From positions 26,611 through 90,610 of the forward strand of contig JAFAZH010000016.1 in assembly GCA_019239895.1 (NCBI GenBank): a stretch of 64,000 bases of DNA, written 5' to 3'. This DNA comes from Abditibacteriaceae bacterium (GTDB lineage: Bacteria > Armatimonadota > Abditibacteriia > Abditibacteriales > Abditibacteriaceae). A model generated the notes under the pieces. That model made no database searches and was not told the DNA's origin. It saw nothing but the letters and a program-made list of their open reading frames with translations. Position numbers and translations under genes: made by a program. This document shows positions 1 to 64,000 of this stretch, one piece after another (position 1 is the first letter of the stretch; every line of letters begins with the position of its first letter).

Positions 1-467
1 CGGTAGATGCAGTCCCTAACCCGTCAGCCATTCCAATCCGTTTAGATTTGCCGGTTGAACCACTGGAAATTGTGGGGGATGCCGATCATCTCAGCCGGGT
101 CTTTAGCAACCTCTTGGAAAACGCGATTCGCCATACCCCCGCTGCTGGTGACATTACCATAACGGCCCAAGCAATCAAAAATAACGTGGAAGTCACCGTG
201 GCAGACACCGGCGAGGGCATTGCCCCGCAGCACCTACCCCACGTTTTCGAGCGGTTCTATCGAGTAGACGCAGCGCGCAGTCGCAGCAGCGGAGGCACCG
301 GTTTGGGGTTAGCCATTAGCCAGAGTATTGTGCAAGCTCACCAGGGCACAATTCGAGTTGAGAGTAACCACCCTCGCGGCACACGAGTGATTGTTACCTT
401 ACCCTGTGGCGACACGACCCCCTACCTCAACCACACTTCTAAACGTGCTCTGGCGATGGCTAATTAG
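1..467 (+). CDS. Sensor histidine kinase, C-terminal fragment (5' end outside window)
   Basis: The reading frame beginning at base 3 is open to the left edge, so only the C-terminal ATP-binding half of the kinase is present. All hallmarks of a HATPase_c domain appear in order: N box NLLENAIRH (about base 108), G1 box DTGEGI (about 204), F box FERFYR and G2 box GGTGLGLAI (about 288). This domain binds ATP and phosphorylates the dimerisation histidine, which must lie upstream. The sensor domain, H box and any partner response regulator are outside the window. The last 20 or so residues after the domain have no recognised motif. The next gene is 140 bp downstream and is probably a separate transcription unit. 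Confidence 0.93.
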   Translation, partial: VDAVPNPSAIPIRLDLPVEPLEIVGDADHLSRVFSNLLENAIRHTPAAGDITITAQAIKNNVEVTVADTGEGIAPQHLPHVFERFYRVDAARSRSSGGTGLGLAISQSIVQAHQGTIRVESNHPRGTRVIVTLPCGDTTPYLNHTSKRALAMAN

Positions 468-608
468 CATTGACTAAATATTGACATTCAGGGTCAAGAC
501 ACAATGAATCGCGTCTCTACGGTGTCGTCGGCATTGCAGACCAACCAGTCTCCTTATTTCTCCCTATACTATTCTCATAAGTAGCACTTGAAGAATCTAT
601 GCTGCATT

Positions 609-1739
609 ATGAGAATAAACTCGACAGTAGGCTTTAAAGTAGTGCTTTTGGCCAGTATTACGTTATCTCTGGCCTGCTCCGGCAGCACCCACCTTACGGC
701 TCGTGCCTCGAAGCAGCGTATTGTGTTCTTAGGTGATTCCATTACGGATGGAAATACCTATCCTCAATTAATCCGTCAGGCTCTGGGAGATGCAGCGGAA
801 CCGATCCCCACCATTATTAATGCCGGGGTGGGTGGGGATACAGCCAGGAGAATGCGGCAGCGATTAAAGCGAGATGTCCTGGTGCATCACCCCACCCTGG
901 TTATATTAAGTGCCGGAATCAATGATGCCTTAAATAAAGTGAGTCCGGCAGATTATGAGGCTGATGTCACGGCTATTACAGATCAACTGCAACTAGCCAA
1001 CATTCCATTACTAATCCTGACAACAAGCATTTTAGGGCCAAATAATGCTGAGGCCGAAACACGTCTGGCTAACTATGACGTTATTCTGCATCGCCTGGCA
1101 ACAGCACATGGTTATCGCGTCGCGGAGGTCAAGAAGTTGATGCAGGAAGCGCGGGACAATGGGGAATCGCTTTTAGAAGACGACGGCGTGCATCCCAACT
1201 TTCGCGGCCAGCAGCTCATGGCACGGGCCGTATTAGATGCTTTAGGTTACAGGAGCGTCCCGGTAACGATCCCGCTCAGATTCGGCGTGATGCCTGGGGT
1301 TATCCGGGTATGGCAAATGCGCGCTGCCCCCGCCAATCACTCGCCCTTAAATACAGCAACAGTGCGGAATTTAAAAGCGGATGCTGGCTGGAAGCGTTTC
1401 GTTTTACCCGAAGCCAAACCTGCCTCGACGTGGTGGCTCGATGGTGAACGCAAACGCGGCTTCGCCCTATCATTGGATAAGCTCATCGGCCCCGGCAAAA
1501 GTTATCAGGGCATCGCTTCTCTCAACGCCAGCAAACCGCGCCACGTTTTCTTTAACACCGGAGCCGGGCTGCAAACGATCTGGCTCAATGGAGTGCGCCT
1601 CTATAAAAATACCGCGTGGACGGGTTGGCACGCTGGCAAAGAGCGCCTCCCTGCGGTTTTACGTACTGGGCCAAATAAAGTCGTCATCGAAACAGGTGCG
1701 AATTTCTTTCTCAGTGTGACCGATACGAACACCTGGTAA
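609..1739 (+). CDS. Exported SGNH/GDSL-family hydrolase with C-terminal accessory domain
   Basis: An SGNH-fold esterase or lipase. Counted from a possible TTG start at 588, the catalytic blocks are GDSIT with nucleophile Ser51, the glycine block NAGVGGDT (78-85), GIND (110-113), and DxxH as Asp199/His202. The ATG at 609 is preferred because it opens directly into a signal peptide (MRIN, then a hydrophobic run ending near SLACSGS). The cysteine there does not sit in a canonical lipobox. About 170 residues follow the SGNH domain and include a WLNGVRLY segment reminiscent of a beta-sandwich binding domain. Family members deacetylate carbohydrates or hydrolyse lipids. The GH78 rhamnosidase about 4.6 kb downstream makes a carbohydrate acetylesterase role plausible but unproven. 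Confidence 0.85.
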   Translation: MRINSTVGFKVVLLASITLSLACSGSTHLTARASKQRIVFLGDSITDGNTYPQLIRQALGDAAEPIPTIINAGVGGDTARRMRQRLKRDVLVHHPTLVILSAGINDALNKVSPADYEADVTAITDQLQLANIPLLILTTSILGPNNAEAETRLANYDVILHRLATAHGYRVAEVKKLMQEARDNGESLLEDDGVHPNFRGQQLMARAVLDALGYRSVPVTIPLRFGVMPGVIRVWQMRAAPANHSPLNTATVRNLKADAGWKRFVLPEAKPASTWWLDGERKRGFALSLDKLIGPGKSYQGIASLNASKPRHVFFNTGAGLQTIWLNGVRLYKNTAWTGWHAGKERLPAVLRTGPNKVVIETGANFFLSVTDTNTW

Positions 1740-1762
1740 TTGGCTCATAACAAGGAGTAGGT

Positions 1763-2590
1763 ATGGTTAAGCCGAGCTTAGTTCTGTTTCTCTGCCTGTT
1801 GTTTTGCCTTCTAAATTCCCCGGCTGATGCGGCACCAACTCCCACCTCAGTAACAGCGGCAAGGGCACCAGCACCATCAACAGCTACGGCATCCACACCA
1901 CCCTTGCTGCAAGGCGTCCACCGCATCGTAACAATGGGAGCCAGCATAACCCAATTCGGCAGCTCTCCTGGCGGCTATGTCTGGCTGCTGGGCCACTATC
2001 TGAACGCTCTTTATCCTCAGGCCCATATTCAAATCATTAATGCGGGGGTAAGTGGCAATACCTCGGCGGATATGCTGGCACGATTCCAGAAGGATGTGCT
2101 TGAGCAGCACCCCGATTTAGTTACCATTAAGCTGGGCTACAATGATTTAACGCTACGTTTCCAAGACCATCCTCAAGGCGATGGCCCCCAGGGAGCTTCT
2201 GCTGAAGACTATGGCAAAAATGCCGAGGCGATGGTTAAGCTGGCTCAAGCCGCGCATATTCGCATTCTTTTAATGACCCCAACCATTTACGAAGATAGCC
2301 CAAAGAGCATCCGCAACCAGAAGTTGCAGGCGTATGTGCGAGTCATGCAAGATTTAGCCGCCAATTATCATTTGCCTTTAGCCGATCAAAACGCTGCTTT
2401 ATTGCAAGCCTGGCTTAGTCAACCTTCTGACCAGCCTCAACGCCTCACCACCGATGGCGTCCATCTCACCCCGACAGGCAACCAGGTCTTAGCGCGCACA
2501 ACTCTTTTAGCAATGGGAATCGAACCCCGCCAATTGGCTGCTGTTGAACCCACCGTTCAGCAACAACTTACAGCAGCAACTTCAAAATGA
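1763..2590 (+). CDS. Exported SGNH/GDSL-family hydrolase (GAS variant of the GDS motif)
   Basis: A second SGNH hydrolase, 275 residues, 23 bp after the first and probably cotranscribed. AAGGAG lies upstream of the ATG. A signal peptide (residues 1-23, ending ADA) is followed by an Ala/Pro/Thr-rich linker to about residue 47. Block I reads GASIT with Ser61 kept but the usual Asp replaced by Ala; NAGVSGNT (93-100), GYND (125-128) and DGVH (Asp231/His234) complete the catalytic set, so activity is likely. Sequence divergence from the neighbouring SGNH gene is large, so this is not a recent duplication. The stop overlaps the next start (ATGA at 2587-2590), linking it to the nucleotidyltransferase gene. 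Confidence 0.85.
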   Translation: MVKPSLVLFLCLLFCLLNSPADAAPTPTSVTAARAPAPSTATASTPPLLQGVHRIVTMGASITQFGSSPGGYVWLLGHYLNALYPQAHIQIINAGVSGNTSADMLARFQKDVLEQHPDLVTIKLGYNDLTLRFQDHPQGDGPQGASAEDYGKNAEAMVKLAQAAHIRILLMTPTIYEDSPKSIRNQKLQAYVRVMQDLAANYHLPLADQNAALLQAWLSQPSDQPQRLTTDGVHLTPTGNQVLARTTLLAMGIEPRQLAAVEPTVQQQLTAATSK

Positions 2591-3132
2591 TGAAGAATGA
2601 AATTGACATCATCCGCGATATATCGGCTAAGTTCAGTCAACTCAATGTGCCATTTATGCTAACTGGCTTATTAGCCATGAACTACTACTCTACACCACGC
2701 ATGACGCGTGACATTGATGTCGTAGTCACCCTGGAGGAGGTTAATCTAACACCCTTTGTAAACGTCTTTAGTCCCCAATATTATCTCGCTCCTGAAGCTA
2801 TTGCAGAAGCTATGCTAAACGAGTCCATGTTCAATTTAATTCACAATGAAAGTATCATCAAAGTAGACTGCATCATCCGTAAAAGTAGTGAGTATCGGCA
2901 ATTGGAATTTGAGCGACGAGTTAGAATTACTCTGGAAGATTTTCAGACTTACATCGCCAGCAAAGAGGATTTGATTCTTTCTAAATTGCTATGGGCTAAA
3001 CCATCTCATTCTGAGATACAACTCCGCGACGTGAAGAACTTGTTAATCAGTGGTTACGATGTGCCTTATGTCGCGCACTGGGCGCAACAGTTAGAAGTTA
3101 ACCACCTGTTGAAAGAGTGCTTATATGGATGA
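2587..3132 (+). CDS. Nucleotidyltransferase-fold protein (DUF6036/AbiEii-like)
   Basis: 181 residues. The N-terminal half has the minimal nucleotidyltransferase signature: TGLLA (26-30) in place of the usual GG/GS loop, then RDIDVVV (41-47) carrying the two metal-binding aspartates Asp42 and Asp44. The remainder resembles proteins annotated as AbiEii or DUF6036 nucleotidyltransferases, some of which are toxins of abortive-infection or toxin-antitoxin modules that nucleotidylate tRNA or other targets. The start overlaps the previous stop by 4 bp (ATG at 2587, alternative at 2590), and the end overlaps the next small gene by 8 bp, so translational coupling is likely. Whether it is a toxin or a housekeeping transferase cannot be told from sequence. 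Confidence 0.75.
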   Translation: MMKNEIDIIRDISAKFSQLNVPFMLTGLLAMNYYSTPRMTRDIDVVVTLEEVNLTPFVNVFSPQYYLAPEAIAEAMLNESMFNLIHNESIIKVDCIIRKSSEYRQLEFERRVRITLEDFQTYIASKEDLILSKLLWAKPSHSEIQLRDVKNLLISGYDVPYVAHWAQQLEVNHLLKECLYG

Positions 3133-3367
3133 CACACCACCGCACATTGAAAAACTGATGAGGGAAAAACTAATGGCCCGCTCTGGCGAAGAACGCTTCA
3201 TCATGGGAGCCTTAATGTTTGACGCTGCCCGCACCATGATTTTGGCTTCGCTCCCACCCGACTTGCCAGAAGATGAGCTAAAGAGACAATTGTATCAGCG
3301 GATTTATGGAGAGCCGCTGCCACCATTCGCTCAGAACGAGGGGCTACTCAATAAAGAGCAAAAATAA
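3125..3367 (+). CDS. Small helical partner protein of the nucleotidyltransferase
   Basis: 80 residues, overlapping the nucleotidyltransferase gene by 8 bp. The sequence is mainly helical, with the recognisable core MARSGEERFIMGALMFDAAR followed by a charged LPEDELKRQLYQRIYG segment. From memory, small proteins with an (M)xRSGEERxxMG core are commonly found next to DUF6036-type nucleotidyltransferases, so the two probably form a functional pair, possibly toxin-antitoxin-like. There is no signal peptide, membrane segment or known catalytic motif. The function is unknown. It is the last gene of the run starting at 609; the 248 bp that follow hold a perfect 16-bp hairpin. Confidence 0.7.
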   Translation: MDDTPPHIEKLMREKLMARSGEERFIMGALMFDAARTMILASLPPDLPEDELKRQLYQRIYGEPLPPFAQNEGLLNKEQK

Positions 3368-3416
3368 AGAGGATAGTATCGAAATGCAGGGATGAGCAGA
3401 CGTGGCCAGGCAGCCC

Positions 3417-3453
3417 ACCCGTAGGGGCACCCACGAGGGGTGCCCCTACGGGT
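3417..3453. repeat. Perfect 16-bp inverted repeat hairpin
   Basis: The arms 3417-3432 and 3438-3453 (ACCCGTAGGGGCACCC and its complement) pair perfectly around a 5-nt loop ACGAG. No T-run follows, so it is not a clear Rho-independent terminator. GTAGGGGCACC-type hairpins are common dispersed repeats in Chloroflexota, cyanobacteria and related genomes. The rest of the 3368-3614 gap shows nothing recognisable apart from the ribosome binding site of the next gene. Confidence 0.8.
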
Positions 3454-3614
3454 GCGTGAACAACGCAAAGCTTGCATAGACATGAAATCGCTAAACAGGT
3501 GTTTCATAACCGCTGCACATGAGTTACATTATATTTATTACTACAACTCCTCCGTTGAATCGTGGCATCTCTCACTAAAGAGGGCCGCGAAATCCAGGAT
3601 CAGGATAAGGATTT

Positions 3615-6299
3615 ATGATGCAAACGCATAAGCATCCCAGATTGCTGGGCCTTGCTGCCCTTGGGATTGTGACAACTGCCCCCATTCTCTTGCCACAACT
3701 GGCGCACGCGCAGCCACCTGATGCGGCAACTTTAATCTCCGAACTCAAAGGCGAAACTGCTGCCCAAACGCGTACAGCGGATCAGGAACAAACCGCCTAC
3801 ACGCAGGCGCTCGACGCCTTGCTGCCAGCCATAAGCAGTGACGACCTCAATGTGCGTGGCCCCGCCGAAGACAACTGGGAAAAGATTGCCCTCCGCGCGG
3901 CGCGTCCCGGTGCCGAAGCTGACCGCCTGGCAGCCTCCAAAGCGATGCTCTCGCGCCTGGGAACCAACACCTCTCAGGAAGGTCGGCTCTGGATACTTAA
4001 ACAATTGGAGAATATTGGGCGCGGGGAAGCTGTTCCCACTCTTGTAGGCTTACTCAACGACCCTAACCCGCTCGTTAAAGAGCGTGCCCGTCGTGCCCTC
4101 TCTAATAATCCTTCAACCGAAGCCAGCCAAGCCCTGCGCACGGCCTTAACAGGTGCCGATACACCAGAATGGCGGATCGCCATTATCAATGCTTTAGGCT
4201 ACCGCCGTGACACCGTCAGCATTCCAGCCATCGCTAAATTCGCGCAGGATACTGATGCCAGGGTTGCGGCCACCGCTGTTGCCGAACTCAGCGCCATTGG
4301 TGGCCCCGACGCCGTGCGCGACTTGCAAGCAGCCAAAGGCACCGCGACCGGGCCGCTCCGCAAGAATGTGATTGACGCCCTCCTGTTGAGCGCAGATCGT
4401 ATGGTGCATACGGGCAATGCCGCGCCAGCCGCCGCGATTTATCAATCGCTCTATGTGCCAACGGAAGCGCGGGGAGTGCAGATTGCAGCCCTGCGCGGTT
4501 TGGTCGTGGCACGCGGCCAGAATTCGATTCCCGTCTTGACCACGGTGTTAAGTGGCAACGATGACCAAATGCGCATGATTGCCAGCCGCCTGATTAGCGA
4601 AGTGCCGGGCACAGCCGCCACCCAAGCCTTTGCTGCCCTGGTGCCAAAACTCCCCGCCGCTGGACAGGCCGCTTTGATAGATGAGTTGGGTAATCGCGGC
4701 GATGTCGCCGCCCGCGCCGCGATTGTGAATGCAACCCGCAGCACGGATAACAATGTACGCCTCGCGGCGTTACGCGCTCTGGGGCGTTTGGGGAATGCCA
4801 CCGATATCGCCCTTTTAGCAAACGCGGCTTCGGGCACTCAGGGTGCAGATAGCGATGCGGCACGCGCCAGTTTAGCCAGTCTGCACGGCGCGGACATCAA
4901 TAATACTCTGCTCACGGGCCTGAACAATGCGCCTGCCAAGACACGGGTCGAGTTAATTCGGGCCTTGTCCGCTCGCCACGATACCGATCAACCCGCCATT
5001 ACGTCCCTCGTCCGACTTTTGCAGGATGCCGACCCTGCCGTGCGGACGGCTTCCGTTAACGCACTGGGTGTCTTAGGCAACGCGCAGGTATTGCCCTCCC
5101 TGGTGAGTCTTGAAACCAAAGCCACCACGACTGACGACCAACGCGATGCTTTAACCAATGCGCTCAGTGCCATCATCAACAATATGCCGGATAAGTCGGC
5201 AGGGGCCACGCCGGTTTTAGCCGCTTTGAATGGAGCGAACCCCGACGCCCGGCGCACGCTCTTGACTCTGCTGAAATATACCGGAGGCACCGCCGCTCTT
5301 GATGCGGTGCGCGCCGCCACCAAAGACACCAATGCCGATGTCCAGGATACCGCCGTGCGCACCCTGGCCGACTGGCCCGATCCCGTAGCCACCACCGACT
5401 TGCTCCAGATTGCCCGCACTGACCCCAAAGAAACTCATCAGGTGTTAGCTATGCGTGGCTATGTGCGCCTCGCTGGGTTAGGCGACCGTCCCGCAAGGGA
5501 GCGCGTCCGGCTCTTCCAGGAGGCTCTGGATGTGGCCCGTCGCCCGGAGGAAAAGCGTTTAGCCCTGGCTGGCCTGGCCGATGTAAATGACCCGGCTGCA
5601 TTTCAGGCAGTTGCCGCCTATCTCAATAATAAAGACCTTGCCGAAGAAGCCGCCACCGCTGCCGTTAAGATTGGCAACAACATCGGCGGCACCGCAGGCC
5701 CCAGCCTGAAGCCTGTCATGCGCCAGATTATCGCCGTCTCGAAAAACCAGGACACCATTAAAGGTGCCAACGACGTGCTGAACCTGGCCGATGTCGTTTT
5801 GCGCGGCTGGCAAATCTTAGGGCCATTGCCCGCGGAAAATCAGGCCGCCGCCTTTGACAAGAACTACGGCCCCGAAACAGCCGTAGATTTAACCAAGACT
5901 TATCCCGGTGCTGGCGGCAAGACGGTGGGCTGGAAACCGGCAGTAATTCAGCCTAATGGTTTAGTCGCTCTTGAAAAGCAACTTGACCCCCACGAAAATG
6001 TAGTCGGTTATGCTACTGTCTATGTTAAAAGTCCCGACGCCCGCAAGGCCATTGTCTCAGTCGGCTCCGATGATGGCATTAAAGTCTGGATTAACGGCAA
6101 GCAAGTCATTGCTAACAATGCTAATCGCCCCGCCGCGCCGGGCACCGATCAGGCCAATGTAGACTTAAACGCCGGGTGGAATCAGGTGCTACTCAAGATC
6201 ACCCAAGGTGGCGGCGAGTGGGGTTATTACTTCGATCTCTTGGACGCGCAGAAGAAGCCAATGACCGACATCACCTACGCCGCCAGCCCACAGGGTTAA
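3615..6299 (+). CDS. Exported HEAT-repeat protein with C-terminal beta-sandwich domain
   Basis: 894 residues. A signal peptide (about 1-34, ending AHA) is followed by many HEAT-like helical repeats over roughly residues 110-690, recognisable by recurring DPNPLVKERARRAL, DADPAVRTASVNALG and DTNADVQDTAVRTLA units; these form a superhelical protein-binding scaffold. The last 160 or so residues start at GWQILGPLPAE and contain YVKSPDARKAIVSVGSDDG and WINGKQV, which resemble the carbohydrate- or ligand-binding beta-sandwich found at the ends of planctomycete and armatimonadete exported proteins. AAGGA precedes the start; ATG at 3615 or 3618 are both possible, the latter having better spacing. It lies between an SGNH/nucleotidyltransferase run and a rhamnosidase. 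No catalytic residues are evident, so a periplasmic scaffold or binding role is inferred. Confidence 0.85.
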   Translation: MMQTHKHPRLLGLAALGIVTTAPILLPQLAHAQPPDAATLISELKGETAAQTRTADQEQTAYTQALDALLPAISSDDLNVRGPAEDNWEKIALRAARPGAEADRLAASKAMLSRLGTNTSQEGRLWILKQLENIGRGEAVPTLVGLLNDPNPLVKERARRALSNNPSTEASQALRTALTGADTPEWRIAIINALGYRRDTVSIPAIAKFAQDTDARVAATAVAELSAIGGPDAVRDLQAAKGTATGPLRKNVIDALLLSADRMVHTGNAAPAAAIYQSLYVPTEARGVQIAALRGLVVARGQNSIPVLTTVLSGNDDQMRMIASRLISEVPGTAATQAFAALVPKLPAAGQAALIDELGNRGDVAARAAIVNATRSTDNNVRLAALRALGRLGNATDIALLANAASGTQGADSDAARASLASLHGADINNTLLTGLNNAPAKTRVELIRALSARHDTDQPAITSLVRLLQDADPAVRTASVNALGVLGNAQVLPSLVSLETKATTTDDQRDALTNALSAIINNMPDKSAGATPVLAALNGANPDARRTLLTLLKYTGGTAALDAVRAATKDTNADVQDTAVRTLADWPDPVATTDLLQIARTDPKETHQVLAMRGYVRLAGLGDRPARERVRLFQEALDVARRPEEKRLALAGLADVNDPAAFQAVAAYLNNKDLAEEAATAAVKIGNNIGGTAGPSLKPVMRQIIAVSKNQDTIKGANDVLNLADVVLRGWQILGPLPAENQAAAFDKNYGPETAVDLTKTYPGAGGKTVGWKPAVIQPNGLVALEKQLDPHENVVGYATVYVKSPDARKAIVSVGSDDGIKVWINGKQVIANNANRPAAPGTDQANVDLNAGWNQVLLKITQGGGEWGYYFDLLDAQKKPMTDITYAASPQG

Positions 6300-6336
6300 A
6301 TAGCAGTAACAGAAATTCAAAGTTGATGTAAAACGA

Positions 6337-6361
6337 CGCCACGGACGAATAGTCCGTGGCG
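6337..6361. other. Intercistronic hairpin upstream of the rhamnosidase gene
   Basis: CGCCACGGAC (6337-6346) pairs perfectly with GTCCGTGGCG (6352-6361) around a GAATA loop, in the gap between the HEAT-repeat and GH78 genes. A GTG codon at 6356 that could start the rhamnosidase frame lies inside the 3' arm, which favours the ATG at 6383. There is no T-run downstream. It may be a partial attenuator, an mRNA processing or stability structure, or a small dispersed repeat. Confidence 0.6.
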
Positions 6362-6382
6362 CGTTCTCATTATGAGTGCATT

Positions 6383-9160
6383 ATGAAATTCCACAGCATA
6401 ATAAGCCGCTTCATCCCTGCTGTCCTTGTAACGCTTCCCTTAATAGCAGGCGTGTCTGCACTGACTCAGCCGAGAAGCCGGGGCCGATTATCAATTAGTC
6501 CATCCACAAATACGCCTCTATCCATAACTAATTTGCGCTGTGAATATGCCATCAACCCCTTAGGCATTGATGAGTTGCATCCCCGCCTAAGTTGGATGCT
6601 GGCATCGCCACAGCGGGGTGAGCAGCAGACAGCTTATCAGGTGATGGTTGCCACAACTCTGGAAAGATTAAATTCTCGTCATCCCGATTTATGGGATAGC
6701 GGCAAGGTGGCATCCGGCGAGTCAGTGCATGTCGTTTATGGGGGAAAGCCACTGCAATCGCGCCAGCCCTGCTACTGGAAAGTGCGGGTATGGAACAGAG
6801 CGGGCCTTGTCTCACAGTGGAGCCTTCCCGCATCCTGGGAAATGGGACTCCTCAAGCCCCAGGATTGGCAGGCCCAATGGATTGGGGCGGGAGCAACCGA
6901 AGATAATGACAGCCTCACCACTGAACCCAGCCCGTATTTTCGCAAGACATTTACTCTCAACCAGCAAGTTAAATCCGCGCGAGCTTATATCTGTGGCTTA
7001 GGCTTTTATGAACTTTATCTCAATGGCCATAAAGTAGGCGGCCACGTTTTAGACCCGAATCAAACCAACTATGATACCCGGAACCTGCGCCACTTGCTGT
7101 ATCCCGTGGCTGATGAAACCGCTAAACGTGTCGCTTATGTTACCTATGATGTCACCGCTTATCTCAAGCCAGGCCAAAACGTCATTGGAGTTGTTTTAGG
7201 CAATGGTTGGTACAACCAACGTGACCGCCGCGTGGAGGGCTGGATGTGGTATGGCACACCACGCTTTATCTTACGTTTAGAGACAACTTTGCAAGATGGC
7301 AGCCGCACTAACGTGAGCAGCGACGAAAGTTGGAAGGTCGCCACTGGCCCGATTGTTCATAACGGCATCTTTACGGGTGAAATCTACGATGCTCGCTTAG
7401 AGCAAGCTGGTTGGAACACCTCGGATTACAATGATGCCACCTGGACTCTTGCCCATCGCGTGCGTCCGCCAGTAGGCACATTGCGGGCGCAGATGGCACC
7501 ACCCGATAAAGTCATGCAGACGCTTAAACCCATTGGGTTGACGAACCCGAAACCAGACATTTATCGTTTTGACTTAGGACAAAATCTGGCGGGTTGGGCC
7601 AGACTGCGCATTCAGGGGCCACGCGCTACCAAAATCACGTTGCGCTTTATTGAAGAGGGCGGACAAGATTACGGGCAAGCTGACACCTATATTCTAAAGG
7701 GCGAAGGGGTAGAAACCTACGAGCCGCGCTTCACCTGGCACGGCTTTCGTTATGTCGAAGTCAGCGGCGCACCGGGGCCGTTAACCCTCGATAATCTTGT
7801 GGGGCGAGTTGTCCATTCGGCGGTAGAACCAGCCGGTAAATTCGAGTGCTCCAATCCCCTGCTCAACCACATCTTACAGAATTACCAATGGACACAATTA
7901 AGCAATCTACATGGTGGCGTCCCTAGCGACTGCCCCCACCGGGAACGACTGGGTTACACCGGAGACGGTCAAATCACCGCGCCTGCGGCCATCTATAACT
8001 TTGACATGGCGCGTTTCTATACCAAGTGGATTAATGATATTGGGGATGCCCAGAATAGCAAGACTGGCTTCGTGCCCCATACCGCTCCCTTTGAGGGTGG
8101 CGGTGGCGGCCCGGCCTGGGGTTCGGCTTATGTGCTCATGCCCTGGTATGTCTATCTTTACTATGGCGACCGTAAAGTTTTGCAAGACCATTATGCAGGC
8201 ATGAAAGCCTGGGTGCAGTATCTTAGCACACGCACTAATCAAGCTGGCATCGTAGATAAAGAGGAACCCGGCGGTTGGTGTCTGGGCGATTGGTGTACAC
8301 CGGACAAGTTAGAGTTGCCGCCGACTCTGGTAAATACCAGCTATTATGCGCATGTCGCGCAGGTGATGGCAGATGCTGCGCAGGTTCTGGGTAAGAGCGA
8401 CGACCAAACTTATTTCTCAGCCCTCGCTGCTCAAATTGCCGCTAATATCAATCGGCAGTTTTTAGATAAAACGCAGGGGCAATACTCCATCGGTCGCCAG
8501 GGAGCCGACGCGTTTCCCCTTGCCTTTGGCCTGGTGCCCGTCATAGATAAAGAGAATGTATTCCGCCACCTGTTAAACAACACGCTGAACAACGCGCATT
8601 TCGACACCGGCATCCTGGCCACTCCATTGTTATTAGACGCACTTACTCAAAACGGGCAAGCTAATACAGCTTATGCGCTCTTAAATCAAACCACTTTCCC
8701 CAGTTATGGTGATGCCATCAACAAAGGGGCGACGACGCTGTGGGAGAATTGGAACGGAGCCGCATCGCACAATCATCCCATGTTTGGTAGCGTCTGTCGC
8801 TGGTTTTATAGCGATGTGGCAGGCATCAATCCCGACCCGCAACAACCGGGGTTCAAGCACATCTTAATTCGTCCACAGATAGTGGGAGATTTAACTTATG
8901 CCAGAGCCGAATATCGCTCGCTTTATGGTACCATTAAGAGCGGATGGGCAAAGGCCAACGGTTTATTAAAGTTGAGTGTAGACATCCCAGCTAACTGCAC
9001 GGCAACTGTCTTCCTTCCCGGCAAAGCTGCAAACGAGGTAAAAGAAAGTGGCCTGCCCATCAGTCAAGCACAAGCAGTTAAATTCTTACGCAGCGAAAAT
9101 GGGCAAGTTGCTTATGCAGTGGGTTCTGGTCATTACGAATTTACTGTGCCGAACGCATAG
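6383..9160 (+). CDS. Exported alpha-L-rhamnosidase, GH78 family
   Basis: 925 residues from ATG 6383. A hydrophobic N-terminal export segment (about 8-24) precedes the typical GH78 layout: an N-terminal Fn3-like domain beginning LRCEYAINPLGID, two beta-sandwich domains (WIGAG, YFRKTF, GFYELYLNGHKVG, YDVTAYLKPGQNVIGV), then the (alpha/alpha)6 catalytic barrel and a C-terminal beta domain. Barrel signatures include DCPHRERLGYTGDGQ (about 516-530) with the acidic residues expected for catalysis, and LWENWNGAASHNHPMFGSV (about 786-804), where Glu788 matches the conserved second acid. GH78 enzymes are inverting and release terminal L-rhamnose from rhamnogalacturonan, gellan-type glycans or plant glycosides. 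It is convergent with the HAD gene, and the two are separated by a structured repeat element. Confidence 0.95.
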   Translation: MKFHSIISRFIPAVLVTLPLIAGVSALTQPRSRGRLSISPSTNTPLSITNLRCEYAINPLGIDELHPRLSWMLASPQRGEQQTAYQVMVATTLERLNSRHPDLWDSGKVASGESVHVVYGGKPLQSRQPCYWKVRVWNRAGLVSQWSLPASWEMGLLKPQDWQAQWIGAGATEDNDSLTTEPSPYFRKTFTLNQQVKSARAYICGLGFYELYLNGHKVGGHVLDPNQTNYDTRNLRHLLYPVADETAKRVAYVTYDVTAYLKPGQNVIGVVLGNGWYNQRDRRVEGWMWYGTPRFILRLETTLQDGSRTNVSSDESWKVATGPIVHNGIFTGEIYDARLEQAGWNTSDYNDATWTLAHRVRPPVGTLRAQMAPPDKVMQTLKPIGLTNPKPDIYRFDLGQNLAGWARLRIQGPRATKITLRFIEEGGQDYGQADTYILKGEGVETYEPRFTWHGFRYVEVSGAPGPLTLDNLVGRVVHSAVEPAGKFECSNPLLNHILQNYQWTQLSNLHGGVPSDCPHRERLGYTGDGQITAPAAIYNFDMARFYTKWINDIGDAQNSKTGFVPHTAPFEGGGGGPAWGSAYVLMPWYVYLYYGDRKVLQDHYAGMKAWVQYLSTRTNQAGIVDKEEPGGWCLGDWCTPDKLELPPTLVNTSYYAHVAQVMADAAQVLGKSDDQTYFSALAAQIAANINRQFLDKTQGQYSIGRQGADAFPLAFGLVPVIDKENVFRHLLNNTLNNAHFDTGILATPLLLDALTQNGQANTAYALLNQTTFPSYGDAINKGATTLWENWNGAASHNHPMFGSVCRWFYSDVAGINPDPQQPGFKHILIRPQIVGDLTYARAEYRSLYGTIKSGWAKANGLLKLSVDIPANCTATVFLPGKAANEVKESGLPISQAQAVKFLRSENGQVAYAVGSGHYEFTVPNA

Positions 9161-9164
9161 CACT

Positions 9165-9312
9165 CTAGAGCCGGGGCTATAAAAGCCCCGGCAGGAGGGC
9201 CTGCGGCCAAGCGTCCTCTGGACGCCTCAAGGATAGAGTTGTAATCAGAGCACCGTCCTTTGGACGGTCGGCTTTAGCCTTCCTGCCGGGGCTATAAAAG
9301 CCCCGGCTCTAG
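9165..9312. repeat. Multi-hairpin intergenic element, copy A (148 bp)
   Basis: The terminal inverted repeats 9165-9196 and 9281-9312 match over 32 bp except in the loop; each end is itself a hairpin (GCCGGGGCT / AGCCCCGGC around ATAAA). Inside are H1 GGCC-TGC-GGCC (9198-9208), H2 GCGTCC-TCT-GGACGC (9211-9225), H3 CCGTCC-TTT-GGACGG (9253-9267) and the palindrome GGCTTTAGCC (9270-9279). H2, H3 and the GGCTTTAGCC box are shared with the elements at 12607 and 17711. It lies between convergent genes and overlaps the 3' end of the HAD gene. Confidence 0.9.
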
Positions 9313-9993
9313 GTGGCAACTTGGGTTGTCTTTGAGGCTCAATAACTGCTCTAGGGGTAACTCAGCCAGGGAAGCAACTTGCAAATCGGCTAGGTCGAAG
9401 GAAAGTTCTCGCGTGATAGCATTGGGCACCGCGACACAGAACAAACCCGCTCGTTTAGCAGCCAGCACCCCATTCGGTGAGTCTTCCAGAGCAATCGCTT
9501 CGGTAGGAGCAACACCCAGAGTTTGCACTGCTGCCAGGTATAAAGCAGGATCAGGCTTGCCACGCTCGACATCATCCGCGCTTTTGATTGTATCGAAGGC
9601 TTGCAGCAAGCCCAGAGGCTCCAGGTGGCGGCTAATCCAACTGTAGGGTGAACTGGAAGCCAGGCCCAACTTTAAGCCCCGTTGCCGGGCCTGACAGATG
9701 TAATCCTCAACCCCCAGCAAAAGCGATTGCGCGTTCATCAGTTCTGCAAAACGGGCACGCCGTTTATCTCGCATTGATAAACGTTCCAGGGCACGACCTA
9801 ACTGCGTTTCCAGATACGCATAATGGTCGAACGTACCATGCGAGGTACCAATGGTTTCGCACCATTTAGCCAGTGGTAACTCGCAATTATGTTCCTGATA
9901 GATTTCTAACCAGGACTGATATTCGGGCGTTTCCGTATCTATCATCAACCCATCAAAATCAAAAATCAGGGCTTTTGTTGCTGTCACTTGCAT
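9292..9993 (-). CDS. HAD-superfamily phosphatase/phosphomutase (beta-PGM-like, class IA)
   Basis: 233 residues with the complete HAD motif set: DFDGLMIDT (nucleophile Asp12, Asp14), Ser113 in LASSSPYS, Lys146 in GKPDP, and Glu170/Asp171 in LEDSPNG. The cap domain lies between motifs I and II (about 20-90), as in beta-phosphoglucomutases and 2-deoxyglucose-6-phosphatases. The physiological substrate is probably a small phosphorylated sugar. The last six codons (LEPGLL) and the stop lie inside repeat element A, whose boundary at 9312 falls exactly between His227 and Leu228, so the native C-terminus seems to have been replaced by repeat sequence without harm to the core fold. It is the last gene of the fdhD-mobA-phosphatase run. 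Confidence 0.9.
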   Translation of the reverse strand: MQVTATKALIFDFDGLMIDTETPEYQSWLEIYQEHNCELPLAKWCETIGTSHGTFDHYAYLETQLGRALERLSMRDKRRARFAELMNAQSLLLGVEDYICQARQRGLKLGLASSSPYSWISRHLEPLGLLQAFDTIKSADDVERGKPDPALYLAAVQTLGVAPTEAIALEDSPNGVLAAKRAGLFCVAVPNAITRELSFDLADLQVASLAELPLEQLLSLKDNPSCHLEPGLL

Positions 9994-10005
9994 AAGGTAC
10001 TATCT

Positions 10006-10647
10006 CTAAGTCCCCGGTAAATTGCGCAACCGCTCATCCAGGTGCGTGCGGTCGGCTAAGATGTGCAGTAATGGCCCGTGCGTGCCAAATTCCACCATGC
10101 TCACGGAACCGACTGGGCAGCCAAGACGAAAGCGAAAGCGCCCAACATCAATACCGAGCAAGCTGCATAACATAATGCGAATCGTTGCTTTATGGGAAAC
10201 CACCAGCACATTACCGTCTTTATGCTGGTTTTGAATTTCTTCAATTACCTGCAAGCTGCGATGGGCAATAGCGACTGCCGGTTCCCCACCCGTTGGCGGA
10301 TACCAGGCCGGGTCAGCCGTCCAGCGCAGGTAATCATCATGGAAATCACGGCTGACCACCTCCACTGTTTTCCCTTCCCACTGGCCATAAGCAATTTCTT
10401 TCAACCCATCACGCAGTTGCATCTCTATTCCCACTGCATGACAAAGCGGCTGTGCTGTCATGACTGCCCGCTGCAACGGACTGGCATAAACCGTCTGCCA
10501 GGAAGTCGCACGATAGGCATGAGCAAAAGCCTGCGCCATTTCCTGACCTTCGGCAGTTAATTCCGGGTTCATACCCGCGCCACAAAATTCATTATCACGG
10601 CTGCATGGTGTTTGTCCGTGGCGCAGAAAATAAAGTTTCAAACTCAT
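10006..10647 (-). CDS. Histidine phosphatase family protein (phosphoglycerate mutase-like)
   Basis: 213 residues. LRHGQT at 8-13 holds the phosphate-accepting His10; Arg60 in SPLQRA, Glu84 in LKEIAYGQWEG and the second His152 in VVSHKATIR complete the branch-1 histidine phosphatase active site. Members include cofactor-dependent phosphoglycerate mutases, CobC-type alpha-ribazole phosphatases and broad-specificity sugar-phosphate phosphatases; the length suits a phosphatase better than a glycolytic mutase. It is 12 bp upstream of the HAD gene and 15 bp downstream of mobA on the same strand, so the four genes are likely cotranscribed. The substrate is not evident. Confidence 0.9.
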   Translation of the reverse strand: MSLKLYFLRHGQTPCSRDNEFCGAGMNPELTAEGQEMAQAFAHAYRATSWQTVYASPLQRAVMTAQPLCHAVGIEMQLRDGLKEIAYGQWEGKTVEVVSRDFHDDYLRWTADPAWYPPTGGEPAVAIAHRSLQVIEEIQNQHKDGNVLVVSHKATIRIMLCSLLGIDVGRFRFRLGCPVGSVSMVEFGTHGPLLHILADRTHLDERLRNLPGT

Positions 10648-10662
10648 CTGCCATATTCTCCA

Positions 10663-11256
10663 TTAGAGATTTTCTACAGTGGTCAAACTCATTTTAACTT
10701 CTTCCGGTGTGTTCCAGTTCTCGAACATGCGCAGTGCCGGATCAAATTGCCGCGCCTGCTCCCCCTCAATGAAGCGCACTTTCAACTGCTTATAAATGCT
10801 GCTCACTGGCCCGACCCGCTCTTGCTGCAAGGTGCTTTCGATGACAGGGAGACAGACGGGGGTATAAACGGCGTGCAATGGCTCAGCGTAGTCTCCTGAA
10901 CAGGGAATGACGGCATCGAAATCTTCCAATTGCGCGCATAAATGGCGAATGTAATCCGCATTCAAGTACGGCATATCACAGGCCACACAAAATGTCGGCT
11001 GCTCCCAGTGTTTTAGCGCAACATGGATACCCGCTAAAGGGCCTTTGCCGGGGTAAATATCAGAAATAGCGTGGGCATGAGCGGCATCAGCGATAGTGGC
11101 ATTGGAAGTGACAACCACCAAGTCTGGAAATATCTGGCGCAGCACCTCCGCAATGTGCGCAATGAGCGGTTGCCCCTTGATGGACAATAATGCTTTATCG
11201 CGCCCCATGCGACGCGAAGCACCTCCAGCAATAATTGTGGCGCAGCGGACATTCAT
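10663..11256 (-). CDS. mobA: Molybdenum cofactor guanylyltransferase MobA
   Basis: 197 residues. The nucleotide-binding signature GGASRRMGRDKALL at 11-24 and metal-binding Asp94 in ACDMPYLN are characteristic of MobA, which transfers GMP from GTP to molybdopterin to make the guanine-dinucleotide cofactor of DMSO-reductase-family enzymes such as formate dehydrogenase. The start overlaps the fdhD stop by 4 bp (11253-11256), a tight coupling that fits a shared role in formate dehydrogenase maturation. No molybdoenzyme gene is in the window. The related CTP-using MocA is an alternative assignment. Confidence 0.88.
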   Translation of the reverse strand: MNVRCATIIAGGASRRMGRDKALLSIKGQPLIAHIAEVLRQIFPDLVVVTSNATIADAAHAHAISDIYPGKGPLAGIHVALKHWEQPTFCVACDMPYLNADYIRHLCAQLEDFDAVIPCSGDYAEPLHAVYTPVCLPVIESTLQQERVGPVSSIYKQLKVRFIEGEQARQFDPALRMFENWNTPEEVKMSLTTVENL

Positions 11257-12119
11257 AAATTCATTTCACGCTGGATGGTATAGATGGTCATGCCAGTATC
11301 CCGGAGAAAACCAATTAATGTTTGATTATTGGCAGCGGCTAATTCGACTCCTAAAGTCGAAGCGGCAGAAACCGAACAGACGATGGGAATGCGCGCCATT
11401 AATGCCTTCTGTGTAATTTCAAAGCTGGCGCGGCCACTGACAAGAAGGGCTACTGGCTCTGGTGCCGCATTCCACGGTAGCCAGCCTTGCTCTAACCCAT
11501 AGCCAATCGCTTTATCGGTGGCATTGTGCCGCCCAATATCTTCATAGAGCGCCAGGCACTCACCCTTAGCATCAAAGATACCTGCGGCGTGCAGCCCACC
11601 CGTCTTTTGAAAAAGTTCCTGCTTCTCTCGCATAGTGTGCGGCATTTGCAACAAGACCTGCGGGTCAATCGCCCGGCTCATCGGCAAAGGGGACACTTTG
11701 GTTTGCAGAGCCTCGATGGAAGCTTTGCCGCAGAGACCGCAGGATGAATTCGAGATAAGATTGCGCTCCCATAAATGTGCAGGTATTTCTTCGCTATCCT
11801 GCAACGTGACATTGACGATGTTCATCAATTCATCATTACGCTCCCGGCACCAGGTGGTGGTTGTGATCTCGATAATGTCTTCATCCGCTTGAATAACGCC
11901 TTCGGTAAAAAGCAGGCCCCGCGCGAGTTCAATGTCATGGCCTGGCGTGCGCATGGTGGCCATATAGCGGCGATTATCAATGCGTATTTCCAATGGTTCT
12001 TCAACCACCAGGAGGTCATCTACTTCCATCAGGTTGCCATTGCGCAGGCGCATGACCTGTCGCTGTTTGGTAGCCTCCTGCCCGGCCAGTTGGGGCCTAT
12101 TTAATTTATTGAATATCAT
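11253..12119 (-). CDS. fdhD: Formate dehydrogenase accessory sulfurtransferase FdhD
   Basis: 288 residues. FdhD transfers sulfur from the cysteine desulfurase IscS to the molybdenum cofactor of formate dehydrogenase. The sulfur-carrying loop SCGLCGKAS contains Cys127 and Cys130, matching the essential CxxC. Other conserved stretches are ELARGLLFTEGVI (64-76) and the later segments GGLHAAGIFD, YEDIGRHNATDKAIG and LLVSGRASFEI. It is the first gene of the - strand operon and is followed by mobA with a 4-bp overlap. It is transcribed divergently from the DUF7009 gene across an 85-bp gap in which no clear promoter was assigned. Confidence 0.95.
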   Translation of the reverse strand: MIFNKLNRPQLAGQEATKQRQVMRLRNGNLMEVDDLLVVEEPLEIRIDNRRYMATMRTPGHDIELARGLLFTEGVIQADEDIIEITTTTWCRERNDELMNIVNVTLQDSEEIPAHLWERNLISNSSCGLCGKASIEALQTKVSPLPMSRAIDPQVLLQMPHTMREKQELFQKTGGLHAAGIFDAKGECLALYEDIGRHNATDKAIGYGLEQGWLPWNAAPEPVALLVSGRASFEITQKALMARIPIVCSVSAASTLGVELAAANNQTLIGFLRDTGMTIYTIQREMNL

Positions 12120-12204
12120 AATGGCTCAAACATTTATACTATCGTTATAGCATCGCAGCAGCGGTGCGGCCTCTTCAAGAGGATACAGGATGTGATATGG
12201 CATA

Positions 12205-12603
12205 ATGAAAGTGCGATGGACACACAATAGCTTGCGCTTACGAATCTCGCCATCGGAATTGGCTCAATTGCAGCAAGGAGAAATTGTCACGGAAACCTTA
12301 ATGCTCTCGCCCGATGGTAGTTGGAGTGCAATTATTCAGCCTGACAGCGCCTTAACTAATCTGATCTTAGCAGCAGGCACCCTGCGTTTTCTCCTGGCCC
12401 CATCGGATTTGGAACGCTTGAGCGTGCCTGAGACGGAAGGAGTTTATTTTACAACAGCCAGTGAACCCCCAGTGCGCTACTTTATTGAAAAGGACTTTCC
12501 CTGCATTCATCCGCGTGCAGACGGGGCGCAAGAACCCGCCACAGAAACTTTTGCTCCACCCGCAGATTTTGCCCAGCGCAAGGAAGGGATTGAAGAAGAT
12601 TGA
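12205..12603 (+). CDS. DUF7009-like conserved hypothetical protein
   Basis: 132 residues, cytoplasmic, with no membrane segment. The opening KVRWTHNSLRLRISPSELAQL and the late motif RYFIEKDFPCIHPR resemble the small DUF7009 family seen in Bacteroidota and other phyla. That family has no known biochemical function; the resemblance is recalled, not searched. It is transcribed divergently from fdhD, so a loose connection to formate dehydrogenase maturation or stress is conceivable but unsupported. Its stop codon is 3 bp before repeat element B. Confidence 0.65.
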   Translation: MKVRWTHNSLRLRISPSELAQLQQGEIVTETLMLSPDGSWSAIIQPDSALTNLILAAGTLRFLLAPSDLERLSVPETEGVYFTTASEPPVRYFIEKDFPCIHPRADGAQEPATETFAPPADFAQRKEGIEED

Positions 12604-12606
12604 AGC

Positions 12607-12757
12607 CGGGCATTGAAATACCCGGCGGGGAGGCAACTATCGTTGCCAAGCGTCCTGCCGGACGCCAAAGGCTAGGAGCTACAAGGTTAGAGGAGTAGTG
12701 AGAGCCGTCCGTGAGGACGGTTGGCTTTAGCCTCCCCGCCGGGTATTTCAATGCCCG
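12607..12757. repeat. Multi-hairpin intergenic element, copy B (151 bp)
   Basis: Perfect 27-bp terminal inverted repeats at 12607-12633 and 12731-12757. Internal hairpins are H1 GGCAAC-TATC-GTTGCC (12632-12647), H2 GCGTCC-TGCC-GGACGC (12650-12665), H3 CCGTCC-GTGA-GGACGG (12705-12720) and GGCTTTAGCC (12723-12732). The terminal repeats are almost identical to those of copy C at 17711, and the H2, H3 and GGCTTTAGCC boxes match copy A. It fills the space between the DUF7009 gene and the epimerase gene. Confidence 0.92.
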
Positions 12758-12781
12758 ACCACCCAAACAGGAGAATCGTTT

Positions 12782-13654
12782 ATGTCTACCAATTACATTC
12801 GCTACAATGACGGCAGCAGTAACCCACCACGCCTGCGTGTGGGGCATTCGCTCTGGTCACTGATCAAGCTGCCGATGAATGCCGAGACGGAATGGACACT
12901 GGATGAAAAGTTTAGTCGCGTCAAAGAAGCTGGTTTTGAAGCAGTAGAGTGCTGGTTGGATGACAGTAACGAGCAAGAGGTCAAAGCGGCTCTGGATCGT
13001 CACGGCTTGCGTTTGGTGCTGGGGCATCGGCCTTTTAAGCTGGAAGATACGAGGGCTACGGTCGAGCGTGCGGTGCGGTTGGGGGCTGACTTTATCTTTG
13101 CGCAACCCGCAAATGCCTATGCGCCGCTGGAAACTGTCGTGGACATTATCCGTGATGGCCTCAGTCTGGCTCACGACAGGGGTATTCCGATGTTTGTGGA
13201 AGTTCACCGTAACAATTTTACGGAGAATATCCCACAAACGATAGAACTGATTGAAAAGGTTCCTGACATTCGTTTTACCGGGGACTTATCGCACTTCGTG
13301 GTGGTAGGCGAGTTCTACGGTTGGCCCGATGAGGGTGCGGCTAATCGCATGATGCCGATTCTAGAGCGCACTTCGCACCTGCATGGGCGCATTTCTAATG
13401 GGGAGGCGGTGCAAGTGGATGTGGGCGATGGCAGCGGCCAAACCGCGCAGTTCTTCGTGGAGTTGTGGTCTATTGCCATGCGCCACTGGCTCCAAGGCGC
13501 TGGCCCCGGCGACGTGTTCCCTTTCACCAGCGAATTAGGCCCACCTCGCTATGCCATTACCTTACCCGATGGCAGCGAATTTAGTGATCGCTGGGAGCAA
13601 AGTCTGGTCATGAAGCGGCTGGCCGAACAAGCCTGGGAGAAGGCACAAAGTTGA
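12782..13654 (+). CDS. Sugar phosphate isomerase/epimerase (xylose-isomerase-like TIM barrel)
   Basis: 290 residues forming an AP-endonuclease-2/xylose-isomerase-type TIM barrel. Likely divalent-metal ligands are spaced as in the family: Glu140 (FVEVHRNN), Asp168/His171 (TGDLSHF), His199/His201 (SHLHGR) and Glu251 (FTSELGPP). Such enzymes interconvert keto- and aldo-sugars, epimerise or dehydrate inositols, or cleave AP sites; no residue separates these options here. GGAG precedes the ATG. The gene sits between two structured repeats (ending 12757 and starting 13660) and is probably monocistronic. Confidence 0.85.
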   Translation: MSTNYIRYNDGSSNPPRLRVGHSLWSLIKLPMNAETEWTLDEKFSRVKEAGFEAVECWLDDSNEQEVKAALDRHGLRLVLGHRPFKLEDTRATVERAVRLGADFIFAQPANAYAPLETVVDIIRDGLSLAHDRGIPMFVEVHRNNFTENIPQTIELIEKVPDIRFTGDLSHFVVVGEFYGWPDEGAANRMMPILERTSHLHGRISNGEAVQVDVGDGSGQTAQFFVELWSIAMRHWLQGAGPGDVFPFTSELGPPRYAITLPDGSEFSDRWEQSLVMKRLAEQAWEKAQS

Positions 13655-13659
13655 ATTAG

Positions 13660-13781
13660 AACCACGAATGGACACGAGTAAATGCGAATGATGCTGGATA
13701 CAAGATGCTGGATGCTCGATTTTCTATCCTCGATCTTCTATCCTCAAAACAATTCGCGTTTATTCGTGTCCATTCGTGGTT
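13660..13781. repeat. Inverted-repeat element H (122 bp)
   Basis: Arms 13660-13689 and 13752-13781 are 30 bp long with two mismatches (AACCACGAATGGACACGA at the outer end). The loop holds the direct repeat ATGCTGGAT-ACAAG-ATGCTGGAT (13691-13713) and two copies of TTCTATCCTC. The 24-bp stretch 13691-13714 recurs exactly, in reverse orientation, at 25861-25884. The element ends 8 bp before the TTG start of the channel gene. Confidence 0.85.
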
Positions 13782-13789
13782 AAATTTTC

Positions 13790-14917
13790 TTGAGGGAGCA
13801 GGTTATTAGCGCGTTCTTTACGTTGATTGAAGTCATCATTGGGGCGTGGGCCGTTGGGGTTGCGCTCTTTGACGTTTTCCAGTCTATCGTCGTGCCGCGT
13901 ATGACGGCGCGAAGCTTCCGCATTTCGCCGCTGCTGGTGCGCAACCTATGGGCTTTGTGGCGACGGCTGGGGCAGCAGATGGCAATGGGAGAAAAACAAG
14001 AAGACTTCCTGGGGTCTTTCGCACCGCTGGCCCTGGTGTTTCTCATCGCAGCGTGGGTTACGACTTTAATTTTTGGCTATGGGCTGCTCTTGTACGCGCT
14101 GAAGTCGCAAATTAGACCATCACCTGACAATTTAGCAACAGCTTTTTATCTGGCGGGCACATCACTCCTCACCATAGGCTTTGGCGACTTAGTGGCAGTG
14201 GGCACTCTTGCCCGTTTTGTGCTACTCACGGCAGCGGCTTCCGGCCTGGCAGTCGTGGCACTGGGCATTTCCTTTATGTTCACACTGCATGGCTCATTTC
14301 AAAAGCGCGAGGTGCAGGTATTAACTCTCGACTCACGGGCAGGCACCCCACCATCGGGCGTAACGATGCTGGAAACTTTTTGCAAATATGACATGATGGA
14401 TAGCCTGCCCGCTACTTTCGCGGCCTGGGAAGTCTGGTCAGCAGAAATTCTGGAAAGTCACCGTGCCTTCCCCTTGCTTTATTATTTTCGCTCCTCTCAT
14501 GATAGCGAGTCGTGGGTCGGCTCGCTGGGTGCAGTCTTAGATGCCGCCACCCTCGTGCTCACCACCATTGAAGCTGGCCCGAAAGGTGCCGCTAAAATGA
14601 TGTATGGGTTGGGCAGCCATGCGGTGCTCGACTTAGCGCATTTTCTGAACCTCAAGCATGATAATGAGCCAGGAGTTGAACGTCTAGAATTTGAGCTGGC
14701 TCGGCAGCGATTGGCGCGTGCTGGCTATAAAGTGAGTGACGATGAAGAGTCATGGCAGGAGTTCCAGAAGCTGCGTGGGGTCTATGCCGCTCCGCTCAAT
14801 GCAATGGCTCGCCACTTTATCATTCCGCCCTCTCAATGGATTGGAGACCGTTCCAGTGTCGCCCACCTACACCAGCACGCCAAGCAAATTCATCAAGAAC
14901 AAGTTAAAGCCGCTTAA
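13790..14917 (+). CDS. Two-pore-loop-type potassium channel family membrane protein
   Basis: 375 residues. Membrane helices at about 5-33, 74-104 and 135-160 flank a pore loop containing TIGFGD (128-133), a variant of the TVGYGD potassium-selectivity filter. A cytoplasmic domain of about 210 residues follows, without a recognisable RCK nucleotide-binding motif. The start is a TTG at 13790 with a weak GAGGGAG upstream; an in-frame TAA at 13781-13783 belongs to the edge of repeat element H, so no earlier start is possible and another TTG at 13823 is the alternative. A role in K+ flux or membrane-potential control is inferred from the filter. Confidence 0.8.
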   Translation: MREQVISAFFTLIEVIIGAWAVGVALFDVFQSIVVPRMTARSFRISPLLVRNLWALWRRLGQQMAMGEKQEDFLGSFAPLALVFLIAAWVTTLIFGYGLLLYALKSQIRPSPDNLATAFYLAGTSLLTIGFGDLVAVGTLARFVLLTAAASGLAVVALGISFMFTLHGSFQKREVQVLTLDSRAGTPPSGVTMLETFCKYDMMDSLPATFAAWEVWSAEILESHRAFPLLYYFRSSHDSESWVGSLGAVLDAATLVLTTIEAGPKGAAKMMYGLGSHAVLDLAHFLNLKHDNEPGVERLEFELARQRLARAGYKVSDDEESWQEFQKLRGVYAAPLNAMARHFIIPPSQWIGDRSSVAHLHQHAKQIHQEQVKAA

Positions 14918-14956
14918 ACAGCATTCCGATTTAACCTCAGCACTTTCAGTTGTAAT

Positions 14957-15589
14957 CTACTCGCCCTTCATCTCCTGCCATTCCTCATAGCTCATACGCG
15001 GCATCTGGAACAGGTCGGTGGTGCGAGCATACCAGCCTGCGCCGTGCATCCGCCCGATGGCGTGCAATCGCTCGGTATTTACATAGAGCTTTTCAACATC
15101 TATCAGATCATCGCGGATGTGGAAATGCAGCACTTCACCGATGACCAGGCGATTGCGGCCAATCTCTAAAGTCGTGTACTCGCGGCATTCAAAGTTGATG
15201 GGCGATTCGGCCAGGCGAGGCGGCTTGACACCCACGGAAGCCACGGTCGTAAAGCCCGCAGCGGCCACCTCACTGGTGCCATGCGGAAAATCCACCGCGC
15301 AAATGTTCATCTGCTCGGCCATTGATTCATCCACGATATTGACGACATATTCTCCCGTCTGGCGGATGTTTTGCGCTGTGTCTTTTGGAATGTCGGGGTC
15401 ACGGTCGCCAATGTTAATCACCAAGAGCGGTGGGTCGCTGCCCATCGCGTTGAAGAAGCTAAAAGGGGCCGCATTAAGCTGACCATCGGCTCGCATGGAA
15501 GTCACCAGAGCAATGGGGCGCGGCACCACTGTGCTGACCAGTAGTTTGTAGCGGTCGCGTGGCGAGATGGTGCTAAAGTCAATGTGCAT
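14957..15589 (-). CDS. Flavin reductase family protein (FMN-binding split barrel)
   Basis: 210 residues. The sequence begins with the flavin-reductase-like pattern YKLLVSTVVPRPIALVTS, followed by LNAAPFSFFNAMGSDPPLL and GEYVVNIV, which form the FMN-binding split barrel. These proteins reduce FMN with NAD(P)H for a partner monooxygenase or act as flavin-dependent reductases. The start overlaps the end of the esterase gene by 11 bp, and the gene closes the DUF2721-dioxygenase-esterase-reductase run. In that context reduction of quinones, or supply of reduced flavin, is a reasonable inference. Confidence 0.88.
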   Translation of the reverse strand: MHIDFSTISPRDRYKLLVSTVVPRPIALVTSMRADGQLNAAPFSFFNAMGSDPPLLVINIGDRDPDIPKDTAQNIRQTGEYVVNIVDESMAEQMNICAVDFPHGTSEVAAAGFTTVASVGVKPPRLAESPINFECREYTTLEIGRNRLVIGEVLHFHIRDDLIDVEKLYVNTERLHAIGRMHGAGWYARTTDLFQMPRMSYEEWQEMKGE

Positions 15590-16226
15590 AAGAATTTCCC
15601 GTAAGTTGAGAGGTCAACCAGGCAGCGGCAGCCGCCACTTCCGGTTGACTCAATTGATGGCCACCGGGCTGCCATTGCACAGTCACTCCCGCCCCACATT
15701 CTTTTAAGAGGGCTGCTAAACGCTCGGTTTCCGCTTGCGGCACCATTGGGTCGAAGCGGCCTGCGCCGATAAACACTGACGTGCCAGAAAGGTCGGGCAA
15801 TGGCTCTGGCACCAGGGGCACCATCGGATGAAAAAGCGCCGCGCCAGACAATACACCGGGCCGCAACAGCATCACACTGGCCGCAATGTTCGCCCCATTG
15901 GAATAACCGACCGCAATCACCCGTGCCACATCGAATCCATAGCTCTGCGCAGCAGCGGCCACAAATTCTGCCAGTTCATGGGTGCGCAGCTTCAAATCTT
16001 CCATATCGAAGACGCCTTCAGCCAGACGGCGAAAGAAGCGTGGCATTCCGTTTTCTGACACTTTACCACGCGGGCTGAGCAAGGCCGCCCCCGGAGCGAG
16101 AGCTTGCCCCAAAGGAACTAAATCGGCTTCACTGCCTCCGGTGCCATGCAGCAAGAGCAAAGTCGGCGCATCACTGCTTTGTGCCGGGACAAATTCATGA
16201 ATGAATCCTAAAGTATCCGTTGCCAT
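15579..16226 (-). CDS. Alpha/beta-hydrolase carboxylesterase, MhqD-like
   Basis: About 215 residues from ATG 16226. This start has AAGGAGAAAG upstream and is preferred over a GTG at 16253 that would overlap the dioxygenase stop. Signature elements are LLHGTGG, nucleophile GYSNG (Ser109), Asp159 in AGRFDPMVP and His190 in PGGHQLS, the layout of the phospholipase/carboxylesterase family. In Bacillus subtilis the homologous MhqD is encoded with a ring-cleaving dioxygenase (MhqE) and induced by quinones under MhqR. The same pairing occurs here, which suggests a role in disposal of electrophilic aromatics. Confidence 0.85.
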   Translation of the reverse strand: MATDTLGFIHEFVPAQSSDAPTLLLLHGTGGSEADLVPLGQALAPGAALLSPRGKVSENGMPRFFRRLAEGVFDMEDLKLRTHELAEFVAAAAQSYGFDVARVIAVGYSNGANIAASVMLLRPGVLSGAALFHPMVPLVPEPLPDLSGTSVFIGAGRFDPMVPQAETERLAALLKECGAGVTVQWQPGGHQLSQPEVAAAAAWLTSQLTGNSYAH

Positions 16227-16249
16227 ATTTTCTCTTTCTCCTTGCTCGT

Positions 16250-17215
16250 TCACGCACTGCTTGAGGTGTTTATTGCATGGGGCAAACGCAGCGGGGGCAA
16301 AGCGCCTTCGATGCGCGAGCGATAGCTTTCCAACCAGGGCGGCAGCTTGAGATGGGTGCCCAATGTTTCAGGCGACTCATCCCAGGTAAAGCCCGGCGCA
16401 TCCGTGGCAATTTCAAAGAGTATGCCGCCCGGCTCACGGTAATAAATGGAATGAAAATACTGGCGATCCATCACCGGGCTGACATTTAAGCCCCGCCGCA
16501 CCAGCTCAGCACGCCAGGCTAATTGCGCGGCATCATCTGCCGCACGCCACGCGATGTGATGCACCGTGCCCGCGCCCATCAAGCCATGCGGCGCACCCGG
16601 TTGACAGACCACGTCCACCGTCGCTCCTGGCCCACCGTCACCAGCCGCATACCGAAAGCGGTTGCCCTCTTCCTGGAGCAAATGCAAGCCCATTGTTTCG
16701 GTCAACAACTTAGCTGTGCGCTCATAGCCTTCTTCACTCAACGTCGCACTATGAAAACCACGAATGGCGTGCTCCCCCGGCACTGGCCCGCCCGACCAGG
16801 CCAGTCGCTCATCGGGCGTGGCTGCGCCAATAAGTTCCAGCCATAATCCATCACCATCAGTAAAGCTCAACACGGGTTCCCCAAAGCGTGTGCTGGCATC
16901 GGTTTGCACCCCATGCTCTTTTAAGCGATCCTGCCAGTAGGAAAATGAACTTTGCGGAACGGAAAAGGAAGTCACACTCACCTGGCTGGTGCCAATGCGC
17001 CCGCGTTGCGCTCCAGGCCACGGAAAGAAAGTGAGAACGCTGCCAGGTTGTCCCAGAGCATCGCCATAATAGAAATGATAGGAACCGGGATCATCAAAGT
17101 TAATGGTTATCTTCACCAGCCGCAAGCCCAGCACACCCGCATAAAAATCAAGATTCTGCTGGGGATCACTGGCAATGGCAGTAACATGGTGAATTCCCGC
17201 AATCGTTTTGGTCAT
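16250..17215 (-). CDS. Ring-cleaving dioxygenase, VOC superfamily (MhqE/MhqO-like)
   Basis: 321 residues made of two vicinal-oxygen-chelate halves. The N-terminal half starts GIHHVTAIASDPQQNLDFYAG, giving the first metal-binding histidine near residue 9-10. The C-terminal half contains GTVHHIAWRA and, near the end, GILFEIATDAPGF, supplying the second His and the Glu ligand. Hydroquinone-type extradiol dioxygenases of this group open aromatic rings or act as quinone-detoxifying enzymes. AGAGGTGG precedes the start. It begins 18 bp after the DUF2721 gene and lies directly upstream of the MhqD-like esterase. Confidence 0.88.
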   Translation of the reverse strand: MTKTIAGIHHVTAIASDPQQNLDFYAGVLGLRLVKITINFDDPGSYHFYYGDALGQPGSVLTFFPWPGAQRGRIGTSQVSVTSFSVPQSSFSYWQDRLKEHGVQTDASTRFGEPVLSFTDGDGLWLELIGAATPDERLAWSGGPVPGEHAIRGFHSATLSEEGYERTAKLLTETMGLHLLQEEGNRFRYAAGDGGPGATVDVVCQPGAPHGLMGAGTVHHIAWRAADDAAQLAWRAELVRRGLNVSPVMDRQYFHSIYYREPGGILFEIATDAPGFTWDESPETLGTHLKLPPWLESYRSRIEGALPPLRLPHAINTSSSA

Positions 17216-17233
17216 AACTTTCCACCTCTTGGC

Positions 17234-17704
17234 TTATGTGTTTTTTGACACACAAATATCAATCAGTTCTTCTGTGACTGTGATACGTGATAAGTGCATC
17301 TCATACAGTTCCGTCACAACGGCAACAAACATTAACAATAAACCAACGACTAAGCTAATGGCACCCATAACACCAATGCGCTCGGCCCGCTCTGACAATA
17401 TGACTGAGATAACAGTAGTCAAAAAGCAAAGCTGCGCCAGGGAGAGAGCAAAAATGGATAACCACATGAAGTGCAGGCGACGTTGAAAAATCAACAATTG
17501 CACTTTGAGGTTGCTGCGCCGGGCTTCATCTGTGGCCGCGTTGCGATATTCCATCGCCAGGCTGCGCATTTGATTCGAGATGCTGATATGTTTCGAGGTG
17601 TAGCCCGACAGCAAAATCGCCACTGCCGAGATCAGCACCACCGGAGCGACAGCGGCACTGATCAGGCTCATTAATCCCGAAGATGGCGCATGAGTCATTG
17701 GCAT
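17234..17704 (-). CDS. DUF2721 family membrane protein
   Basis: 156 residues with three predicted membrane helices (about 13-33, 75-98, 104-128) separated by a charged amphipathic loop containing SNQMRSLAMEYRNA. The pattern matches DUF2721, a small family of bacterial integral membrane proteins with no known function. It is the first gene of the run ending with the flavin reductase; only 18 bp separate it from the dioxygenase gene. Its start is 6 bp from repeat element C, so any promoter or leader must lie in or beyond that element. Confidence 0.8.
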   Translation of the reverse strand: MPMTHAPSSGLMSLISAAVAPVVLISAVAILLSGYTSKHISISNQMRSLAMEYRNAATDEARRSNLKVQLLIFQRRLHFMWLSIFALSLAQLCFLTTVISVILSERAERIGVMGAISLVVGLLLMFVAVVTELYEMHLSRITVTEELIDICVSKNT

Positions 17705-17710
17705 TTTGTT

Positions 17711-17858
17711 CCGGGCATTGAAATACCCGGCGGGAAGGCGGTCAAGCCGCCAAGCGTCCTGCCGGACGCCACAAAGCTACAGTTTTAAACTCTTGTTGAG
17801 TGTGCCGTCCGAGAGGACGGTTGGCTTTAGCCTTCCTGCCGGGTATTTCAATGCCCGG
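17711..17858. repeat. Multi-hairpin intergenic element, copy C (148 bp)
   Basis: 28-bp terminal inverted repeats at 17711-17738 and 17831-17858 with one mismatch. Internal hairpins are H1 GGCGG-TCAAG-CCGCC (17737-17751), H2 GCGTCC-TGCC-GGACGC (17754-17769), H3 CCGTCC-GAGA-GGACGG (17805-17820) and GGCTTTAGCC (17823-17832). The linker between H2 and H3 is unlike that of copies A and B. It sits between YceI and DUF2721 with 5-8 bp to spare on either side. Confidence 0.92.
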
Positions 17859-17865
17859 CTTCAAT

Positions 17866-18525
17866 CTACTTCCCCGTCCCCATCCCCGCAATAGCCACAT
17901 GAATCTGCACATCAGGGGCCACCAGCGGCGCGGGCATAGCAGGAGCAATACCATAATCACCGCGCTTGATTTTGAAGTTCGAGCGCAGAATGAGCAAATC
18001 ACCTTTAGCCATGCCCATGCTGCGATCCGCCACCTTGCCCGGCAAAAGTGTCGCTGTCACGGGTACAGTAATGCGCTTGGTAACACCGTGCAAAGCGAAA
18101 TCGCCCGTTACATTGGCTGCAAAGACATTAGGAGCCGTAGTTTTCACGCTGGCGACTTTTAGAATGTTGAAGCTAATCTTAGGGTATTTCTTGGTATCCA
18201 AGCCCTTATCACTCTGCGCCGCCTGGGTGTACATCTTATTCACAAACTGTAGGGTCGTGGCGTCCGCCGTAATTTTACCCGTTAATGCCTGCGGGTTTTT
18301 GGGATCAAAGCGCACGGTGCCTGCTATCCCATGTGCTAAGCCGGTGGATGGCTCTAAAAGTGAGTCGAGGGTGACATCAATGACATTAACCCCTTTGGGG
18401 TCTTCAAAGTTAAAGGTTTGGGGAGCCGCTTGCACGTTTCCTGCACCCACACTCGCCACACCAACAGCAAGGCCCATCAGGTAAATAGCACCCTTAGAAG
18501 TTAAACGACGATTCATCTGTTTCAT
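17866..18525 (-). CDS. Exported YceI family protein
   Basis: About 219 residues from ATG 18525 (an earlier in-frame start at 18555 adds ten residues without a better binding site). A signal peptide ends near VQAAPQ and is followed by the YceI lipocalin-like beta-barrel. Recognisable pieces are HGIAGTVRFDPKNP, ADATTLQFVNKMYTQAAQSDKGLDTKKYPKI (given in part: DKGLDTKKYPKI), VTGDFALHGVTKRITVPV and FKIKRGDYGI. YceI proteins bind polyisoprenoid or quinone-like molecules in the periplasm. Being directly downstream of a MarR regulator and next to a quinone-disposal operon fits a role in quinone or electrophile stress. Its stop is 8 bp from repeat element C. Confidence 0.9.
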   Translation of the reverse strand: MKQMNRRLTSKGAIYLMGLAVGVASVGAGNVQAAPQTFNFEDPKGVNVIDVTLDSLLEPSTGLAHGIAGTVRFDPKNPQALTGKITADATTLQFVNKMYTQAAQSDKGLDTKKYPKISFNILKVASVKTTAPNVFAANVTGDFALHGVTKRITVPVTATLLPGKVADRSMGMAKGDLLILRSNFKIKRGDYGIAPAMPAPLVAPDVQIHVAIAGMGTGK

Positions 18526-18609
18526 AAAAATTTCCTCTGTATTTAGCAAACACAACTCTTATAGATCAACATGTTGTCTTCACAACTTTGAAAATCTGAC
18601 TTTTACCAG

Positions 18610-19146
18610 CTAGTTTTCAACCTTCTTAGTACGCTTTGGCTTAGATTCTTTTGCCTTGCCTCCATCACCTTCCTTTACATCGCTCCTAGGTGCATCATTT
18701 ATTTGCTGCAAACCTAACTTGCGACATAATCGCCCCAGTTCTTCTTGCTCGTTAGCAGTTAAAACACTCATCTCCTGCACAATGCTGGAAACATGATGAG
18801 GGAATTGGGTGCTAATCAATTTTTCTCCCGTCCTCGTTAGGTAGACTGTGATGAAGCGGCGATCCTCGCTGCTACGTTCACGGCGCACCAGTTTACGCTT
18901 TTCCAGATTGTCCACCACCAGAGTGATGTTGCCGCCACTCTTCAGCAACTTGGTGCCTAGTTCGCTCTGACACATTGGCCCCAAATGGTAGAGCACTTCT
19001 AAAACTCCAAACTGGCTCCAGGTCAATCCGGCTTCCGTAAACTGCGGCTGAAGCCGTGCTGCCAGGGAGTCCACCGCACGCAACAACTTAATGTAGGTGT
19101 TGAGTGCTCTCTGCTCTTGAGCATTACCTTGATGGCGAGTTGGCAT
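18610..19146 (-). CDS. MarR family transcriptional regulator
   Basis: 178 residues. The winged helix-turn-helix occupies about 35-110: LTWSQFGVLEVLYHLGP, the recognition helix with KSGGNITLVVDNLEKRKLV, and the wing RRERSSEDRRFITVYLT. MarR proteins repress target genes and release DNA when they bind phenolic ligands or are oxidised; the SGGNIT-DNLEKR pattern is like that of quinone-sensing MhqR and regulators found beside YceI. A basic tail rich in Lys ends the protein. The gene is upstream of and codirectional with YceI. A 21-bp dyad overlapping its own -10 suggests autoregulation. Confidence 0.9.
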   Translation of the reverse strand: MPTRHQGNAQEQRALNTYIKLLRAVDSLAARLQPQFTEAGLTWSQFGVLEVLYHLGPMCQSELGTKLLKSGGNITLVVDNLEKRKLVRRERSSEDRRFITVYLTRTGEKLISTQFPHHVSSIVQEMSVLTANEQEELGRLCRKLGLQQINDAPRSDVKEGDGGKAKESKPKRTKKVEN

Positions 19147-19154
19147 ATTAATTC

Positions 19155-19201
19155 AATATTAAACTATTTAACATTAAAGTATAAATTCAAAACCTTGTCA
19201 A
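19155..19201 (-). promoter_or_regulatory. Predicted promoter and operator of the marR gene
   Basis: Read on the - strand, TTGACA (19196-19201) and TTTAAT (19173-19178) are separated by 17 bp, a good sigma-70-type pair. Immediately downstream and overlapping the -10, bases 19155-19175 form a near-perfect dyad with the core TTAAA-TAG-TTTAA and matching outer AAT/ATT. The position is typical for an autoregulatory MarR operator. No binding data; inferred from sequence. Confidence 0.6.
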
Positions 19202-19233
19202 GAGCCTTTGTTAGTGAAACTTAAATCTGCTCC

Positions 19234-21189
19234 TTAGCCACCGACGTGGACGGCGGGACGACGATGCGGGTCTGGCTCCGCCTGACGCAATACTTCGCGG
19301 GTGACCGGGGCTATATCACCACGACCGGATAACAGGTAGGTAATCAGGTGCAGGAATGGATTGCCTTCACCCCAGGCAAAATAGACGTGGGGAATCTTGC
19401 CCGTCATATCACGGATATGCAACAACAGGGCTGCAATGGCATTGGGCACAGTCGAACTCTCCACGCGCAACACTTCGTAGCCGTCGCGTTCTTCGCCCCG
19501 CACTTCCAGGACATCGGCAAACTCCGAGGGATCGCAAACTGTGACTTCCAAAAACAGCACCGGATGTTCCGGCGGCATGTGGTTATCTTCACGCATCTCG
19601 CGTTCTTTGTCGGCATATTCTGCCGCGTCACGCTCATTCGGCTCATTGGCAATAATGCAGAGTTCATGGGTTGTTGCCGCTGCTTGCTCGATAAAGCGTT
19701 GCGCTGTTTCATCCATTTCAATCCGCTCGGTGCGCAGTTCTGTGGAACGATAGATGCGCGAAACCAGGGAAACGATAATAATGCCGCCAATAAAAAAGGC
19801 GGCAATTTTAATTCCTTCGGGACGCTCGTGGACATTGATAATGGTGGTGTAGATGAACACCAGAGCAATCAGGCCATACGCATAAACCGCTGAACCTGCT
19901 CCCTTTTCGCGCACGGAGAGGGTCACAGCGATAGCGGCTGAACTCATCAGCACTAAGACACCTGTGGCATAAGCGCCGCCCTGCGCGTTCACATCGGCTT
20001 TAAAGATGATAGTGACAGCGAAGGCAATAACGGTAAAAACGATCACGAGGGGGCGCGTGGCTGCGGCCCAGTCGGGAGCCATGCCATACCGTGGCAAGTA
20101 CCGGGGCACAATGTTTAGCAGTCCCGCCATTGCCGAGGCCCCAGCAAACCAGAGAATCAGAATCGTGCTAACATCATAGACCGTGCCAAAGCTATTGCCC
20201 AGGTATTGATGCGCTAAATAAGCCAATGCGCGGCCACTCGCTTTGCCACCATCTTGAAATTCTGCGGGGGGAATCAAAAGAGTTGTCACAATGCTGCTGG
20301 TGATGAGGAACACGCTCATAATCAGCGCGGCGGTCAGGAGCATTCGGCGCGTATTACGAATGCGGCCCACTGGTTGCTCACGGGTATCCCCGGCTTCCCC
20401 TTTCACCAGGGGCATGACAGCAACTCCGGTTTCAAATCCCGAAAGCCCCAGGGCTAATTTAGGGAAAAGCAACAGGGCGATAGCAATCATCATAAAAGGA
20501 TTGCCATGCACTCCTGGCGCGGCAAAGAGGGCATTCTTCCAGGCCGGAATCGCCTGGGGGTGAGTCATCACTTCATAGATGCCCCGCGCCATTACGACCA
20601 AGTTCAAGGACAGATAGACACCCACCAGAGCGACAGCAATACCAATCGCTTCTTTAAAGCCCTTGAGAAAAATACCGCCTAAGAGGGCTATGAGAAAAAG
20701 CGTCACCGCCATGTTGTGGTGCAGGAATGCGGGGACAAAAGGATTCTCCACCAGGTGCTCCGTGGCATCCGCAGCAGAAAGGGTAATCGTGATAATAAAG
20801 TCGGTGGCCGCAAACCCAATCAGGCAAAGCACAAAGAGCTTACCTTTCCACCAGGTCAGTAAATGCTCCAACATCGCCACCGAGCCTTCACCATTGGGGC
20901 TTTTGGACGAGACATAGTTGTAAATTGGCAATGCACCAAAGAGGGTCAGCAAAACGAGAATAAGGGTCGCAATCGGCGAGAGGGCACCGGCTGCCAGTGC
21001 CGCAATACCGGGCTGATAGCCAAGCGTGGAGAAATAATCCACCCCGGTCAGACACATCACCTGCCACCAGGCATGTTGGTGATGCGTCTCTTTGGTATGA
21101 GGCCCTTCCGCATGGGGCAAATGCCCTTCTAACAACCAACGTTTAAAAGAGCTATGGGAATGCTGCGGCGTCACGGCCATGTCTGCCAT
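19234..21189 (-). CDS. APC-superfamily amino acid/cation permease with cytoplasmic C-terminal domain
   Basis: 651 residues. After a His-rich N-terminal tail, a membrane domain of about 12 helices spans roughly residues 45-475 and starts with [21 protein letters not shown], the unwound-TM1 region of APC transporters. [17 protein letters not shown] marks the TM6 region. About 170 cytoplasmic residues follow the last helix; their acidic first part contains [20 protein letters not shown], and the end holds [20 protein letters not shown]. Transport of amino acids or polyamines is expected, but the substrate cannot be assigned. It lies 87 bp upstream of the marR start in the same direction and is probably a separate unit. 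Confidence 0.82.
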
Positions 21190-21287
21190 ACAACCTCCGA
21201 TTTAAGGTGTGTTAGAGTGGCAACTTGCGCCCTCTTAGAGCATAATGTGGGCCAAACTGATAACCTGCCTGTCGAGCTCTAGTAAAG

Positions 21288-21320
21288 ATAAGGGATGCGC
21301 TGAACCAAGACATCCCTTAT
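21288..21320 (-). terminator. Probable intrinsic terminator of the DUF4091 gene
   Basis: ATAAGGGATG (21288-21297) pairs perfectly with CATCCCTTAT (21311-21320) around a 13-nt loop. On the - strand the stem begins at the stop codon itself, and the sequence just past it (CTTTACT) is only weakly U-rich. The position right at the end of a long gene supports termination or 3'-end protection. Confidence 0.45.
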
Positions 21321-24300
21321 TTTAACGCCTCAATTTGATCCGCTACCGCATCGCGCACGGCTAGTATTTCTGCCGGGTCATTGACAGTTTCACTCGTGCG
21401 CAAGCCGCCGGGATTTGGAATAGTGACCAAGCTTTGCGCACGGGCTAAGACAGCCTCGGCAGCAGCGGTTGGTTTTCCGGCTTTATGGGCGGCTTCGATG
21501 CGCTGTTTGAGTAAGGTGAGGTACTCATAATCTTCTTCGCCATCGCGCACCGCTTCCAGACGGATGCTGCTGACCGGGCCATCCACCCCAACGTCCTGGC
21601 CAGGATAAGCTAAATAGCCATCACCATCAGGATAGCGCACAAAGTAGGGCGCTTCCTTTTCGCTGTCGGACTGGGAGATAAAGTTGTGCCAACCATACTG
21701 CCAGGGATCGTAGGTATACCAGTCCACACCCCAGAACTCAAAGCCCTTCACTCCATACTTGGAGCAATACCATGACAGCAAACGCTCCGTGCCAGCATAA
21801 GGTGTATCCAAACATTGCTGGCCATCAGTGGTGAACCAGAACGTATCACCTGCCGCCTTGCGTTCCTCGATTCGCTCTAAGGGAAAATCACCAAAGTGAC
21901 CTGCACCCCAGCGCGTCACGGCTCCATTAAGTCCCGGCATATACGTCCAGGTGCTGGAATAAACTGGCACACCAGACGCGATAGCTTGCACGAATTTCGA
22001 GAATTTCTGGAGATTGGCGACTACCTCCGGGCGGGTGCCAAATGGCTCATCGCTGAGATAGAAAACAATGCGGTCGAGCCAGCCTTTTTGCCGCACATGC
22101 TCAATGTATTGGCGATACGCTGAGCCAAATGCTTTTTCCCATTCAGGCGTAAACGCCTCAAAGCCCAAGAACTTCTTCGGAGAATAAGCCCAACCCAGCG
22201 CATAGAAGTAGTTAGGCGTATACATTGTGCTCATGCCCAGTTCATCAAAACAGTAAGTGGCAGCCCGGTCGAAGTCGGTAAAGTCCATTTTGACCGCGCC
22301 GTTTTCCAGCTTGACAACAGGATCGGGCAAGTAGCTGGGTGAGGCGCGATGCTCGGCCATAAAACGATACCACTGATTGCGCGTCCCCCCCGTCGCGCCG
22401 CGCATGTCATAGGAAATCTGTAACGAGGGTCGCTTAGGCAGAGCAAAACTGCGCACCGTCACCTGCAAGGGAATAACACGCTGCACTCCCGCGCCACTGA
22501 CGGTAATCTGGCCGCTATAAAGGCCGGGGACGGCGTTGTCGGGAGCATAAACCGTAAGCCAGATGGGTTGTGCCTGCGCTGCTTGCAGGTCTACCTTGCC
22601 ACCGGGCGCTAAGGGGTCGGGCCAATCACCGGGCCAGCCATCGGAAGAGGGTGCCCCGGTGGGAATCTTGCGCTGCCAGGCCGGAACCTCGGTGCGATAG
22701 TAATTGGTGGGCCAATCCACTGGCACATAATCTACATGCGCCACCTCCACCGGGGGCAAGGTTTGCCCCGCCGCATTGCGCAGGGAGCTAACCTGCACTT
22801 GCAGGCTGCCTAAAGCTCTATCACTTTTTAGCACCAGTTGCACTGGCTCCCGCTCGTTGCGCGCTAAATGCGCCGCTACCCTACTACTCTGAAGCGCCAC
22901 GGGTTCATCCCGAAAGACTTTGATGATGGGGTTCACCTGCCAGACAGCCAGGCCAGGCTTGGGGGGTGTTTCCAGAGCTAAGGCATGGGCCGGTATGGTG
23001 TCCGCCAAGCGGCGCAGCACCACTCCATCGTGCCAGATGGTGCCATGCGCGTTGGAAGTGAGATGCAGTTCAATAAACCGCGCATCTGCGGAGGTAGTGA
23101 CCGTCGTTTGCACCCATGTCCAATCGGTCGTGCCGTTCAACGATGGCAACGCCGAAGACATCGGATTGATCGCAACCAGTTGCTTATCGGCGTTGCGCAC
23201 ATGCACATACATAGTGACCGGGCCATCTACGTCGCGGGTCTTAATCCATGCTCCCATAAAGTAAGTGCCGTTAGGTTCCACTGGCACGAACTGGTGCCAG
23301 CCCGACCAGGCCGGGTCAACTCCTGGCGGGATGTTTAACTCGACACACCACGGCCCCACTTTACCCGCGGGCACCTTGCGCCCCGTGATTTGCGCGGCGG
23401 TTTGTACCGTTTGCTTATCCGGCTTCTGCGCCGAGAGTGTCCAGCCTGTGGGCAAGGGGTCGCCTGCTTCAAAGTCAGGGTTTTGCACCCGGTTTTGTGG
23501 CCCGACAACTAAAGCCTCCGCCCCTAACTCCGGCTCTGGTGCCGTGCGGGATGAAGTAGGCCATAAGCACGCTTGAAATAACCTATTCGCGTGCGCTGGC
23601 AAATCAGCCTGAAAAATTAATTTCTTGTCCTCCATACGGGCTGGCACAGCACGGCCAGTGGTCGCATCATAAACCCGCACCGGGGGCACTTGCGCAGATG
23701 CTTGCGATAGACGCGAGACGATAAAAGAGCGGCGCATGTCTACAGAAATCAGGGCACCTTTTTGTGGCGTGTCTTGAAAGTTATAAACCCGCAGGGGCAC
23801 GCGCACCATTGCGCCTTCTGGCCAGGCGGCTCGGCTCGGCTGCTCCTGCAAATTCAACGTCTCCACGGCACCGATGTTTAACGTCACGGCAGAGGGCGCA
23901 TCCGGCGTATCCAGGGCAGTTAAGACACAGTCATCATACCAGGCACGCCCTGTGCCATAGAGCATGGTGCCAAGTTCGGCATTGGTGCTACCTGCCGGGG
24001 CTGTGAAACGGAATGATACCTGCTTCCAGCCATAGCTGCCTGCGCCTCCATCCAGGCTGTGATTCACCAGTTGCGGCTGGGCGCCATTAATGTGGATAAA
24101 CCAACCCGCAATGCCCTTAACGTTTTCGGCGCGCACCCAACCACTGAATTCATATTGCTGCCCCGCGACAACAGGCAGGTTCGCCTGCCCATATTTGAAC
24201 CAGGAAGCCTCCGCCCCTGTATTAACTGTCGCCTGCACACAACGCTGGCCCGAATGGGCACCCTGGCTCACCCAGGCTAATTTATGCTCGGCATCCTCCC

Positions 24301-24799
24301 CTTCCTTTTTCCAGGCCGCAGGCTCCCCTGTGCCGCTTTCAAAGCCGCCATTGGCAAAACCACCCGGCAGATAGTCCGGCACTTGCCTCGCCTGCGAGTT
24401 GCCAAAATAAATCCACAACTTGCGCTCGGCCTGAGCCGGGCACGCGAGGGGCACCGTCAGCACATCACCTGCTCGCAAGGCCCCTGTGCGCCGGGATTCG
24501 CCACCCGCGCTATTAAGGCCATACAGTAAATCGGTGCCACTATCGTCAATAACTCGCAGGGAACATGCTTCGGCACCGACTAAGTTGATCTGGTGCAGAC
24601 CGGTGCCAATAACAATGGCTTGAGGACGCCCTGCCAGTGCTTCACGACTGGCAAAAGTGACGGGCACACGATGCGGCCAGTAACCGCCGCCATCCAGATA
24701 AAGTGGATAATGCCAGGCGGTTGCAGCCTTGGCCGTTGCGAAAATAAAGCTCAGAGCAAATGTCAGCATTAACAACAGAATTGTGTTGAATAGACGCAT
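21317..24799 (-). CDS. Exported multidomain DUF4091 glycoside-hydrolase-like protein
   Basis: 1160 residues. A signal peptide ends near AKAATA (about 25). Then come a DUF2341-like beta domain (about 27-140, with LWIYFGNSQA), two CBM4/9-like galactose-binding sandwiches introduced by NGGFESGTGEPAAW (about 150) and NPDFEAGDPLPTGW (about 440), a beta-rich domain with ARNEREPVQLVLKSDR (about 650) and finally the DUF4091 TIM-barrel-like domain. That domain carries FYLSDEPFGTRPEV, FWFTTDGQQCLDT, GFEFWGVDWYTYDPWQYG and RLEAVRDGEEDYEYLTLL, all family hallmarks; the acidic residues of SDEPFG and GVDWY are candidate catalytic residues. DUF4091 proteins accompany glycan-degradation genes. The substrate is unknown. 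It is divergent from the PhyH gene. Confidence 0.88.
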   Translation of the reverse strand: MRLFNTILLLMLTFALSFIFATAKAATAWHYPLYLDGGGYWPHRVPVTFASREALAGRPQAIVIGTGLHQINLVGAEACSLRVIDDSGTDLLYGLNSAGGESRRTGALRAGDVLTVPLACPAQAERKLWIYFGNSQARQVPDYLPGGFANGGFESGTGEPAAWKKEGEDAEHKLAWVSQGAHSGQRCVQATVNTGAEASWFKYGQANLPVVAGQQYEFSGWVRAENVKGIAGWFIHINGAQPQLVNHSLDGGAGSYGWKQVSFRFTAPAGSTNAELGTMLYGTGRAWYDDCVLTALDTPDAPSAVTLNIGAVETLNLQEQPSRAAWPEGAMVRVPLRVYNFQDTPQKGALISVDMRRSFIVSRLSQASAQVPPVRVYDATTGRAVPARMEDKKLIFQADLPAHANRLFQACLWPTSSRTAPEPELGAEALVVGPQNRVQNPDFEAGDPLPTGWTLSAQKPDKQTVQTAAQITGRKVPAGKVGPWCVELNIPPGVDPAWSGWHQFVPVEPNGTYFMGAWIKTRDVDGPVTMYVHVRNADKQLVAINPMSSALPSLNGTTDWTWVQTTVTTSADARFIELHLTSNAHGTIWHDGVVLRRLADTIPAHALALETPPKPGLAVWQVNPIIKVFRDEPVALQSSRVAAHLARNEREPVQLVLKSDRALGSLQVQVSSLRNAAGQTLPPVEVAHVDYVPVDWPTNYYRTEVPAWQRKIPTGAPSSDGWPGDWPDPLAPGGKVDLQAAQAQPIWLTVYAPDNAVPGLYSGQITVSGAGVQRVIPLQVTVRSFALPKRPSLQISYDMRGATGGTRNQWYRFMAEHRASPSYLPDPVVKLENGAVKMDFTDFDRAATYCFDELGMSTMYTPNYFYALGWAYSPKKFLGFEAFTPEWEKAFGSAYRQYIEHVRQKGWLDRIVFYLSDEPFGTRPEVVANLQKFSKFVQAIASGVPVYSSTWTYMPGLNGAVTRWGAGHFGDFPLERIEERKAAGDTFWFTTDGQQCLDTPYAGTERLLSWYCSKYGVKGFEFWGVDWYTYDPWQYGWHNFISQSDSEKEAPYFVRYPDGDGYLAYPGQDVGVDGPVSSIRLEAVRDGEEDYEYLTLLKQRIEAAHKAGKPTAAAEAVLARAQSLVTIPNPGGLRTSETVNDPAEILAVRDAVADQIEALK

Positions 24800-24920
24800 G
24801 TTTCCTTTACCAGTGAATCAAGAATTTGGGGAGATAAGATTGATTATACCCTGCGCCGGGTAGCGCGTTCGGGGTGGCGCACATAGAATAAGAAGTGATT
24901 TCCCAAAGGAGATGGCTCGC

Positions 24921-25697
24921 ATGTTAAATCAGGAACAGATTAAGTCCTTTCAGGAGAACGGGTTCATCCGGCTCCCCCAAATTTATACTCCCGCCGAAGT
25001 TGAGGCCATGCGCACTGAACTTGACCAGTTGATTCAAGACTGGGCCACCACCAACATGGGCTGGAGCGGCCCGTGGCGCAATGTCTATATGGACCCGGAT
25101 ACCGAAAAGCGTTCGATGCTGACCCATCTGCACGACCTGCACTTTTATTCCGAAGCCTGGTGTCATGCCGTGGCTAATCCTACGTTAGCGGCCTCCCTAG
25201 CCGATCTCATCGGCCCTAATGTTGAACTCCACCATACCACTTTGCATGTTAAACCACCCGAAACCGGAATGCCTTTCCCGCTGCATCAGGACTCGCCTTT
25301 TTATCGGCACGAAGGTTTTGGTTACATAGATGCCATTGTGCATTTAGACGATACCAACGATGAAAATGGCTGCTTGCGCTTTGTGCCAGGCAGTCATAAG
25401 AATGGCCACATCGAGCATATTACCCAAGTGGATGGCCAGGGCTGCTCACCGCACCTGCCGACCGATCAATGGAATCTGGAAAACACTGTTGCCTGCCCTG
25501 CCCAAGCCGGTGATGTGGTAGCGTTTAGCATTTATACCGTGCATGGTTCCTACATTAACCAAACTAATCGCTGGCGGCGTCTGGTGCGCCTGGGCTATCG
25601 TGATCCGATGAACAAACAGCTTGCCGGGCAATCGTTAGGCCGCGCCGGTTTAATGGTGCATGGTGTACGCCCGGCAGGTTCATTAGCAGCAACTTAA
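24921..25697 (+). CDS. Phytanoyl-CoA dioxygenase (PhyH) family protein
   Basis: 258 residues from ATG 24921, which is 9 nt after AAAGGAG; the ATG at 24912 abuts the binding site and is less likely. Counted from 24912, the Fe(II) facial triad is His125-x-Asp127 (LHQDSPFY) and His211 (VHGSYINQT), with Arg220 or Arg222 to bind 2-oxoglutarate. PhyH enzymes hydroxylate small lipids or natural products. Many free-living bacteria carry several copies next to carbohydrate genes, with unknown substrates. The gene is followed by repeat element D and then the esterase gene. Confidence 0.92.
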   Translation: MLNQEQIKSFQENGFIRLPQIYTPAEVEAMRTELDQLIQDWATTNMGWSGPWRNVYMDPDTEKRSMLTHLHDLHFYSEAWCHAVANPTLAASLADLIGPNVELHHTTLHVKPPETGMPFPLHQDSPFYRHEGFGYIDAIVHLDDTNDENGCLRFVPGSHKNGHIEHITQVDGQGCSPHLPTDQWNLENTVACPAQAGDVVAFSIYTVHGSYINQTNRWRRLVRLGYRDPMNKQLAGQSLGRAGLMVHGVRPAGSLAAT

Positions 25698-25704
25698 ACG
25701 GCAA

Positions 25705-25865
25705 GGATGAAGGCTGACGCAGACCCGCCCCTAAAGGAGCGGGCTGAAGAGCCAAGTCCCCTGAACGGGGCTGGAGAAACCACAGTAGCGCATCTGTAGC
25801 CCGGTTCACCGGGCTTTTACCCTCAGCCCGCTCCTTTAGGGGCGGGTCTGCGTCAGCCTTCATCC
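25705..25865. repeat. Inverted-repeat element D with perfect 43-bp ends (161 bp)
   Basis: Arms 25705-25747 and 25823-25865 are perfectly complementary over 43 bp. Within each arm, GCCCGCTCCTTTAGGGGCGGG folds on itself (in part: GCCC / GGGC around CTAAAGGA). The interior carries a GTCCCC/GGGGC stem near 25756-25771 and the perfect hairpin AGCCCGG-TTCA-CCGGGCT (25798-25815). The layout of long ends plus two internal hairpins parallels copies A to C, though the sequences differ. The right end overlaps a 24-bp sequence shared with element H. Confidence 0.92.
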
Positions 25866-25921
25866 AGCATCTTGTATCCAGCATTCAGTTCTCTTGGTTT
25901 GTTCAATTGAAAGGAAAATTA

Positions 25922-26671
25922 ATGGCATTTTGTGAGTTGCATTATTTCAGTAAAGCCTTGGGGATGCAGACCGCAGCCAATGTGATTCTGCCCGAAGGCG
26001 ATAGTAAAGGCCCGTTTGCCGTGTTCTATCTTTTACATGGCCTCTCCGATGACCACACCATCTGGCTGCGGCGCACCAGCATTGACCGCTACGTGCAAGG
26101 ACTGCCTCTCATGGTCGTCATGCCCAACGGCGGGCGCGGCTTTTACACCGATGCGGCGCAGGGCTTTGCTTATGAGAAGTCCATGATAGAAGATTTAGTG
26201 GGCTATATAGACGGTATGTTCAACACCAAAGCCGAACGCAGTGGCCGTTGCATCGGTGGCCTTTCAATGGGTGGCTACGGCGCGGTGCGCTTGGCCTTGC
26301 GCCGCCCGGATATGTTCTGCTCGGCCAACAGTCACTCTGGCGCGATGAACTTTGGCCATGAAAAGCGCGATAGCACCAGCGATGAACTGATCAACGAGTT
26401 TCGCCGCGTGTTGGGCGAGAATCATGTCGGTGGCAAAGACGACCTTTACACCCTCGCCGAGCAAATTGAGCGCAGCCAACTCCCCGCCCTGCGCATTGAC
26501 TGCGGCACCGAAGATTTCCTGCTCAATTCCAATCGGGAGTTTCACGCTTACCTGGATAAAATCGGCTTGCCCCACGAATACGCAGAGTTCTCCGGCGCAC
26601 ATGAGTGGAGCTACTGGGATGTGCATGTGCAGGAAGCCCTCCGTTTTCACACCAAGAATTTAGGGTTGTAA
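25922..26671 (+). CDS. Putative esterase (esterase D/FrmB-like alpha/beta hydrolase)
   Basis: 249 residues from ATG 25922, preceded by GAAAGGAAAA; a TTG 15 bp upstream is less likely. The sequence shows LLHGLSDDHTIWLRR, the nucleophile elbow GLSMGGYGA (Ser115), Asp198 in DCGTEDFLL and His227 in AHEWSYWDVH, a complete catalytic triad of the putative esterase family (S-formylglutathione hydrolase, antigen 85 and feruloyl-esterase relatives). No signal peptide is present, so it acts in the cytoplasm. In a carbohydrate-rich context a deacylase of small glycosides or acetylated sugars is plausible. It is followed 34 bp later by the Gfo/Idh gene. Confidence 0.88.
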   Translation: MAFCELHYFSKALGMQTAANVILPEGDSKGPFAVFYLLHGLSDDHTIWLRRTSIDRYVQGLPLMVVMPNGGRGFYTDAAQGFAYEKSMIEDLVGYIDGMFNTKAERSGRCIGGLSMGGYGAVRLALRRPDMFCSANSHSGAMNFGHEKRDSTSDELINEFRRVLGENHVGGKDDLYTLAEQIERSQLPALRIDCGTEDFLLNSNREFHAYLDKIGLPHEYAEFSGAHEWSYWDVHVQEALRFHTKNLGL

Positions 26672-26705
26672 ATTACAGCATAATTGCAGTTGAAAGGTAA
26701 CACCC

Positions 26706-27872
26706 ATGAGCATTAGCCTGGGCATAGTGGGCGTGGGGCAGTTTGGCCGAGGGTTCATTGAATTATTTCAAAAGCACCCTCTGGTTAGCCGTGTCGCCCT
26801 CTGTGACGTGCAGACCGAACGGCTGACCGCTGCCGCGCAACAATTTGGTATTGCTGAAACCTATAGCAGCCTGGACGAAATCTGCAAAAGCGACCTAGAT
26901 GCCCTGGCCATCATTACCCAACCCTGGCTGCACGCGCCGCAGGTGGTGCAGGCATTGCAAACGGGCAAGCACGTTTATAGTGCGGTGCCGATGGCCTATG
27001 CTGAGAATGGCGATGAGGTATTGGAATGGTGCGACCGCATCATTGAAACCTGCCGCACTACGGGCTTGCACTACATGATGGGTGAAACCTCCTATTATCG
27101 CCCGGAGGCGATGTATTGCCGCAAGCGGGCGGCTGCCGGTGCCTTTGGTAAATTCGTCCATGCCGATGGCGCTTATCTCCACGATGTGGAGTCGCCAGAT
27201 TGCAATCTGCTCGATGTCTGGAAAGCGCGTTGGGGCAAAGACTGGACACCGGCCAAATCGGGTGGCGTGCCAATGCACTACCCCACTCATTCCACCGGCG
27301 GCTTTCTTTCGGTGATGGGCGCTTATGTGACCGAACTTTCGGCTTTTGGTTTTCATGACCCGGACGATAAATTCCATCGCGCTGATACCGAATCGGGCAA
27401 TATCTATGGTGATGAGATTGCGCTAATGCGGCTCAGTAACGGTGCGATGGCGACGGTTAAAGAATTCCGCCGCGTAGGAGCCTGGGAATATGAAGGTTTT
27501 AGTCTCATGGGCACACGCGGCTCGTTTATAGATAGCTTCGGCCATTGCTGCTGGCAGGCACCGCATCACGAGGGCAGTATCACTTTAACCGCGACCGAAA
27601 TGCGTGACCTCTTGCCAGAAGAAATAGCAAAGGCTTTTAGCAATGCCAAAGGTGAAACGCAGTATGGCGGTCATGGTGGGTCGCACGCGTATCTGGTGCA
27701 TGAGTTCGTGGATGCCGTAGCGCATGATCGCCACCCGGCCATCAACGCCTGGACAGCCACCCGTTATCTGGCCCCTGGAGTTATTGCGCATAAATCTGTG
27801 TTGCGCGGTGGGGAACTTCTTAAAGTGCCGGACTGGGGCGATGCGCCGGGACATAAGACATCCAACACCTAA
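26706..27872 (+). CDS. Gfo/Idh/MocA family oxidoreductase
   Basis: 388 residues. The Rossmann fold starts at residue 4 with GIVGVGQFGRGF and continues with ALCDVQ and the loop GKHVYSAVPM, in which the usual EKP of this family is replaced by AVP. The second, beta-sheet domain contains GAYLHDVESPDC and GGVPMHYPTHSTGGFL, where the His/Tyr residues could act in catalysis. Family members are NAD(P)-dependent dehydrogenases or glycosidases acting on sugars and inositols. It is 34 bp from the esterase gene and is likely cotranscribed with it. The altered loop makes the exact activity uncertain. Confidence 0.88.
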   Translation: MSISLGIVGVGQFGRGFIELFQKHPLVSRVALCDVQTERLTAAAQQFGIAETYSSLDEICKSDLDALAIITQPWLHAPQVVQALQTGKHVYSAVPMAYAENGDEVLEWCDRIIETCRTTGLHYMMGETSYYRPEAMYCRKRAAAGAFGKFVHADGAYLHDVESPDCNLLDVWKARWGKDWTPAKSGGVPMHYPTHSTGGFLSVMGAYVTELSAFGFHDPDDKFHRADTESGNIYGDEIALMRLSNGAMATVKEFRRVGAWEYEGFSLMGTRGSFIDSFGHCCWQAPHHEGSITLTATEMRDLLPEEIAKAFSNAKGETQYGGHGGSHAYLVHEFVDAVAHDRHPAINAWTATRYLAPGVIAHKSVLRGGELLKVPDWGDAPGHKTSNT

Positions 27873-27916
27873 AATAGAGAGGTTAAGCAAAGGGTTTGGC
27901 ATTAGCGGCTGCCCCT

Positions 27917-27995
27917 GTGAGCCAGACACTCTTGTCTGTCTGAGCCTCAAGGTCTGGCTTAACCTAAAGCAGACAGACAGGAGTGCCTGTCCCAC
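27917..27995. repeat. Inverted-repeat element E (79 bp)
   Basis: Arms 27917-27942 and 27970-27995 match over 26 bp with four mismatches; the inner TGTCTGTCTG/CAGACAGACA part is perfect. It lies in the 386-bp gap 27873-28258. The remainder of that gap holds a TATAAT box at 28140-28145 without a convincing -35 and nothing else recognisable. Confidence 0.75.
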
Positions 27996-28139
27996 AAGAT
28001 TTCAATCCCCTTCTCAACCTCTAAAATTGCACACGAGATTTACTTATAGCGGCGGACTGTTTTAACCGCCCGGAACCGGATAACCAAAATGAAATAGTTT
28101 GAAGTTCACGAAACTCTTAATCTCTCTGTTTAAGAATTG

Positions 28140-28145
28140 TATAAT
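28140..28145 (+). promoter_or_regulatory. Possible -10 box for the sensor kinase gene
   Basis: A perfect TATAAT lies 113 bp upstream of the kinase ATG. The best -35 candidate, TTAATC at 28118-28123 with a 16-bp spacer, matches the consensus only at three positions, so the call rests mostly on the -10. Confidence 0.3.
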
Positions 28146-28258
28146 GTTAAGCGCATAGCCGCTGCTGCCACGTCAAGAGTCTCTTAACACCTGCCACAAT
28201 AGAATGGGCCAGATCATAAGGTGACGAAAACTGCGGCGTCTTAGGGCACTGGGAAAGC

Positions 28259-29512
28259 ATGGCGTCGCCCCTTGAACTCACACAAACCTGGTGGAACCGC
28301 GTCATCTATGATGAGGATATATTTCTCGTCCTGCTGGGCGCACGCTGGCTGAGCCTGTTACCACCACTGCTGGCCCTCTTGCTCCACCCTGAGTCACGCG
28401 AAGCGGGGCTACTGATGCTAGGCATCGCCTGCATTAGCAATCTTCTGCTGAGCGTCTGGCATCCCAAGATCAATGGTCGTCTCCAACAACAGCCGCTCTT
28501 ATTAGGCTTAGATTTCGCCCTGGTCACCATTCTGACCGCACTAACGGGCGGCACCCTCTCGCCTTACGGCCTCTATGCTTACACGCCCTTAGTTTTATCC
28601 GCTTTCTTCTTTCAGATTCGAGGGGGGTTGATAGCAGCCACCACCTTCACGCCGCTTTATCTGCTGTCCATCGCAGTCGCGCAACGGCTGACGGGTAATC
28701 AACCAGATGCTATCCAGGCTTTGGGTCATATTTTAAGTATCTATTTAGTGGTGCTAATTTTTGGTTATTCTGCGATGCTGCTGCAACGGGTGAAGCAGTC
28801 GGCGTTAGAGTTACAACATACTCAGGCTGAATTGGCTCAGGCCGAAACCCTGGCGGCTATTGGTAAAATGGTCGGGCACCTTAGCCATGAAATCCGTAAT
28901 CCCCTGACCACTTTAGGCGGTTATGCCTACCACTTAGCACGCAAGCCCGATGATGCCCAAATGGTAGCGCATCATGCGCGCATTATTGGTGAGGAAGCCC
29001 ACCGTCTGGAAGAATTGCTGACCGATATGCTCAACCTGACGCGCCCGGTTAAACAGAGCATCAGCACGGTCAATCTGCACGAGATTCTGGATAAGGCTTG
29101 TGTCCTTGCCGCCGATCAACCGCAGAACAGTCTGGTCATTGAAAAGCAATATGACCCCACGACGCCAACTGTCGAAGCTGACGCGGCCTCGCTGCTGCGC
29201 GCTTTTCTGAACGTGATTCGCAACGCCATGCAATTTATGCCCGATGGCGGCACGTTAACCGTTACCACGCATACCAAACCGGAGGAAGTCGAAGTGGCGA
29301 TTCAGGATACTGGCCCCGGTATTCCTCCTGATGTCCTGCCCACCATCTTTAAGCCCTTTGTGACACATCGTGCCAACGGCACGGGCCTGGGCTTACCCAT
29401 CACGCAGCAGGTCATCGAAGAGCATGGCGGCTGCATTGACGTGCAAAGCGAATTCGGACACGGAGCCTGTTTTACCTTCCGCTTGCCGCGCCATGCCGCT
29501 TTCGCAGATTGA
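28259..29512 (+). CDS. Membrane sensor histidine kinase
   Basis: 417 residues. Five to six membrane helices occupy about residues 20-175, with only short loops, so any sensed ligand must act in or near the membrane. A linker coiled coil (ALELQHTQAELAQAETLAAIGKMVG) leads into the H box HLSHEIRNPL with phospho-acceptor His210. The ATP-binding domain shows NVIRNAMQF (N box, about 318), DTGPGIPPDV (Asp350), FKPFVTH and GTGLGLPI (374-381). No response regulator is adjacent. The small five-helix sensor resembles the orphan kinases paired with NtrC-type regulators, but the partner is not in the window. It converges on the GH5-like gene across repeat element F. Confidence 0.93.
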   Translation: MASPLELTQTWWNRVIYDEDIFLVLLGARWLSLLPPLLALLLHPESREAGLLMLGIACISNLLLSVWHPKINGRLQQQPLLLGLDFALVTILTALTGGTLSPYGLYAYTPLVLSAFFFQIRGGLIAATTFTPLYLLSIAVAQRLTGNQPDAIQALGHILSIYLVVLIFGYSAMLLQRVKQSALELQHTQAELAQAETLAAIGKMVGHLSHEIRNPLTTLGGYAYHLARKPDDAQMVAHHARIIGEEAHRLEELLTDMLNLTRPVKQSISTVNLHEILDKACVLAADQPQNSLVIEKQYDPTTPTVEADAASLLRAFLNVIRNAMQFMPDGGTLTVTTHTKPEEVEVAIQDTGPGIPPDVLPTIFKPFVTHRANGTGLGLPITQQVIEEHGGCIDVQSEFGHGACFTFRLPRHAAFAD

Positions 29513-29530
29513 TGGGACTTACATGGCCCT

Positions 29531-29697
29531 ACCCTATCCCCAACCCTTCCCCTTGCCAAGGGGAAGGGAGCGAGACTATCTCCGTCGGGTGATGGACTAG
29601 ATTAAACCGTGGGATGCCATCCTGTAGCATGGATGCTGTCCCGACGGTAGGCCAACGCTCCCTTCCCCTTACCAAGGGGAAGGGTTGGGGATAGGGT
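29531..29697. repeat. Inverted-repeat element F (167 bp)
   Basis: Arms 29531-29572 and 29656-29697 are 42 bp long with two mismatches in the loop of a second-order hairpin (CCTTCCCCTT / AAGGGGAAGG). An inner stem CCGTCGGG (29582-29589) pairs with CCCGACGG (29640-29647). The sequence family CCCTATCCCCAACCCTTCCCC is a common dispersed repeat in Armatimonadota and Chloroflexota, as recalled. It sits between two convergent genes and touches the stop codon at 29698. Confidence 0.88.
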
Positions 29698-30696
29698 CTA
29701 AACCACAATACCCAGAATCTGCTGACGGATAAGCGCAACCTCTGCGGCATTATGTGGCTCCCCTTGCGAAGTCAACAAGTCGTGAAACCATATTTGCGGT
29801 TCTGGTGCGTGCGGTGACGAACCCCACGGGAAGTGCGTCTGGGTGTGACCATTCACTAAGCCCCAGAAGAAGCTGCCGATGTTTTCGCTGCGGAAGTAGG
29901 GCAAGTGAGTCTCGAAATGGCTGCCGTGCCCGCGCCGCATCCACTCTGTGCATAAAAGGGGACGACCTAAACCTTTAAGTTCTTCGACCAGTTTTTGGGT
30001 AGCCTCCAGCACGAAGTAATCATGGAAACTGACAATATCGCATAACTCGCCCAGGGCGGCATTGATCTCCGGCAAGTTGCCCGACCAGATGCCAGTCGTT
30101 AGTGGTTGAGTGGGTTGGGCTTCGTATGCCCAATCAAAAGCGATGCGCAGCAGAGGCAGGCTTTTGACACCCATATCATCATTGCCCGGCTCGTTGTAGA
30201 TGTCCCACGCCAGAATACGCTCATCACGCGCAAATTGCCCAATAGTATCCGTCACGTAATCCTCTAAGCGAGGCCAGTAACTTTCATCCAAAACGCGCGA
30301 CCGTCCGGGGCTGGCCGTCCAACCGCTGTTGTGAATACCGGGAATTGGCTCATCTTGTAGCCCCAGATAAGGCTCTTTGCCAGCAAAGGCGCAGTCATCG
30401 AAGAGAATGGGGAGTGTGCGTAATCCCCGACTTGATACAACCTCTAAAAGCTGCGCGAAGCGTTGTCGAAAACCTTCCGCGTCAGCTTCCCACACCAGAT
30501 ATTGCAGGAACACCCGGCAGCAGTTGAAACCAATCTCTTGCGCCCAGCTTAATTCCCGTTCAATGGTGGGCAAGTCGAATGTTTTCTGCTGCCACATTGC
30601 TGTGGAATTGACCGCTGTGCTGGGCACATAATTAAATCCACACAGCCACGGTAAGCCACGATACCACTCCCATGCCCGTTCAGACGTCCATCTCAT
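29698..30696 (-). CDS. GH5-like (clan A) glycoside hydrolase, cytoplasmic
   Basis: About 332 residues from ATG 30696; an earlier start at 30747 adds 17 residues with no support. The (beta/alpha)8 barrel has the clan A pair of glutamates on strands 4 and 7: Glu169 in WDIYNEPGND (acid/base) and Glu251 in LLCTEWMRR (nucleophile). Other barrel landmarks are GFNYVPS, FNCCRVFLQYLVWE and LPILFDDCAF. No signal peptide is seen, so it probably cleaves imported oligosaccharides such as mannosides or xylo-oligomers; the substrate is not predictable. It is divergent from the P450 gene. Its stop codon abuts repeat element F. Confidence 0.88.
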   Translation of the reverse strand: MRWTSERAWEWYRGLPWLCGFNYVPSTAVNSTAMWQQKTFDLPTIERELSWAQEIGFNCCRVFLQYLVWEADAEGFRQRFAQLLEVVSSRGLRTLPILFDDCAFAGKEPYLGLQDEPIPGIHNSGWTASPGRSRVLDESYWPRLEDYVTDTIGQFARDERILAWDIYNEPGNDDMGVKSLPLLRIAFDWAYEAQPTQPLTTGIWSGNLPEINAALGELCDIVSFHDYFVLEATQKLVEELKGLGRPLLCTEWMRRGHGSHFETHLPYFRSENIGSFFWGLVNGHTQTHFPWGSSPHAPEPQIWFHDLLTSQGEPHNAAEVALIRQQILGIVV

Positions 30697-30841
30697 AACT
30701 TCTGTTATTTCTCCTGTTACAAATTTACATGTAGCAGCAACTTTCAAGTAGGCTTTTGGTGCGTTAGGATTCTAACTGACACCTGCTTGCACAATCAGTG
30801 TCTTATATTTTGTTTTGCATCACTGTTCATAAGGCAATCTC

Positions 30842-32224
30842 ATGTCCTTAACTGCTATGCCTGCTAAAGCACATACCTTGCTCCCCCGACCACCTGGCCC
30901 CAGAGGGGGCTTCCCTGGTGCGTTATTAGTGGAGTTACGCCGCGACATTCTCGGCCTTATGACCCGCCTGGCGCGTGACTATGGCGATATTACTTATATC
31001 GAAACGGGTGGCATGAGGTTCTACTTCGTGAGCAGCCCCGAATACATCCGTGATGTGTTGATAACCAACCATCGCAATTTTACGAAAAGTCGGGGGCTTG
31101 AAGTCACTAAAGTGGTGTTAGGCGAAGGACTTCTAACGAGTGAAGGAGAATTTCACCGTCGCCAGCGTCGCCTGATGCAACCTGCTTTTCACTGGCAGCG
31201 TATTCAGACCTATGCCCAGATTATGACCGATTACAGTGCTCGCCTGCGCTCGCAGTGGGAAGCACGGGGAGACAGCCAGGCACCACTCGACATCCATCAG
31301 GAAATGATGTGGCTTACGCTGGCTATTGTGGGCAAGACGCTTTTCAATACGGATGTTGAAGAGGAAGCTTCGGAAATTGAAGCCGCCATGAACATCATGA
31401 TGCCGATGTTTAACTTCGCGCTGTTGCCCTTTGCGGAGTATTTGGTGCGCCTGCCTCTACCCATGAATCGCCGTTTTGAGCGGGCCAAGCAGCGTGTTGA
31501 TGATACCATCTATCGCATCATCAACGAGCATCGTCAGCAGGGGGTTGACCAGGGCGACTTAGTTTCCATGCTGCTCCTGGCGCAAGATGAAGAGGGCAGC
31601 GGCGGCATGACCGACTTACAGGTGCATGACGAAGCACTCACCATTTTCCTGGCCGGGCATGAAACGACCGCCGTTGCCCTCAGTTATACATGGTATCTCC
31701 TCGCGCAACACCCTGAAATCGAAGCGAAACTCCATGCTGAAATTGATGATGTATTAGGCGGACGATTGCCGACACCACAAGACCTACCGCAACTGCGCTA
31801 CACCGAGATGGTCTTAGCCGAGGCGATGCGGCTTTATCCTCCGGCCTATGCCATTGGGCGTCGCGCCATCAACGATTATCAATTGGGAGAATATTGTGTG
31901 CCTGCGGGAGCTACCATCATTATGAGTCCGTGGGTGATGCATCGTGATGCTCAATACTATCCCGACCCCACGCGTTTCGATCCCGAACGGTGGACACCAG
32001 AAGCCAAAGAGGTGCGCCCTAAATTCTCGTATTTCCCGTTTGGGGGTGGCCCGCGCATCTGTATTGGCGAAGGCTTCGCCTGGATGGAAGGTGTCTTACT
32101 TATTGCCACCCTCGCTCAACAGTGGCAAATGCGCCTCGCACCCGACTTTAAGCTGGCGCTCAACCCCTTAATTACCCTGCGCCCTAAAGGTGGCATCAGC
32201 ATGGTATTAGAGCGGAGAATCTAA
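30842..32224 (+). CDS. Cytochrome P450
   Basis: 460 residues with all P450 landmarks: the Pro-rich PRPPGPRG near residue 16, the I-helix AGHETTA (271-277), ExxR as EAMR (327-330), the PERF-like DPERW (380-384) and the heme loop FPFGGGPRICIGEG with the axial Cys407. There is no N-terminal membrane anchor, as in soluble bacterial P450s. These enzymes use NAD(P)H electrons delivered by a ferredoxin or flavodoxin pair to oxidise fatty acids, terpenes or xenobiotics. No redox partner gene lies nearby. It is divergent from the GH5-like gene and convergent with the response regulator gene. Confidence 0.96.
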   Translation: MSLTAMPAKAHTLLPRPPGPRGGFPGALLVELRRDILGLMTRLARDYGDITYIETGGMRFYFVSSPEYIRDVLITNHRNFTKSRGLEVTKVVLGEGLLTSEGEFHRRQRRLMQPAFHWQRIQTYAQIMTDYSARLRSQWEARGDSQAPLDIHQEMMWLTLAIVGKTLFNTDVEEEASEIEAAMNIMMPMFNFALLPFAEYLVRLPLPMNRRFERAKQRVDDTIYRIINEHRQQGVDQGDLVSMLLLAQDEEGSGGMTDLQVHDEALTIFLAGHETTAVALSYTWYLLAQHPEIEAKLHAEIDDVLGGRLPTPQDLPQLRYTEMVLAEAMRLYPPAYAIGRRAINDYQLGEYCVPAGATIIMSPWVMHRDAQYYPDPTRFDPERWTPEAKEVRPKFSYFPFGGGPRICIGEGFAWMEGVLLIATLAQQWQMRLAPDFKLALNPLITLRPKGGISMVLERRI

Positions 32225-32254
32225 ACCCGTTACTGGAACAGGAAGGGGAACAGG

Positions 32255-32716
32255 TTAAGTCACTGCTTTGGTATTTTGCATCTCTTGAATTCTGGCAAAT
32301 TGTTCGAGGCGGCGCACCGTGGAGAGAGAAGTGCGGCGGCGTTCAAGGGCTTGCTCGATTTTAATGCAGATTAGCTCGTAGACATCCACACCAGGGATAT
32401 TCTTCTCTACGTAATCGAAGGCTCCCATCTTCATGCACTCAACGGCATTGGCCACATTGCCGTAGGCGGTTAAGATAACCACTTCGGTAAAGACATCGCG
32501 CAGCAGGGTGGCTTTCAAGACTTCTACGCCGGAGTTGGGAGACTCCATAAGCATGTCCGAGAGCACCACATCGTAAGGCGTTTCGGCCTTTTCGATGCAT
32601 TCCACGGCTTCCGCCTCTGACCCTGCGGTTTGGACGCTATGCCCTTCCCGCTCTAAGCGGCGTTGCAAGGACAAACGCACATCGTCTTCATCATCAACAA
32701 TTAAAATCTTTCCCAT
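32255..32716 (-). CDS. Single-domain response regulator
   Basis: 153 residues. A receiver domain covers about 1-120 with the acidic pocket Asp8/Asp9, phospho-acceptor Asp54 (LSDMLM), Thr83 (ILTAYGN) and Lys105 (DYVEKN). The remaining 40 or so residues are helical and basic (EQALERRRTSLSTVRRLEQF) and contain no recognised output domain, so it may signal by protein interaction. It follows the GAF histidine kinase gene at 153 bp on the same strand and most likely receives phosphate from it. Confidence 0.92.
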   Translation of the reverse strand: MGKILIVDDEDDVRLSLQRRLEREGHSVQTAGSEAEAVECIEKAETPYDVVLSDMLMESPNSGVEVLKATLLRDVFTEVVILTAYGNVANAVECMKMGAFDYVEKNIPGVDVYELICIKIEQALERRRTSLSTVRRLEQFARIQEMQNTKAVT

Positions 32717-32869
32717 ACCGTTATTCGCTCTCTACCCTGCCTATTTCTCTTTAGCCCTACCTCTAACATCTACTTGACCCTTGGGCAGCTTAATCTAAAT
32801 TTCCAAGCCAAAATTGCTTACACAATCTTTGCCAATATCCCAATTGTCTACGGATGGTGGAGTCCTGGT

Positions 32870-35065
32870 TTACGCCCCATCGGACGCAGCTTCATTGCTC
32901 CCATTGGCTGGAGTATCAGCCGGCAAAAGAATCAAAAAGTGCGCGCCACGAACGCGCCCCTGTGATCCCATAGGCATCCCAATATCCGCATCGCCAACCT
33001 CTTTGATGATGCCACGGTGCGCTTCAATGATACCTTTCACAATGGATAACCCCAGCCCCATGCCTTTGGCCTTGCGTGTGTAAAAGGGTGTAAAGACGCG
33101 CTCCCGATCCTGGTCAGATAAACCAGGGCCGTGATCAATGAACTCGATTTGCAGAATTGGCCCTCGCGCCGCGTTGCGCGCCCATGAAGCGCCCGAAGTG
33201 CGTACTATGGTTTCATCCGCGAGTGACGTGCGAATCGCTAACATGCCGCCCTGCGGCTGAAAATCAATGGAGTTTTCAATTAACTCGCTAAAGGCCCGCT
33301 TCAGTTTGACTTCATCGGCCATGATGGGCGGCAGCTTGGGCGCTAAATTCAATACTAAGTCAATATCGCTATGTTTGGGAAAGCTTTCTGCTGTAACGGT
33401 GCGCAAAATCTGGTTGATGTCGCTTTGGGTCGTGTGCAGTTGCGTTGCCAGCACGAAGTCGCGGAACTCGCCCAAAATCTCTTCCAGGCGGTAGATGCCT
33501 CGCGTAATATGCTCGCTTAACAAACGCGCTTCATGCACCGAAGCGGCAAAAGCCACAGTGTCCACTTGATGGGGTGCTTTCTCGCTCGTGGCAGGATCGG
33601 GGGTTAGCTCTGCATCATGCTCATTAACCCGACGCGGCGGCTTGGCTCGTCCGTGAGCTTCTAAATCCTTATCCACCCCTTGCAAGAGATGCGATAGCTC
33701 ATTTAAGTGGCCCTTGATACCGAAAACCGTGTTGCCAATCATGTGCGCCGAACGCGCACTCATCTCGCCCCAGGCCGCCATGCGCTCGGCACTTAATAAG
33801 CGCCGGGTTAAGCGGGTGCGATCAATGGCGACTGCAAGCTGCCCGGCCAGAGTTACCAGAACATCTTCATCCGCCTGAGTAAATTCCTGTGGTAGAAAAT
33901 AGAGCGAACCCTTACGATGGCGCACAACGCGCAACACGCCGGGCTTGCTGCGTTGCGTGAGCACGGGCACCGCCATGACTGCCGCCACTTCGCCTGCCGG
34001 AGCTTCTTCAAACAAACCTTTCCAGCGGGGGTCGGTGCGCGGGTCGCCTACTCGAATGACTTCACCGTGCTGCGCGACCCAACCCGTCAAGCCTTCACCC
34101 AATACATAGCGCACATCGGCCCGCCCCACAGCCTCATGCAAGGGGCCATGACTGGCGGTTAAGCGGAGCATATCCGTCTCTTCATCCATGACAAATAAAG
34201 AGCAGTCATCGGCGCGCAAAATCTTGGTCGCCTGCTGCACGACATCTTCCATGATGGTATCTACATCAGCCGTTGAGTTAAAATCACGACCAATGGCGAT
34301 AAGGGCCTCTTCGCGCAACTGATGCTCGGCCATAGCGATAATAACCGCCGCCCGTCGCGCCAGGATCGCCAGGAGATTGGCGTGTTCCTCGTTAAAGGCA
34401 TTATGCTCGGTGCTCTCAATATTGATAACACCAATGGTACCACCACCACGCGCTGTTATCGGCACCGCTACTTCACTTTTCACATCCGCGAAAAAGCCAA
34501 TGTAATAGGGGTCATTCTGCACGTCGCCCGTCCAGTAGCGGCGACCATTAATAACCACATGGCGAGTAATACCCTGCCGCGTGCCCAGGGAGGCAAGCGA
34601 GGGGAAACTTTCCGGTAGGTCCGCAGGGGTGCCATTCTCCGAGGGAGCAGAAGCAGGCTCATCCGCTGGCGGGGTCGTTGCTTCGCTGTTAGACGTAGTG
34701 TTGACAGGCGTTCTATTGATGAGTCCACTGTGGGGCCAGGCACGCACATTGACGCGCAGGCGGCGAATATTTTCTGTCCAGCCATCACCTGCCGTGAAGC
34801 GTAGCACCAACTCGCCAGACAGGGTATCTACGAGGGCGAGAAATGCACGGGTGCCACCGACGGCGACCATTGCTTCATCCAGAGTGGCCTTTAATAGCTC
34901 ATCGGCTTCCGCGAGGGAGGTCTGGGATAACTCCACATCAAAGTCATCCGGGTGAAAAGCTGCGCCGGGTAATACAGCATCCACCAATGTCCCCCGCGTG
35001 ACGCTGCCCCCCGCCTTGGGAGCCGACTCTGGGAAAGAACTGGACACCTTCGATTCGTTTTCCAT
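32870..35065 (-). CDS. GAF-domain sensor histidine kinase
   Basis: About 731 residues from ATG 35065 (a TTG at 35083 is the alternative; numbering here counts from it). Two GAF domains lie at about 56-250, with a Ser/Thr/Pro-rich insert near 125-165, and about 256-422. The dimerisation helix carries ARSAHMIGNTVFG with His447; its HMIGN is an unusual form of the common HEIRNPL box. The catalytic ATPase has the N box LIENSIDF (Asn604), DHGPGLSD (Asp650) and GMGLGLSIVKG. It has no membrane segment and so senses cytoplasmic ligands or redox state through GAF domains. Its likely partner is the response regulator immediately downstream. Divergent from the Nramp-like gene across 236-253 bp. Confidence 0.93.
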   Translation of the reverse strand: MENESKVSSSFPESAPKAGGSVTRGTLVDAVLPGAAFHPDDFDVELSQTSLAEADELLKATLDEAMVAVGGTRAFLALVDTLSGELVLRFTAGDGWTENIRRLRVNVRAWPHSGLINRTPVNTTSNSEATTPPADEPASAPSENGTPADLPESFPSLASLGTRQGITRHVVINGRRYWTGDVQNDPYYIGFFADVKSEVAVPITARGGGTIGVINIESTEHNAFNEEHANLLAILARRAAVIIAMAEHQLREEALIAIGRDFNSTADVDTIMEDVVQQATKILRADDCSLFVMDEETDMLRLTASHGPLHEAVGRADVRYVLGEGLTGWVAQHGEVIRVGDPRTDPRWKGLFEEAPAGEVAAVMAVPVLTQRSKPGVLRVVRHRKGSLYFLPQEFTQADEDVLVTLAGQLAVAIDRTRLTRRLLSAERMAAWGEMSARSAHMIGNTVFGIKGHLNELSHLLQGVDKDLEAHGRAKPPRRVNEHDAELTPDPATSEKAPHQVDTVAFAASVHEARLLSEHITRGIYRLEEILGEFRDFVLATQLHTTQSDINQILRTVTAESFPKHSDIDLVLNLAPKLPPIMADEVKLKRAFSELIENSIDFQPQGGMLAIRTSLADETIVRTSGASWARNAARGPILQIEFIDHGPGLSDQDRERVFTPFYTRKAKGMGLGLSIVKGIIEAHRGIIKEVGDADIGMPMGSQGRVRGAHFLILLPADTPANGSNEAASDGA

Positions 35066-35258
35066 AGCGTAACTTGGCCTCAAACTAACCTATGCGCTCA
35101 TTGCGGCACAAACTGTTGCATAGTATAGCGTATAAGGTTGGGAACTCTGGTGGTATTAAACGATTCACTACACCTTTAAGAGCAGAAAATATCGGTTAAA
35201 AGATTTACTCTCAACAAATGTTCATCATGACACATGGAGCCTTCCCAATGGCACAAGA

Positions 35259-35273
35259 TTAGGTATAATCTAA
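35259..35273 (+). promoter_or_regulatory. Dyad overlapping a -10 box upstream of the Nramp-like gene
   Basis: TTAG (35259-35262) and CTAA (35270-35273) frame a perfect TATAAT at 35264-35269. The TTAG-N7-CTAA symmetry is reminiscent of DtxR/MntR-family boxes, and a site covering the -10 of a metal transporter would fit repression by metal. No good -35 was found. The assignment is inferential. Confidence 0.35.
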
Positions 35274-35318
35274 GGCCGTGCCACGTTTCATTTCGACTAC
35301 TCTCAAGGAGCCTGACCA

Positions 35319-36644
35319 ATGCCCCAGTCATCACGACTGCAAAAGCGGCAAACGCCAGCGCTCCCCTCACGCCTGGCACGCCTCCACCGCCGCTTCCCGC
35401 GCAAATCTAAATTAGCCCTTTATTTAGCCGTAATGGGGCCAGGCTTGATCGCAGCCCTGGCTGGTAACGACGCGGGCGGCATCTTCACCTACTCCCAATC
35501 CGGGGCCGATTATGGCTACCGCCTGTTATGGGTGCTTTTCGTCATCACGTTCATTCTGGCTCTGGTGCAAGAGATGGCGGCCCGGATGGGTGCTGTTACG
35601 CAGAAGGGGCTAGGCGAACTTATTCGAGAACATTATGGTGTAGGCTGGGCGTTGTTTGCATTAGGCGTAATGTTCATGGCAAATACGGCGACTGTCGTGG
35701 CTGAATTCGCAGGAATAGCCGCCGCTGGGGAAATTTTCTCTTTAAGCAAATATTTAACTGTGCCACTTTCCGCTCTTATCATGTGGCTACTGGTGACGCG
35801 CGGCCCATTTCGCCTTGTGGAACGCATTTTTTTGGGAATTTGTTTAGTACAATTAACTTACGTGTTAGCCGCCTTTCGCGCTGTTGACCAGTTGCCTGCC
35901 CACTTGGGCTGGGCCCATATAATGCGAGCAACAGTAACACCCCAGTTCTCCACAAATCCTAAATTTATCTTAGATACTATCGCGGTTATTGGCACGACAG
36001 TAACGCCTTACATGCAATTTTTTTTACAAAGCAACATAGTAGATAAGGGGATTCGCATTGAAGAGTATCGCTATCAAAAAGCTGATGTTTATTTAGGTGT
36101 CATTGTCGGCAATACTATCACTTTCTTCATTATTGTCTGCACTGCCGCTACCTTGCACCTTCAAGGTCTGCACATCGAGTCTGCCAAGGAAGCAGCGTTG
36201 GCCTTGTCAGGCCCCCTCGGACATATTGGCACTACATTATTTGCCAGTGGTTTAGTAGCGGCCTCGCTATTGGCAGCCGCCGTCTTGCCTCTCTCAACCG
36301 CTTATACTTATTGCGAAGCGTTTGGTTGGGAAATCGGGCTAAAGCGTAGCGTTAAAGAGGCCCCCATGTTCTACGGCCTGTTCACTGCTACGATGATTTT
36401 CGGGGCTGCCGTTGTGCTGCTACCTCGTGTCCCCCTTGTTACTGTCGCTCTTCTGTCTCAAGATGTTAATGGCATTCTTTTGCCTGTTGTCTTAGTGTTC
36501 ATGCTGAAATTAATTAATGAACCGCGTATTATGGGCCAGTATGTCAACAAACGGTCTCAAAATTTCTTTGCCTGGAGTACCGTTGTAATTCTGACCGTTT
36601 TGACTCTCATTCTAGTCATTAAGAGCTTTCTACCAAATCAATGA
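35319..36644 (+). CDS. Nramp-related metal transporter
   Basis: 441 residues with about 11 membrane helices. The TM1 region reads MGPGLIAALAGNDAGG, where canonical Nramp has DPGN, and the TM6 region reads GTTVTPYMQFFLQSN, where canonical Nramp has MPH. Overall sequence clearly belongs to the Nramp fold, but two of the standard transition-metal ligands (the TM6 Met and His) are absent. Related proteins lacking that methionine (NRMTs) are known to carry Mg2+ and Mn2+ instead of iron, so an unusual ion preference is inferred. AAGGAG precedes the ATG. The stop overlaps the alkyltransferase-like gene by 4 bp. Confidence 0.88.
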   Translation: MPQSSRLQKRQTPALPSRLARLHRRFPRKSKLALYLAVMGPGLIAALAGNDAGGIFTYSQSGADYGYRLLWVLFVITFILALVQEMAARMGAVTQKGLGELIREHYGVGWALFALGVMFMANTATVVAEFAGIAAAGEIFSLSKYLTVPLSALIMWLLVTRGPFRLVERIFLGICLVQLTYVLAAFRAVDQLPAHLGWAHIMRATVTPQFSTNPKFILDTIAVIGTTVTPYMQFFLQSNIVDKGIRIEEYRYQKADVYLGVIVGNTITFFIIVCTAATLHLQGLHIESAKEAALALSGPLGHIGTTLFASGLVAASLLAAAVLPLSTAYTYCEAFGWEIGLKRSVKEAPMFYGLFTATMIFGAAVVLLPRVPLVTVALLSQDVNGILLPVVLVFMLKLINEPRIMGQYVNKRSQNFFAWSTVVILTVLTLILVIKSFLPNQ

Positions 36645-37057
36645 CAACACAACATAACCTTTTTTTCGATGCTAACGATACGCCTTCCTCGCAGGCTCTC
36701 AAAGAGGCTGGCGCGATTCAACCTGATGCCACTGGCGCTGATGCCACTGGCGACGCCACCATTATCGCCCAGGTTCATGCCATTGTGCGGGCTATACCAG
36801 AAGGCAGAGTTATGAGTTATGGTAGCGTTGGGGCACGCTGTAAACCGCCAATTAGTGGCTACATCTGTGGCCGCATCATGAACAATAACGTAAGCCATCT
36901 CCCCTGGTGGCGAGTGATTGCCAAAGATGGCTCGTTGCCAATTGGTAAACGTAATCCTGACCTGGCACGCGAACAACGTAAGAAATTGGAAGCGGAGGGC
37001 GTGACATTTAACGAGGCAGGATGCGTATTGGCTGAGTGGTTTGTGCAAAGCGAATAG
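36641..37057 (+). CDS. Alkyltransferase-like DNA-repair protein (MGMT family, no active-site Cys)
   Basis: 138 residues. The C-terminal two thirds (about 38-137) form an MGMT-type DNA-binding domain: GRVMSYGSVG, the helix GYICGRIMNNN and the active-site loop LPWWRVIAKDGSLP. The usual PCHR is PWWR here, so both the alkyl-accepting cysteine and the next histidine are tryptophan. Alkyltransferase-like proteins with Trp at this position bind O6-alkylguanine and hand the lesion to nucleotide excision repair instead of removing the alkyl group. The first 37 residues are poorly ordered and contain a short repeat (DATGADATGDAT). It overlaps the Nramp-like gene by 4 bp. Confidence 0.88.
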   Translation: MTTQHNLFFDANDTPSSQALKEAGAIQPDATGADATGDATIIAQVHAIVRAIPEGRVMSYGSVGARCKPPISGYICGRIMNNNVSHLPWWRVIAKDGSLPIGKRNPDLAREQRKKLEAEGVTFNEAGCVLAEWFVQSE

Positions 37058-37066
37058 ATGCGGGCG

Positions 37067-38848
37067 TTACTTTGCCTCTTCTCGTGTGAGATGAATAGCC
37101 CGAAATAGCACAGTCCCACTATTGTTCTTGCTGACTAAATTCACCCGCACCACATCAGCATCATCAGGAACTGTGCCAGTTACTTTCACTGTTTGCCAGT
37201 CAGTTGTGCCAGTCACCGTTGCCGTCGTTGGCCCCCCACGCCAACCCCAACCAGAGCCAGCCAGAAAAAGTATCTGCACCCCATTGTCGCCGGTTGCCGT
37301 GTTCGTCTTAATCTGCGCCGTTAGCGTGTATTTTTCACCAGGCATTGCGGGCACCGGAAAGGATTCCCACATGGCTTCTGAGGTCTGGCTGAGAGATAAG
37401 GAATGCTCCTTATTAACGTTGGTTTCTACACCGAATTTCCCCTTGTCTGCTCCTCCATAGAAGACCCCCTTATGCCAGGCGTAAGGATTACCATTCTTAT
37501 CAAGCTCTTCAAATGCAGGATTTATGATAAGTTCATTCGTTTCTGGACTAGGCCGTTGGAGCATCACTTTAGCTAAGAGATCATGCGAAACTCCATCTAT
37601 ACCGAAAGGGGTTTCCGCTAAAGTGAAGGTTGGCTTTTTCTCCCAGGACAACAGTCCATTATCTTTATCTTGCTCAACTGCCGAGGGGCTATAGGCTCTT
37701 ATAAGGACAAATGCGCCAAGCGGCAGAATTGCAGTGCGATGACGGTGTGCCCAGGCAATGACCAAGTCTGAAAAAACATAACCCTCGCCACTTTGAATTG
37801 GTAAGTAGCCGCTAAATCTTGCTCCCTTCAAGCTATCCACCAGATTGCGATACACTCTCAGGGCCGTTTTAGGCTGTAACTCAGGAGAAGTCAGCCCCCA
37901 TCCTTCTAATTTGCCGTTTTCTGTCCAATCTTGCAGATTAAACCAGAATAGATGTTGTACCCCTTCCGCAGCAGCAATAACATAGCTTTGCACCATGTAG
38001 CGAGCTGCTTTGTCCATTGCTGCTTGGTCGTTGATAGTGGAAGTCCAGCCCATTTCGGTGATCCAGATAGGCAAGTCGGGACGCCCCTGGGAGCGCAGAA
38101 AGGTTTTGACATTTTGCAACTGGCGAGATAAGTCCATCTCCTCCGGGCCATCAGCCATCGAATAAGGGTGAATGCTGATGGCATCCATATATTTCATACC
38201 ACCATTTTTGGCGATGTCGAGCAGCCAATTGATGTCTGTCTCATTGGCGGCGGCTCCGACAATAACGCAGTCTGGGTCAGCTTTGTGCGCTGCGTTGTAG
38301 GCGGCTTTGAGCAGTTCCGTATAAGCAACAGGATCAGGCTTAGGCTTCCAGAAAGTGGGAATATTTGGCTCGTTCCAAACCTCCCAGTAATGCACGCGGT
38401 CTTTATAACGCGCTACTACGCGCGCCACATAATCGGCAAAATCGGCGTAGTCTTCGGGCGTATGGGGCGACTGCTTCATCCACGATGCACTGTAGGAGAG
38501 AATCGGCAGCATGTTGACATGGTTGCGCATATAAAAGTCAATTAGCCAATCGGCTTTGTCCCACTTCCACTCGCCTTTCTTTGGCTCCATCTCGCCCCAC
38601 CAGAAATCAAAGCGATCCCAGGTCGCGCCGGTTTGCTTAAAGACATCCATCTTCTTTTGCGCCATCGCAGCGGCATCCGGCGCGTTCCGGTAGTGGAAGA
38701 AACCAATGGCATTTAAGCCAAATAAATCAGACAAGGGGGCAGGCACCGGCTGGCTTGGGTGCTCCACTGGCGCTGCTATTGCACATCGAGCAAGAATCCA
38801 CAGGTTAAGCAGCAGCAGACTAGACCAATGCCAGGCGACAGGCTTCAT
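37067..38848 (-). CDS. Exported clan A glycosidase with C-terminal carbohydrate-binding-like domain
   Basis: 593 residues. A signal peptide ends near CAIAAPV (about 27). The (beta/alpha)8 domain spans about 40-390, with Glu160 in EVWNEPNIP (acid/base) and Glu265 in IWITEMGWTS (nucleophile), the arrangement of GH5/GH39/GH53-type retaining enzymes. WDRFDFWWGEMEPKKGEW and MDAISIHPYS resemble beta-xylosidase-like GH39 relatives. The last 150 residues (from NPAFEELDKNGNPYAWHKG) form a CBM4/9-like sandwich. Likely targets are plant cell-wall polymers. It is followed by nothing codirectional within the operon and is convergent with the alkyltransferase-like gene. Confidence 0.87.
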   Translation of the reverse strand: MKPVAWHWSSLLLLNLWILARCAIAAPVEHPSQPVPAPLSDLFGLNAIGFFHYRNAPDAAAMAQKKMDVFKQTGATWDRFDFWWGEMEPKKGEWKWDKADWLIDFYMRNHVNMLPILSYSASWMKQSPHTPEDYADFADYVARVVARYKDRVHYWEVWNEPNIPTFWKPKPDPVAYTELLKAAYNAAHKADPDCVIVGAAANETDINWLLDIAKNGGMKYMDAISIHPYSMADGPEEMDLSRQLQNVKTFLRSQGRPDLPIWITEMGWTSTINDQAAMDKAARYMVQSYVIAAAEGVQHLFWFNLQDWTENGKLEGWGLTSPELQPKTALRVYRNLVDSLKGARFSGYLPIQSGEGYVFSDLVIAWAHRHRTAILPLGAFVLIRAYSPSAVEQDKDNGLLSWEKKPTFTLAETPFGIDGVSHDLLAKVMLQRPSPETNELIINPAFEELDKNGNPYAWHKGVFYGGADKGKFGVETNVNKEHSLSLSQTSEAMWESFPVPAMPGEKYTLTAQIKTNTATGDNGVQILFLAGSGWGWRGGPTTATVTGTTDWQTVKVTGTVPDDADVVRVNLVSKNNSGTVLFRAIHLTREEAK

Positions 38849-38873
38849 AATTTCCTTCTTTGCTATGAATCAT

Positions 38874-40925
38874 TTAATTGTAAGCAGGCACGACCAAATG
38901 CACCACGCCTAATATGCCATAGAGGAGCAACATAGCGACTAACCAGCCGCCTAAGACGAACACCAGACGTTGTGAAAAGACATCCCGCAGGCGACGCAGG
39001 GTGCCATAGCAAGCACCGAGGACACCGCCCATAAACATCCACCCGCCCGCTGCCCATTGGTGGGTTAGGCTGCTCATAAACGGTTTCATCGCCATGTCGC
39101 CAGCGATCAGGCATTGGTCACCCGTTAAAGCACACACGAACGCCAGCACTAATGACCAGAAGCCACCACCAAACAACACCCAGCAGCTTTTGCGCCGTAA
39201 CGCCTCGCCCACTACAAACAACATCAGGCTACCCCAGAGCGCAAATCCAAAGAGCGGGGCCGAGGGAAACCAGTGTAATACTGTTGAGGAATTCAACCAC
39301 TGCCAGCCGGGAGGATCGGGTTGACCGATGAGCGGCAAAGTACGCATAAACTGGCCGCAGAGCATTCCCATCATCGCCCAAAAAGTAACAGTGGTCACGG
39401 CTGCGGCAGGCGAGCGGCGGTCTACTGTGGCGGAAAAGGTCAAGCGCACTTCGCCCGCGGAAGAATCAATCACCAATTCGCCGTGATGCCTACCACCCTG
39501 TAAATGCTTGGCTCGCAACGTCACGGGAATATTCGCCTGGTTGCCATCGAACTCTGCAGGGAACTCCAGGCCCACAAAAGTCGAGCGCAACTCGCCAAAC
39601 AAGAAGCCCCGCCCAACGTTGCGCAGATGTACATCCAGGGTTTTAGAGGTGCCCATCGGCACGCTACCAAAATCCAGATATGGCGGCTGCACATCCATGC
39701 GCGGCGGCTCCACGATACCAGTGAACTGGGCCAGGGCTTCCAAGCCCTGCCGCTTACGGTTGGGAAATTGCTCCCGAATCTCGCGCCCGCGCTGTGCCAG
39801 GTCTACGCGGCCAATTTGCGCCAGCCACAGCATCAAGTCACCACTATACAAGTATTCCTTCGATTCCTGCGGATACTTATCCATCAAATGCACCAGTTCG
39901 GGCACATTAGTAGCGACTTCACCCGAAGCAAAACGCAAAGGTGGCACGGGTGCGCCAGGGCTGCCCAATGGCACCGGTGCAGGTGGCTCAACAATAGCAA
40001 AGACGGCCTGGGCGAACTCGCGGATATTCTGGGGCCGCCGCTCCGGGTCAGGGTCAATGGCTTTAAGGATCAGGGCTTCAAGAGTTAGAGGAATAGCCGT
40101 ATTAAAATCGCGGGGCCGCTGCATCCGCATATCGGCCAGGTCATCGGGTTCCTGGGGGTCGCGTCCGCTAAGCAAACGATAAAGCGTCATGCCCAGGGCG
40201 TGAATATCACTGCGTGCATCTGGGTAGCGTCGCTCTAAGGGTGACTCCGGCGCGTAGCCAAAGGTGCCACCTCCCGTGGTGTGGCGAACCTCGCGGGTCG
40301 AAAATTGGCCTTCTGCGCCGGTCGCGGTAGCAATGCCGAAATCGAGCAGCACGGCGTCATCGCTTTCAGCCCGCACGCGAATGTTTTCAGGCTTAACATC
40401 ACGATGCACCCAGCCTTTGGCGTGAATGAGTTGCAACGCTTCGGCGATCTGACGAATATACCAGAGGGCTTTTGAGACTTCGAGGATGCCCCCGGAAGTT
40501 TCGGCGGCTTCGGCTAAATTTGGCCCATCTACATATTCCATCACCAGATAATGGCGCTGGCGCACCACGACGGGCAACAGGTTGTGCTCCGGGCAACGCG
40601 GGACACCGCGAAAAGAGTGCCCACAGAGTGGACAGACAAGCCAGGTGCCAGAGTGCGGCTGATAATGACCGGAAACGATGTGGGGATGCCGCAGGTGGGA
40701 CAGATGAATCGCTTCCTGGCGAAACTGCGCGAGAGCCGCATCGCGCTCGTTCTTAGCCGTTACCGGATCATCCAGGACATGCAGTTCTTTGATGGCAACC
40801 AGGGTATCCAACTCGCGGTCACAGCAGCGATACACCGTGCCAAATGCGCCAGAACCGAGAACGCCCTGGATTTCGTAGCGGTCTTGGATGAATTCACCAA
40901 GGCGATGTTGGAGCGCGGCGATCAT
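38874..40925 (-). CDS. Membrane Ser/Thr protein kinase with zinc-ribbon-like insert
   Basis: 683 residues. The Hanks-type kinase domain covers about 15-315: glycine loop GSGAFGT (24-30), Lys46, HRDVKPEN (catalytic Asp176) and DFG (195-197). Between the N-lobe strands, residues 92-118 carry CPLC (98-101) and CPEH (111-114), a probable zinc-binding loop that ordinary kinases lack. A linker with a PYLDFGSVPMGTSKTLDVHLRN segment (about 415-440) looks like an Ig-like ASH/MSP domain, and four to five helices at the C-terminus (about 510-680) anchor the protein. The kinase would phosphorylate cytoplasmic proteins in response to an envelope signal. It lies 25 bp upstream of the glycosidase gene. Confidence 0.92.
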   Translation of the reverse strand: MIAALQHRLGEFIQDRYEIQGVLGSGAFGTVYRCCDRELDTLVAIKELHVLDDPVTAKNERDAALAQFRQEAIHLSHLRHPHIVSGHYQPHSGTWLVCPLCGHSFRGVPRCPEHNLLPVVVRQRHYLVMEYVDGPNLAEAAETSGGILEVSKALWYIRQIAEALQLIHAKGWVHRDVKPENIRVRAESDDAVLLDFGIATATGAEGQFSTREVRHTTGGGTFGYAPESPLERRYPDARSDIHALGMTLYRLLSGRDPQEPDDLADMRMQRPRDFNTAIPLTLEALILKAIDPDPERRPQNIREFAQAVFAIVEPPAPVPLGSPGAPVPPLRFASGEVATNVPELVHLMDKYPQESKEYLYSGDLMLWLAQIGRVDLAQRGREIREQFPNRKRQGLEALAQFTGIVEPPRMDVQPPYLDFGSVPMGTSKTLDVHLRNVGRGFLFGELRSTFVGLEFPAEFDGNQANIPVTLRAKHLQGGRHHGELVIDSSAGEVRLTFSATVDRRSPAAAVTTVTFWAMMGMLCGQFMRTLPLIGQPDPPGWQWLNSSTVLHWFPSAPLFGFALWGSLMLFVVGEALRRKSCWVLFGGGFWSLVLAFVCALTGDQCLIAGDMAMKPFMSSLTHQWAAGGWMFMGGVLGACYGTLRRLRDVFSQRLVFVLGGWLVAMLLLYGILGVVHLVVPAYN

Positions 40926-41041
40926 GAATGGCAGTAAACAGGCGGTAATACAGGCATAATTTCACCAGAGTTCTTACTGTTTATAATCTTACCTGCCTGC
41001 ACGCTCTTGTGCTTAACCCGGTCTGAGCCAGGCACTTGAAT

Positions 41042-41308
41042 TTACGTCTCGCCTTCTTCCATCTCGTCCTCACGCCATTGGGACTCACCTTCTTCACCTG
41101 CCATGTTGCGTTCTAAAATCTCTCTGGCTCTGTCGGCATCGGACTCCAAGACTTGCACCTGCACCCCACCCGTCGCTGCGGCTAGCGGCAAATGCACCCC
41201 AGCAATTTGTTCATTAAAAACCAGTGATTCAATACCTTCAGATTCCAACAACGAGCGCACCATATGCGCTTCCAAAGGTGTGGTAAACGAAGCAATCGTG
41301 ACTAACAT
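41042..41308 (-). CDS. DUF2007 domain protein
   Basis: About 88 residues from ATG 41308 (a start at 41323 adds MEVRV). The core VTIASFTTPLEAHMVRSLLESEGIES and QVQVLESDADRAREIL match DUF2007, a small ferredoxin-like (GlnB-like) domain annotated as a putative signal transducer. The tail is strongly acidic. No partner is evident. Its upstream region is occupied by repeat element I, so its promoter must lie within that element or further into the S24-like gene. Confidence 0.85.
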   Translation of the reverse strand: MLVTIASFTTPLEAHMVRSLLESEGIESLVFNEQIAGVHLPLAAATGGVQVQVLESDADRAREILERNMAGEEGESQWREDEMEEGET

Positions 41309-41335
41309 AACCCTCACCTCCATCTTCAGTCTAGT

Positions 41336-41454
41336 ATTTCAACACAAAGGGCACAAAGAACAGAAAGGGGCAAACATGATAGAGAAATGGTGCCTCCCTG
41401 CGTTGAATCAACTTTGTGTCCTTTGTGAATTCTTTGTGCCCTTTGTGTTGAAAT
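41336..41454. repeat. Inverted-repeat element I (119 bp)
   Basis: Perfect 25-bp arms at 41336-41360 and 41430-41454 (outer sequence ATTTCAACACAAAGGGCAC). The loop contains further CTTTGTG/CACAAAG-type partial repeats. It fills almost all the space between two divergent genes, whose starts are at 41308/41323 and 41462, so it must contain or replace their promoters. Confidence 0.88.
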
Positions 41455-41461
41455 AAAAATC

Positions 41462-41800
41462 ATGGTAAAGAGAATGAAAAGAGAAGGCCCGGTATTGACA
41501 GGCAAAGATGCCTGGATTGCACGCTTAAAAGCCGGTGAAACCGTCAGCTTTCGGGAAGGCGGCAATTCCATGGCTCCGCGCATCAAATCCCGTGCGAAAT
41601 GCACCTATACACCGGTTCAGAGCATGGCAGACATCAAAGTGGGTGATGCCGTTTTCTGTCGCGTCGGCGGCAGCTACTTCACCCACTTAGTGACGGCGAT
41701 TAAAGGCGACCAGGTACAAATTTCCAATAATCATGGCCATGTCAATGGCTGGACGCCGATCCACCACGTTTACGGTAAAGTTATCAAGGTTGAACCGTAA
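41462..41800 (+). CDS. S24/S26-like protein with an apparently incomplete catalytic dyad
   Basis: 112 residues. REGGNSMAPRI (31-41) has the G-x-S-M-x-P signature with Ser36, and VGDAVFCRVGGSYFTHLVTAI resembles the beta-strand region of LexA/UmuD/signal-peptidase-type proteases. At the place where the general-base lysine is expected, the sequence shows FTHLV, with His instead of Lys. It has no membrane anchor or DNA-binding domain, so it is neither a normal signal peptidase nor a LexA repressor. A binding or regulatory function is possible. The start is ATG 41462 (7 bp after repeat element I) or ATG 41474. Confidence 0.6.
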   Translation: MVKRMKREGPVLTGKDAWIARLKAGETVSFREGGNSMAPRIKSRAKCTYTPVQSMADIKVGDAVFCRVGGSYFTHLVTAIKGDQVQISNNHGHVNGWTPIHHVYGKVIKVEP

Positions 41801-41828
41801 CACATTCCAAGATACTCAAAGGATGAAG

Positions 41829-42860
41829 ATGCAAGAGAAATTGAAATGGGGCATTTTAGGCACTGGCAACATCGCCAAAGTCCTGGCACGGGCACTGGTT
41901 CCTTCCACCACAGGAGAACTGATAGCGGTGGGTAGTCGCACACAGGAGAGCGCCGACAAATTCGCGGGAGAGTTTTCTCTGTCCCGCGCTTATGGCAGCT
42001 ATGAGGCTCTGTTAGAGGATACAGAGGTTCAAGCGGTTTATATCTCGCTGCCAAATCACTTGCACCTGGAATGGGCGACCCGTTGCGCCGAACGGGGCAA
42101 GCACATTCTTTGTGAAAAGCCCCTCACCACTAATCGCACTGAAGCCGAAGCCATGATTGAGGCGGTGCGGCAGCACGACGCTTTCATGATGGAAGCTTTT
42201 ATGTACCGCTGCCATCCACAAACGGCACGCCTGGCAGAGCTTATTCGCAACCAGGAGATTGGCGAAGTACGCGTGATTCAGGCGCACTTTAGCTATAACA
42301 TGGGCTTAAAGCTTGATAACATCCGGCTGCAAAACGAAGCTGCGGGTGGCGCGATTATGGATGTCGGCTGCTACACCGCTTCTATGGCTCGCCTGGTCGC
42401 AGGCGCGGCGTTGGGACAGGAGGTAGCGGAGCCGGAAGAGGTTAAAGGCGTGGCGCACATCGGCCCCGAAAGTCGGGTAGACGAATGGGCCACTGCGGTC
42501 TTGCGCTTTCCCAACGACATCTTAGCCAACCTCACCTGTGGCAGCCAGGTCAGCGTAGATTCCACCCTGCGCATCTGGGGCAGCAAGGGCCATATCTTAG
42601 TGCCAAATCCCTGGTTTCCCGGCAACGATGGTAGCCCTGGCAAGATTATTATCCAGCGGTCAGGCCAGGAGCAACCGGAAGAAATCTCTGTGCCCGCCGA
42701 CGCCCCTCTTTATACCCTCGAAGCGGACATTGTAGCTCAACACTTAGCGCAACATCAGGCCCCTTCGCCTTGCATGACGTGGAACGATAGCTTAGGCAAT
42801 ATGCAAACCTTAGACCGCTGGCGCGAGCAGGTCGGTTTAGTTTTTGATCGAGAGCGATAG
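41829..42860 (+). CDS. Gfo/Idh/MocA family oxidoreductase
   Basis: About 343 residues from ATG 41829, which lies 6 nt after AAAGG. Earlier in-frame starts would run into the S24-like gene. The Rossmann fold begins WGILGTGNIAKVL; the family motif CEKPLTT and the catalytic-domain stretch FMMEAFMYRCHPQTARLAELI follow, with Asp/His residues at usual places. It closely resembles the D-xylose dehydrogenase / glucose-fructose oxidoreductase subgroup. It is 28 bp downstream of the S24-like gene, so cotranscription is possible. It is unlike the other Gfo/Idh gene (26706) and not a recent duplicate. Confidence 0.9.
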   Translation: MQEKLKWGILGTGNIAKVLARALVPSTTGELIAVGSRTQESADKFAGEFSLSRAYGSYEALLEDTEVQAVYISLPNHLHLEWATRCAERGKHILCEKPLTTNRTEAEAMIEAVRQHDAFMMEAFMYRCHPQTARLAELIRNQEIGEVRVIQAHFSYNMGLKLDNIRLQNEAAGGAIMDVGCYTASMARLVAGAALGQEVAEPEEVKGVAHIGPESRVDEWATAVLRFPNDILANLTCGSQVSVDSTLRIWGSKGHILVPNPWFPGNDGSPGKIIIQRSGQEQPEEISVPADAPLYTLEADIVAQHLAQHQAPSPCMTWNDSLGNMQTLDRWREQVGLVFDRER

Positions 42861-42920
42861 TATTAAGCAGCCTAACACCAAGTTCAGCCACGCCTGGTTG
42901 AGCCGCTGTTAAATCGCTCC

Positions 42921-43133
42921 TTAGGCGGCTATTTCAACGTAAGCTGAGGACGTGCTGGGGGCAGGAACTTCATAACCCGCTGCTTGCAAGCCCTCCACAT
43001 GAAATTCAATAGCTTCATGCATATTGCGTTCGACTTCGTCGCGGGTGCGGCCCGTAGAGACACACCCTGGTAAATCAGGTGAATACGCCGAGTAACCCGT
43101 GTTAGTGGGTTCAATGACAATGAGGTATTTCAT
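42921..43133 (-). CDS. hicB: HicB family antitoxin
   Basis: 70 residues. The partial RNase H-like fold of HicB is seen as YLIVIEPTNTGYSAYSPDLPGCVSTGRTRDEVERN followed by a helix (split here as MHEAIEFHVEGL). There is no C-terminal HTH or RHH extension, so DNA binding may rely on the complex. The start overlaps the hicA stop by 4 bp (ATGA at 43130-43133). HicB neutralises HicA by covering its active site. Confidence 0.92.
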   Translation of the reverse strand: MKYLIVIEPTNTGYSAYSPDLPGCVSTGRTRDEVERNMHEAIEFHVEGLQAAGYEVPAPSTSSAYVEIAA

Positions 43134-43318
43134 GCTTTGAGACCTGCCTGTTTAAGAATACTGTTGAGCGTGCCGGGAGCCAAATCGTCCCCCAAGTGTC
43201 CTGGCACCGTCACTAAGCCACGCTTATCCGCGTGTTTGAACTGGCGATGACTACCTTTGGTTCTATCGAGATACCAACCATCCTGTTCAATGACTTTGAT
43301 AATGTCTCGAACTTTCAC
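43130..43318 (-). CDS. hicA: HicA family mRNA interferase toxin
   Basis: 62 residues with GTG start at 43318. The double-stranded-RNA-binding-like fold and catalytic His are seen in the motif GSHRQFKHADKRGLVTVPGH. HicA cleaves mRNA and tmRNA during stress or phage attack. It is the first gene of the hicAB operon, the usual order for this type. The promoter would lie in 43319-43440; no convincing boxes were found there. Confidence 0.93.
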   Translation of the reverse strand: MKVRDIIKVIEQDGWYLDRTKGSHRQFKHADKRGLVTVPGHLGDDLAPGTLNSILKQAGLKA

Positions 43319-43440
43319 AGTGACAGTTTACACCGTTAAGAAATGCGGAACACCCATAAAGTAATGCGGAGCAACCCAACGCTAAGAGCAGCCGCACCTG
43401 CCAAAAGCTGCGCGAGCCACCCGACAGGGAAATGTAAGCA

Positions 43441-43938
43441 ATGGTTGAACTAGTGCCGATGACTCACGCGGCTTTTGAAGTTTTTCTCGATTCAGCGGTG
43501 CGAGATTACGCTCAGGACAAAATCACAGCAGGCACTTGGAGCGAGGAGCAAGCTTTAGAACTCTCCACGCAAGAATTTCAAGCCCTCTTGCCCAATGGAG
43601 TAGATACGCCCGACCATTATCTGTTTACCATTGTGGCTCGTGACACTATCACGACTGAGACTCAAACTGCTGTGGGGATGCTGTGGTTTGCCATCAAAGA
43701 CTTTGGCGCAGGGCAGATAGCGTTCCTCTACAATTTTGAAATTGCAGAACCTTTTCGGCGGCGCGGTTATGGCACTCAGGCTCTCCAAGCTTTAGAGCAT
43801 GAAGTCGCGCAACTCGGACTGACGAAGATTGCCCTGCATGTCTTTGGGTATAACCAGGGAGCCTTCGCGCTTTACCAGAAGATGGGTTATGCTATCACCG
43901 ATATTAGCATGGCTAAAACTATCACCTCTCAGCCCTGA
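43441..43938 (+). CDS. GNAT family N-acetyltransferase
   Basis: 165 residues. The acetyl-CoA-binding loop is EPFRRRGYGTQALQALE (about 104-120), corresponding to the Q/R-x-x-G-x-G/A motif. The last strands KIALHVFGYNQGAFALYQKMGYA are typical of the GNAT C-terminus. An acidic stretch precedes strand 4. The acceptor substrate is unknown. It is divergent from hicAB and followed by the DUF4139 gene at 100 bp. Confidence 0.9.
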   Translation: MVELVPMTHAAFEVFLDSAVRDYAQDKITAGTWSEEQALELSTQEFQALLPNGVDTPDHYLFTIVARDTITTETQTAVGMLWFAIKDFGAGQIAFLYNFEIAEPFRRRGYGTQALQALEHEVAQLGLTKIALHVFGYNQGAFALYQKMGYAITDISMAKTITSQP

Positions 43939-44037
43939 TGATTGGGGCTGTCATTCTACTGCCAAGGTTGTTCGCATTGGAACTATTGGTGCGTGTTTGT
44001 GGTCGAATGCTGCAAATAATTACTTCGGGAGATGTTC

Positions 44038-46356
44038 ATGAAGCCATCCGCCTACTGCGTCCCTCGTCCCATTGCACTTCCTGTCCTCCTCGGCATCACC
44101 GCAGCCATCACCGGGCTGGCTGTTCCCGGTCTTGCCCAAACACCCAAGCTACAGGATTCTGCTGCACCTAACGTGATTCAGGGCGTGGAGAATTCTCCAC
44201 TTCCCTTACGCGCTGTCGTCCTCTTCAGCAGCGGCGTTGGTTATTTTCAGCACACCGGAACGGTGGATGGTGCTACTAACATCACGCTCTCGTTTCGGGC
44301 AGAGCAAATCAATGATATTCTCAAGTCCCTGGTGCTCTTTGATGCCAATGGCAACGTACGCCCGGTGACTTATACCACTAAAGATTCCATCTCACGCCGT
44401 TTGAGTGCAGCGGGACTGGACATCAATGGCACTATTACGCTCGGCACGCTGCTGCGCCAGTTTCAGGGAGCTATGATTCGTTTAACAGTGCGTGATGTTA
44501 AGGGCCATGAAGAAACGGTGGAAGGTCGCATTCTCAGCGTCAGCACGAAGCCTATACCACCGGCCCCTCTTGTGAGTTCCTCTCAAGCAGCTAACGCGGA
44601 TGAAACGCAAACGGTTGTTACCACAACTACAGACACTGAAACGCCACAGCTAGAAATTCTCAATATGCTGGTTACCTCTGGCGCTCGCCCAGCCTTACGT
44701 TCAGTTTCCCTGGAGAAAGTTCAACAGGTCGAACTGCTGGATGACCATCTTAACGGAGAACTACAAGAGAGCCTGAAATTATTAGCCACCGGACTAGATC
44801 AACAGCGTCGCACGGTGCAAGTCGCCTTTGGCGGCAATGGCAGCCGCGAGGTGCGGGCTGGTTATTTAGAGGAGATGCCCATCTGGAAAACCAGTTACCG
44901 CTTAGTGCTGGACAAGGCCCAAAAGCCCTACTTGCAAGGCTGGGGCATTGTCGAGAACACCACCGATGAAGATTGGAACGATATTCATCTCAGCCTGGTT
45001 TCAGGCCAGCCGATTAGCTTTATCCAAAACTTGTATCAACCGCTTTATATAGCACGACCCGAAGTGGAGCCACAAGTCGTTGGTTCTCCCCTGCCCCAAA
45101 CTTATGGGGAGCGCATTGATAACGCGCCTAAAAGACCGACGGCTTCTCCTGCTTTGGCGATACCACCTGTAAGCCCATCTGCGAACCCTGAATCTTCGAG
45201 CGCAGCAGTGGCAGGAAACGCGTCAAAGGCAGGCGGGGGGTTCACGACCACAGCACCTTCAATGATTACCTCGGCAGATGGGTCTCTTAGCGCGAGTGTT
45301 ACCAATGGCAAGCAAGAAGTGCAACACCGGAGAGAAGATATTGCGCTTTCTGCCCAGAAACTCGCGCAGAGCATCGCAGCCCAGGCGCAGGGAGCCGAGC
45401 GCGGCGACCTCTTTGAATATGCCATCAGCCAACCCGTAACGCTACCGCGTCAGCAGGCCGCGATGGTGCCGATTGTTAGCCAATCCATTGATGGCGAACG
45501 AGTTTCAATTTATGACCCCGCCTCTTCGGACAAGCGCGCACTCAACGGCTTTCGCTTGAAGAATACAACAGGGCTGCATCTTTCCGGTGGCCCTATCACG
45601 GTCTTTCAGGAAGGCGGCTATGCCGGTGATGCGCAGATTAACAGCGTGCAACCCGGCGAAGATCGCTTAATCTCTTATGCGGTTGACCTGGACTTAGTAG
45701 TAGACCACAAGCAGCCTGAAGCGACCGAAGAAATAACGGCGCTGTCCATCAAGAAAGGCGTGCTGTTCAGCACCCAGAAACAGCGTCAGGTCAACCTCTA
45801 CAACTTCCGCAACAAGAGCGATGCTGCTAAGACGGTATTGGTGCAACAAGCCATTCAACCGGAGTGGGTGCTTGCGGCACCCGCCACGCCTGCTGAGAAA
45901 ACAGCCGATCAATACCGCTTTAAAGTCGAGGTGCCCGCCAGCAAAACAGCCGAGTTAAAGGTCGTAACGGAACACCCGCAAAGTGAAGAGGTGGCCTTGC
46001 TGGATGAATCCTTAGACACTCTCATAGAGTATGTCCACAACACCCAGGTATCGCCTCAACTGCGAGCCAGTCTGGTTCAAATAGTGGAGCGTCGCCGTAA
46101 GCTGGGGAACTTTCATCAGCAACTCGTTAGCCGCGAAAACGAGATTAAAACCATTGACCACGAGCAGAGCCGCATCCGCCAGAACATGGCTCAACTCAAT
46201 CGCACCAATCCTCTCTACTTGCAGTATGTTAAAAAGCTAACCTGGCAAGAAGCGCGCATTGAAAAGTTGCGCCAGGAAATTGTGGCAATTCGTGCTCGTG
46301 AATTAAATGCACGGCAGGAACTCACCAGATTTACCGATAGCTTAAGCGTTGGCTAG
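44038..46356 (+). CDS. Exported DUF4139 domain protein
   Basis: About 772 residues. The ATG at 44038 is preferred because GGGAG lies 6 nt upstream; 44032 is too close. A signal peptide ends near GLAQTPK. The N-terminal region contains LFSSGVGYFQHTGTVDG and FRAEQINDILKSLVLFD, and DUF4139 features WKTSYRLVLDKAQKPYLQGW and IVENTTDEDWNDIHLSLVSG appear around 285-335. A low-complexity region rich in Ala/Ser/Pro follows (about 350-430), then a beta-rich part and a C-terminal coiled coil (about 690-765). DUF4139 proteins are thought to sit in the periplasm, with unknown function. Confidence 0.82.
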   Translation: MKPSAYCVPRPIALPVLLGITAAITGLAVPGLAQTPKLQDSAAPNVIQGVENSPLPLRAVVLFSSGVGYFQHTGTVDGATNITLSFRAEQINDILKSLVLFDANGNVRPVTYTTKDSISRRLSAAGLDINGTITLGTLLRQFQGAMIRLTVRDVKGHEETVEGRILSVSTKPIPPAPLVSSSQAANADETQTVVTTTTDTETPQLEILNMLVTSGARPALRSVSLEKVQQVELLDDHLNGELQESLKLLATGLDQQRRTVQVAFGGNGSREVRAGYLEEMPIWKTSYRLVLDKAQKPYLQGWGIVENTTDEDWNDIHLSLVSGQPISFIQNLYQPLYIARPEVEPQVVGSPLPQTYGERIDNAPKRPTASPALAIPPVSPSANPESSSAAVAGNASKAGGGFTTTAPSMITSADGSLSASVTNGKQEVQHRREDIALSAQKLAQSIAAQAQGAERGDLFEYAISQPVTLPRQQAAMVPIVSQSIDGERVSIYDPASSDKRALNGFRLKNTTGLHLSGGPITVFQEGGYAGDAQINSVQPGEDRLISYAVDLDLVVDHKQPEATEEITALSIKKGVLFSTQKQRQVNLYNFRNKSDAAKTVLVQQAIQPEWVLAAPATPAEKTADQYRFKVEVPASKTAELKVVTEHPQSEEVALLDESLDTLIEYVHNTQVSPQLRASLVQIVERRRKLGNFHQQLVSRENEIKTIDHEQSRIRQNMAQLNRTNPLYLQYVKKLTWQEARIEKLRQEIVAIRARELNARQELTRFTDSLSVG

Positions 46357-46406
46357 TAAAACTTCAATAATTAATTCATCCTCTCAGCATTTCAGCCTAA
46401 GCTTTA

Positions 46407-46438
46407 GCAGATAGAATAACGACCAAGCTGATAGAATA
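46407..46438 (+). promoter_or_regulatory. Imperfect direct repeat upstream of the PEP carboxykinase gene
   Basis: GCAGATAGAATA (46407-46418) and GCTGATAGAATA (46427-46438) differ at one base and are 20 bp apart, close to two helical turns. The pair lies about 170 bp upstream of the ATG at 46610, in a 253-bp gap without another recognisable feature, and could be a tandem operator. No regulator is assigned. Confidence 0.35.
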
Positions 46439-46609
46439 AGCTAATAATATCGCCGCAAAGCACTGGCTTACTTGGCTATCTGGGGTCGCCTCCTTGCCTT
46501 GGATACCGGTTTGCACATAAATCAGCAAGAAGACGAATGGGATAATTATTGTCGAGGTTACGCTTGTAGTAACACTCTAGCAACGGTTACGGAGAGAGTC
46601 TTAATCCTT

Positions 46610-48436
46610 ATGCAGATACCAGAATATGTTAGCAACGAACGGCTTATCAAGTGGGTGCGGCAGATGGTTGCCCTCTGCCAACCGGATGCTGTCCATTGGT
46701 GTGATGGTTCGCCAGAAGAATATGACCAACTCTGCAACCAATTAATTGAGGCAGGCACCTTCACGCGCTTGAACCAAGAGAAACGTCCCCATAGCTTTCT
46801 GGCTCGCTCTGATCCCAACGATGTGGCTCGTGTGGAAGACCGCACTTTTATCTGTAGCATCAGCAAGGGCGATGCGGGGCCAACCAATAACTGGGTTGCC
46901 CCTCGTGAGATGAAAGCCACGCTTCATACACTGTTCGAGGGCTGTATGCGCGGGCGCACCATGTATGTCATTCCCTACAGCATGGGGCCATTAGGTTCTC
47001 CCCTGGCGCACATTGGCGTCGAGCTTAGCGACTCTGCCTATGTCGCGGTGAGTATGCGGATCATGACGCGCATGGGGCGTGGGGTCTATGATGTCTTGGG
47101 GGACAAGGGCGAGTTTATCCCCTGTTTACACTCCGTCGGGATGCCTTTGGAGCCGGGGCAACCGGACGTGCCCTGGCCTTGTAACAAAGACAGCAAATAT
47201 ATCGTGCATTTCCCGGAAGAGCGTTCGATCTGGTCGTATGGGAGTGGCTATGGCGGCAACGCGCTTTTAGGCAAAAAGTGCTTTGCCTTGCGTATCGCTT
47301 CGGGTATGGCGCGGGCTGAGGGCTGGCTGGCCGAGCACATGCTCATTCTGGGGGTTGAATCACCAGAAAAAGAAAAGACTTATATTGCCGCCGCTTTTCC
47401 CAGTGCCTGTGGCAAGACCAACTTCGCCATGCTGATTCCCCCGACGGCAATGGAAGGCTGGAAGGTCACCACCGTGGGCGATGATATTGCCTGGATTAAA
47501 CCAGGTAAAGACCGGCAACTGTATGCGATTAACCCTGAAAGCGGTTATTTCGGGGTCGCCCCTGGCACTTCGTGGGACACCAACCCGAATGCAATGGCCT
47601 CCATGAGCAAAAACACCATCTTCACCAACGTGGCCCTCACACCTGATGGAGATGTCTGGTGGGAAGGCTTAACCAAGGAGAAGCCGCCTAAGCTGATTGA
47701 CTGGCTGGGCCAGGAGTGGACGCCCGATTGTGGACGCAAAGCCGCCCACCCAAACGCTCGTTTCACCGCCCCCGCCAGTCAATGCCCCTGCATTGACCCC
47801 GATTGGGAAAACCCACAGGGTGTGCCCATCAAAGCCTTTGTGTTTGGCGGCAGGCGCAGCACTTTGATGCCCCTCGTTTATCAGGCTTTCAACTGGATTT
47901 ATGGCGTCTATCTCGCCGCTACAATGGGTTCGGAAACCACCGCCGCGGCAGCAGGCAATATTGGTGTCATCCGCCGCGACCCCTTTGCCATGCTGCCCTT
48001 CTGTGGCTACCACATGGCTGATTACTTCAACCACTGGTTAGAGTTTGGCCGTTTGATTCCCAACCCGCCGCGCATCTTCAACGTCAACTGGTTTCGCACT
48101 GATGAAAATGGCAACTTCCTGTGGCCCGGCTTTAGCGACAACATGCGCGTGCTCAAGTGGATTGTGCAGCGCGCCAATGGCCAGGCGGTGGGCATCGAAG
48201 GCCCCATCGGTTGGATGCCGCGTTATCGAGACTTAGACTGGCGGGGGTTGGAAGATTTCTCCCGCGAGCGTTTTCATGAACTGATGTCCGTAGACCGCAA
48301 CGAGTGGAACGCTGAAATCCTCTCGCATGAAGAGTTGTTCATCAAGCTCTATGACCGACTGCCAAAAGAACTACTGTCGGTGCGCGACTTGATCTTATCG
48401 AGTCTGTGGCGCTCACCGGAGCATTGGGAGATTTAA
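46610..48436 (+). CDS. pckG: Phosphoenolpyruvate carboxykinase (GTP)
   Basis: 608 residues from ATG 46610, with GGAGAGAG upstream; the frame is open further 5' but the protein then exceeds the usual 600-620. The GTP-type signature is [16 protein letters not shown] with P-loop Cys267, the reactive cysteine of GTP-dependent enzymes. Substrate and Mn2+-binding regions such as [17 protein letters not shown] and [17 protein letters not shown] [10 protein letters not shown] are complete. The enzyme converts oxaloacetate and GTP to phosphoenolpyruvate, CO2 and GDP, committing carbon to gluconeogenesis; it fits an organism that grows on non-sugar products of polysaccharide breakdown. It is convergent with the DUF5996 gene. 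Confidence 0.97.
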
Positions 48437-48455
48437 TTGTCGTTTAGACCGGGCA

Positions 48456-49373
48456 CTAATCCCGTTCTAATTCCTGGCGATTCCACTGGGCGAGGTTAGC
48501 GCCCGCTTCGTAAGTGCTTTGTAAGAATTCCATCAATGTCGCTTGCGGGTCAGCCGCCTGGCGCACATCATCATAAAGCAGGATGAACTCGAACATCTCT
48601 GGACTGTAAAACGCCTGGCTTGGACGAATCACAGCTTTGTCCAGACCAGGGGGCGCAGGAGCAGCATAAGCATAAAACGCGGGGGCTTGGATGGCACCAC
48701 TGCCCGGCCAGAAACCACAGCTTATCACCTCATGCGAATAGCCTTCGCGTGTCATCGCATCAGCATCTGGACGGGCCGGAGCGCGGCGACCCGAAAAGCG
48801 CGAAACGGCCAGGTCAAAGCTACCCCAGAAGAAATGCACCGGGCTGCATTTGCCCAGGAAGCGTCCCCTGAACTCTTTGAACACTTTATCGGACTGCACT
48901 AAAATGCGCCAGCAGCGGTGGACATATTCGGCATCATAAGCGGCGTGCTGGTAATCTGCCTCAAAAGGTATCGGATCAGGAACTTCAACGGGCGTGGTAT
49001 AGATTTTGATGCGAATGCCCAATGCCTCTAAGGTGGACATCAGCTCTTGGTAGAAAGCAGCGACAGCACACGGCTTTAAAGCGATCCTTCTCGTGGCTCC
49101 ACTATCAGTGCAAATGAGGAGTTGGTGGTCAATAAAATCAAAGTCAATCTCGAAACTTCCGTCACCATAAGGAATGGGTGAGGTGGTCAGCCCGCGTGCC
49201 GTCACATAAAGCGGCACCTGCCACCAATGATTGACCATTGGACTCTGCACCAGCCGGATTTTGCCGACGATCTGCGTCCACATATGCAGCGTGGCATAGG
49301 TGTCCTGCCACTCCTGCAATGGCAAAGCAGGCCAGATTGTTGCTCTTTCGTCCATGCGACCATCATCAGCCAT
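48456..49373 (-). CDS. DUF5996 family protein
   Basis: 305 residues from ATG 49373 (GGAGG upstream; a longer start at 49412 is possible). Conserved pieces are WPALPLQEWQDTYATLHMWTQ and RLVQSPMVNHWWQVPLYVTA near the N-terminus and HFFWGSFDLAVSRFSGRRAP and SCGFWPG in the second half, matching DUF5996. These soluble cytoplasmic proteins have no known activity. The many Trp/His residues could line a binding pocket. The gene is convergent with pckG, with 19 bp between stops and no visible terminator. Confidence 0.85.
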   Translation of the reverse strand: MADDGRMDERATIWPALPLQEWQDTYATLHMWTQIVGKIRLVQSPMVNHWWQVPLYVTARGLTTSPIPYGDGSFEIDFDFIDHQLLICTDSGATRRIALKPCAVAAFYQELMSTLEALGIRIKIYTTPVEVPDPIPFEADYQHAAYDAEYVHRCWRILVQSDKVFKEFRGRFLGKCSPVHFFWGSFDLAVSRFSGRRAPARPDADAMTREGYSHEVISCGFWPGSGAIQAPAFYAYAAPAPPGLDKAVIRPSQAFYSPEMFEFILLYDDVRQAADPQATLMEFLQSTYEAGANLAQWNRQELERD

Positions 49374-49595
49374 CACTGCCTCCACACTGTAACCTTTTTT
49401 AGAGCTTATCATGACGGGCAGAGCTAGGAGTCGTGTCTATTCCCAATTTTCCGCTTAATCCATCCGTCCGTTTGATCCTCCACAGCGTCAGCCCCGTATC
49501 TTCTCCAGTTGTCACCCCATACTCATGCGATATGTCACGCGTTTAAGCGTATAACTGAGCAGTGGCCGCAAGTGTATGCAAGGAGTGGACAGTAG

Positions 49596-49625
49596 TTGCA
49601 TTAAGTAGGCGATTAAGGTTACAAT
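49596..49625 (+). promoter_or_regulatory. Possible promoter of the GH28-GH97 pair
   Basis: TTGCAT (49596-49601) and TACAAT (49620-49625) are 18 bp apart, about 110 bp upstream of the GH28 ATG. The -35 is weak. The rest of the 361-bp gap 49374-49734 contains no gene or repeat that can be supported. Confidence 0.3.
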
Positions 49626-49734
49626 CATGTATCTCATCCAGAAAACATAAGCAAAATGCCTGCATTTTAAGTTGTAGTTCTCGCACCTTCGCCAGAAGAT
49701 GCCTACTATCGCAGGTTTTGAAAGGGAATTGTTG

Positions 49735-51330
49735 ATGACAACAAAACAGCTTAAGGCCGCGCTTTTAAGCGTATTGGCGGTAACTAATGGGTGCATCATC
49801 AGTGGTCGAATCAGGGCGCTTCGAGCGGCTACCGAGCCAGTGATCTCGTTAACGGCAGATGCGACTGGCGTCTATAGCGTGCGGGCCTTTGGTGCCAAAG
49901 GTGATGGGACGACGCTCGACACGTCCGCGATCAACCACGCTATTGAGGTGGCAGCGGCGGGCGGGGGTGGCACGGTGCGCTTTCCAGCTGGCACTTATCT
50001 CTGCCGATCTATTCACTTAAAAAGCAACATCACGCTGTACCTCGACCCTGGTGCGACTATCCTGGCTGCGCCTACCCCATCCGATGGTCAGGGCGGATAC
50101 GATGCGGCAGAGCCTAATGCGTGGGATAAATACCAGGATTTTGGCCATAGCCACTGGCACAATAGCTTGATCTGGGGCGAGGACATTCAGAATGTGTCCA
50201 TCTTCGGCCCCGGCTTGATCTATGGCAAGGGCTTAACCAGGGGCCGGGGAGCCACCGATCCGGGGGTAGGCAATAAGTCTATTAGCTTGAAGAACTGTCG
50301 CAACATAACCTTACGCGATTTTTCGATCCTCCAGGGTGGGCACTTTGGTGTGCTGGCGACAGGAGTTGATAACCTCACGCTGGATAACCTGAAAATTGAC
50401 ACTAACCGCGATGGAATGGATATTGACTGCTGCCGTAATGTGCGTATTGCCAATTGCAGTGTAAATTCGCCGTGGGACGATGGCATTTGCTTGAAGAGTT
50501 CCTTTGGCCTGGGGGTCGCTCTCGCCACTGAAGATGTGACGATTACCAATTGCCAGGTCACGGGCTACGACACCGGAACATTTCTCGATGGCACCTTCCA
50601 GGTCAAGGGCGATAAGCTGCCCGATGGTGCCCCCACGGGCCGCATCAAATTTGGTACTGAATCGAACGGTGGCTTCAAAAACATCACCATCTCCAACTGC
50701 ATCTTTACCCATTGTCGGGGGCTGGCACTGGAAACAGTGGATGGAGGGCTGCTCGAAGATGTCACGATTACCAATATCACCATGCGTGACATCATGAACT
50801 CCCCCATTTTCTTACGTCTGGGCAGCCGAATGCGCGGGCCTGCCGGGGCCGCCGTGGGTGCTTTACGACGGGTCACCCTCAGTAACATTGTCGTCTACAA
50901 CGCCGATCCGCGCTATAGTTCAATCATCAGCGGTATTCCCGGTCACGATATTGAAGATGTGCGGCTCAACAATATCCGCATCTACTATCAGGGTGGAGGC
51001 ACAAAGCAGCAGGCTCTGCTGACGCCACCAGAAGAAGAGAAAACATATCCAGAACCTAAGATGTTTGGCGTGATGCCTGCCTACGGCTTCTTTCTCCGTC
51101 ATGTGCAGGGGATCGAGATGAGCAATGTCGAGGTTAGCCACCTAAAAGAAGATGCCCGTCCCGCTTTTGTCCTCAGCGATGTGAAAGGGGCCGACTTCCA
51201 ACACCTGAAAGCCCAGCATGACCCTGGCGTGTCAACTTTTGCCTTACAGAATGTAGAAGACTTCACCATTTCACAGACCAGAGCCGTGCCCGATACGCGG
51301 TTGGAGCGCGTGGAGCATAAGGAGTTTTAA
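49735..51330 (+). CDS. Exported polygalacturonase-type glycoside hydrolase, GH28
   Basis: About 531 residues from ATG 49735, 8 nt after AAAGGG. An N-terminal signal region precedes VRAFGAKGDGTTLDTSAINHAI, the usual start of the GH28 beta-helix, and SNITLYLDPGATILA. The catalytic aspartates lie in TNRDGMDID (Asp226, Asp230) and SPWDDGICLKS (Asp248/Asp249); RIKFGTESNGGFKNI is the GH28 R-I-K-like substrate-binding strand. This layout fits exo-acting polygalacturonases or rhamnogalacturonases, which hydrolyse galacturonic-acid bonds in pectin. It is 50 bp upstream of the GH97 gene. Confidence 0.93.
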   Translation: MTTKQLKAALLSVLAVTNGCIISGRIRALRAATEPVISLTADATGVYSVRAFGAKGDGTTLDTSAINHAIEVAAAGGGGTVRFPAGTYLCRSIHLKSNITLYLDPGATILAAPTPSDGQGGYDAAEPNAWDKYQDFGHSHWHNSLIWGEDIQNVSIFGPGLIYGKGLTRGRGATDPGVGNKSISLKNCRNITLRDFSILQGGHFGVLATGVDNLTLDNLKIDTNRDGMDIDCCRNVRIANCSVNSPWDDGICLKSSFGLGVALATEDVTITNCQVTGYDTGTFLDGTFQVKGDKLPDGAPTGRIKFGTESNGGFKNITISNCIFTHCRGLALETVDGGLLEDVTITNITMRDIMNSPIFLRLGSRMRGPAGAAVGALRRVTLSNIVVYNADPRYSSIISGIPGHDIEDVRLNNIRIYYQGGGTKQQALLTPPEEEKTYPEPKMFGVMPAYGFFLRHVQGIEMSNVEVSHLKEDARPAFVLSDVKGADFQHLKAQHDPGVSTFALQNVEDFTISQTRAVPDTRLERVEHKEF

Positions 51331-51380
51331 GCGATCAAGGCATAGCAGCGATTGAAATCAACAGGAGGGGTAAAACGTCT

Positions 51381-53282
51381 ATGTCCAGGAAACTACGAAT
51401 TTTCTATAGCGTAAGCCTGATGTTAATGGTGAGTCTGGCACGGGTCGGCCAGGCAGCTAATGAGAACGTCATCGTTAGCCCCAATGGTCAGGTGCAAGCC
51501 AGAGTCTTCTTGCAAGGTGGGCAACTGAGTTATGCAGTAACCTTTCGCACTAAGCCAGTCATCGAAGTCTCGCCCATCAGGATTACGATAGCTGGTCAAG
51601 ACCTCACCAGCAATGTCGCTGTGTCCTTGACGCAACCATATCAGGTGCAAGAGAGTTTTCCGTGGTATGGCAGCCATGCCCTGGCTACCAATCACTGCAA
51701 CGGTGCCACGATTGCGCTCCGTGACCTGAAGAGCAACACCTCTTACACCCTGGATGTGCGAGCCTATAATGATGGCATGGCGTTTCGCTATAGCGTGCCG
51801 GGCAACGACCAAGCCCGCGTGCCCGATGAAACTACGGCCTTTCTGATTCCGGCTGGCAGCGTCGTCTGGCATCATAATCTGCGTGGTCATTACGAAGGCA
51901 ATCATAGCCGGAATGATGTCGCTACAATCGCAGCCGGTGAATGGGCTGCGCCGCCCCTGACCTATAAACTGCCGGACGGTGCTGGTTATGCTTCTATCAC
52001 TGAAGCTAACCTCGTTAATTATCCCGGCATGGCCTTGCAAGCCGATGGACAGCGTGGTTTCAATATAGGGCTAGGGCACAAGCACCCCATCTCTTATCCC
52101 TTCGAGTTGCGTTATAAAGAGGACATTGAGCGCGTCTCTAAACCGGCAGCGATGACTGGCACCATTACCTCGCCCTGGCGCGTGGTCTTGATTGGCCCTG
52201 ATCTCAATACTCTTGTGAACAGCGATATAATTCCCAGTCTGTGTCCACCGCCCGACAAGGCTCTCTTTCCCGACGGCATTAAAACCGGGTGGGTCAAACC
52301 AGGACGGGCAGTATGGGCTTATCTTGATGGCGGAGCCAGAACCCTGGAAGGTGCTAAGGAATTTTGTAAGATGGCTGGTCAATTAGGCTTTCAATATAAC
52401 GTTATCGAAGGCTATTGGGAGAAGTGGAGCGATGCCGAAATAAAAGACATGGTCGCCTATGCAGCGCAACAGGGGGTAGGTATCTGGGTCTGGAAACACT
52501 CGAAACAACTGCGCGATGCCACTGTGCGGCACCAGTTTTTTCAGCGGTGCCATGATCTTGGAGTGGTTGGGGTCAAGATAGACTTCTTTGACAACGAAGC
52601 CAAAGAGCTGATTGATCTCTACCAGGCGATTCTCAGGGAGACCGCTGAGTCTCACCTGATGGTGAATTTTCATGGCAGTAATAAGCCGACTGGTGAAGCC
52701 CGCACCTGGCCCAATGAACTCACTCGTGAAGCGGTGCATGGCATGGAAGGGCGCATGACAACGCCAGGCCAACGTGCCCTGCACGATGTGACGTTGCCCT
52801 TTACGCGCTATCTGGCAGGCCCGGCAGATTATACTCCAGTGCATTTTGGGGCGCGACGGGCCGATACCTCTTGGGCGCACCAAATCGCCAGTGGCGCGAT
52901 CTTTACCTCACCCTTATTGACCTATGCCGCTAACCCGACGAACCTCCTGAGCAACCCGGCGGTTGACCTGATAAAGAGCATTCCCAGTGTCTGGGATGAA
53001 ACTGTTGTTTTGCCACCCTCGGAGATCGGTGAGGTGGCGATTTTTGCGCGGCGCACAGGCACCACCTGGTTTCTGGCTGTCATGAATGGCACGACCGCCA
53101 GAACCATCAATCTCCCGCTCTCCTTTCTCGCCGCAGGTTCTTATCATGCTATGCTGGTGCGCGATGATAAGAATGATGGGGGCGCAGTGCAGATTGAGCA
53201 CACAACTGAAAAACGCAGCAATTCATTATCCATTGATTTGCGCTCTGGCGGTGGCTTCATCGCCCGCTTCACTCAGGAATGA
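51381..53282 (+). CDS. Exported GH97 glycosidase (alpha-galactosidase-like)
   Basis: 633 residues. A signal peptide ends near VGQAANE. The N-terminal beta-sandwich (about 30-270) is followed by the TIM barrel with KTGWVKPGRAVWAYLDGG and GVWKHSKQLRD-like WVWKHSK. VKIDFFDNEAKEL places a nucleophile candidate at Asp401 on the barrel strand, as in the retaining alpha-galactosidase branch (the SusB branch is inverting and uses a glutamate base), so alpha-galactosidase activity is inferred. A C-terminal all-beta domain ends the protein. It is directly downstream of GH28 and faces the GH27 alpha-galactosidase gene. Confidence 0.92.
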   Translation: MSRKLRIFYSVSLMLMVSLARVGQAANENVIVSPNGQVQARVFLQGGQLSYAVTFRTKPVIEVSPIRITIAGQDLTSNVAVSLTQPYQVQESFPWYGSHALATNHCNGATIALRDLKSNTSYTLDVRAYNDGMAFRYSVPGNDQARVPDETTAFLIPAGSVVWHHNLRGHYEGNHSRNDVATIAAGEWAAPPLTYKLPDGAGYASITEANLVNYPGMALQADGQRGFNIGLGHKHPISYPFELRYKEDIERVSKPAAMTGTITSPWRVVLIGPDLNTLVNSDIIPSLCPPPDKALFPDGIKTGWVKPGRAVWAYLDGGARTLEGAKEFCKMAGQLGFQYNVIEGYWEKWSDAEIKDMVAYAAQQGVGIWVWKHSKQLRDATVRHQFFQRCHDLGVVGVKIDFFDNEAKELIDLYQAILRETAESHLMVNFHGSNKPTGEARTWPNELTREAVHGMEGRMTTPGQRALHDVTLPFTRYLAGPADYTPVHFGARRADTSWAHQIASGAIFTSPLLTYAANPTNLLSNPAVDLIKSIPSVWDETVVLPPSEIGEVAIFARRTGTTWFLAVMNGTTARTINLPLSFLAAGSYHAMLVRDDKNDGGAVQIEHTTEKRSNSLSIDLRSGGGFIARFTQE

Positions 53283-53368
53283 TTGATGGTGAAGTTGGTG
53301 GCAGATAGCGGCTCTGCTGTCTATCAATAAGTCTTATATGCTACACCAAGGGGCAGGGATAGCTGATT

Positions 53369-55045
53369 CTAACCAACTCTGTGAGGCGTGCCGATTTTTA
53401 ACATGGCAGCACCGTGAAAGGGAACTCTGGCCGAGACTTTACCATTGGCTGCGCCTAAATCTTGCTGCCGCCATAGGTCACGGACTGGCTGTGCGCCATT
53501 TAGGTGCAGATCAGCCCAATCGGCGCTGACTTCAATGGTTTGCGCGGTTTTTTGTAGCGCAGTTTGAGCTTCGGCGTCACTGGTGAACTCGGTTGTCTTG
53601 CCCGTAGCGCGATCTAATAACTTCCAGACTTGCGGTGAAGTTTGTTCTCCGGCTCTGGGGCGGCGTGGCGACTCCACCTCATAACGACCACGATTGAATA
53701 ATCCCACCGCCAGAGTGCCATCAGCCAGGGGGCGTGACCAAACTTCCAGGCCGGTTTGCAGGTCTTCTTTGACGCGCCGCGCTTGCTGGCCCAGAGAGTC
53801 TTGATCTACAGCCAAGACTTCATCATTGGTTAGCAGGCTCAACGTAAAATCATCTAACTGCGTCATGTCACAACCGATGAGCAGCGGTGACGCCAGGAGG
53901 CACCAGAGCGTAATGTGTGTATATTGCTCGTCAGGAGTCAGGCCCGTCGGATGTAGTTTCGGCCCCCAACCGACCTGACCCACGACCAGCATATCGGGGT
54001 CATTCCAGTGGCCTGGCCCGGCAAACGAAGCCCACTTATCCTGGGAGAAACCATTACCTGTCATGCTCTTCCAATTATCTCGGATGTCGCCAGTCGTGCG
54101 CCAGGCATTAGCCAGGCGTGCCCAGTCCGCAACGCCAGCAAATGGCGCACTGTTGGAAAGGCTGTAAGCGAAGTCTCGCCCACTTTCTTTAAGGGCATTC
54201 GCCATCTCTTCCACTTGCGGCACTTCGATGGGGTTCCAGTCATATTTAAGATAGTCAAAGCCCCAATCAGCCCACTGTTTGGCATCTTGTTTGGCAAAGG
54301 AGTATTTGCCCACTGCATAAGGCAAAATCTTTTTATTGACTTGTTTGGGGCCAGGGGGCGGAGGTGCCCACGTCCCTTCGGGATTCTCCGCAGAACCACC
54401 CGCATGACGTGCATAGGAAGTCACCCACGGAGTCGAATAAATACCGGCTTTGAGACCGAGAGCGTGAATCTCATCACACATCTGTTTCATATCGGGAAAC
54501 TTCTCATTGCCCTGTAGCGCGTTATATTTGCCGCCGCGCTTGCCCTGCCAGGTATCATCAATGTTGATGTAAGTCCAACCATGTTTAACGAGGCCACTTT
54601 TCGCCATCGCTTGGGCCTGAGCGCGAACTTTCTCTTGATCTACCGCGCCACCGAAGCAGTTCCAGCTATTCCATCCCAATGGAGGGGTAAGGCAAATTTG
54701 ATCGCCGATTTTAATGAGCAGGGTTTTGGTATCTTTGCCTAACGCATTGCTGGCCGTAAGCCTCACCTTGTAATCCCCCGCATTTGCCACCGTGCCGCTG
54801 ATACGCCCTAATTTAGCATCTACCTTTAACCCAACTGGCAGACCCTCGACAGAATAGGTCATTGGCTCATCGCCCGTTGCGGGAATCGTATAGAGGAAAG
54901 GTCGGCCCGGTCGCTGGCCATAAACGCGCGGCCCATTAATGCGAGGTGTCGCGGGCGGCTTAGGCGTGAGTATCTCTGCACCCTCGGCACACAGCGTAAA
55001 TGCCATCAATGCCAAGAGAAAACTTATGAACTGAAATTTAATCAT
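53369..55045 (-). CDS. Exported GH27 alpha-galactosidase with N-terminal Ig-like domain
   Basis: 558 residues. A signal peptide ends near CAEGAEI. An Ig-like putative domain (about 43-113, with GLPVGLKVDAKLGRISGT) precedes the GH27 barrel, which begins LTPPLGWNSWNCFGG (119-133). WTYINIDDTWQG follows. Asp269 in YLKYDWN is the nucleophile and Asp320 in WRTTGDIRDNW the acid/base. The insert from 210-245 (GGSAENPEGTW and PPPGPKQVNKK) is longer than in many GH27 enzymes. The C-terminal domain is the usual beta-sandwich. It hydrolyses terminal alpha-galactose from galactomannan or glycans. Last gene of the - strand cluster, 25 bp from the alginate-lyase gene. Confidence 0.95.
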   Translation of the reverse strand: MIKFQFISFLLALMAFTLCAEGAEILTPKPPATPRINGPRVYGQRPGRPFLYTIPATGDEPMTYSVEGLPVGLKVDAKLGRISGTVANAGDYKVRLTASNALGKDTKTLLIKIGDQICLTPPLGWNSWNCFGGAVDQEKVRAQAQAMAKSGLVKHGWTYINIDDTWQGKRGGKYNALQGNEKFPDMKQMCDEIHALGLKAGIYSTPWVTSYARHAGGSAENPEGTWAPPPPGPKQVNKKILPYAVGKYSFAKQDAKQWADWGFDYLKYDWNPIEVPQVEEMANALKESGRDFAYSLSNSAPFAGVADWARLANAWRTTGDIRDNWKSMTGNGFSQDKWASFAGPGHWNDPDMLVVGQVGWGPKLHPTGLTPDEQYTHITLWCLLASPLLIGCDMTQLDDFTLSLLTNDEVLAVDQDSLGQQARRVKEDLQTGLEVWSRPLADGTLAVGLFNRGRYEVESPRRPRAGEQTSPQVWKLLDRATGKTTEFTSDAEAQTALQKTAQTIEVSADWADLHLNGAQPVRDLWRQQDLGAANGKVSARVPFHGAAMLKIGTPHRVG

Positions 55046-55070
55046 TGTATAATCTCCATTCCTGAATTTC

Positions 55071-56312
55071 TCATGCTGGATTTACCCACAATACTGGTTG
55101 ACGCACCGGGAAGTTACGAATCACTTCTTCATTGGTTGGGTCGGGTTCCAACTTCTTCCATAGCTCTAAGTAGCGCGTCTCTTGCAGTGCGATGCTGGCA
55201 AAAAGCAACGACGGCAGGCGCACCGGGAAGAACTCAAAGTACATGACATCAGGCGGCAACGGCCATTTTGTCTTGTCCACAATGTAGGGGTAGTGCCACT
55301 CCATTGCTTGCTTTAGGCTGCCTCCGGCGACGTTCTGCATCGTCCACAAAGCGGTGTCGCCGGGTTCAGAGAGGATACGCGCCGCGATGCCCATAACGTC
55401 TAAGTTGAAGAGCGAATAAGAGTAAGGCTTGGTGCGCTTTAGTTCGAGCGGGAATTTCCCTTCCGCGTTGATTTGCTTTGCTACAATGGTCTTCTGGAAC
55501 TGCTCGCGGCAGCTTACCAGCATTGGCTCGTCGCCCACGAAGCGCGCAAAGGAGGCGGCTTGCATCACCCAGCAAGTACCATGATTATTCGCAGCCCGTC
55601 GCTCCTCTAAACCATAAGGATGCGTGCTAATCCATTGAAGATATTCAGCAAACCACTGCCGCAGCCCTTGCTCATCCGCAGCACTCAGCGCCGCCGACGG
55701 TTTTAAAATGGGAATAGACTGCACGACCTCCGCCAGATGGATGGTGTCTATGATACCCGTGCCACGTCCGGTAACGCGCCCTTTGATGGCCTGGGCATAG
55801 AGGAGATGCGGAGCCATGCGCGTATCGTCGTTCAGGAACCACACCTTCAAGTGCTGCACCGCACATCGAGCATACTTCCCATCCCCCGTAATACCATAAG
55901 CCGCTGCCATTGCCCCAACGATGCGGCTCAGGCGAATGAGAGCCAGACGGTGCGTATTAAAGTTATCCGGGTTGCTCATGCCATCGCGCTGGATGTAGGG
56001 GCCATCAGGATGCTGGGGGTCGGGCCACCAGTAGTCGCCTTCGGAAAAATAATCGTGTAGACCTCCTGCACTACGGGGCGAGTGGGCGGGGGTGACGCTA
56101 CCAGGCGTAGCAGCCAGCCAGCCATCAGCCAACCTCGTCACGCGCTGGCGCTCCCATTGAAAAAGATCAAACTTTTCCGGCAGTTGGTCTGTGGTATGCT
56201 TCATGGTCGCTGCCTCGCGTTTTTCTTGTGCTTTACCTGTCCCCACTATTGGCTCTGTTGTCATCAATCCCAGAGTCAATGCAGTATGCCTCAAGAACGT
56301 GCGTCGCTTCAT
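55071..56312 (-). CDS. Alginate-lyase-family protein (PF05426) with Tat-like signal
   Basis: About 413 residues from ATG 56312, 4 bp downstream of the preceding stop; a longer frame starting at 56486 would overlap the previous gene by 170 bp. The N-terminus KRRTFLRHTALTLGL fits a twin-arginine export signal. The (alpha/alpha) toroid holds DYWWPDPQHPDGPYIQRDG (92-110) and the conserved pair in ANNHGTCWVMQ (Asn243/His244), corresponding to the PL5-type catalytic Asn-His. It probably beta-eliminates uronic-acid-containing polysaccharide. It lies between the beta-helix protein and GH27 and should be cotranscribed with them. Confidence 0.87.
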   Translation of the reverse strand: MKRRTFLRHTALTLGLMTTEPIVGTGKAQEKREAATMKHTTDQLPEKFDLFQWERQRVTRLADGWLAATPGSVTPAHSPRSAGGLHDYFSEGDYWWPDPQHPDGPYIQRDGMSNPDNFNTHRLALIRLSRIVGAMAAAYGITGDGKYARCAVQHLKVWFLNDDTRMAPHLLYAQAIKGRVTGRGTGIIDTIHLAEVVQSIPILKPSAALSAADEQGLRQWFAEYLQWISTHPYGLEERRAANNHGTCWVMQAASFARFVGDEPMLVSCREQFQKTIVAKQINAEGKFPLELKRTKPYSYSLFNLDVMGIAARILSEPGDTALWTMQNVAGGSLKQAMEWHYPYIVDKTKWPLPPDVMYFEFFPVRLPSLLFASIALQETRYLELWKKLEPDPTNEEVIRNFPVRQPVLWVNPA

Positions 56313-56316
56313 AGAA

Positions 56317-57975
56317 TCAGTGGCTCCTGGAATTGCCAACTCTGCTTGCATAGCCAATGTTTTTAAGGGCCTGTTCACCCAGACGCTCGCGCAGTTGCGC
56401 CAGATAAAGGCTAGGTGGCATAACAGGCGTGCCATGCGAATCGAAGATACCCTCTGGCAACCGAGGTGCCTTCGTCTTGTCACCAAATGGCATCACATCG
56501 GTTTCTGGCGTGCCCTGGCAGCCGATGGCCCAGTTAGCTGCGCCGGGGGGCTGCTGGATAACATAAGAGCGCGCCAAACAGTTCCACGCCACTGACCAAC
56601 CAATCGTCCAGCCATGCCCCGATCCCATCTCGCCCCGGTTCATAAAATCAATCCCACTCTCTGACACCCGGCAACCATCCACCAGCAGCCCCGTTGCCCA
56701 TCGCTGGTGGGGTTGAATGTGCCCGTTACCACGAAAGGTGCAATTCAGGAGCACGTTCGGGCCAGTGACTCTGGCACCCGTGACAAAGTAGAAAAGATTG
56801 TTCCCGGTTGATGAACAATGGTTAAAAAGAGTTTGGGTGCCGTTAGTCGCAAAATCGGCAGGCTTGGCAGCACCGACGGTGGCGACACTATGGCTGGTCT
56901 GAACGTTGTCCACCGTGATGCGCCTGGTATCACTGCTCAGGGACACGCTGTTGATGGTATCTACGATAGCGATATTTCTCACCCAGGCGTCCGTGACACC
57001 CTGTATATGCAGGGCGTGATGCTGCGGTTGGTTGATACTGACCACCTGCGCTGGCGCAACGATTTTCAAGTTCTCCACTCCAACCTGTGAAATTTGCCCG
57101 GTATTATCACACTTGATGACCGAACTACCCGGCGGATTTAGATAGCGAGCATCCAGGCAATCCGAGAGAGGAATATCAAGAGTTATCATATTGCCTGTGA
57201 TCCGGCCTATGGTTCGCTCGGTCGAGATTGACCCAGAAATCCAAGTCTGGGGTTTACCGTTGCGCACCAGATGATCCATCCCCATAAAGTGAACCCAGGC
57301 CGGTGTCACCGGATGATTGATGAGGACTGTATCGCCCGCCTTAAAACTGGAGGCATCCGCGACACGGAACGCAGTTGACCCCGCAGGTACATAAGCATCC
57401 GCAATGAGCGTAGGGTTTCCCACAGTTCTCATGGTACTGGAGCCTGCAATGGAAATACACAGGTGTGGCTTCCCGGTCATCTGAATGATGGTGTTATTGT
57501 GTGGATCATTAGCCGCACCGCTGCCGCGTAGTACAACGCCACTGTCTTTAATGACCAGTGGTTCTTTACAATGAAATACACCGGGGGCGAGGAGCACTGC
57601 TCCCCGGAAGCCGCCCACCAATTGCCTCTGCGATACGGCGTTAATCGCGGCTTGAATGGCATCCCCATCATCGCCACCGGAAGGGCTTACCGTTTGGCAC
57701 ACTGGCACCCAGGGAATCGCCATCCCACCGCCGCCATAGCCAGCGAAGGAAAAGTCCATAATCTTATCGCCACGCAGCACAGTTTTGTAGGCGAGGTGTC
57801 CCTGATCATCTAAGTAAACCCATTGACTTCTTGCATTCTGGCGCTTTAGCTGCGAACTCTTGGGGGTGCTGGCTGTGCCACCAACGCCCCGTGGTGCCGA
57901 CATCATAGCCACCACAGCCACCGCCGCCAGGAGCATCAAGATAGAGAACAAGCGCGGCTGCAACAGTCTTTTCAT
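56317..57975 (-). CDS. Exported right-handed beta-helix protein (pectate-lyase superfamily)
   Basis: 552 residues. A signal peptide or N-terminal anchor is followed by the pectate-lyase-superfamily opener DDGDAIQAAINAVSQRQLV and GAVLLAPGVFHCKEPLVI. Several parallel beta-helix turns follow, including SVIKCDNTGQISQVGVENL and TDAWVRNIAIVDT. The later region is not similar to any named lyase, and no catalytic set is obvious. Its role in the cluster may be as a lyase, esterase-like or binding enzyme on uronic-acid polymers. The start overlaps the PL6 stop by 4 bp (57972-57975), and the alginate-lyase gene begins 4 bp after the stop. Confidence 0.8.
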   Translation of the reverse strand: MKRLLQPRLFSILMLLAAVAVVAMMSAPRGVGGTASTPKSSQLKRQNARSQWVYLDDQGHLAYKTVLRGDKIMDFSFAGYGGGGMAIPWVPVCQTVSPSGGDDGDAIQAAINAVSQRQLVGGFRGAVLLAPGVFHCKEPLVIKDSGVVLRGSGAANDPHNNTIIQMTGKPHLCISIAGSSTMRTVGNPTLIADAYVPAGSTAFRVADASSFKAGDTVLINHPVTPAWVHFMGMDHLVRNGKPQTWISGSISTERTIGRITGNMITLDIPLSDCLDARYLNPPGSSVIKCDNTGQISQVGVENLKIVAPAQVVSINQPQHHALHIQGVTDAWVRNIAIVDTINSVSLSSDTRRITVDNVQTSHSVATVGAAKPADFATNGTQTLFNHCSSTGNNLFYFVTGARVTGPNVLLNCTFRGNGHIQPHQRWATGLLVDGCRVSESGIDFMNRGEMGSGHGWTIGWSVAWNCLARSYVIQQPPGAANWAIGCQGTPETDVMPFGDKTKAPRLPEGIFDSHGTPVMPPSLYLAQLRERLGEQALKNIGYASRVGNSRSH

Positions 57976-59399
57976 GGTTTATGCTTATTGCTTGCTCGAT
58001 TGAACCAGACTGGCCCCACATCAGCAGCGGTCAGGGGCCGATTGGTGATGGGTGCCGAGGAGATTTGATCGCATCCAACATCCCGACGCCCCCGACGCAG
58101 TTGACCATCTATATCCCATTTCACTGCACCGAAATCTCCTTCGGCGGTGCGGCGTGTCGGGCTACTGGGTTGGGGTCGCCACAGTCCGTCTTTAGCTTGC
58201 CTCAGTTTCAGGTCAACGGTGCGAATGCCCTTATGTGGGGGCGTTACAGTCGCGTTTGTCAGATTTCCCATCCACCGAAAACCAGCACCCTCCGTTCCCT
58301 TGAGGAGCGTACCATCTTGAGGCACGGCAAAGACATTGTTGGCTACCGTGATATTCTCTGGTCCCAGGGTACGCCGCGAAGTCCCCATCCCGGCATCCAG
58401 TGCCAGATACGGCCCGCGAGAATCTACGACGGTGTTGAATGCAATGGAGCAGCCCCGCGCCTGAAAATAGCCATTCAATGGCGAGTTGGGTATTCCTGCT
58501 GTGATCCAAAAGGCACCCTGGGTAACGCCCTCAATGTAATTATTCAGAATGATGTGATCTTCCCCAATCACACGAATACCGCCTGAGCCTTGCTTATGAT
58601 GCCCTAAAAAGAAATTGCTTTCAACCCGGCAGCGATTGCCGTGGCGCAGTGTCAGCATCCCGGCACAATCCAGGAAGGTGTTAAAGCGATAAATGTTCTC
58701 ACACGATTTACTGGAAATGATTTCTATTTCTCCATCACACTGGTCAAAGAGATTTTGCTCAACCAGGGTGCGGGAGTTACGCATAGATTGATGACTGTAG
58801 CCGACGCGCATGGTCTCACCACCATTACGTCCCAACGGCGGGCGCGGGCCAAAGTGGTTATGGTCTAGGCGGTGATAATTCGGTGCGCCTTCCACCTCAA
58901 CCTGGAGCGTTGGCGATTCACTGGTTTTCCCCGCCAGGTAGCAATGGTCTACACGATTTTTAGAACCATAGAGGTGAACGAAAAACTTGTAGGTGCCGCC
59001 AATGAGCGCGGTCTCGGTCAAGCGGCAGTGGCTTCCCTTGATCGCTATGCCATCGGTGGCTGAACCGCCATCCTTCAAGCACAATCCACTAACCACAAGA
59101 TATGTTCCGTCCGTCGTCACCGACGAACGGCCTGTCAGCACAACCTTGCCAGGGTCTTGCGCACGCAGCACTATCGGTTTTGCCGCGGTGCCGTTAGCCT
59201 CAAACTTAATCTCCTGATCTTGCCAGGTGCCGTCTGCTAAGACAACCACATCACCCGGCTTTAAGTGGCCCATCACGCGAGCAATGGCAGCGGCTGAGGA
59301 GACTTGATGCTCGGCTGCCTGAGCCAGTGCGGGAGCCGCTCCGCACAGCAGCATAAGCATCAACTTTAAGTTCAATCGCATGGCTGCTTGGTCGTTCAA
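57972..59399 (-). CDS. Exported polysaccharide lyase family 6 (alginate lyase / chondroitinase B-like)
   Basis: 475 residues. A signal peptide (about 8-29, ending AQAAE) precedes a parallel beta-helix. PL6 landmarks include LKPGDVVVLADGTWQDQEI, NYHRLDHNHFGPRPPLGRNGG (in two pieces: NYHRLDHNHFG and PPLGRNGGETMRVGYS), and the catalytic pair Lys231 (IISSKSCEN) and Arg252 (LTLRHGNR), separated by 21 residues as in AlyGC and chondroitinase B. PL6 lyases eliminate bonds at mannuronate or guluronate (alginate) or at iduronate in dermatan sulfate. The start overlaps the GH29 stop by 4 bp. Confidence 0.93.
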   Translation of the reverse strand: MNDQAAMRLNLKLMLMLLCGAAPALAQAAEHQVSSAAAIARVMGHLKPGDVVVLADGTWQDQEIKFEANGTAAKPIVLRAQDPGKVVLTGRSSVTTDGTYLVVSGLCLKDGGSATDGIAIKGSHCRLTETALIGGTYKFFVHLYGSKNRVDHCYLAGKTSESPTLQVEVEGAPNYHRLDHNHFGPRPPLGRNGGETMRVGYSHQSMRNSRTLVEQNLFDQCDGEIEIISSKSCENIYRFNTFLDCAGMLTLRHGNRCRVESNFFLGHHKQGSGGIRVIGEDHIILNNYIEGVTQGAFWITAGIPNSPLNGYFQARGCSIAFNTVVDSRGPYLALDAGMGTSRRTLGPENITVANNVFAVPQDGTLLKGTEGAGFRWMGNLTNATVTPPHKGIRTVDLKLRQAKDGLWRPQPSSPTRRTAEGDFGAVKWDIDGQLRRGRRDVGCDQISSAPITNRPLTAADVGPVWFNRASNKHKP

Positions 59400-61018
59400 G
59401 GCTTGGGGTTCAATTCTATTTGCACTACGTCCACTAATCGTGTGCGACGGGTTGCCGGTAACGGCACTGTAATTGTATCGCCTGCATAGGAATACTCTAA
59501 GGGTTTCCCATCCCCTAACAGTGCAATGGATTGCGGTCGGGGCACGCCTTTGAGGGTCAGAACAGTGTCCTCAGCGGGTAACAGGTCTCTATCGTTGCTG
59601 CCCCCATTTTTGAAGCGGGGCAATGCGAACAGATAGCGGGCTGTGCCATGCGCGGTGGCTGGCACCGAGGCCGACTCGCCTTCGGGTAGGGGATTAGTAT
59701 CCTGCACCGCCTTGCCGTTGACTTTCATCCAATCACGGACAACGGCCATATTACTATAAACATCATCAGACATCTCGCCATCAGCCGTCGGGCCGATGCC
59801 CAGTAGATAATTAATGCCCCAGGAGCGGCTCAGCGCCAACTGCCCTAAGATAAACCCGTTGGAATGAAAGGGCAATTTCTGATACGACCAGGAACCATTC
59901 CACGGGTTGCAAAACTCAGCCCACCCAACCTCTGGCCTTGCAGCAGGCAATCTTCTTTCATAGGTCACAAAATCGCCATGACCCCACAGGCGCGGATTAA
60001 CCACAATACCCGGTTGCAATTGGCGAATTTCCTGCTCAGTAATACAATTGGCACCATTGGGGCCGGGCGGCTTGCCATCGAACCATAGCAAATCTATTTT
60101 GCCATAATGGGTCAACAACTCTTCGACCTGGCCTTTAACCATCGCGTTATGCGCGGCTTCATGCCGGGACACCTCCTGCGGCGATGGTTGCACGGTGCGG
60201 GGCTTGAGGTCTGGCCCCAACGAGGGAAACTCCGGGTTCTCGCGGGCTGCACCATGATAGAGAAAGTTCATGTAGTCTCGATCAAAGTACCAATCGGGCG
60301 GTGAATAATAGAGGCCGACCTTGAGGCCATTGCGACGGCAAGCCTCCACGAAGGGTTTCACTAAATCGCGCCCACCCATGTAATTTTTGGTGTTGAAGTC
60401 GCCATAAGCACTAGGCCAGAGAGCAAAGCCTTCATGATGGCGAGCAGTCAGAACCGCATAGGTAAAACCCGCGGCTTTCGCGGCTTTGAGCCATTTATCA
60501 GGATCATATTTCTGGGGGTTAAACTCCTTCGCCATCGTCCAATATTCGTTCGGAGTAATGCCCGGCGGTTTACCATTCAGGTTATAGTCATTCTCGCGGA
60601 TAATGCGCTCTCGCTCGGTCGCATCAATCTTCTTAGTGGCTAAAACCCGTCCTGGAATCATAGGCCAGGAGATGTTCATCGCCCGCACCGATGCAATCCC
60701 CCAGTGGATAAACAAGCCCAATCCGGCGTGAGGATACCATTGAGCATCCGGGTGCTGGGTATGGACGCGACCCGCTGTCTTGTCCTCTACTACGCCGATC
60801 TCGCTGTGCTCTGCCTTCACCGTATCAGCATCACCGGCCCGGCTCGCTGATGGATTGGCTGCTACAGGGATTCGCGTGGCTGGCGACGTTGAAGAGGAAG
60901 TTAAGGCGGCCCCTCCATCCTGTTGAGCCAATATGGGAGCCGCGATTCCGAATGGCTGCCCACTCAACATTATCATTATGACTGGCAAAACTCTACAAGC
61001 CATTGCTGGCACGCGCAT
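59396..61018 (-). CDS. Exported alpha-L-fucosidase, GH29
   Basis: 540 residues. The start has AGGAG upstream. A signal peptide (about 1-31, ending ILAQQ) leads into a low-complexity stretch to about residue 90. The GH29 barrel begins AGLGLFIHWGIASV (98-111), continues with AVLTARHHEGFALWPS (188-203) and reaches the nucleophile Asp314 in IDLLWFDGKPPG. Substrate release would be L-fucose from fucosylated pectin side chains, xyloglucan or algal glycans. It starts the tightly coupled five-gene run that continues with PL6, a beta-helix protein, an alginate-lyase-family protein and GH27, and lies 94 bp after the 61113 gene. Confidence 0.93.
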   Translation of the reverse strand: MRVPAMACRVLPVIMIMLSGQPFGIAAPILAQQDGGAALTSSSTSPATRIPVAANPSASRAGDADTVKAEHSEIGVVEDKTAGRVHTQHPDAQWYPHAGLGLFIHWGIASVRAMNISWPMIPGRVLATKKIDATERERIIRENDYNLNGKPPGITPNEYWTMAKEFNPQKYDPDKWLKAAKAAGFTYAVLTARHHEGFALWPSAYGDFNTKNYMGGRDLVKPFVEACRRNGLKVGLYYSPPDWYFDRDYMNFLYHGAARENPEFPSLGPDLKPRTVQPSPQEVSRHEAAHNAMVKGQVEELLTHYGKIDLLWFDGKPPGPNGANCITEQEIRQLQPGIVVNPRLWGHGDFVTYERRLPAARPEVGWAEFCNPWNGSWSYQKLPFHSNGFILGQLALSRSWGINYLLGIGPTADGEMSDDVYSNMAVVRDWMKVNGKAVQDTNPLPEGESASVPATAHGTARYLFALPRFKNGGSNDRDLLPAEDTVLTLKGVPRPQSIALLGDGKPLEYSYAGDTITVPLPATRRTRLVDVVQIELNPKP

Positions 61019-61112
61019 TCTTCGGCTCCTTATCTATTCCTATTCACGCCGACCACACTGGATTATGAAACAGCTTGTAGCACCCAGCTTCTAACACAGT
61101 GCGGGGGTAAAA

Positions 61113-63743
61113 TTAATTTTGATTTGGTGAGCTGTAGGCAGTTGGGGTGACAGCGTTGGTAATAGCGACGGCTCCTTCGCCAGCCGCGTTAACAGCCGCT
61201 ACGTCAAAGGTATAAGACTTCCCATTTTCCAATCCGTCCACGACATCGAAAGTCGAATGCTTGCCGCTCAATACCAATACTTTACGACCCGTTAGTGTAA
61301 TTTTGCGCCCACCGGGATTAACCGTAAAGGTGTAGGCCATAATCGGGCTGCTGGTATTCTCTGGAGCCTGAAAATGAATGCTGACCATACCATCACCAGC
61401 GCGGGCAGAAACGTTAGCGGGAGCCTCTGGTTTGCTAATCGTTTTTGCTTCCAGAGTAAGAGGGCGCGAAGGTAAGGAAGGTGGACTGTTGCCCGCTGCA
61501 TTCGTGGCCGTAACAGTGAAAGCGTATTGCTTACCATTAGCTAGCCTTGGTATCTTAACTAACCCATCCCTCTGAAAATCCGCTGCTGCAATATTCACTT
61601 TGTCGCCCTGCGACGAACTGACGGTATAAGATTGCACCGGTGAGTTGCCCTGGAGAATAGATGGACTCCACGTTACCAAGGCAATTCCACCTTCGAGGGA
61701 AACAGCCACTTTCAGCGGTGCTTCCGGCGGGGTTGGCTTCTCAAGCTGTTCGTTGAGCAGGTGCTTATAGGCTGGCTCTAAACCGGCATCTTGGAGGATA
61801 GTGACCGGGGCCTGGCTAAGCGCGTTGATGAGGTGGTTATCTTTGATGGTAACATTCTGTTTCGACGAATCCGCATCACCTTGCTGCCAGTAGTTATGCT
61901 CAAAACGAAAAGCATCATAATCCTGCCCAGCTTGCCCGTTGTAATAATCTTTATGGCGGCTGCCCCAGTTGTCATGGTTGGTATGAAAAAGGACATTATT
62001 CATAGCTGTAACATTCTTACAGCCATTATCGGTGTAAATGCCATGACCGGAACTGAACTGGTTATAAATGACGTTGCCTATAAGCTGCTCACCCTCGTCC
62101 AATGTCGGCCCGGTAAGGCCCTGCGTATAGATACCACCGCCATCAGCCAGCACCAGCATGTGGTCGAAGATTAAGTTGTGAGCCACTAAGTTGCGCTGCG
62201 AATTGTTGGCTTGCCCGGCCTGTTGAATTTTATCAGGCCAACCGCCCCAGCCCATTGAAATGCCAGTATAGGGCATGTGGTTAATCTGGTTGTGCTCAAT
62301 CTTTGTTCGTTGCGCATAGCCTACGCAGATACCTACGCCACCATGATATTCGACTCCCACCTCATGGATGTAATTGTTGTGGATCACGTTATCACGGGTG
62401 GCTTCATCGCCGGTGCCCAAGGGTAAATCCACACCGCCCAGTTCCAGCCCATTCGCGGAATTATCGGTGAAGATACATCCTTCGACGGTATCTGCTTGCG
62501 AACCATTGCCCAGTTCCAGGCCAGCCCCACCAAGATGGAGAAAGGCGTCATTAAGAAATTGAATCTGGTTATCGAAGCTAAAAGATACATTGCCAGGAGT
62601 TTTCGTCCACGCGCCAAAAGGACACTGCCCATTGGGAGCCAGGCTGCATAAGCCCTGCGTGGCATAACCACCCTCTCCTGTTACCATGTAGTTAGCCTGA
62701 ATTTCGGAAAACCCTTCATTGGTGCTGGGCAATAACCAGGTTGCATAGGAGAACCGCAGATCAGAGAAGACGAGATTATGAATCGGATGGCCCACAGTGC
62801 CACGACCGGCAATCAAGGTTTCCAACACAGGCACTTCAACATCTGCCCGCCTTAAGTCTTCACCCGCACGCGGCACATAGTAGATTGTGTGGGTTGAACG
62901 GTCAAGATACCACTGGCCGGGTGTGCCGAGCAGTTCAAAAGCATTCTCGACATAAGCGGGCTGCTTGCCTACACTGGCCGGGCCAACCAGATTCGCTGTC
63001 CGTTTAAAGCCAGAACTTTCCGGCAGCATCACACGTTTGGTTGAATTATCCCAGCAGGGCTGGGCCATTGTAATAGTGGTGCCCTGGATACTGGCTACCG
63101 GGCAACGCGGCTCCGTCCAACCGCCGAGACCAAAAGAGCCTTCCGACCACAGAGCGTTGCCGCCGGTATAAACAAATTCAATGTCACTCTGATTGCGCCA
63201 ATTCGACATCAGAGGAGAGCTGGTGGTGTAACCAGTCGGGGTGGTCGTGACATCAACGGGCAAGCGGCCTCGCGTCCGAAGGGCGCGCATCCCATTGACA
63301 TAAAACTGCCGCGTATTGTTAAGCCCAGCCGGGGCAGGAGCAGCCCATAGATTCCGGCGCGCATCCACCTGCTTCCAGCCCGTAACCGCTACGCCCCCGC
63401 TAATGACTGGCTGCTCTCCAGCCACGGCTGTGTAAATGACATTATACCCATTGGAACCGGAGTCGCTTGCATCCAGTATCAGAGGTTGCGTCAAACGATA
63501 GGTGCCGCCATGCAAGTAGACCGTAACATCGCCCCCCATATTGCGATTAATACGGCGCACCAGGTCGCGGGCGTGCTCTAAAGTTCTGATTGGGCGCTGT
63601 GGCGTGCCAGGGTTACGGTCGTTACCCGTTGGTGAAGCGTATAGCCCAGGCCCGCGCAATGCAGTAGCAGCGAGAATGGATTGGCTACTGGCAAACAGCG
63701 ACGCCAACAAGACGCAGCCCGCCATAGGACTTAATGTCCTCAT
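61113..63743 (-). CDS. Exported GH141-like right-handed beta-helix enzyme with two FN3 domains
   Basis: 876 residues. A signal peptide (about 1-25) precedes GLYASPTGNDRNPGTPQRPIRT-type opener (in part: YASPTGNDRNPGTPQ), the usual beginning of GH141 and related beta-helix enzymes. The helix runs to about 670 with turns such as NNYIHEVGVEYHGGVGICVG and NLIFDHMLVLADGGGIYTQG. Two fibronectin type III domains follow (about 680-775 and 780-870), each with a typical N-G-K-x-Y-x-F-x-V ending. GH141 members include alpha-fucosidase-like and xylanase-like activities on pectin side chains. It is the first - strand gene of the cluster, 94 bp upstream of GH29. Confidence 0.8.
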   Translation of the reverse strand: MRTLSPMAGCVLLASLFASSQSILAATALRGPGLYASPTGNDRNPGTPQRPIRTLEHARDLVRRINRNMGGDVTVYLHGGTYRLTQPLILDASDSGSNGYNVIYTAVAGEQPVISGGVAVTGWKQVDARRNLWAAPAPAGLNNTRQFYVNGMRALRTRGRLPVDVTTTPTGYTTSSPLMSNWRNQSDIEFVYTGGNALWSEGSFGLGGWTEPRCPVASIQGTTITMAQPCWDNSTKRVMLPESSGFKRTANLVGPASVGKQPAYVENAFELLGTPGQWYLDRSTHTIYYVPRAGEDLRRADVEVPVLETLIAGRGTVGHPIHNLVFSDLRFSYATWLLPSTNEGFSEIQANYMVTGEGGYATQGLCSLAPNGQCPFGAWTKTPGNVSFSFDNQIQFLNDAFLHLGGAGLELGNGSQADTVEGCIFTDNSANGLELGGVDLPLGTGDEATRDNVIHNNYIHEVGVEYHGGVGICVGYAQRTKIEHNQINHMPYTGISMGWGGWPDKIQQAGQANNSQRNLVAHNLIFDHMLVLADGGGIYTQGLTGPTLDEGEQLIGNVIYNQFSSGHGIYTDNGCKNVTAMNNVLFHTNHDNWGSRHKDYYNGQAGQDYDAFRFEHNYWQQGDADSSKQNVTIKDNHLINALSQAPVTILQDAGLEPAYKHLLNEQLEKPTPPEAPLKVAVSLEGGIALVTWSPSILQGNSPVQSYTVSSSQGDKVNIAAADFQRDGLVKIPRLANGKQYAFTVTATNAAGNSPPSLPSRPLTLEAKTISKPEAPANVSARAGDGMVSIHFQAPENTSSPIMAYTFTVNPGGRKITLTGRKVLVLSGKHSTFDVVDGLENGKSYTFDVAAVNAAGEGAVAITNAVTPTAYSSPNQN

Positions 63744-63835
63744 TCAAATCTCCAAAAGTAAAGTGAGTGATAGCGGTTAAACCCTACCGCATGACACTAA
63801 GAGCGACTAACAAATAAAGTGGTGAGGGGAAAGAG

Positions 63836-63954
63836 GAGTTTGTCATGCTGAGCGGAGCGAAGCATCTGGTAAGAGTGTCCATAGAGCAATGGTCAAACCT
63901 ACGACTCTTTAACTCCCAGAGGAGATGCTTCGCTGCACTCGGAATGACAAACTC
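63836..63954. repeat. Inverted-repeat element G (119 bp)
   Basis: Arms 63836-63867 and 63923-63954 match at 28 of 32 positions (inner AGCGAAGCATCT perfect). Weaker homology continues outward to the window edge. GTCATGCTGAGCGGAGCGAAG-type sequences are common dispersed repeats. It accounts for much of the 257-bp region upstream of the 63743 start; no other feature is supported there. Confidence 0.8.
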
Positions 63955-64000
63955 TTCGGCTTACCTTTTACCTTCTTATTCATTGCGTTAGAGTCGCTTA

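Follow-up and report, generated by a model that had tools for sequence, protein, structure and literature searches.

Among described systems, REPIN/RAYT and the TIRtrons appear to be the nearest to the elements reported here. As given in the available sections of the cited reports, REPINs are extragenic inverted palindromic pairs around a variable spacer that occur in many copies, alongside a unit-flanked Y1 transposase gene, the RAYT, in the same genome (Bertels & Rainey 2011, PMC3116915), and REPs are found mainly behind coding regions (PMC3733652). The TIRtrons and their TIRYT enzymes, described in 2013, comprise a Y1 gene between long terminal inverted repeats (TIRs), some of them self-complementary, with TIR families dispersed in the genome (PMC3733652, available sections); 20 of the 26 described TIRYTs belong to subclass 2.1, with HTH-like C-terminal domains (PMC6006769, likewise in part). 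In that 2018 survey, as far as its available sections go, enzymes of subclass 1.2 are listed without REPs and generally without terminal IS200 structures, and come mostly from Cyanobacteria and Bacteroidetes (PMC6006769). IS200/IS605 elements and the PATEs of Haloquadratum, according to the available part of their description, include gene-less short derivatives with common ends and without target duplication, the IS200-type members depending on a Y1 TnpA (PMC3119063). The origin of REP/REPIN repeats and the substrates of many uncharacterised Y1 enzymes are still open in the field.

Here, we analysed 64,000 nucleotides from an Abditibacteriaceae bacterium (GCA_019239895.1, contig JAFAZH010000016.1), the whole of which is called the window. 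Three of its elements, A, B and C, are likely to be non-autonomous mini-transposons, which an IS200-type (Y1, HUH) transposase encoded within an element on contig C12, elsewhere in the same genome, would mobilise in trans. Judged from sequence, they are best read as REPIN-like and would represent a new variant of the kinds named above. Their features are as follows:

9165..9312, no strand assigned: element A, a complete multi-hairpin element (covariance-model match C2:35782-35915)
9170..9192, plus strand: left arm hairpin of A, GCCGGGGCTATAAAAGCCCCGGC, type T2, read from the sequence
9198..9208, plus strand: variable hairpin H1 of A, GGCC TGC GGCC, read from the sequence
9211..9225, plus strand: hairpin H2 of A, GCGTCC/GGACGC
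9226..9252, plus strand: variable linker of A, at the position that holds the transposase gene in the putative C12 parent
9253..9267, plus strand: hairpin H3 of A, CCGTCC/GGACGG
9270..9279, plus strand: palindrome H4 of A, GGCTTTAGCC
9285..9307, plus strand: right arm of A, its loop flipped relative to the other copies, so that both arms are direct copies of GCCGGGGCTATAAAAGCCCCGGC
12606..12757, no strand assigned: element B, complete (covariance-model match C2:39216-39368)
12606..12625, plus strand: left arm of B, CCGGGCATTGAAATACCCGG, type T1
12632..12647, plus strand: hairpin H1 of B, GGCAACTATCGTTGCC
12650..12665, plus strand: hairpin H2 of B, GCGTCC/GGACGC
12705..12720, plus strand: hairpin H3 of B, CCGTCC/GGACGG
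12723..12732, plus strand: palindrome H4 of B, GGCTTTAGCC
12739..12757, plus strand: right arm of B, the left arm inverted
17711..17858, no strand assigned: element C, complete (covariance-model match C2:44321-44468)
17711..17730, plus strand: left arm of C, CCGGGCATTGAAATACCCGG, type T1
17737..17751, plus strand: hairpin H1 of C, GGCGGTCAAGCCGCC
17754..17769, plus strand: hairpin H2 of C, GCGTCC/GGACGC
17805..17820, plus strand: hairpin H3 of C, CCGTCC/GGACGG
17823..17832, plus strand: palindrome H4 of C, GGCTTTAGCC
17839..17858, plus strand: right arm of C, the left arm inverted

The order common to all three (arm, H1, GCGTCC/GGACGC, linker, CCGTCC/GGACGG, GGCTTTAGCC, arm) is that given in a preliminary description of this DNA, and its coordinates hold except that B starts one base earlier, at 12606. 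That description had also placed the elements between convergent or codirectional genes, which is borne out: the neighbours of A are convergent, an alpha-L-rhamnosidase (plus strand) and a HAD-like hydrolase (minus strand; ORF 9292-9993) whose TAG stop at 9292-9294 is supplied by the right arm, and those of B and C are codirectional. B starts 2 bp past the TGA stop of a DUF7009 ORF (12205-12603), and C lies between two minus-strand genes, one YceI-like (stop 7 bp off) and the next DUF2721. Folded as single-stranded DNA, the stretches 9168-9312 (A), 12607-12756 (B) and 17711-17858 (C) gave z values of -9.2, -12.8 and -12.3, respectively, and none of 200 dinucleotide shuffles folded as well.

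The whole-genome search with a covariance model that had been proposed earlier found more copies than expected by chance, with 142 matches at E<=1e-3 distributed over the two strands (a first look had scored 150 of 2649 candidates). The core pattern, allowing up to 3 mismatches, gave 82 matches against 9 for a reversed-pattern control, and a search with the T1 arm 64 against 0. Dropping the four arm-less matches (L073-L076) among the 81 pattern matches in fetched loci and merging double matches left 75 distinct elements in the genome, 74 in the fetched loci and copy A in the window, in an assembly of 93.7% completeness; the 75 include the gene-bearing C12 element, the interrupted copies L027, L031, L067 and L069 and the divergent copy L072. 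Seven of the 77 retained matches were not parsed automatically (L027, L031, L040 twice, L067, L069 and L072), which left 70, and the flank tests cover 67 copies after three double or odd matches (the minus-strand match of L060 and L070 twice) had been removed; A lies outside the fetched loci and is therefore not among the 67. For the arm types, two were set aside and 68 copies looked at, 62 of which were classifiable. H1 is represented by 23 distinct strings. The exact core pattern occurred in no stretch of either genome_contigs or viral_contigs, collections from which records of this genome itself are possibly absent.

The arms fall into three types, with the same type at both ends in 54 of the 62 classifiable copies (shuffle mean 22.5, maximum 39) and mosaics with mixed arms making up the other 8. 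Aligned stem cells are paired in 98.1% of cases, against at most 48.8% when the alignment is slid, and the covariation score is 0.205 versus 0.079 in shuffled alignments, counts that are inflated by the common descent of the three arm types; further pair types were no more frequent than in shuffles (25 vs 25.9). The closing pairs of H2 and H3 flip between G-C and C-G with both sides changed together, and in three copies both closing pairs are swapped, as after an inner inversion; inner inversions were also noted in L039, L063 and L064. The folds predicted for B and C, in which H2 pairs with H3 along its full length, are disfavoured because the closing pair of either hairpin is retained within that hairpin.

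A search of the genome for Y1_Tnp gave seven matches, all on contigs other than that of the window. At C12, two element halves, each an arm plus H1 and H2, form inverted repeats in which 67 of 68 bases match and enclose an intact gene for a Y1/HUH protein of 140 amino acids, within an element of about 0.7 kb; this IS200-type gene sits exactly at the linker position of the short copies, and the arm GCCGGGGCTATAAAAGCCCCGGC of A is identical to the outer arm of C12. At C29, a second Y1 gene is flanked on each side by a complete element. Around two additional intact Y1 genes the architecture is the same with hairpins of other sequence, and cognate short copies of these families, II and III, were found in the same genome. 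Inverted ends scored 72-131 at five of six own Y1 loci (control median 19, maximum 42, n=346), with C12 at 131. None of the seven matches is a transposase with type T3 arms in this 93.7%-complete assembly. The preliminary description noted no transposase near the copies; matching genes lie elsewhere in the genome.

The four intact proteins match Pfam Y1_Tnp at 83-92 bits (cut-off 23) and the NCBIfam IS200/IS605 transposase NF033573 at 69.7-77.2 bits (C12 77; cut-off 55), with no other Pfam domain above its cut-off; the ISHp608 transposase is among their PDB relatives. The HUH and tyrosine positions could be aligned and are intact in both family-I TnpA proteins, those of C12 and C29, the only two tnpA genes of a family with 75 elements. 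By motif alone, the enzymes of C12 (DHIH/WQ/YVRNQKQHH) and C36 (DHIH/WQ/YIQHQKEHH) appear to fit subclass 1.2 of the TnpA_Y1 survey of 2018, the first author of which is reportedly Quentin, and those of C29 (YVKHQKQQH) and C29:93 kb (YIKHQKQRH) deviate in one H. In the available sections of the survey, that subclass is likewise marked by DH[IV]H, WQ and Y---Q--HH, a length of about 140-150 amino acids and a low copy number (PMC6006769). The C29 protein also has a sub-threshold RepB match (15 bits vs 30).

The family thus compared shares with REPIN/RAYT all the traits listed at the outset (PMC3116915, available sections) and differs in having three hairpins per half instead of one short REP, a gene inside the spacer itself (C12) and an enzyme of the type Y---Q--HH, not Y---NP, that reaches at most 35 bits with the RAYT model (cut-off 80). 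A constant GT[AG]G foot tag is lacking as well, and a GTAG-tagged REP was rejected on this count, the tag being near the end of just 9 of 67 copies (4.1 expected, control maximum 10). Like TIRtrons, in the part of the report that describes them (PMC3733652), it has a Y1 gene between long TIRs and dispersed end families, but the proteins carry no C-terminal HTH-like domain such as that of TIRYT subclass 2.1, and the GGGGWSAS motif was found in none of 10 inverted-end stretches from five own loci on both strands. The gene-less short copies recall those of IS200/IS605 and the PATEs, whose available description gives them no terminal inverted repeats (PMC3119063), unlike the long inverted repeats here; the 68-bp terminal inverted ends of C12 also differ from IS200/IS605 members with subterminal hairpins only. 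Unlike subclass 1.2 as described, structured inverted ends and cognate repeats occur here, also outside Cyanobacteria and Bacteroidetes.

Mobility of the elements is inferred, no insertion or excision event having been seen. Near-identical pairs (97.7%, 96.4% and 95.0% identity) have flanks with an identity of just 0.18-0.27, and target duplications of 5-9 bp were found in 0 of 67 copies, those of 3-4 bp being at the level of shuffles. The flanks show a weak consensus (A/G-A-G preceding the left arm and C-T-C/T following the right one) that is confounded by stop codons. A search for empty sites with joined flanks gave no match across the junction among the fetched loci, and the similarity of the left flank of L028 to parts of four other loci is confined to one side and therefore uninformative. 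The number of copies (75), the lack of 5-9-bp duplications in the 67 examined, the near-identical copies at unrelated sites, the matching genes inside or between elements (C12, C29) and the other Y1 families that have short copies of their own support the earlier suggestion that the elements are a mobile substrate on which a transposase acts in trans, for which RAYT and IS200 types had been named.

The gene-bearing C12 element is the likely parent of the short copies, which may have arisen from, or may be kept by, gene-bearing elements after gene loss. In a single-stranded state, e.g., at a replication fork, the element would fold through its arms and inner hairpins. The Y1 enzyme would then recognise the hairpins, cut with its tyrosine and join the single-stranded element to another site, in many cases immediately after a stop codon, a position in which it would do little harm. 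Because its two arms are inverted and co-vary, the element would have the strand symmetry of a REPIN, in which two REPs form an inverted doublet. A bolder proposal, which we put forward tentatively and hold to be rather less than an even bet, is that the Y1 enzymes of subclass 1.2, orphans to date, operate a transposition system of a third Y1 type, whose mobile unit is a strand-symmetric fold-back of two inverted three-hairpin sets that can be used from either strand. If true, this one genome shows all the stages: an insertion sequence with its gene in the spacer (C12), a gene flanked by two complete units (C29) and 74 REPIN-like units that have no gene. The origin of REPINs from an autonomous element would then be visible, and would have occurred several times in parallel, each time with hairpins of another sequence.

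The elements might instead be kept for an RNA job, with structured 3' ends that protect or terminate messages and with spread being secondary, an improbable reading that draws on their strong folds and their position. The copies were mapped against gene ends, as had been suggested, using ORFs of 150 codons or more: a gene end is faced by 81 of the 134 sides, 38 sides follow a stop at a distance of 0-12 bp, and 10 stops fall inside an arm. However, REPs are likewise reported mainly behind coding regions (PMC3733652, available sections), and the same architecture here houses a transposase gene. Stem departures of the G-U type exceed A-C by 35 to 16 when all column pairs are counted, but stand at 17 to 14 without the outermost H3 column pair 106/123, which is not part of the CCGTCC/GGACGG stem but contributes 18 G-U cells; since the counts shift with this doubtful pair, the test rests on it. 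With that balance and no Rfam match in the window at the gathering threshold, the RNA or DNA element with its own role that the preliminary description had offered as its other option drew little support. Its ordinary-terminator alternative was not upheld either, as T-runs follow the arms in 5 and 4 of 67 copies against 2.6 expected, only slightly above background.

The equal type of the inverted termini at both ends would also fit ordinary MITEs, derived from a DDE-type transposon by which such ends are recognised in double-stranded form, and a DDE_3 transposase gene does exist in this genome; it adjoins a broken arm as an intruder, however, and does not lie between element ends, the gene that such ends do enclose is Y1, and no duplication of 3-9 bp beyond chance was seen in the 67 copies, which makes this reading highly improbable. 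It is also unlikely that the family is now immobile, with recombination and fold-back gene conversion shuffling and homogenising its copies and with tnpA domesticated for another role. The 8 mosaics among 62 copies, the inner inversions and the presence of just two family-I tnpA genes for 75 elements fit such a history, but copies 95-98% identical at sites with unrelated flanks, together with intact HUH and tyrosine positions in both family-I TnpA proteins, speak against it and for mobilisation by the Y1 enzyme.

With the latter as the preferred reading, enzymes that fit a subclass described as repeat-less are now linked with repeats cognate to them, and the element is present in one genome both with and without its gene, so that the matching of enzyme and substrate is directly testable with short oligonucleotides. 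The reading likewise accounts for a group of intergenic sequences whose strong folds could lead to their being mistaken for structured RNAs. In the literature searched (titles and the starts of abstracts, with few subscription papers), nothing tied subclass 1.2 or Armatimonadota to such repeats.

Inverted-end scores of at least 40 were obtained for 16 of 19 1.2-like loci from this genome and its relatives, and for 29 of the 68 1.2-like genome_contigs loci among the best 80 of 561 (79 of the 80 had sufficient flank; controls 99% at 29, maximum 48, n=600). The own loci L078 and L081, with one deviating H, were put in the 1.1-like bin, and two genome_contigs and three own or relative loci were left unbinned. 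Enzymes with Y---NP (class 2) have inverted ends too, in 4 of 5 cases, and such ends are therefore not special to subclass 1.2. According to phylum labels assigned by hand, most high scores in Bacteroidota come from single palindromes, not multi-hairpin ends. The pairing of enzyme and cognate repeat is not universal, being found in one relative and in Nostoc-type genomes and not in three other relatives. The model matches inspected in those three (two loci in G034 and one each in G001 and G008) are, by eye, unlike the Y1-gene ends found there. The model search covered 60 relatives, none of the same genus. In the one relative with such a pairing (G018), the inner hairpin of one Y1 element has 57 matches, two of them its own ends, against 0 in controls, and in five Nostoc/Cylindrospermum genomes the end of 1.2-like Y1 elements, matched by its sequence alone, has 118 against 0.

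The simplest account of the three multi-hairpin elements in the window is that they are REPIN-like, non-autonomous elements moved in trans by IS200-type Y1 enzymes. The reading in the preliminary description as a substrate mobilised in trans is favoured by cognate Y1 genes and by near-identical copies in unrelated flanks. The elements lie at the following positions:

9165-9312, element A, multi-hairpin element
12606-12757, element B, multi-hairpin element
17711-17858, element C, multi-hairpin element

Re-reading the sequences at these coordinates bore out the architecture first described: both outer arms are hairpins themselves. Between them, in order, stand the hairpins H1 (variable) and H2 (GCGTCC/GGACGC), a linker that also varies, a third hairpin, H3 (CCGTCC/GGACGG), and the palindrome GGCTTTAGCC. 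DNA-fold z-scores were -9.2 for A, -12.8 for B and -12.3 for C, and an Rfam scan at gathering scores returned no match within the window.

The core GGACGGTTGGCTTTAGCC matched the genome (6.65 Mb, 60 contigs, window included) 82 times with at most 3 mismatches, as against 9 matches for the reversed control. All 82 matches were inspected in locus context (A in the window itself); 4 lacked arms, and 75 distinct elements were counted, 74 in extracted loci after merging of double matches, plus A. They include one gene-bearing element (contig C12), four interrupted copies and a divergent one (L072). The covariance-model search proposed in the preliminary description, run with a model built on 34 clean copies, gave 142 matches in the genome with both strands counted. 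Under stricter filters, 5 of 60 relatives had matches (G034 35, G018 21, G001 4, G044 2 and G008 1; both strands) and 55 had none.

Within the 34-copy alignment, standard pairs fill 98.1% of pair cells; sliding the partners by 1-3 columns lowers this to 48.8% at best. Covariation scores 0.205 versus 0.079 in shuffles; further pair types show no excess (25 versus 25.9 in shuffles). Because three inherited arm types (T1, T2 and T3) make up much of the covariation signal, it represents fewer events than cells. Of 62 copies that could be classified, 54 have two arms of one type, where shuffles give 22.5 on average and 39 at most, and the mixed types in the other 8 indicate mosaicism. H2 is readable in 70 of the 75 elements, with a closing pair of G-C in 65, C-G in 4 and A-C in 1, and H3, likewise readable in 70, closes with C-G in 59, G-C in 5, a T-G wobble in 2 and a mismatch in 4. 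Both closing pairs are swapped in three copies, as if the inner part had been inverted, and one alone differs in three others, so that H2 and H3 are each maintained as a local hairpin. Departures of the G-U and A-C kinds number 35 versus 16 over all column pairs and 17 versus 14 once the outermost one of H3 is excluded, so that no clear sign points to selection on one RNA strand.

Mapping of the copies against any RAYT/IS200-type transposase gene had also been suggested, and Y1 genes are present in the genome, framed on C12 and C29 by the family's own hairpins. The Pfam Y1_Tnp profile gave 7 matches at 6 loci. On C12 (L086), an intact 140-aa Y1 ORF (901-1323) sits between inverted ends that are identical at 67 of 68 bases and consist of a T2 arm, AGGAAGGCTAAAGCC and GCGTCC GTT GGACGC, and the gene occupies the exact linker position of the short copies. 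The Y1 gene on C29 (L085), whose protein is 65% identical to that of C12, is flanked by two complete elements with T1 arms, and the Y1 genes on C36, at a second C29 locus (93 kb) and, frameshifted, on C55 share the architecture with other hairpin sequences. Scores for the match of inverted ends were 72-131 at these five loci, and 346 mismatched pairs reached 42 at most (median 19); the C34 Y1 locus is without such ends (score 31).

Cognate short copies also accompany other Y1 genes. Used as patterns, the C36 ends recurred at 4 further places in the genome and those of the second C29 locus gave 8 further matches, with none in controls; the nine of these loci inspected include short multi-hairpin elements that have a spacer and hairpins resembling H2 and lack a gene. 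One Y1 element in the relative G018 has an inner hairpin that is found there 57 times (its own two ends included; controls 0) and that had no match in two other genomes. A 1.2-like Y1 element has an end that matched 31, 22, 17, 2 and 46 times in five genomes of Nostoc/Cylindrospermum (controls 0); these counts are for the end sequence, and some places lie in same-direction arrays. By eye, a short element in G044 (L094) and the local Y1 ends (L103) have hairpins and GAATCAAGGAT in common, a likeness absent from the loci inspected in G034 (two), G001 (one) and G008 (one).

The closest copy pairs are 97.7%, 96.4% and 95.0% identical, with no more than chance agreement between their 60-bp flanks. 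Among 67 copies, none has a target duplication of 5-9 bp and flank repeats of 3-4 bp stay at chance level; inverted-complementary flank runs of at least 4 occur in 12 (shuffle mean 2.0, maximum 7) and may reflect insertion into pre-existing palindromes. The inverted repeat extends 6 to at least 8 bp into unique flanks, differing per copy, at L032, L054, L062, L039, L024 and L048, and reaches about 14 bp at L032. Copies were also mapped relative to gene ends, as the preliminary description had proposed, on the basis of mechanically called ORFs of 150 codons or more: a gene end faces 81 of 134 element sides, 38 sides begin 0-12 bp past a stop, and 10 stops lie inside an arm. By setting, the copies divide into 23 convergent and 35 one-sided cases and 9 that have no such ORF. 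In convergent gaps the nearer stop is at most 6 bp away in 15 of 23 cases versus 9.6 under uniform placement (P 0.0002), weakening to 9 of 13 versus 6.8 (P 0.07) at a 200-codon threshold. Arm-supplied stop codons were seen at window positions 9292-9294 and at L017, L019, L039, L041, L043, L051, L053, L056, L063 and L077, as TGA out of ATTGAAATA and TAA or TAG out of CTATAAAAG; where the arm contains the stop of a neighbouring ORF, the element would therefore code the final residues of host proteins.

IS200/IS605 enzymes act on folded single strands, recognising hairpins and cleaving through a tyrosine; by analogy, the family elements would fold when single-stranded and have their hairpins recognised and cut by the tyrosine. 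The family would function much as REPIN/RAYT systems and TIRtrons do, although it is a canonical member of neither: it lacks both the constant GT[AG]G tag and the Y---NP enzyme of the former, and the GGGGWSAS motif and subclass 2.1-type extension of the latter. The four intact Y1 proteins with such ends are IS200/IS605 transposases by NCBIfam (69.7-77.2 bits, cut-off 55), with Y1_Tnp as their sole Pfam domain above cut-off and the ISHp608 transposase among their PDB relatives; an identity as REP-associated transposases was rejected (at most 35 bits, cut-off 80). The nearest named TnpA relative among the matches listed is from an uncultured Chthonomonas sp. MAG (Armatimonadota; 54% identity), so the window probably derives from this phylum. 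A 2018 survey (PMC6006769), of which Quentin is reportedly first author, gives DHIH, WQ and Y---Q--HH as the motifs of TnpA_Y1 subclass 1.2 and describes it as without REP and generally without IS200-type ends. These motifs fit fully in C12 and C36, and one H deviates in the two C29 proteins, whose loci have inverted-end scores of 100 and 92; by motif, not by tree, the enzymes would fit subclass 1.2. Inverted-end scores of at least 40 were found at 16 of 19 motif-bearing loci in the own and related genomes and at 29 of 68 in a wider contig collection (drawn from the best-ranking 80 of 561). By phylum, again among the best 80 of 561, scores this high occur in Cyanobacteria (11 of 13 loci), Armatimonadota (4 of 6), Chloroflexota (4 of 13) and Bacteroidota (11 of 39), the bacteroidotal ones being mostly single palindromes. 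Inverted ends are not exclusive to the subclass, since class 2 loci score in 4 of 5 cases. What is new is the link of 1.2-like enzymes to cognate structured inverted repeats, the three hairpins in each element half, and the coexistence of gene-bearing and gene-less versions in one genome.

Several copies carry additional sequences. A DDE_3 transposase gene (L069:2572-3498, C18), presumably IS630-like, adjoins the C18 copy at its interrupted arm. The foreign end from this locus also abuts the broken arms of L027 and L031, near contig ends, as if the IS targeted the arm loop. An extra long hairpin (e.g., AGCCCACAGCACAGCAT...ATGCTGTGCTGTGGGCACCCAACC) stands at one fixed arm position in nine copies counted by eye (L003, L007, L047, L048, L052, L056, L066, L070 and L071), and the linkers of many copies (L009, L011, L014, L017, L024, L029, L034, L065 and others) hold, in one orientation or the other, the repeat TAGGGGCATGATTTATCGTGCCC or near variants of it. 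Elsewhere in the window, another inverted multi-hairpin element (25705-25865) has the arm AGCCCGCCCCTAAAGGAGCGGGCT and relatives, and inner hairpins with TGAA/TTCA loops; there are 43 genome matches on both strands (controls 0), many of them paired in inverted orientation at a distance of about 92-110 bp. The near-palindrome CCCTTCCCCTTGCCAAGGGGAAGGG forms an inverted pair of 167 bp overall at 29531-29697 and has 47 genome matches (controls 0), most places being counted on both strands, with pairs often about 115-135 bp apart. Further inverted-repeat pairs lie at 13660-13781 (CACGAATGGACACGA...), 41335-41455 (CACAAAGGGCACAAAGAA...) and 63833-63957 (TCATGCTGAGCGGAGCGAAGC...).
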